Source: Oscillospiraceae bacterium (GTDB lineage Bacteria > Bacillota > Clostridia > Oscillospirales > Ruminococcaceae). Taken from it: a stretch of 16,418 nt of DNA. Positions 1 through 16,418 of this stretch are shown here, piece after piece. The notes beneath the pieces are model-generated. The model was not told the DNA's origin. It did no database searches and worked only from the letters and a program-made list of their open reading frames with translations. How positions within the stretch are numbered: position 1 is the stretch's first letter; each line of letters starts with the position of its first letter. The stretch spans positions 1-16,418 of the forward strand of contig JAFQND010000234.1 in the NCBI GenBank assembly GCA_017396055.1. The letters run 5' to 3'. A program made the position numbers and the translations under genes.

Positions 1-1
1 C

Positions 2-652
2 GGTGCTTCCCAGTTCGAACCGCTGGAACATCTGGTCAAGGCTGACATCGACTGGTCTAAGGTTGAGATGTTCCATCTGGACGAGTATGTTGACCTGCCC
101 GAAACTCATGTGGCTTCCTTCCGCAAATACCTCAAGGAGCGCTTCATCCAGAAGATCAACCTGAAGGCTGCTTACCTGGTCGACGGCACCCCCGAATGCA
201 TCGAAGGACTGACCAAAGAACTGCGTCGCGCCCCCATCGATGTAGGTCTGATCGGCATCGGTGAAAACGGCCATATCGCCTTTAACGATCCCCCTGCTGA
301 TTTCGACACCACCGAAGCTTATATCATCGTCAACCTGAACGATACCTGCAAAAAACAGCAGGTCGGCGAAGGCTGGTTTGCCACTGTGGACGATGTGCCC
401 AAGCAGGCAGTTTCGATGACCGTTTACCAGATCCAGCAGTGCGAAAAGATCGTCTCCTGCGTTCCCTATGCCGTTAAAGCTGACGCTGTCAAGAAGACCC
501 TGGAACAGGATGCCAACAACTTGGTTCCCGCCACTGTCATGAAAGGACATGACGATTTTGCACTCTTCGTTGACGCCGACTCTTATGCAGGTGTAGACGA
601 AAGCCTGATCCGTCCCGCTCCCGGCAAAGATTATACCATCGAAAAGCTTTGA
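2..652 (+). CDS. NagB-like glucosamine-6-phosphate deaminase, 5'-truncated
   Basis: The reading frame is open from the window edge (first full codon at base 2), so the N-terminus is missing; the Met at 68 is internal, because residues upstream of it (GASQFE) continue the family pattern. The fold is that of glucosamine-6-phosphate deaminase, which converts glucosamine-6-phosphate to fructose-6-phosphate and ammonia in cytoplasmic amino-sugar catabolism. Visible motifs are LDEY (the Asp corresponds to the E. coli NagB catalytic base Asp72), GIGENGHIAFNDP, and QVGEGWF. The second motif differs from the E. coli form GNDGHIAFNEP: the Asp141 equivalent is Asn and the Glu148 equivalent is Asp, while His143 is kept. 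This variant is, from memory, common in a NagB-like branch, so the exact substrate is less certain than the fold. A strong terminator follows directly. Upstream partners lie outside the window. Confidence 0.85.
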   Translation, partial: GASQFEPLEHLVKADIDWSKVEMFHLDEYVDLPETHVASFRKYLKERFIQKINLKAAYLVDGTPECIEGLTKELRRAPIDVGLIGIGENGHIAFNDPPADFDTTEAYIIVNLNDTCKKQQVGEGWFATVDDVPKQAVSMTVYQIQQCEKIVSCVPYAVKADAVKKTLEQDANNLVPATVMKGHDDFALFVDADSYAGVDESLIRPAPGKDYTIEKL

Positions 653-659
653 TCCCCAT

Positions 660-790
660 AAAAACACTGATCCCGCAGAGCAATGCTCTGCGGGATTTTT
701 TCGGTAAGGAGAGGCAAACCTTACCACCGGAATATGCTTTTTGCTTTTTCGCGGTTCTTTCATCCGTGCTATCGCTTTCACGGAAGAACT
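660..790 (-). ncRNA. Candidate small RNA in the gap between nagB-like gene and symporter
   Basis: A well-formed minus-strand promoter at 797-825 has no protein gene downstream of it. Transcription from about 790 would give roughly 120-130 nt before the nagB-like terminator stem and its trailing T-rich stretch. Predicted hairpins are: a 5' one pairing GTTCTT with AAGAAC and CCGTG with CACGG (bases about 789-755); a perfect 7-bp stem GGTAAGG/CCTTACC (725-719 with 709-703); and the 11-bp terminator stem (695-671). I do not recognise a known RNA family. Transcription reaching past the stem would be antisense to the end of the nagB-like gene. No ORF with a ribosome binding site is seen; the only minus-strand frame starts inside the -10 region. 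This rests on promoter quality and structure, with no family match. Confidence 0.35.
671..702 (+). terminator. Intrinsic terminator after nagB-like gene
   Basis: An 11-bp perfect stem (TCCCGCAGAGC at 671-681, GCTCTGCGGGA at 685-695) with a 3-base loop is followed by a T run to 702. It starts 18 bases after the stop codon. On the minus strand the same stem is followed by GTGTTTTT a few bases later, so it may also stop minus-strand transcription, less efficiently. Confidence 0.93.
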
Positions 791-796
791 GAATAT

Positions 797-825
797 AGTA
801 TATCATATAGATGTTGATTAGTCAA
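797..825 (-). promoter_or_regulatory. Sigma-A-type promoter reading leftward, no gene downstream
   Basis: On the minus strand TTGACT (825-820) is separated by 17 bp from TATACT (802-797). This is one of the best matches to a housekeeping promoter in the window. The likely start is near 790. The -35 lies within the palindrome at 812-827. Confidence 0.6.
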
Positions 826-827
826 CA
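812..827. promoter_or_regulatory. Palindromic putative operator overlapping the -35
   Basis: The 16-base element TGTTGATTAGTCAACA has perfect 6-base arms (TGTTGA/TCAACA) around a 4-base centre. It covers the -35 of the leftward promoter at 797-825, the expected place for a repressor site. Its form (TTGATnnnTCAA-like) recalls MarR-family sites, but no regulator of that kind is in the window, and part of the symmetry comes from the -35 itself. Confidence 0.35.
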
Positions 828-859
828 ATGTCTGCCGATGTTTTCAAAATGTTCAAAAT

Positions 860-889
860 AAAAGACCCCGACCGAAGCCGGGGCCTTTT
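860..889 (-). terminator. Intrinsic terminator of the symporter gene
   Basis: Read on the minus strand, a 9-bp stem GGCCCCGGC/GTCGGGGTC (two G-T pairs) closed by a TTCG tetraloop is followed by TTTTATTTT. It begins immediately after the stop codon. The plus strand also ends in a T run, so it may act in both directions. Confidence 0.88.
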
Positions 890-2251
890 TTAAATCTTAA
901 TAATACCGTAGGCATTGAGAACCGACGATACAAGAATCAGAAGGATGCAGGCCGGTGCAATATAACGAATGACAACCGAGAACAGCTTCTTCCGTTTGAA
1001 TTTATTTCCTTCCAGCTCAGCCTCTTCGATAACGACATGAGGCTTCAGCACAAAGCCCACCAGCAGACAGGTCGCCAGAGCAACAATGGGCATCATGACA
1101 CTGTTGCTGACAAAATCGAACAGATCAAGGAACTGCATACCCAGGATCTTGACATCAGCCCAGATACTGTAGCCGAAGGAGGATACTGCACCCAGCAGCA
1201 AACTGAAGATCAGAACACTGATGACCGCAGTCTTTCGTCCAAGGTGAAGCTTGTCCTGCAGGATGGAGACGACAGTTTCCATCAGAGAGATAGCCGAAGT
1301 GAGCGCTGCCAGAAATACCATGATAAAGAATGCGGCACCGATAACCGTACCACCGGGCATAACGTTGAACACCTTCGGCAAAGTTACAAACATCAGACCA
1401 GGGCCCTGACCAAGTGCGCTTTCATCGCCGCCGGAGAAAGCAAAGACCGCAGGGATGATCATCAGACCGGAAAGGAAAGCAACACCTGTATCAAAAATCT
1501 CAATATGGCCGACCGAGCCTTCGATGCTGATATCTTTTTTCATATAAGAACCGAAGGTGATCATGATACCCATCGCCAGCGACATGGAATAGAAAAGCTG
1601 ACCCATAGCGGCAACAACGGTCATGACAGAGAAATGGGAAAAATCAGGCATCAGATAATACTTGACGCCTTCAAGCGCGCCGGGCATCACGAAAATCGTA
1701 TACAGCGAAATAACGATAGTCAGTACGACCAGAACGGGCATCATATATTTACTGACTTTTTCAACGCCCTTCTGTACACCGAAAAGAACGGTGAGGGCAG
1801 TGACACCAATAAAAACAGCAAACCAGATCAGAGGCTCCCAGCTCATGCCGATAAAGGAGTCGAAATAACTGTCTTCGGCCATGGCAGCAACTTCGCCGCT
1901 CAAAAAGCCGACCAGATATTTCAATACCCAGCCGCCGATAACACTGTAGTACGGGGTAATGATGATGGGAATAAGGGCAGTGATCCATCCGGCAAAGTCA
2001 AACCTCTTGTCCAGTGTTTTATAAGCAGCAATGGCACTGAGACCGGTCTTGCGTCCGATGGCGATTTCGGCCATCATCAGCGAGAAGCCAAAAGTCACTG
2101 CCAGAATAATATAGGTCAACAGGAAAACACCGCCGCCATACTTTGCAGCAAGATAAGGGAATCTCCAGATATTACCCAGACCAACCGCCGACCCGGCGGC
2201 TGCCAATACGAAACCGATTTTTCCGGTAAAGGAACTTCTTTTTTCGTTCAC
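890..2251 (-). CDS. Sodium:amino-acid symporter, NSS (SNF) family
   Basis: This is a polytopic inner-membrane protein of the neurotransmitter:sodium symporter family, which imports an amino acid or related solute with Na+. The hallmark first transmembrane segment is clear: SAVGLGNIWRFPY followed by KYGGG, including the unwound region that binds Na+ and substrate. The TM6 region has QLFYSMSLAMG and ITFGSYM. I place the start at the GTG at 2251, because AAGGAG (2266-2261) lies 9 bases upstream; a longer reading from a TTG at 2272 would place that ribosome site inside the gene. The resulting 453 residues match the length of MhsT-type bacterial members with 11 membrane spans. Substrate is not readable from sequence. 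It is divergent from the choloylglycine hydrolase operon, so uptake of glycine or taurine freed from conjugates is a tempting but unproven role. Confidence 0.93.
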   Translation of the reverse strand: MNEKRSSFTGKIGFVLAAAGSAVGLGNIWRFPYLAAKYGGGVFLLTYIILAVTFGFSLMMAEIAIGRKTGLSAIAAYKTLDKRFDFAGWITALIPIIITPYYSVIGGWVLKYLVGFLSGEVAAMAEDSYFDSFIGMSWEPLIWFAVFIGVTALTVLFGVQKGVEKVSKYMMPVLVVLTIVISLYTIFVMPGALEGVKYYLMPDFSHFSVMTVVAAMGQLFYSMSLAMGIMITFGSYMKKDISIEGSVGHIEIFDTGVAFLSGLMIIPAVFAFSGGDESALGQGPGLMFVTLPKVFNVMPGGTVIGAAFFIMVFLAALTSAISLMETVVSILQDKLHLGRKTAVISVLIFSLLLGAVSSFGYSIWADVKILGMQFLDLFDFVSNSVMMPIVALATCLLVGFVLKPHVVIEEAELEGNKFKRKKLFSVVIRYIAPACILLILVSSVLNAYGIIKI

Positions 2252-2260
2252 GAATATTTT

Positions 2261-2266
2261 CTCCTT
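2261..2266 (-). promoter_or_regulatory. Ribosome binding site that fixes the symporter start
   Basis: AAGGAG on the minus strand sits 9 bases before the GTG at 2251. No comparable site precedes the in-frame TTG at 2272, so the shorter protein is preferred. Confidence 0.8.
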
Positions 2267-2288
2267 ACACAATCAAATTGATATATTC

Positions 2289-2317
2289 ATTATCTCATAT
2301 TATACGGCAAATTACAA
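2289..2317 (-). promoter_or_regulatory. Promoter of the symporter gene
   Basis: TTGTAA (2317-2312) and GATAAT (2294-2289) are 17 bp apart on the minus strand. The inferred start near 2282 gives a leader of about 30 bases, too short for a riboswitch. Confidence 0.5.
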
Positions 2318-2404
2318 TGGCCTGAAAAGAGAATTTTGGATTTATGAATATCCTTCGGATAAAAGGCGAACTTATTTCTGCAAATGTGCAAAATCTGAAA
2401 AATA

Positions 2405-2413
2405 TGATATACT
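2405..2413 (+). promoter_or_regulatory. Extended -10 promoter of the choloylglycine hydrolase operon
   Basis: TGATATACT is an extended -10 (TG, one base, TATACT), with the TATACT at 2408-2413. I see no good -35 at the expected distance. The ribosome site AAGGAG (2435-2440) lies 7 bases before the ATG at 2448. Confidence 0.5.
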
Positions 2414-2447
2414 GAAACTGATAAAACGGATATAAAGGAGAAGTTAT

Positions 2448-3422
2448 ATGTGCACGGCTGTTTCGTATAAAACAAAAGATCACTATTTTGGCCGTACTCT
2501 CGATCTGGAATATTCCTATCATGAGACGGTCACCATTACACCGAGAAACTATCCCTTTGTTTTTCGTCGGATGGGCGAAAGAAAAAGCCATTATGCCATG
2601 ATCGGTATGGCATATGTAGCAGAGAAATACCCCCTTTATTATGAAGCAGTCAACGAATGCGGTCTCGGCATGGCAGGATTGAATTTTGTCGGCAATGCCT
2701 GTTACTATGACGAAGCTGACGGAAAAGACAACGTTTCGCCCTTTGAGTTTATCACGTGGATCCTCTCACAGTGTGCTGACATTCCACAGGTGAGAGAAAA
2801 GCTTTCCCGGATCAACCTGGTCAATATCAATTTCAGCGAAGCACTCCCTCTCTCGAAACTTCACTGGATCATTGCTGACAGGAACTGTTCCATTGTCGTG
2901 GAAGCCATGGCAGACGGGATGAAAATTTATGATAACCCTGTAGGCGTACTGACCAATAATCCGCCTTTTGATTATCAGCTGTTCAATTTGAACAACTACC
3001 TTTCTCTCTCGAAAGATCAGCCGGAGAATACCTTTGCCGATGGGCTGGAACTGACCCGCTACAGCAGAGGTATGGGCGCACTGGGGCTGCCGGGCGACCT
3101 TTCGTCGATGTCGAGGTTTGTGCGAGCCGCCTATGTCCGGATGAACTCCCGCTCGGGAAGCTCTGAGCCGAAAAGCGTCAGCCAGTTCTTTCATATTCTC
3201 GGTTCGGTGGATCAACAGCGGGGCTGTGTACGGATGCCGGACGGGAAATACGAACTGACCATCTATACCTCCTGCTGCAATACCGACAGGGGCATCTATT
3301 ACTATACCACTTATGACAATCATCAGATCACTGCTGTTGATATGCACAGGGAAGATCTGGACGGAGAAAAGCTTGTGTCCTATCCGCTCATCACCAGCGA
3401 ACAGATCCGGATGCAGAACTGA
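2448..3422 (+). CDS. Choloylglycine (bile salt) hydrolase family protein
   Basis: This 324-residue protein belongs to the linear-amide C-N hydrolase (Ntn-hydrolase) family, which includes bile salt hydrolase and penicillin V acylase. The N-terminal Met is followed by Cys2, the nucleophile exposed after Met removal. The other family positions are present: Arg16 and Asp19 (FGRTLDLEY), Asn79 (GLNF), Asn170 (GVLTN) and Arg223 (SRF). Asn79 is the residue expected in bile salt hydrolases, where penicillin V acylases usually have Tyr. Length and the GIYYYTTYDNHQI stretch match the clostridial bile salt hydrolases well. There is no signal peptide, so it should be cytoplasmic and cleave the glycine or taurine amide of imported conjugated bile acids. 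It is first in an operon with two amidohydrolase-fold genes, with 8 bases to the next start. Other N-acyl amide substrates remain possible. Confidence 0.92.
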   Translation: MCTAVSYKTKDHYFGRTLDLEYSYHETVTITPRNYPFVFRRMGERKSHYAMIGMAYVAEKYPLYYEAVNECGLGMAGLNFVGNACYYDEADGKDNVSPFEFITWILSQCADIPQVREKLSRINLVNINFSEALPLSKLHWIIADRNCSIVVEAMADGMKIYDNPVGVLTNNPPFDYQLFNLNNYLSLSKDQPENTFADGLELTRYSRGMGALGLPGDLSSMSRFVRAAYVRMNSRSGSSEPKSVSQFFHILGSVDQQRGCVRMPDGKYELTIYTSCCNTDRGIYYYTTYDNHQITAVDMHREDLDGEKLVSYPLITSEQIRMQN

Positions 3423-3430
3423 GGGAAAAT

Positions 3431-4177
3431 ATGATCATCGATACACACACCCATCTCTGGCTCGGGCGGGAGAAAGAATGCAGAGAAGCCATTCTGCGGG
3501 CAGCGGAAGAATACGGCTATCTCCGTGCGGGAGTCAGCACCCTTTATTCCGAACTGCCGTCCGAAGAGGAGATCACCGCCTGCAACAAGGCCACGGCAGA
3601 TTTTATCCGTAATTATCCCGAACTGATCTTCGGCTGGTGCTATCTGAATCCCCGGCACAAAAATACGCTGGATGTGCTGAAAAGAGGTCTGGAAGAACAG
3701 CGGATGACCGGTGTCAAGCTCTGGATTGCGACTCTTTGTGACGATCCGGCGGTGGATCCCATTGCAGAATACTGCTCGGAACATCATATTCCTGTGCTGA
3801 TCCACGCTCTCGACAAAACCGTGGGACAGATGAAATACGAATCAAAGGGCATCCATGTGCGGAATCTCGCCAAACGGTTTCCTGAACTGAAGATCCTGAT
3901 GGCTCATATGGGTGGAAACGAGTACACCGGTATCAAACCAATCATCGACTGTCCCAATGTGTCTGTGGATCTCTGTGGTGTTGTACACCGGGCCGATTCA
4001 TTGGAATATGCCATCGAAAGGCTGGGAATCGACCGGATACTCTACGGCACCGACATGGTCGGGGGCGGCGCTTTCTGGAATAATATCGGCCGGGTGGAAG
4101 CGCTGGAACTTTCTGCCGAAGAAAAAGCACAGATCTATCACAAAAATGCGGAAACATTCATTTTCGGAGGGCGGTGA
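3431..4177 (+). CDS. Amidohydrolase-family (amidohydrolase_2, TIM barrel) protein, metal site intact
   Basis: This 248-residue protein has the compact metal-dependent TIM-barrel fold of the amidohydrolase_2 group (COG2159 type), whose members hydrolyse amides or lactones or act as decarboxylases. The full ligand set is visible: His6 and His8 in DTHTH, Lys96 (GVKLW), His125 (LIHAL), His159 (MAHMGG) and Asp208 (YGTDM). No signal peptide is seen. It starts 8 bases after the hydrolase stop, with GAGGG just upstream of the ATG, and ends 4 bases before the next start, so all three genes should be co-transcribed. The substrate cannot be told from sequence. The operon suggests action on a product or relative of the choloylglycine hydrolase substrate, which is inference. 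Confidence 0.85.
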   Translation: MIIDTHTHLWLGREKECREAILRAAEEYGYLRAGVSTLYSELPSEEEITACNKATADFIRNYPELIFGWCYLNPRHKNTLDVLKRGLEEQRMTGVKLWIATLCDDPAVDPIAEYCSEHHIPVLIHALDKTVGQMKYESKGIHVRNLAKRFPELKILMAHMGGNEYTGIKPIIDCPNVSVDLCGVVHRADSLEYAIERLGIDRILYGTDMVGGGAFWNNIGRVEALELSAEEKAQIYHKNAETFIFGGR

Positions 4178-4181
4178 ACAG

Positions 4182-4931
4182 ATGGAGGTCTATGATATCA
4201 ACTGTTTTTACGGGCACTGGCCTTTCCGCTTTCTGAGACATCAGAGCCTTGAAGAACTTGTCCGCGTCCATCAGAAATCCGGTATCACCGGCGGCGCCGC
4301 AGGATATCTGGACAGTATCTTTTATAACGATCCATCGGAAGGAGACGAACAGCTTTTCCACGAGCTGCCCGAAAGATATATTCCCACCCTTTGTATCGAT
4401 CCGAAGCTGTCGATGGCCATACAGGATATCGAGCGATTTTCTCCTCGGGCAGTGCGGGTATATCCCGGTATGCACGGTTACCGGCTGACCGACGGCGTCT
4501 TCGCGTCCGTGGCGGAATATCTGCAGCAAAACGGCATCCCGCTTCTGGTCAATGTTCGGCTGTATGTTTCAAGAGAAGCGCATTTTTTCCTGCCGCCGGA
4601 ACCAGATATTGCAGACGAGCTTGAATTTCTCCGGCGGTATCCAGGTCTGAAAACCGCTTTTCTCGGTCATGACTGGACAGAGCTCAAACAGCTGGCAGAA
4701 GGTTTACAGCAGCTGAAAGGAGCCAACGTTCTCTTTGACACCTCTTTTGTACGGTCGGCAAAGCTGGAACCCATCGCCGAAAAACTGGGGGCTGAACGGC
4801 TCGTTTTCGGGTCATGTCATCCCCTGCTCTGTCTGGAAAGTGTCAGACTGACCATTGAAAAATCAAACCTGAGTGAAAAAGAAAAGCAAATGATCTTTTC
4901 GGAGAATTTTCTTCGGTTTATGGCAAAATAA
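4182..4931 (+). CDS. Amidohydrolase-like TIM-barrel protein lacking the metal ligands
   Basis: This 249-residue protein is similar in length and layout to its upstream neighbour. I take the ATG at 4182, with GGAGGG at 4166-4171; the frame is open further upstream but overlaps the preceding gene. Compared with that neighbour, the catalytic positions are changed: the N-terminal DxHxH is D5-x-N7 within YDINCFYGHWPF, the Lys is Arg92 (VRVYP), the strand-5 His is Asn124 (LLVN), and the final Asp falls at Cys212 in FGSCHP. Only His163 (FLGHD) appears kept. It is therefore probably not a standard metal-dependent hydrolase. It may be a pseudoenzyme partner of its neighbour, or use different chemistry. 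A terminator follows directly. Confidence 0.75.
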   Translation: MEVYDINCFYGHWPFRFLRHQSLEELVRVHQKSGITGGAAGYLDSIFYNDPSEGDEQLFHELPERYIPTLCIDPKLSMAIQDIERFSPRAVRVYPGMHGYRLTDGVFASVAEYLQQNGIPLLVNVRLYVSREAHFFLPPEPDIADELEFLRRYPGLKTAFLGHDWTELKQLAEGLQQLKGANVLFDTSFVRSAKLEPIAEKLGAERLVFGSCHPLLCLESVRLTIEKSNLSEKEKQMIFSENFLRFMAK

Positions 4932-4962
4932 AAAAGCGGCAGCTTTCACTGCCGCTTTTTAC
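4930..4962. terminator. Bidirectional terminator between convergent genes
   Basis: An 8-bp perfect stem AGCGGCAG (4935-4942)/CTGCCGCT (4949-4956) with a 6-base loop has an A run on the left and a T run on the right. It can end both the plus-strand operon (stop at 4931) and the minus-strand gene (stop at 4971). Confidence 0.92.
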
Positions 4963-4970
4963 TTTCAACG

Positions 4971-5444
4971 TTACTTTCCAAGCTTTTTCAGACGGTTTCT
5001 GATATTTCGCATCTCGCGGTCGATCGCTTCACCGTAGAGACGAAGGGACTCTATTCTCACGTATTTCACTCCTTCTTCGCCCGAAAGCAATTCATTGGAG
5101 AACGGCGTATCCAGATCGGTGATCGTGGGAATCCCTTTGAGCAGGTTCGCCAGGATAGTCTCGCCGTACTTCAGAACACGCTCGGCATACTCACACAGAT
5201 GAGCAAGTTTCTTTTCCTGATTGCGCATGTAATGATGTACCATGATCAGTATCACGACTGCGATCAACAGAGCTGCCGACGGAGAAAATCTTCTGAGCAG
5301 CTCGAGTGGTATTTTCGAACCGAGAAAAACGATGCCGGCACCGACCGCCACCGTGATGCCGCCACCCCACCATATGCCGAAACACAAACAGGATACAGCC
5401 ATCACAAGCATGATCACAGCATAAAGGACGTTCATTTCCATCAT
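4971..5444 (-). CDS. Small membrane protein of unknown function
   Basis: I do not recognise this 157-residue protein. It has two hydrophobic segments near the N-terminus (about residues 5-24 and 27-43) and a third at about 56-70 (ALLIAVVILIMV). These are followed by a charged, largely helical C-terminal half of about 85 residues that likely sits in the cytoplasm. That part ends in a basic stretch (RNIRNRLKKLGK). Three Met codons lie close together at 5444, 5441 and 5435. GGGGTG upstream fits the second slightly better than the first, so the start is uncertain by a few residues. It has its own promoter and is separated from the upstream minus-strand gene by a terminator, so it is monocistronic. 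Confidence 0.75.
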   Translation of the reverse strand: MMEMNVLYAVIMLVMAVSCLCFGIWWGGGITVAVGAGIVFLGSKIPLELLRRFSPSAALLIAVVILIMVHHYMRNQEKKLAHLCEYAERVLKYGETILANLLKGIPTITDLDTPFSNELLSGEEGVKYVRIESLRLYGEAIDREMRNIRNRLKKLGK

Positions 5445-5471
5445 TTCACCCCACGATAAATAGTTTTATAA

Positions 5472-5500
5472 ATTGTAACACATGAAAATATTCTTATCAA
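5472..5500 (-). promoter_or_regulatory. Promoter of the small membrane protein gene
   Basis: On the minus strand TTGATA (5500-5495) is 17 bp from TACAAT (5477-5472), which is preceded by TGT as an extended -10. The start would be near 5465, leaving about a 20-base leader. Confidence 0.6.
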
Positions 5501-5517
5501 AAAGATTTATAAATAGC

Positions 5518-5545
5518 AAAAGAGGAGGGCATGCCCTCCTCTTTT
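5518..5545 (-). terminator. Intrinsic terminator after the isomerase-like gene
   Basis: AGAGGAGGGC and GCCCTCCTCT form a perfect 10-bp inverted repeat (5521-5530 and 5533-5542) with AT between them, flanked by A and T runs. It lies about 25 bases past the stop at 5571 and ends the minus-strand NUDIX/isomerase operon. Confidence 0.9.
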
Positions 5546-5570
5546 CTGCCTTATATGATAAACAGTGCTC

Positions 5571-6329
5571 TTATTCTCCCATATATATCCGTCGGAATTC
5601 CTTCAGACTTTCGACAGGATCCATCGTCGGCATGTATTCCAGGCCACAGGCACCGGTATAACCGCTCTTGTCGATGGCATCGAAAATAACCTTATAGTCA
5701 TTCTCGCCGAACTGCAGCTCATGACGGCCGGGATGACCGGCGCTGTGCAAATGAGCAATGCAGTCAAGGTTGTTCGTCACAGAGGGGATGATATTGCCTT
5801 CCATGATCTGCTGATGATAGATGTCATAGACCACCTTGACCAGCGGATGATCCACCTCATGAATGATGTCAAAGGCCTCGCGGGAGGACCAGAGATAATA
5901 ACCCGGATGGTTGACGTAAGTGTTCAGCGGTTCTATCATGATGATGATGCCGCTCTCTTCCAGAATGGGTCTGGCGGCGCGGAGAGCAGCAACGATCCGA
6001 TCATGCTGCACAGCGCGGTCCTCGCCGGTGTCGGGACCGACCTGGGTGATCAATCTGGAAGCGCCGACCTTTTTCGCGGCAGCACAGCTTTCCCGTAGCC
6101 CATCCAGCCATTTTTCCTGATTGTCAGGAAGAGTCATGCCGAACTCGGTAGTGCACATGCTCAGAAGTTCAACGCCCGATTCCTCACAGGCAGCACGGAC
6201 CTTATCCAGATCCAGATTCTTCCAGCCATAAGTTTCGGCACAGTCAAATCCCAGAGCACCGATTTTCCGGATGGCTTCACAAAAATCTTCTTTTCCAAAG
6301 AAACAGGGTACCGGTACACAATAACGCAT
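5571..6329 (-). CDS. Hydroxypyruvate-isomerase-like sugar isomerase/epimerase (xylose isomerase-like TIM barrel)
   Basis: This 252-residue cytoplasmic TIM barrel belongs to the AP-endonuclease-2/xylose-isomerase-like superfamily and most resembles the Hyi branch (COG3622). The metal-site residues appear as Glu133 (MIEPLN), Asp169 (YDIYHQQ), His193/His195 (AHLHSAGHPGRHE) and Glu231 (GLEY). YDIYHQQIMEG and HPGRHE with a following GEN-DY are typical of this branch. The ATG at 6329 has GGGAG 7 bases upstream. It follows the NUDIX/MazG-like gene by 21 bases and ends at a terminator, so they form a two-gene operon. Members interconvert hydroxypyruvate and tartronate semialdehyde, or epimerise keto-sugars; which applies here cannot be told. 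Confidence 0.83.
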   Translation of the reverse strand: MRYCVPVPCFFGKEDFCEAIRKIGALGFDCAETYGWKNLDLDKVRAACEESGVELLSMCTTEFGMTLPDNQEKWLDGLRESCAAAKKVGASRLITQVGPDTGEDRAVQHDRIVAALRAARPILEESGIIIMIEPLNTYVNHPGYYLWSSREAFDIIHEVDHPLVKVVYDIYHQQIMEGNIIPSVTNNLDCIAHLHSAGHPGRHELQFGENDYKVIFDAIDKSGYTGACGLEYMPTMDPVESLKEFRRIYMGE

Positions 6330-6350
6330 AAATTTGCTCCCTTTCGTATT

Positions 6351-7043
6351 TTACCTGCCGTAAAAGCTTGCCTTGAGCAGCAGCTTTTTTTCAAAAGTAC
6401 CGCGCCCGGCGGCTTTTTTCGTACGAATCGCATCCAACTCTTCAGCAGAACATCCTCTTGCAGCGGCCGCGGCATAAATGACCTCCAGAAGGTCGGCCAG
6501 TTCCTCTACGTTTCCGTCCTCGTGATACTCCGCCAGCTCTTCGTCCAGCTTCTGATCCAAAAGTTTCAGATAGGTCTCATCATCCAGTACTTCGGTCAGC
6601 GAACTTCCTCCGGACGATCTGATGACTTCGGGAATACGGTCACGGACCAGTTTATGATAATTTTTACGGCCCTTGAGCCGCTCGAGGATATCCACATCGG
6701 CGGGACAGAAATCATATCCGTCAATCTCGTCCACAGTGATCCAGCGAAGATCATTATGCTCCAGCCGCTGCAGCTCACCTTCTGCAATAACGGCATTATA
6801 AAGCGTCATATGAACCGTCATATCGGGATATTCGTGGGTCACATCCATGAAAATGTCCAGCGGCCGCAGAGTCACACCAAGCTCCTCCTGAAACTCCCGG
6901 ATGAGGGTCTCTTCCATCGTTTCGCCCGGCTCCATTTTGCCTCCGGCAAACTCCCAAAGAAGGCCGCGCTTTTTATTGGCAGGGCGCTGACAGATCAGAA
7001 AACGGTCGCCGTCCCAGATCAGACCTGCTACAACTTCGGTCAT
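6351..7043 (-). CDS. NUDIX hydrolase fused to MazG-like nucleotide pyrophosphohydrolase
   Basis: This is a 230-residue two-domain protein. Residues 1 to about 120 form a MutT-like NUDIX domain with a complete box GX5EX7REUXEEXGU at Gly35-Val57 (Glu50, Glu53 and Glu54 as metal ligands). Residues about 128-225 (YHKLVRDRIPEVI through FEKKLLL) match the helical PRA-PH/MazG-like group (COG4997 type, predicted house-cleaning NTP pyrophosphatase), with Glu169/Glu172 and Glu181/Asp184 as likely Mg ligands. Both halves split nucleoside triphosphates at the alpha-beta bond. The likely job is cleaning oxidised or non-canonical nucleotides, such as 8-oxo-dGTP for the first half. It is first in an operon with the isomerase-like gene. 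GAAGGG precedes the ATG. The fusion is continuous, with no sign of a frameshift. Confidence 0.88.
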   Translation of the reverse strand: MTEVVAGLIWDGDRFLICQRPANKKRGLLWEFAGGKMEPGETMEETLIREFQEELGVTLRPLDIFMDVTHEYPDMTVHMTLYNAVIAEGELQRLEHNDLRWITVDEIDGYDFCPADVDILERLKGRKNYHKLVRDRIPEVIRSSGGSSLTEVLDDETYLKLLDQKLDEELAEYHEDGNVEELADLLEVIYAAAAARGCSAEELDAIRTKKAAGRGTFEKKLLLKASFYGR

Positions 7044-7069
7044 GTGAATCCCTTCTTTCGTTTTTCTTT

Positions 7070-7099
7070 ATTTTACAACGGGAAAGGGGCACAAGTCAA
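7070..7099 (-). promoter_or_regulatory. Promoter of the NUDIX/isomerase operon
   Basis: TTGACT (7099-7094) and TAAAAT (7075-7070) are 18 bp apart on the minus strand, in the 66-base gap after the coiled-coil gene. The leader is about 20 bases. Confidence 0.55.
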
Positions 7100-7109
7100 T
7101 GCCCGACGG

Positions 7110-8048
7110 TCAGATCGGCACCCGCAGGATCAGTTCGTTTCGCCTGCGTCCGACGGCATCGGCTTCCCGGTCAAGTTCCCGTTCTATATTTTCCAGCTTT
7201 TTCAGAATACCGCGGATCTGTGACCGCACCGACCGTACCCGTTCCTTTGCTCCGGATATTCGCTGCATCACAGCCCAATCGGCAAAGAAACCGTCAAAGA
7301 AATAATCTGCAAAGCGAAGAAAGCCGTCTATGTTCACCTGCATCTCCGCGTCGATCTGCACATCGGTCAGCTCATTTCTGAACCGGCGGAGGGCCACCTG
7401 CAGCCGTTCAGTTCCGATCTGTGCGTTATCCAGATGGCTGTGCTTGGCCATATCGGCCAGTATGCCGCCGCCCATAATATCCCATGTCCCGAATCCTTCG
7501 GCCTGTTCCAGTTCCGAAAGGATACTGTCTGTGGCAGAGATCGCCTTGCTTCCTGCATCAAGAGCTTCTCTGATCTCTTTGAGTCTGCTTTTCAGCCGCG
7601 CCTGTTCTCCGTCCAGCCGGATCAACTCCTCCCCTTCCGACAGAGCCGAATCCCTGATGACCTGCGCTTTTTCTGCCAGCAAAGTCTCATAATCAGACTT
7701 GCTGTTCCGGATAGCAAAGGCTTCTTTTCCGTACCGCTGGATATCCTCCCGGACTGCCTCCAGTTCCTGCACTGCAGCATCATATCTGACAGCGGCAGCA
7801 TAGGCCTCCTGCTGTTCCCCAGTTAGTTTTTCATCCAGCCCGCCGAAAAGCCGCAGGAAAAAAACCGAAAGGCTCCTGCCCTGCAGCCGGTCCACGTCAG
7901 CCTGCTCAGAAATTTTAACGGTTTCAAGGCTGCTCACTTTATCGGCCAGCTCCCGCTCTTGTCTTCGAAGATCCGCAAGCATATTATCCAGATGTTGTTT
8001 CCGTTCAGCCTGCTCTCGCAGTTCAGTCAATTTTTCGCTGTAAGTCAT
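7110..8048 (-). CDS. Conserved coiled-coil protein of unknown function
   Basis: This is a 312-residue hydrophilic protein without a signal peptide or membrane span. Residues 1-55 and about 90-185 are heptad-rich and charged, suggesting two coiled coils. Between them is a short hydrophobic patch (SLSVFFLRLFGGLDEKLT). The segment at about 190-265 is less charged and looks more constrained (FGTWDIMGGGILADMAKHSHLD, then VNIDGFLRFADYFFDGFFADW, quoted in part). A last coiled coil follows at about 270-300. I recall similar unnamed proteins in other Clostridia, but no function. It is monocistronic, divergent from the GH127 gene, with GGGAG 8 bases before the ATG. I see no strong terminator before the next gene, so some readthrough into the NUDIX operon is possible. 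Confidence 0.8.
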   Translation of the reverse strand: MTYSEKLTELREQAERKQHLDNMLADLRRQERELADKVSSLETVKISEQADVDRLQGRSLSVFFLRLFGGLDEKLTGEQQEAYAAAVRYDAAVQELEAVREDIQRYGKEAFAIRNSKSDYETLLAEKAQVIRDSALSEGEELIRLDGEQARLKSRLKEIREALDAGSKAISATDSILSELEQAEGFGTWDIMGGGILADMAKHSHLDNAQIGTERLQVALRRFRNELTDVQIDAEMQVNIDGFLRFADYFFDGFFADWAVMQRISGAKERVRSVRSQIRGILKKLENIERELDREADAVGRRRNELILRVPI

Positions 8049-8100
8049 CTTTTCATCTCCCTAGCGGTTTTGTTCTGCGGCGATAGGTTCTATTAATGTA

Positions 8101-8129
8101 ATGATACATTTTTCCTGGTCCAAAGTCAA
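8101..8129 (-). promoter_or_regulatory. Promoter of the coiled-coil protein gene
   Basis: TTGACT (8129-8124) and TATCAT (8106-8101) are 17 bp apart on the minus strand. The leader is about 45 bases. Confidence 0.6.
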
Positions 8130-8147
8130 CGAACTCACCGACCGCCC

Positions 8148-8175
8148 TTGCATTTTCCTGAAATTATGGTATAAA
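8148..8175 (+). promoter_or_regulatory. Promoter of the GH127 gene
   Basis: TTGCAT (8148-8153) and TATAAA (8170-8175) are 16 bp apart. A second TATACT at 8181-8186 lacks a matching -35. A full AGGAGG (8193-8198) lies 7 bases before the ATG at 8206, pointing to efficient translation. Confidence 0.5.
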
Positions 8176-8205
8176 TAAAGTATACTAATCATAGGAGGAA
8201 AACTT

Positions 8206-9999
8206 ATGAAGACCTATGGCTATACCAAAGTTGATCTGACCGGCGGCTATCTGTTTGAAAAGCAGGAGCTGAACCGTACTGCTACCATCAAGGCGGTCTA
8301 TGACCGTTTTGACGAGACCGGACGCGTCGGCGCTTTCCGCTTTGACTGGAAGCCGGGCGACGACCTTCGCCCCCATATCTTCTGGGACAGCGACATTGCC
8401 AAATGGATGGAGGGCGCTGCCTATATCCTGGCAAAACATGCCGACCCCGAGCTGGAAAAGAAAGTGGACGACCTTGTTGCCCTGGTCAAAAAGAATCAGG
8501 ACGAGAACGGTTATTTCAACATTTATTATACCGTTGTGGAGCCGGAAAATCGGTTCACCGACCGGGAATGCCACGAGCTTTACTGTGCCGGCCACATGAT
8601 GGAGGCTGCCGTTGCCATCGCAGAAGCCACCGGCAAGACTGACCTGCTGGACTGCATGGAAAAATACGCCGACCATATCCACAAGGTCTTTGTGGAGGAC
8701 AACAGCGCCGGATTCTTCACCCCCGGCCATGAGGAGATCGAGCTGGCGCTGGTCAAGATGTACCGCTATACCGGCAAGAAGAAATTCCTCGACCTGTGTG
8801 CTCACTTCATCAACACCCGCGGCACCGTGGAGGAAAAACGCGGTGACATCTACACCCAGTCGCATATGCCCGTCCGCGAACAGGCGGAAGCTGTGGGACA
8901 TTCGGTCCGCGCCTGCTATCTTTATACCGGCATGGCCGACCTTGCCATCGAGACCGGCGACGAGGCACTGAAAGCTGCCTGCCGCAAGCTGTTTGACAAC
9001 ATGGCAAACTGCAAGATGTATGTGACCGGCGGCCTTGGCTCCACCTATATGGGCGAAGCTTTCACCGGCGCATATGATCTGCCCAACGACACCGCCTATG
9101 CCGAGACCTGTGCATCCATCGGTATGATCTTCTTTGCCCACCGGATGATGCAGATGGACGGCGACGCAAAATATGCCGACATGATCGAGCTGCAACTGTA
9201 CAACGGCATGCTGTCGGGCCTTTCTGCTGACGGTGCAGCTTTCTTCTATGAAAATCCGCTGGAGATCAACCTGAGCGAGCAGTACGATTCCGCCTATTAC
9301 GGCAAGCGCCGCTTCCCCATCACCGAACGCGTCGAGTGCTTCAGCTGCTCCTGCTGCCCGCCCAACCTGAACAGAGTTCTCCCCTCTATGGGACAGTACG
9401 TCTATGGTATCGAAGGCGACACTCTCTTTGTAAATCAGTATATCGGCTCAGTGCTGAAGGACAGCGGAATCTCCTGCACCATGACCACCGATTATCCCCG
9501 TACCGGCACTATTTCCGTCAAGGCGGAGGGCACCGCAAAAGTTGCCCTGCGCATTCCCGGCTGGTGCAGAGGTTTTACCCTCAATAAGCCCTATGTAATG
9601 GAAAAGGGCTATGCCGTTGTGGAAAATGACGGCGAGATCATTCTCGAGCTGGATATGCAAGCATATGCTGTCTTTGCCGATCCCCGTGTACTGCGCGATG
9701 CCGGTAAACTGGCTATCCGCCGCGGACCGATCGTCTACTGCGCCGAAGGTGTGGATAATGGCAGCGATCTGCACAGCTATCTTGTCAAGGCAGGCTTCAA
9801 AGCTGCCGAAGTTCCCTGTGAATTCGGTCTGCCTGCACTGGATATTCCCTGCAAAAAGCTTCTGCCTCTGGAAAGCGGTCTGTACAGCGCCGAAATGCCC
9901 GGAACAGAAGATGCTGTTCTGCGGATGATCCCCTATAATGCCTTTGCAAACCGCGGTGAGAGCGACATGCTGGTCTGGCTGACTGCAGCGCTGGGTTAA
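8206..9999 (+). CDS. Glycoside hydrolase family 127, probable beta-L-arabinofuranosidase
   Basis: This 597-residue protein is a GH127 (DUF1680) enzyme; characterised members release L-arabinose from beta-L-arabinofuranosides of plant glycoproteins and arabinans. The N-terminal region has RPHIFWDSDIAKWMEGAAY, typical of the family. The zinc-thiolate active site is recognisable: Glu300 and Cys302 (YAETCASIG) and Cys381, Cys383 and Cys384 (CSCCPPNLNR). These correspond to Glu338, Cys340, Cys415, Cys417 and Cys418 of Bifidobacterium HypBA1, in which Cys417 is the nucleophile. There is no signal peptide, so it should act in the cytoplasm on imported short oligosaccharides. It is a single-gene unit with its own promoter and terminator. 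Codon use leans to C-ending codons (ACC, GAC, GCC) more than its neighbours do, suggesting high expression or a different history. No arabinose uptake genes are in the window. Confidence 0.92.
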   Translation: MKTYGYTKVDLTGGYLFEKQELNRTATIKAVYDRFDETGRVGAFRFDWKPGDDLRPHIFWDSDIAKWMEGAAYILAKHADPELEKKVDDLVALVKKNQDENGYFNIYYTVVEPENRFTDRECHELYCAGHMMEAAVAIAEATGKTDLLDCMEKYADHIHKVFVEDNSAGFFTPGHEEIELALVKMYRYTGKKKFLDLCAHFINTRGTVEEKRGDIYTQSHMPVREQAEAVGHSVRACYLYTGMADLAIETGDEALKAACRKLFDNMANCKMYVTGGLGSTYMGEAFTGAYDLPNDTAYAETCASIGMIFFAHRMMQMDGDAKYADMIELQLYNGMLSGLSADGAAFFYENPLEINLSEQYDSAYYGKRRFPITERVECFSCSCCPPNLNRVLPSMGQYVYGIEGDTLFVNQYIGSVLKDSGISCTMTTDYPRTGTISVKAEGTAKVALRIPGWCRGFTLNKPYVMEKGYAVVENDGEIILELDMQAYAVFADPRVLRDAGKLAIRRGPIVYCAEGVDNGSDLHSYLVKAGFKAAEVPCEFGLPALDIPCKKLLPLESGLYSAEMPGTEDAVLRMIPYNAFANRGESDMLVWLTAALG

Positions 10000-10015
10000 A
10001 TGCTGAGATAACAAT

Positions 10016-10052
10016 AAAAAAGACGGACAGCATAAGCTGTCCGTCTTTTCTT
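10016..10052. terminator. Bidirectional terminator between GH127 and ridA-like genes
   Basis: An 11-bp perfect stem AGACGGACAGC (10021-10031)/GCTGTCCGTCT (10036-10046) with loop ATAA has an A run before it and a T-rich stretch after it. It ends the plus-strand GH127 gene (stop at 9999) and the minus-strand operon (stop at 10062). Confidence 0.94.
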
Positions 10053-10061
10053 TTATTTTGC

Positions 10062-10517
10062 TTATTCGATTTCGAACAGGCCTTCGATCTCCACGGGAAT
10101 ATTGCCGGGGAGAGCGACCATACCGACTGCAGAACGGGTGGGAACATCGCCGAACAGCTCAGCCAGCAGATCGCTGCCGCCATTGGCGACTTTGGGATGC
10201 TCATAGTAATCGGGGCCGCTGGCAACAAAGGCGGTCAGCTTAACCAGAGTCTTGACACGGTCAAGGTCACCGATCTCGCGCTTGAGAACAGCCAGAACGT
10301 TGAGCATGCAGTTGCGGGCATGAACATAGCCTTCCTCGGTGGTCATATCGACACCCAGCTTACCGGTAACGGGAGCGTCAATGACAGGACCACAGCCGGA
10401 GATGTAGACCAGCTTGCCGCCGCAGAAGGTCTTTGCGGGAGAGTAGACACCGCCCTTGGGAGGGGGAGTGGGCAGAGCAAGACCCATTGCTGCCAGTTTT
10501 TCTTCGATTTTAGACAT
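10062..10517 (-). CDS. RidA family (YjgF/YER057c/UK114) enamine/imine deaminase
   Basis: This 151-residue cytoplasmic protein resembles the longer RidA-like subgroup (starting MSKIEEKLAAMG, with a Pro-rich PTPPPKGGVYSPA). Arg128 in TRSAVGM followed by ALPGNIPVEIE matches the conserved substrate-carboxylate Arg and the following acidic residues of the family. RidA proteins hydrolyse 2-aminoacrylate and related enamines or imines released by PLP enzymes, protecting other PLP enzymes. The start at 10517 is chosen because AGGAAG (10530-10525) lies 7 bases upstream; a longer reading to 10595 would overlap the preceding gene and lacks such a site. It is the last gene of the D-amino-acid operon, 34 bases after the acetyltransferase gene, and may also have its own promoter. 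The link to the PLP enzyme at the operon's head fits its known chemistry. Activity of this longer subgroup is less well established. Confidence 0.88.
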   Translation of the reverse strand: MSKIEEKLAAMGLALPTPPPKGGVYSPAKTFCGGKLVYISGCGPVIDAPVTGKLGVDMTTEEGYVHARNCMLNVLAVLKREIGDLDRVKTLVKLTAFVASGPDYYEHPKVANGGSDLLAELFGDVPTRSAVGMVALPGNIPVEIEGLFEIE

Positions 10518-10550
10518 GATATTACTTCCTTTCGGTATAGATTGACATTG

Positions 10551-10556
10551 ATTATA
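10551..10556 (-). promoter_or_regulatory. Possible internal -10 box before the ridA-like gene
   Basis: A consensus TATAAT on the minus strand overlaps the acetyltransferase stop codon and would start transcription near 10544, with a leader of about 27 bases. No convincing -35 is present, so it is weakly supported. Confidence 0.3.
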
Positions 10557-11115
10557 CATTAAGTCTTGAAAACGGGAGAAATGGCTCGGGATCACTTACC
10601 CGCTCGGCGATCAGTTTTTCCATCCAGACAATGCTGTACCATTTGTCGAATTTATAGCCGCACAGCTCATGCTTTCCCACAAGAGCATATCCGTTTTTAC
10701 GGTGGAAACGAACGCTCGCATCGGTCAGATGTGCATCGTTTTCCCGCTCAGTCACGGTAATACAAGCGCAAAGCAGAAACACATTCTGCCGGATGAGGAT
10801 CTTTTCCAGCTCACGATAGAGAAGGCTGCCAATTCCTTTTCCGTGCTGACTGCGCTCAAGATAAATCGACACTTCAGCAGAATGTTTATAAGCCGCCCGC
10901 GAATGAAATGAGCCGGCATAAGCATAGCCTATAACCCTGCCGTTTTCCACCCCTACCAGATAGGGATATTCCTTCAGAGTATTTTCGATCCTGCAGACAA
11001 ATTCAGCTTCGTCCGGCACATCATACTCAAAGGTAACCGCGGTATCGGTCACATAGGGAGCATAAATCTCCCGAATAGCTGCAGCATCTTCCTTTACAGC
11101 AAACCTGATCTCCAT
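10552..11115 (-). CDS. GNAT acetyltransferase, phosphinothricin/methionine N-acetyltransferase-like
   Basis: This 187-residue GNAT-fold enzyme transfers acetyl from acetyl-CoA to an amine. The CoA-binding motif is at residues 90-97 (QHGKGIGS) after EVSIYLERS. The N-terminal IREIYAPYVTDTAVTFEYDVP matches the phosphinothricin acetyltransferase (PAT/MnaT) branch, known to acetylate the alpha-amino group of small amino acids and analogues such as methionine sulfoximine. It starts 5 bases after the deacylase gene ends, with GGAAGG just upstream and overlapping that stop, so it is firmly co-transcribed. In this operon it might acetylate D-amino acids, the reverse of the deacylase. That would be an opposing pair and needs an explanation, such as detoxification versus use. 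The C-terminal 20 residues extend beyond the core fold. Confidence 0.85.
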   Translation of the reverse strand: MEIRFAVKEDAAAIREIYAPYVTDTAVTFEYDVPDEAEFVCRIENTLKEYPYLVGVENGRVIGYAYAGSFHSRAAYKHSAEVSIYLERSQHGKGIGSLLYRELEKILIRQNVFLLCACITVTERENDAHLTDASVRFHRKNGYALVGKHELCGYKFDKWYSIVWMEKLIAERVSDPEPFLPFSRLNV

Positions 11116-11120
11116 GAGGC

Positions 11121-12710
11121 TTACCTTCCCTTGCGCAGGACTTTACCCGCAAAGGCACCGGTGACAGTATCATCGATGACGGCTTTTTTGCCGCCCACAA
11201 GGACAAGGTTCAGACCAGTTGCATACTGCTTGGGTTCGGTAAAGGTAGCGGTATCCTGAATGGTTTCCGGATCGAAGACGCAGATATCTGCTGCCATGCC
11301 CTCTTTCAGAAGACCGCGATCGGTAAGACCCATCCGCTTGGCGGGCAGACCGGTCATCTTATGAACAGCTTCTTCCAAAGACATTAGCTTGCGATCCCGG
11401 ACCATATGAGCGATCATTCTGGGGAAAGAACCGTAAAGTCTGGGATGTGGCAGGTCGCCTCCACCGTAAAGAGAATCGGAGATAACCGAAGTATAGGGCA
11501 GACCCAGTACCAGCTCCACATCCGACTCGGACATACTCATCAGGATAACGCCCACCTTGCCGCTGTTCTTTTCGACCAGTTCAGCCAGAGCAGCTTCGGG
11601 GCAGACACCCATCTCTTTCGCGATCTCTTCCATATTTTTGCCGGAGCAGAATTTATACTCAGGACAAATGACCGAGCTGATAATGATGCGGTCCCAGCCG
11701 ATGGAATGAACCATATTGTCCCAGTCATCGTGATCGCGGGCGATCTCTTTTTTCAGCAGTTCGATACCCTCGGGGGTATTGATAGTGTCCACGGGAACAG
11801 TGGGAGGCACCAGCGTCAGAATGGTGGTGGAACCGGCCATATAGGGATAAGCATCGGTAGTGACATCAATACCTTCCGCGCGGGCGGCTTCAATCTTTTC
11901 GATGGCAGTGGGCAGGGATTTACCCCAGTTGCGGATACCGACCACTTTGAAGTGGCTGATATTGATGGGAACACCTGCTTTTCCGGCGATGCGGATGACT
12001 TCTTCCACAGAAGGGATCAGGCTGTTGCCCTCGCCTCTTACATGGCTGGTCAGATAACCGCCATAGGGAGCAGCTTCAGAGACCATAGCGACATATTCAT
12101 TCTCAAGAGTATAACACTCGGGATTATACATGATGCCGCAGGAAAGGCCGAAGGCACCGGCTTCCATAGCATCACGGACAAGGCTCTTTGCCTTTTCAAG
12201 CTGTTCGGGCGTGAACGGCTCCTGTGAGAAACCTTTGGCCGCAACAGTAATGGCACCGGTGGCGGCAAGAGTGGCGGTATTGACACGAAGGGGCTTTTCC
12301 TCCAGCGCTTCCAGATAAGAAGAAAGAGTCGGGAAGAAATATTCGTCCGGCATATGGCCAAGACAGGGCTCGATATAACTTAAAAGCGCCTCACGGTTTT
12401 CTTCGGACATGGGGGTGGGAGCAAGACCGCAGTTGCCATTAAGGACAGTGGTGACACCCTGTCTCAGCTCGATGATGCCAAAATCAGGGTCGGTAAGCGC
12501 GGCAGTATCGCCGTGACGGTGGGTATCGATAAAACCGGGAGTGACGGTCAGTCCTCTTGCCTCGTAAACCTCGTCGGCTCGGATGGAAAAGAGCGGATCG
12601 ATTCCCTCATAAACCTGAACGATCTTTCCGTCTTCCACAAGAATACTGCCGTAAAAGGCTTCTCTGCCGGTACCGTCGATGATATTGCCGTCTTTGATCA
12701 GCAGTTTCAT
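11121..12710 (-). CDS. N-acyl-D-amino-acid deacylase (D-aminoacylase family)
   Basis: This 529-residue zinc-dependent amidohydrolase has a small beta-sandwich formed by both ends (residues 1-58 and about 475-529) and a TIM barrel between. It hydrolyses N-acyl-D-amino acids to a fatty or acetic acid and a D-amino acid. Expected residues are present: His64 and His66 (PGFIDTHRHGD), Cys94 (NGNCG), His223 (TSHVRGEG), His253 (ISHFK) and Asp412 (ISDS), then HPRLYGSFPR. Cys94 as metal bridge is the signature of D-aminoacylases as against dihydroorotases and hydantoinases. The ATG at 12710 has AGGAGG (12720-12715) overlapping the stop of the preceding gene, so translation is probably coupled. Related enzymes cleave N-acyl-D-Glu, N-acyl-D-Asp or broad substrates; which one cannot be told. 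Confidence 0.9.
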   Translation of the reverse strand: MKLLIKDGNIIDGTGREAFYGSILVEDGKIVQVYEGIDPLFSIRADEVYEARGLTVTPGFIDTHRHGDTAALTDPDFGIIELRQGVTTVLNGNCGLAPTPMSEENREALLSYIEPCLGHMPDEYFFPTLSSYLEALEEKPLRVNTATLAATGAITVAAKGFSQEPFTPEQLEKAKSLVRDAMEAGAFGLSCGIMYNPECYTLENEYVAMVSEAAPYGGYLTSHVRGEGNSLIPSVEEVIRIAGKAGVPINISHFKVVGIRNWGKSLPTAIEKIEAARAEGIDVTTDAYPYMAGSTTILTLVPPTVPVDTINTPEGIELLKKEIARDHDDWDNMVHSIGWDRIIISSVICPEYKFCSGKNMEEIAKEMGVCPEAALAELVEKNSGKVGVILMSMSESDVELVLGLPYTSVISDSLYGGGDLPHPRLYGSFPRMIAHMVRDRKLMSLEEAVHKMTGLPAKRMGLTDRGLLKEGMAADICVFDPETIQDTATFTEPKQYATGLNLVLVGGKKAVIDDTVTGAFAGKVLRKGR

Positions 12711-12719
12711 ACTTCCTCC

Positions 12720-13835
12720 TTAGACGAGACAGCCGCGGGCAGCAACCTTTTCCTTGCGGAGGGTACCATCTTCATAAAGCCAGACTTCGTTCTGCAGATT
12801 GATGGTGGGGCAGACGTGAAGAGGAACCAGTTCCAGCAGCTGACCGACTTTCAGACCGGTATGACCGTTTCTGGCGGTGATCATGCCGTGCTCTTCGTTC
12901 ATTCTCTGCAGGCAGAGATTATCGTCGCCGGGAACAACTGCGTAGCCGTGGAAGTAATAGGGGGGCTGATCCAGTTTTCCGTCCATAGGGAAGGTCTTGA
13001 CGCCGCCGTCAATGACCGCATAGCCCTCTTCGGGGGTGCTGACAACGGTAGCATAAACGCGGGCAGCCACGTTCTCAAGGCCGATGTTGTTTTCTTTCAT
13101 GATCATATAGTCGTTGAAGATATAGGTGCCGGGGCGGACTTCGGTGACAAGGCCGGTCTGTGCCAGCAGAGCACCGGTAGGGGTGGAACCTGCGCTGACA
13201 TCGACGATAGGAATACCGGCGGCACGAAGTTCGTTTGCCATGGCTGCCATCAGCTCGCCTTCTTCTTTGGCGGCAGCGGCGTTATCGGTAGTGGCTTCAT
13301 CGTGCAGCACCAGACCGCGGAAGGTATAGATACCGGTCATATTCAGGCCGGGCAGAGCAGCAATTTCTTTTGCAAGTTGGAGGTATTTGTCGCGGGTAAC
13401 ACCGGTGCGCTTCAGACCGGTGTCAATCTCCATGCGGACTTCAAAAACGGTGCCTGCAGCAACAGCGGCATCGCTCAGAGGTTTTGCGGATTCCATGCTG
13501 TCGACGGCAAGGATAAATCTTTTGAGCTTTTTCTGTACCTCAAGGGCACGGCGGATACGGAATTCACCGACCAGCGGATATGCAATAAAGATATCATCGC
13601 AGCCTGCTTCGATCATGACTTCAGCTTCGGATACCTTGGCGCAGGTGAAGCCCTTACAGCCGGCAGCCATCTGGAGCTTTGCGAGAGAAAGCATCTTATG
13701 GGTCTTGATATGGGGTCTCAATGCACAGCCGGATGCATCAGCAATCGCCTGCATATCTGCGATATTCTTTTTTACCTGTGCCATATCGATAACAACACAG
13801 GGAGTTTCCAGTTTTGCCAGAAGTTCTTTTTCCAT
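12720..13835 (-). CDS. PLP enzyme, D-serine dehydratase / D-threonine aldolase-like (fold type III)
   Basis: This 371-residue protein has an alanine-racemase-like N-terminal barrel and the C-terminal metal-binding domain of the D-serine dehydratase/D-threonine aldolase family. Lys44 in RPHIKTHK should bind PLP. The C-terminal motif LVPLHVCPTINL gives His340 and Cys342; His-x-Cys is the zinc pair of eukaryote-type D-serine dehydratase, whereas characterised D-threonine aldolase uses His-x-Asp. That favours D-serine deamination to pyruvate and ammonia, but beta-hydroxy-D-amino-acid cleavage cannot be excluded. It heads the operon, with AGGAGG 9 bases before the ATG and a clear promoter. The deacylase that follows would supply D-amino acids, and the RidA at the end fits the 2-aminoacrylate intermediate. 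Confidence 0.88.
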   Translation of the reverse strand: MEKELLAKLETPCVVIDMAQVKKNIADMQAIADASGCALRPHIKTHKMLSLAKLQMAAGCKGFTCAKVSEAEVMIEAGCDDIFIAYPLVGEFRIRRALEVQKKLKRFILAVDSMESAKPLSDAAVAAGTVFEVRMEIDTGLKRTGVTRDKYLQLAKEIAALPGLNMTGIYTFRGLVLHDEATTDNAAAAKEEGELMAAMANELRAAGIPIVDVSAGSTPTGALLAQTGLVTEVRPGTYIFNDYMIMKENNIGLENVAARVYATVVSTPEEGYAVIDGGVKTFPMDGKLDQPPYYFHGYAVVPGDDNLCLQRMNEEHGMITARNGHTGLKVGQLLELVPLHVCPTINLQNEVWLYEDGTLRKEKVAARGCLV

Positions 13836-13868
13836 TTGCCGATTCCTCCTGAAAATTCATATATCTTT

Positions 13869-13897
13869 ATCCTAGCACAAATCATGGTATCTTGCAA
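13869..13897 (-). promoter_or_regulatory. Promoter of the D-amino-acid operon, sharing its -35 with the divergent promoter
   Basis: On the minus strand TTGCAA (13897-13892) is 17 bp from TAGGAT (13874-13869), preceded by TGC as an extended -10. The -35 is palindromic and is also the -35 of the plus-strand promoter at 13892-13920. Confidence 0.6.
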
Positions 13898-13920
13898 GTT
13901 TTCCGCAATACTGCTACAAT
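13892..13920 (+). promoter_or_regulatory. Promoter of the two-component operon, sharing its -35 with the divergent promoter
   Basis: TTGCAA (13892-13897) is 17 bp from TACAAT (13915-13920), preceded by TGC as an extended -10. The start would be near 13927, leaving a leader of only about 17 bases before the ATG at 13944. Confidence 0.65.
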
Positions 13921-13943
13921 AAAAAAAGAAAGGCGTGATAACC

Positions 13944-14648
13944 ATGATCCGTATTGCATTTTGTGATGACAACCAGGCAGAGCTTCAGCGCATCCGTACA
14001 TTGCTGAAAGAACTGCATCCCTTTGACGATAATTATGAAGTTACTGTTTTCTCCTCCGGCGAAGAGCTGCTTCGTTCAGACAAACGGCCCTTTGACCTGC
14101 TTTTTCTGGATGTTCAGATGCCGGAATTGAACGGTTATGATACTGCGCGGCGCATACGCGAGACCGATCAGAGAACCACGCTGATCTTTCTGACGGGTGT
14201 AGCTGCGCCCACTGTGGAGGTATTTCAGGTCTCGCCCTTCCGCTATCTGATGAAACAGATGGACGATGCCACCCTTTCAAAAGAACTCACCGCCGCTTTT
14301 GAAGAAGTATCCCGAAAGACACAAATCATCACCTTCCGCACGGGCGGTGATATTATCCGCATCAATGTTTCATCGGTATTGTATCTGACCATTTCCGGCA
14401 GAGCAGTGGAACTGATCACCGACCACGGCAGACAGGAAGTAAAGATGAAGATCGGCGAGATGTATGAGATGCTGGCTTCCCACGGATTCGGTTTCTCTCA
14501 CAAAAGTTATCTTGTCAATTTCAACCGCATTCTCTCCATAACCGGCAGTACCGTTATTATGGAAAACGGTGACATTCTTCCCATCTCGCAACCCAAAGCC
14601 AAAACATTCAAACAGGAATTCATCCGGTTCGCCGGCATGCGGCTCTGA
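13944..14648 (+). CDS. LytTR-family response regulator (AgrA/ComE/LytR type)
   Basis: This 234-residue cytoplasmic regulator has an N-terminal receiver domain (about 1-115) with acidic Asp8/Asp9, phospho-acceptor Asp56 in LLFLDVQMP, and a Thr and Lys further on (IFLTG, YLMKQ). The LytTR DNA-binding domain follows (about 135-230; GFGFSHKSYLVNFNRI is the usual end of that fold). I use the ATG at 13944, because GAAAGG (13928-13933) is about 10 bases upstream; the in-frame GTG at 13935 sits too close to it. It is 12 bases ahead of the sensor kinase gene. LytTR regulators bind paired direct repeats near promoters; I could not pick out such repeats with confidence in this window. It may regulate the divergent D-amino-acid operon, which is inference from position. 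Confidence 0.9.
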   Translation: MIRIAFCDDNQAELQRIRTLLKELHPFDDNYEVTVFSSGEELLRSDKRPFDLLFLDVQMPELNGYDTARRIRETDQRTTLIFLTGVAAPTVEVFQVSPFRYLMKQMDDATLSKELTAAFEEVSRKTQIITFRTGGDIIRINVSSVLYLTISGRAVELITDHGRQEVKMKIGEMYEMLASHGFGFSHKSYLVNFNRILSITGSTVIMENGDILPISQPKAKTFKQEFIRFAGMRL

Positions 14649-14660
14649 CGGGAGGTCATA

Positions 14661-15992
14661 ATGGAACTGGTCACGATGCTTTATTGGGCCGCCGCCATGC
14701 TGCCGGTCAATTTGTTCAGTATTCTTCTGTATGATGATCTCTGTGAATGGGTCCTGAAGAAAGATGATTCCCGCCGGAACGGCTGGCCTGCCGGCTGCGC
14801 TGCGGCCACATTGTGCCTGACGGTCATTGATATGCTGCCGATATACTGGTGGGGAAATGTACTGCTGACAGCAGTGACTCTCATGCTGACGGCAAGCTGG
14901 TTCTATAACCGTCAGCCCTCTGACCGAAAGCTGATCTTTATCAGTTTGTTCATGGTGATGATCTCGTTCAGTGACACTCTGGGAAGATGGGGCTGGCTGC
15001 TGATCGAACCGGGATCCGGCGCATGGCCGGGACCCTTCCGGGCCATGGCAGGCGTTTATATCTGTCTGCTGTGCATCTTTATTCTGGTAAAATTCTATAT
15101 CCGGACCGTTGTAACTCTTTATCGTACGATCAGTATCAGCTGGTTTTTGCTGTTCCTGACCGTACCTGCAGCCTGTCTGTTATGCTGCAGCTTTATCGGA
15201 CATCTGTTGGCAAAATATGCCGTCAGCTCCGTGGAAGAACTGGTGCTGATCCTGACGGGTGTAGCCATGCTTTACGCCTGTCTTGCCGCATTTACTTTGT
15301 TCGAAAGTCTTGTCCGGCATATGGAGCGTTCAAAAGAATATGAATACATCCGGCTGCGCAGAGAGATGGAAAAAACTCATTTCGAACTCATCGAACAGAA
15401 AAACGATGAGTTTGCCGGTATGGTCCACGATGTCAAGCACCACTTACGGTATTTGTCCCAGACGGCAGCGGAAGGAGATCTTCCGGAATTGCGCCGGTAT
15501 CTGGGACAGCTGACCGAAGACTTTGCCGGAAGGTCACAGGGAATTTTCACCGATGACCGGATCCTCAATGTGATCCTGACCGAAAAGGCAGCTCTCGCCC
15601 AAAAGAGAGGGATCGACTTCTCTGTGAAGCTGACAGCATCTATCAGCTTTCTCAACCCGGTGGATGCCTGTACGCTCATGGGCAATCTTCTCGACAATGC
15701 CATTGAAGGCGCCTCGAAAGCTGCAGATCATAAATATATCCGGCTGCAGATCCGTTCTTTCAACGCCGGCTTTGTTATCATCCGGGTGGAAAACAGCTTC
15801 TCCGGACAGCTGAAAATACACGGAAAGCGGCTGCTTTCCAGTAAATCGGAAGGCCATCACGGCTATGGCATGCGGAGCATCGAACAGATCGCCGAGCGCA
15901 ATGGCGGCAGCATGGAATATCAGGCACAGAATGGTGTCTTCTGTACGACGGTACTGCTGAGTATGGTCACCTCGCCGTATGAGGATGAATAA
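14661..15992 (+). CDS. Sensor histidine kinase, AgrC-like GHKL type
   Basis: This 443-residue membrane kinase has six or seven hydrophobic segments in residues 1 to about 218, with no large external loop. The H-box follows with phospho-acceptor His256 in MVHDVKHHLRYL, then an N-box with Asn342 and Asn346 (GNLLDNAIEGA) and a G-box around GYGM (401-404). This is the 10/11-type kinase layout used with LytTR regulators for peptide signals (AgrC, ComD, BlpH). GGGAGG lies 5 bases before the ATG, and the gene is co-transcribed with the response regulator. No AgrB-type processing protease or short signal-peptide gene is present in the window, so the ligand is unknown. A terminator follows the stop. 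Confidence 0.9.
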   Translation: MELVTMLYWAAAMLPVNLFSILLYDDLCEWVLKKDDSRRNGWPAGCAAATLCLTVIDMLPIYWWGNVLLTAVTLMLTASWFYNRQPSDRKLIFISLFMVMISFSDTLGRWGWLLIEPGSGAWPGPFRAMAGVYICLLCIFILVKFYIRTVVTLYRTISISWFLLFLTVPAACLLCCSFIGHLLAKYAVSSVEELVLILTGVAMLYACLAAFTLFESLVRHMERSKEYEYIRLRREMEKTHFELIEQKNDEFAGMVHDVKHHLRYLSQTAAEGDLPELRRYLGQLTEDFAGRSQGIFTDDRILNVILTEKAALAQKRGIDFSVKLTASISFLNPVDACTLMGNLLDNAIEGASKAADHKYIRLQIRSFNAGFVIIRVENSFSGQLKIHGKRLLSSKSEGHHGYGMRSIEQIAERNGGSMEYQAQNGVFCTTVLLSMVTSPYEDE

Positions 15993-16021
15993 TTATCCGG
16001 ACAATTCGCTGACAGCCAAAG

Positions 16022-16056
16022 AAAAAGACCACACCGGAAGAGTGGCCTTTTTCTTA
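16022..16056. terminator. Terminator after the sensor kinase, probably bidirectional
   Basis: AAAGACCAC (16024-16032) pairs with GTGGCCTTT (16042-16050) with one mismatch around a 9-base loop, with A runs to the left and T runs to the right. It can end the kinase gene and the convergent minus-strand gene (stop at 16097). Confidence 0.82.
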
Positions 16057-16096
16057 TTTACGGGAGTTCAGCACTGCTGAGCGGCGATATTTTTTC

Positions 16097-16418
16097 TTAA
16101 AGCATTTCTTTCGCCAGACGAAGAAGTACTTCTTTATCGTTGGGGTATTCCCCTTCAACGACCTTCTCCAGAAGGCTGTCCAGCACATCACCCATACGGA
16201 CACCGGACTCAAAGCCGAGTTCCATCAGGTCATAGCCGTTCACCGCCAGAGATTTCAGCGTGAAGCACTGACCTTCGGCGAGGACTTCCTTTGCCAGCAG
16301 AGCAAGCTCATCCAGTGCGCTGCGCTTATCTCTGTAAGACAAATCCTGTGCCAGATTGTCGGCACGTTTGACCGCCAGCAGATCAAAGAATCCCTCTTCG
16401 CCCAGTTTCGCCAGCCAG
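16097..16418 (-). CDS. cca: CCA-adding tRNA nucleotidyltransferase, C-terminal part
   Basis: The frame is open from the stop at 16097 to the window edge, about 106 residues, so the N-terminal catalytic head lies outside. The in-frame start-like codon at 16342 is a TTG within the protein, not a start. Upstream residues FFDLLAVKRADNLAQ and the later LKSLAVNGYDLMELGF, then MGDVLDSLLEKVVEG, match the C-terminal body/tail of bacterial CCA tRNA nucleotidyltransferases. These enzymes add or repair the 3' CCA end of tRNAs. The match is to the family's non-catalytic half, so poly(A) polymerase of the same family is the main alternative. Confidence 0.83.
   Translation of the reverse strand, partial: WLAKLGEEGFFDLLAVKRADNLAQDLSYRDKRSALDELALLAKEVLAEGQCFTLKSLAVNGYDLMELGFESGVRMGDVLDSLLEKVVEGEYPNDKEVLLRLAKEML

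Follow-up and report, generated by a model that had tools for sequence, protein, structure and literature searches.

A conserved Rid1-like, PLP enzyme and deacylase gene module in an Oscillospiraceae bacterium suggests catabolism of N-acylated D-amino acids

We propose that an operon of an Oscillospiraceae bacterium harbors a catabolic module for an N-acylated, D-configured beta-hydroxy-alpha-amino acid, which would be degraded by deacylation, PLP-dependent elimination and Rid hydrolysis. Such a module appears to be widespread in the Clostridia and Spirochaetes that were sampled, and we judge this reading to be the probable one, though by no means secure. The gene order, the protein families and the conserved catalytic residues are read from the DNA; every reaction of the module, its substrate and the role of the Rid protein are what we infer.

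The operon (Table 1) lies within a 16,418-nucleotide stretch of DNA, called the window here. As a first-pass annotation had noted, its four genes are closely packed, with intergenic gaps of 9, 5 and 34 bases. A strong terminator-like hairpin closes the unit. A 14-pair version of the hairpin is also listed on the plus strand, for a convergent GH127 gene. The longest open reading frame of the Rid gene opens earlier than the start chosen, with GTG at 10595. The deacylase, PLP enzyme and Rid family identities given in that annotation stand, while RidA proper has to be replaced by a Rid1-like protein and the "PAT-like" label of the acetyltransferase holds only loosely.

Table 1. Features of the four-gene unit, in the order of transcription except for the possible promoter
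Feature	Position	Strand	Details
PLP enzyme	13835-12720	minus	371 aa; Ala_racemase_N + D-ser_dehydrat
D-aminoacylase-like amidohydrolase	12710-11121	minus	529 aa
GNAT acetyltransferase	11115-10552	minus	187 aa
Rid protein	10517-10062	minus	151 aa; ATG start with AAGGAAG upstream
Terminator-like hairpin	10051-10016	minus	16 pairs, 4-base loop, T-run; after Rid gene
Possible promoter	13869..13897	minus	by eye: TTGCAA-17-TAGGAT, TGn before second hexamer; under scan tool threshold

Conservation of the gene module

Relatives of the unit were GTDB loci picked by the Rid gene alone, and the best 80 of 186 confirmed loci, mostly from Clostridia and Spirochaetes according to their titles, were compared. 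The PLP enzyme, deacylase and Rid genes stand in the window order in 37 of these best 80 of 186; all three are found in 41, and at least one partner of Rid in 67. Because the loci were chosen by the Rid gene alone, recurrence of the order indicates that the grouping is more than chance, and the deacylase, the fold-type III PLP enzyme and Rid can be viewed as a conserved unit. When genes on any strand within 5 kb were counted, the PLP enzyme was present in 56 and the deacylase in 55 of the best 80 of 186 loci; on the same strand within 4 kb, the figures were 55 and 53. In 61 of the best 80, the sequence extends far enough in both directions, with 3 kb ahead of the start of the Rid match and 3.5 kb counted from that point on; 34 of these 61 contain the full trio and 10 only Rid. 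Two loci (L085 and L086) belong to one assembly and have identical gene maps. Against the proposed function, 13 of the best 80 of 186 loci show neither partner, among them the closest of all the loci compared (L060, 77% identity).

Within the bacterium's own family the picture is more heterogeneous. Among its 28 deacylase loci, 24 lack both the PLP enzyme and Rid beside the deacylase, two have the PLP enzyme only (L033, L051) and two have both (L032, L058). Four other genomes of the family carry the Rid gene, and in two of them it is beside the PLP enzyme and the deacylase. Rid stands alone within the roughly 3.4 kb read in G043 and in a genus mate, G030, which has a distant deacylase-PLP enzyme pair on another contig.

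A search for conserved co-occurrence of all four families, in order, had been suggested as a check; such conservation is seen for three of them and fails for the acetyltransferase, since not one of the best 80 of 186 Rid loci has it next to the module. The product of this gene is a GNAT N-acetyltransferase that resembles ArsN1b and phosphinothricin acetyltransferases and remains under the NCBIfam cut-offs for the phosphinothricin and both ArsN1 models (85.6 of 300, 151.9 of 210 and 80.5 of 170 bits). It had been suggested that the enzyme N-acetylates D-amino acids and that the deacylase undoes the reaction, making a cycle in which D-amino acids are stored or spent. The two genes do adjoin, in this window only; no acetyltransferase is found beside the deacylase in the 28 own-family deacylase loci. 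Its family is scattered over 47 of 119 own-family genomes (own included), and in the two others that contain all three module genes (G093 and G104) it lies on other contigs. Base composition also sets the gene apart (GC 0.475 and GC3 0.484, below the 0.526-0.564 and 0.570-0.618 of the other three genes). Furthermore, phosphinothricin and arsinothricin, the substrates of the enzyme's named relatives, are L-glutamate analogues, which weighs against a role on D-amino acids. Absent beside the module and scattered elsewhere in the family, the acetyltransferase leaves the storage cycle unsupported, and we regard it as highly improbable. The gene is probably a local insertion outside the conserved module, and such a lineage-specific addition may have a separate or accessory role.

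Catalytic residues and proposed chemistry

The deacylase gene encodes a predicted D-aminoacylase-like subtype V amidohydrolase (N-acyl-D-amino-acid deacylase). Residues His64, His66, Cys94, His223, His253, Lys255, Tyr288, Asp412 and Arg424 are invariant in 20 aligned sequences. Alignment with 1M7J reveals the Cys/His/His metal site, the catalytic Asp, the His pair and the Lys/Tyr/Arg carboxylate anchors of D-aminoacylases, with residue roles taken from the available part of PMC12017989.

The Rid gene product is predicted to be a Rid1-like enamine/imine deaminase. A RidA-family member had been proposed for this position, and a Rid protein it is; archetypal RidA it is not, as the score with TIGR00004 is 29.2 bits for a cut-off of 106.25, and a separate RidA gene elsewhere in the genome reaches 168.2 bits. 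The protein matches PF14588, and Arg128 and Glu143 are invariant in 24 aligned sequences, the former being the catalytic Arg of Rid1 proteins. Judging by spacing, we take these residues to be the counterparts of Arg105 and Glu120 of Escherichia coli RidA. Among its five PDB matches, PA0814 ranks third and ACIAD3089 fourth, behind two uncharacterized proteins; both are placed in the Rid1 subfamily in the portion of PMC5619798 available.

The third product would be a fold-type III PLP enzyme of the D-serine dehydratase/D-threonine aldolase superfamily, with Lys44 (PLP), Arg143 and the metal pair His340/Cys342 as key residues. In the His-x-Cys pair, His340 is conserved in 43 and Cys342 in 44 of 44 aligned sequences; a Cys of this type belongs to the metal site of D-serine and 3-hydroxyaspartate dehydratases. 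The D-serine dehydratase-like label of the first-pass annotation is thus borne out at the level of a predicted metal site.

The proposed chemistry is as follows. The zinc-type amidohydrolase would take off the N-acyl group; the PLP enzyme, with a divalent metal on His340/Cys342, would eliminate water from the beta-hydroxy D-amino acid; and the dedicated Rid1-like protein would hydrolyze the released enamine/imine to a 2-oxo acid and ammonia. That the three activities could link up in this manner had been foreseen, and the chemistry would allow it.

A different scenario is that the PLP enzyme is an aldolase for D-threonine or another D-beta-hydroxy amino acid: the deacylase would free the amino acid, retro-aldol cleavage would yield glycine and an aldehyde, and Rid would clear occasional side products or serve another enzyme. 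As aldol cleavage generates no enamine, this possibility counts against the elimination pathway. Indeed, the closest solved relative of the enzyme is a D-threonine aldolase, both by sequence (4v15, 9e-54, ahead of the dehydratase 3wqc at 2.9e-44) and by Foldseek, where the top six rows are all aldolases; in addition, His178 sits at the position of the aldolase base, His193 (PMC4401734, in the part available). However, the His-x-Asp pair of D-threonine aldolase is lacking, with Cys in 44 of 44 sequences at the position of aldolase Asp349, and just 10 of 44, window included, have the base His. In 19 annotated aldolases described in the same part of PMC4401734, both the metal ligands and His193 are conserved. 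The frequent Rid neighbor would also have no obvious purpose beside an aldolase. Altogether, we consider aldol cleavage unlikely, with perhaps one chance in a few, and retain elimination as the preferred reading.

Sugar-gene context and candidate substrates

The natural substrate might be N-acyl-D-serine or N-acyl-D-threonine, or else an N-acetyl amino acid that derives from a sugar, for instance the aldonic acid of an N-acetylhexosamine. D-Ser, D-Thr or D-Glu from peptidoglycan or diet had been put forward as candidates; the operon mates of a minority of relatives point to glycans. Sugar genes (a glycosidase of GH2, GH3, GH9 or GH29, a sugar-type ABC permease or a GlcNAc-kinase-like gene) are directly adjacent in 23 of the best 80 of 186 Rid loci, and in 14 of the 41 loci of the window-like clade among them; both are raw counts, and neighbor-cluster names rest on one representative apiece. 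Loci L085, L086, L093 and L096, whose adjacent gene is only an M20 peptidase, were left out of the 23. The location of some relatives inside sugar-uptake or glycosidase operons hints at a glycan-derived substrate and leans slightly toward it over N-acyl-D-serine/threonine. These modest proportions, however, also count against the proposed function, and no sugar ABC or glycosidase gene lies on the same strand as the window unit.

A specific version of a sugar-derived substrate is provided by OngB, OngC and OngD of Pseudoalteromonas prydzensis, which degrade oxidized N-acetylglucosamine (GlcNAc1A) and are each required for growth on it (PMC9537276). If the window module were this pathway proper, a GlcNAc1A deacetylase, a glucosaminate deaminase and Rid would deliver 2-keto-3-deoxygluconate into KDPG metabolism. 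The three protein families are the same, the adjacent sugar genes of relatives agree with it, and the genome has five KDPG-aldolase family members. On the other hand, the deacylase has Thr295, invariant in 20 sequences and placed via a gap-free stretch of the 1M7J alignment, where OngB has Ser292; Thr is the D-aminoacylase state in the available part of PMC12017989. OngB chains also score lowest among the D-aminoacylase-type PDB matches of the window deacylase. The Gln298 position of OngB falls in a loop that HMMER leaves unaligned, and it speaks neither for nor against the pathway. No PfkB sugar-kinase motif was detected in 930 neighbor ORFs of the best 80 of 186 loci, nor any LPMO_10 match in the genome, which is 68% complete. 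The absence of sugar genes from the unit's strand points the same way, and we find it improbable that the module is the ong pathway as such.

A broader speculation, tentative yet not far-fetched, is that the Clostridia/spirochaete module is the last step of an unrecognized glycan pathway. A mannose- or fucose-bearing glycan, imported by an ABC system and trimmed by GH2, GH125, GH3, GH9 or GH29 enzymes, might yield an N-acetylated amino-aldonic acid or else a glycosylated beta-hydroxy amino acid. Deacylation, beta-elimination and Rid hydrolysis of this product would follow, and the locus would carry no KDG-kinase motif. At one locus (L129), the fold-type III enzyme is missing and a SelA/aminotransferase-V-like PLP enzyme is found next to Rid and the deacylase, an arrangement that fits the use of two unrelated ammonia-lyases on one substrate. 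Were this reading correct, the physiological partner of Rid1 would become defined. The module also hints at an uncharacterized route by which Clostridia process amino acids derived from glycans. What Rid1 does physiologically is left undefined in the available portions of PMC4433059 and PMC5619798. OngD is essential for growth on GlcNAc1A, yet its role is left open in PMC9537276; OngC forms ammonia and the keto product in vitro without it (PMC9537276), so Rid is not necessarily required chemically. A compact, conserved Rid1-eliminase-deacylase operon offers a clean test of whether Rid is a needed catalyst of elimination pathways or a general detoxifier.

Relation to known systems

At the level of single proteins, the deacylase shares fold, metal ligands, catalytic Asp and carboxylate anchors with the Alcaligenes faecalis D-aminoacylase (1M7J) and the Bordetella N-acyl-D-glutamate deacylase (3GIP). 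It is longer, however (529 residues, compared with 484 and 480 in those chains), and since the extra stretch is near the substrate loop, specificity cannot be transferred from them. The D-threo-3-hydroxyaspartate dehydratase 3WQC and the chicken D-serine dehydratase 3ANU are likewise fold-type III enzymes with a His-x-Cys metal site, about 28-32% identical to the PLP enzyme by structural alignment. PF14588 and the catalytic Arg and Glu are common to the window Rid and the Rid1 subfamily of PA0814 and ACIAD3089; according to the available parts of PMC4433059 and PMC5619798, certain Rid1 genes form clusters with genes for other PLP enzymes, whereas the Rid1-like genes described here are tied to one enzyme pair.

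The dad operon also has a Rid protein, DadY, built into a D-amino acid catabolic unit; there, however, the imine comes from a flavin dehydrogenase rather than a PLP eliminase, and DadY is a Rid2 protein (PMC9714295). That Rid accompanies a D-serine-type enzyme of fold-type III had been singled out as notable, and the pairing turns out to have precedents in OngC/OngD (PMC9537276) and in a six-gene operon of Paraglaciecola hydrolytica that includes PhNah20A. In the latter, an amino acid deaminase, a D-aminoacylase and a RidA-family protein were predicted from annotation in 2020, within a layout (GH20, sodium:solute symporter, MurR/RpiR regulator) that is ong-like and unlike the window, as far as the available part of PMC7014002 describes it.

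The closest comparison is the ong system, which shares with the window unit a D-aminoacylase-like deacetylase, a fold-type III PLP deaminase and a RidA-family protein; OngC also takes D-Ser and D-Thr, and the genes are co-regulated by OngR (PMC9537276). Since the comparable genes of this chitin-eating marine bacterium are already characterized, the window operon is not a new kind of system. Differences are, however, seen: the four-gene window unit has no hexosaminidase, SSS symporter, KDG kinase or OngR, carries an extra acetyltransferase, and encodes a deacylase without the OngB Ser292 signature and a Rid1-like protein of 151 residues instead of the 127 of OngD. The ong cluster is found almost only in Gammaproteobacteria, while modules of the window type are found in Clostridia and Spirochaetes.

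Organization of the window unit and its neighbours

The four genes of the unit all lie on the minus strand and, as the first-pass annotation had read them, are closely packed, with gaps of 9, 5 and 34 bases, in order. An AGGAGG motif lies 9 bases upstream of the ATG of the PLP gene, and the Rid gene is followed by a 16-pair hairpin with a T-run. Because the downstream neighbour, a GH127 gene, is convergent and the upstream neighbour, a LytTR response regulator gene, is divergent, the unit is limited to these four genes. The window is a contig (C141) of an assembly with 351 contigs, 1.9 Mb and 68% completeness.

The terminator-like hairpin behind the Rid gene is common to the GH127 gene and the convergent operon. 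The nearest model for the GH127 enzyme is aceric acid hydrolase (375 bits, far under the cut-off of 950). The choloylglycine hydrolase family gene scores 493.5 bits, above its NCBIfam cut-off of 350. After the Amidohydro_2 gene, an ORF ending at 4931 on the plus strand looks, by eye only, like a second amidohydrolase.

Genes of the window unit and other annotated genes of the window
Gene	Position	Strand	Remark
Fold-type III PLP enzyme	13835-12720	minus	window unit
D-aminoacylase-like amidohydrolase	12710-11121	minus	window unit
GNAT acetyltransferase	11115-10552	minus	window unit
Rid protein, Rid1-like	10517-10062	minus	window unit
Choloylglycine (bile salt) hydrolase family	2448-3422	plus	
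Amidohydro_2	3431-4177	plus	close behind choloylglycine hydrolase family gene
GH127 enzyme	8206-9999	plus	

Gene order and residues are seen in the sequence, whereas every reaction is inferred; the pathway most likely yields an acylate, a 2-oxo acid and ammonia. Deacylation of the substrate would release the acylate, a metal-assisted beta-elimination by the PLP enzyme would follow, and the enamine/imine would be hydrolysed by Rid to the 2-oxo acid and ammonia.

Conservation of the module

The Rid alignment was scanned against GTDB species genomes; 186 stretches were confirmed and the best 80 analysed, counting partner genes found on the same strand within 4 kb. The PLP enzyme, deacylase and Rid genes (the module) occur in the window's order in 37 of these best 80 loci, including one (L090) whose deacylase is a remnant, and in a different order in 4; a single partner lies beside Rid in 26, and neither in 13. 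Records with the window's order come from Hungatella, Neglectibacter, Anaerocolumna, Breznakiella and Treponema, among others. This order is also seen, within 3.2 kb (123-3314), on a 24-kb circular Subdoligranulum record (L166, OY725852.1), which is labelled a plasmid and carries no annotation.

Of the four families whose co-occurrence the first-pass annotation suggested searching for, three recur in the PLP-deacylase-Rid order; the acetyltransferase was found in none of the best 80 of 186 Rid loci, nor in any of the 28 deacylase loci of Ruminococcaceae, the family of the window. Its own protein family occurs in 47 of the 119 Ruminococcaceae genomes. One gene of the four is a non-conserved passenger.

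In those 119 genomes, the deacylase is present in 15 (limit 1e-40), the PLP enzyme in 8 (1e-30) and Rid in 5 (1e-20). Since these genes are so uncommon, their adjacency at the observed rate seems unlikely to reflect chance. Linkage is rarer within Ruminococcaceae, with the PLP gene beside the deacylase in 4 of the 28 deacylase loci and the complete module in 2. The module is real and conserved, and its predicted role is catabolic.

Sugar genes and variant loci

Neighbouring ORFs of the best 80 of 186 Rid loci were clustered, mapped and named by Pfam and NCBIfam, each cluster name resting on one representative, and counted on the module strand. Two sugar-type ABC permeases were detected in 25 and 23 of the 80 loci and a solute-binding protein in 13. 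GH2 was present in 16 loci (beta-mannosidases are the best solved relatives of its representative), GH9 in 12, GH3 in 10, GH29 in 6 and GH125 in 3. Nine loci had a GlcNAc-kinase-like ATPase, 5 an M20 peptidase, 5 a SIS protein and 2 NamZ. Any such gene was directly adjacent (same strand, <200 bases) in 27 of these 80 loci, or 23 discounting M20 alone. Where the PLP enzyme shares 54% or more identity with that of the window, the count is 14 of 41 loci. The 23/80 and 14/41 counts thus confine the sugar link to a minority of loci, for which it holds. Within the window unit, no sugar genes lie on its strand.

The module is followed, at a distance of a few kilobases, by a NamZ exo-N-acetylmuramidase in L106 (12037-13224) and by two NamZ-cluster members in L098 (12273-14648), which hints at a connection with peptidoglycan in certain lineages. 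In L129 (8001-11230), Rid and deacylase occur without the fold-type III enzyme and a SelA/aminotransferase-V-like PLP enzyme is found instead, suggesting that an unrelated ammonia-lyase has taken its place. A mandelate-racemase-family enzyme is also present there. L133 is similar to L129 in having Rid and deacylase but no fold-type III enzyme. Variant operons are seen in L085, L093 and L096, where the neighbours of Rid include an alpha-L-fucosidase, an M20 peptidase and a PLP enzyme more remote from that of the window (34-38% identity).

Comparison with known systems

The pairing of Rid with a fold-type III D-serine enzyme, called notable in the first-pass annotation, was already known, since the ong cluster of Pseudoalteromonas prydzensis and a Paraglaciecola operon are on record (PMC9537276 and PMC7014002). 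According to PMC9537276, the same three protein families are at work in ong: OngB removes acetyl from GlcNAc1A (oxidised N-acetylglucosamine), OngC deaminates glucosaminate and likewise D-Ser and D-Thr, and OngD, of the RidA family, is required for growth; the OngC product is formed in vitro without OngD. Breakdown of N-acetyl-D-serine and N-acetyl-D-threonine via deacetylation and deamination is cited therein. The Paraglaciecola operon includes genes annotated as amino acid deaminase, D-aminoacylase and RidA-family protein (PMC7014002). Clustering of Rid genes, some Rid1 among them, with PLP enzymes is described in PMC4433059, whose main text contains neither "aldolase" nor "deacylase". Among the papers examined, from a mainly open-access literature, the combination of Rid, deacylase/D-aminoacylase and D-serine-type/fold-type III enzyme was found in PMC9537276 and PMC7014002, and no claim is made that the clostridial module is new to the literature.

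The module lends itself to testing what its substrate is and whether the pathway requires Rid1. Compared with ong, the window deacylase has Thr295 at the position of OngB Ser292; the unit carries a Rid1-like protein and lacks KDG kinase, hexosaminidase and SSS symporter, and the module is found in other taxa. The module is a variant of a known system, in those taxa and partly in other gene contexts.
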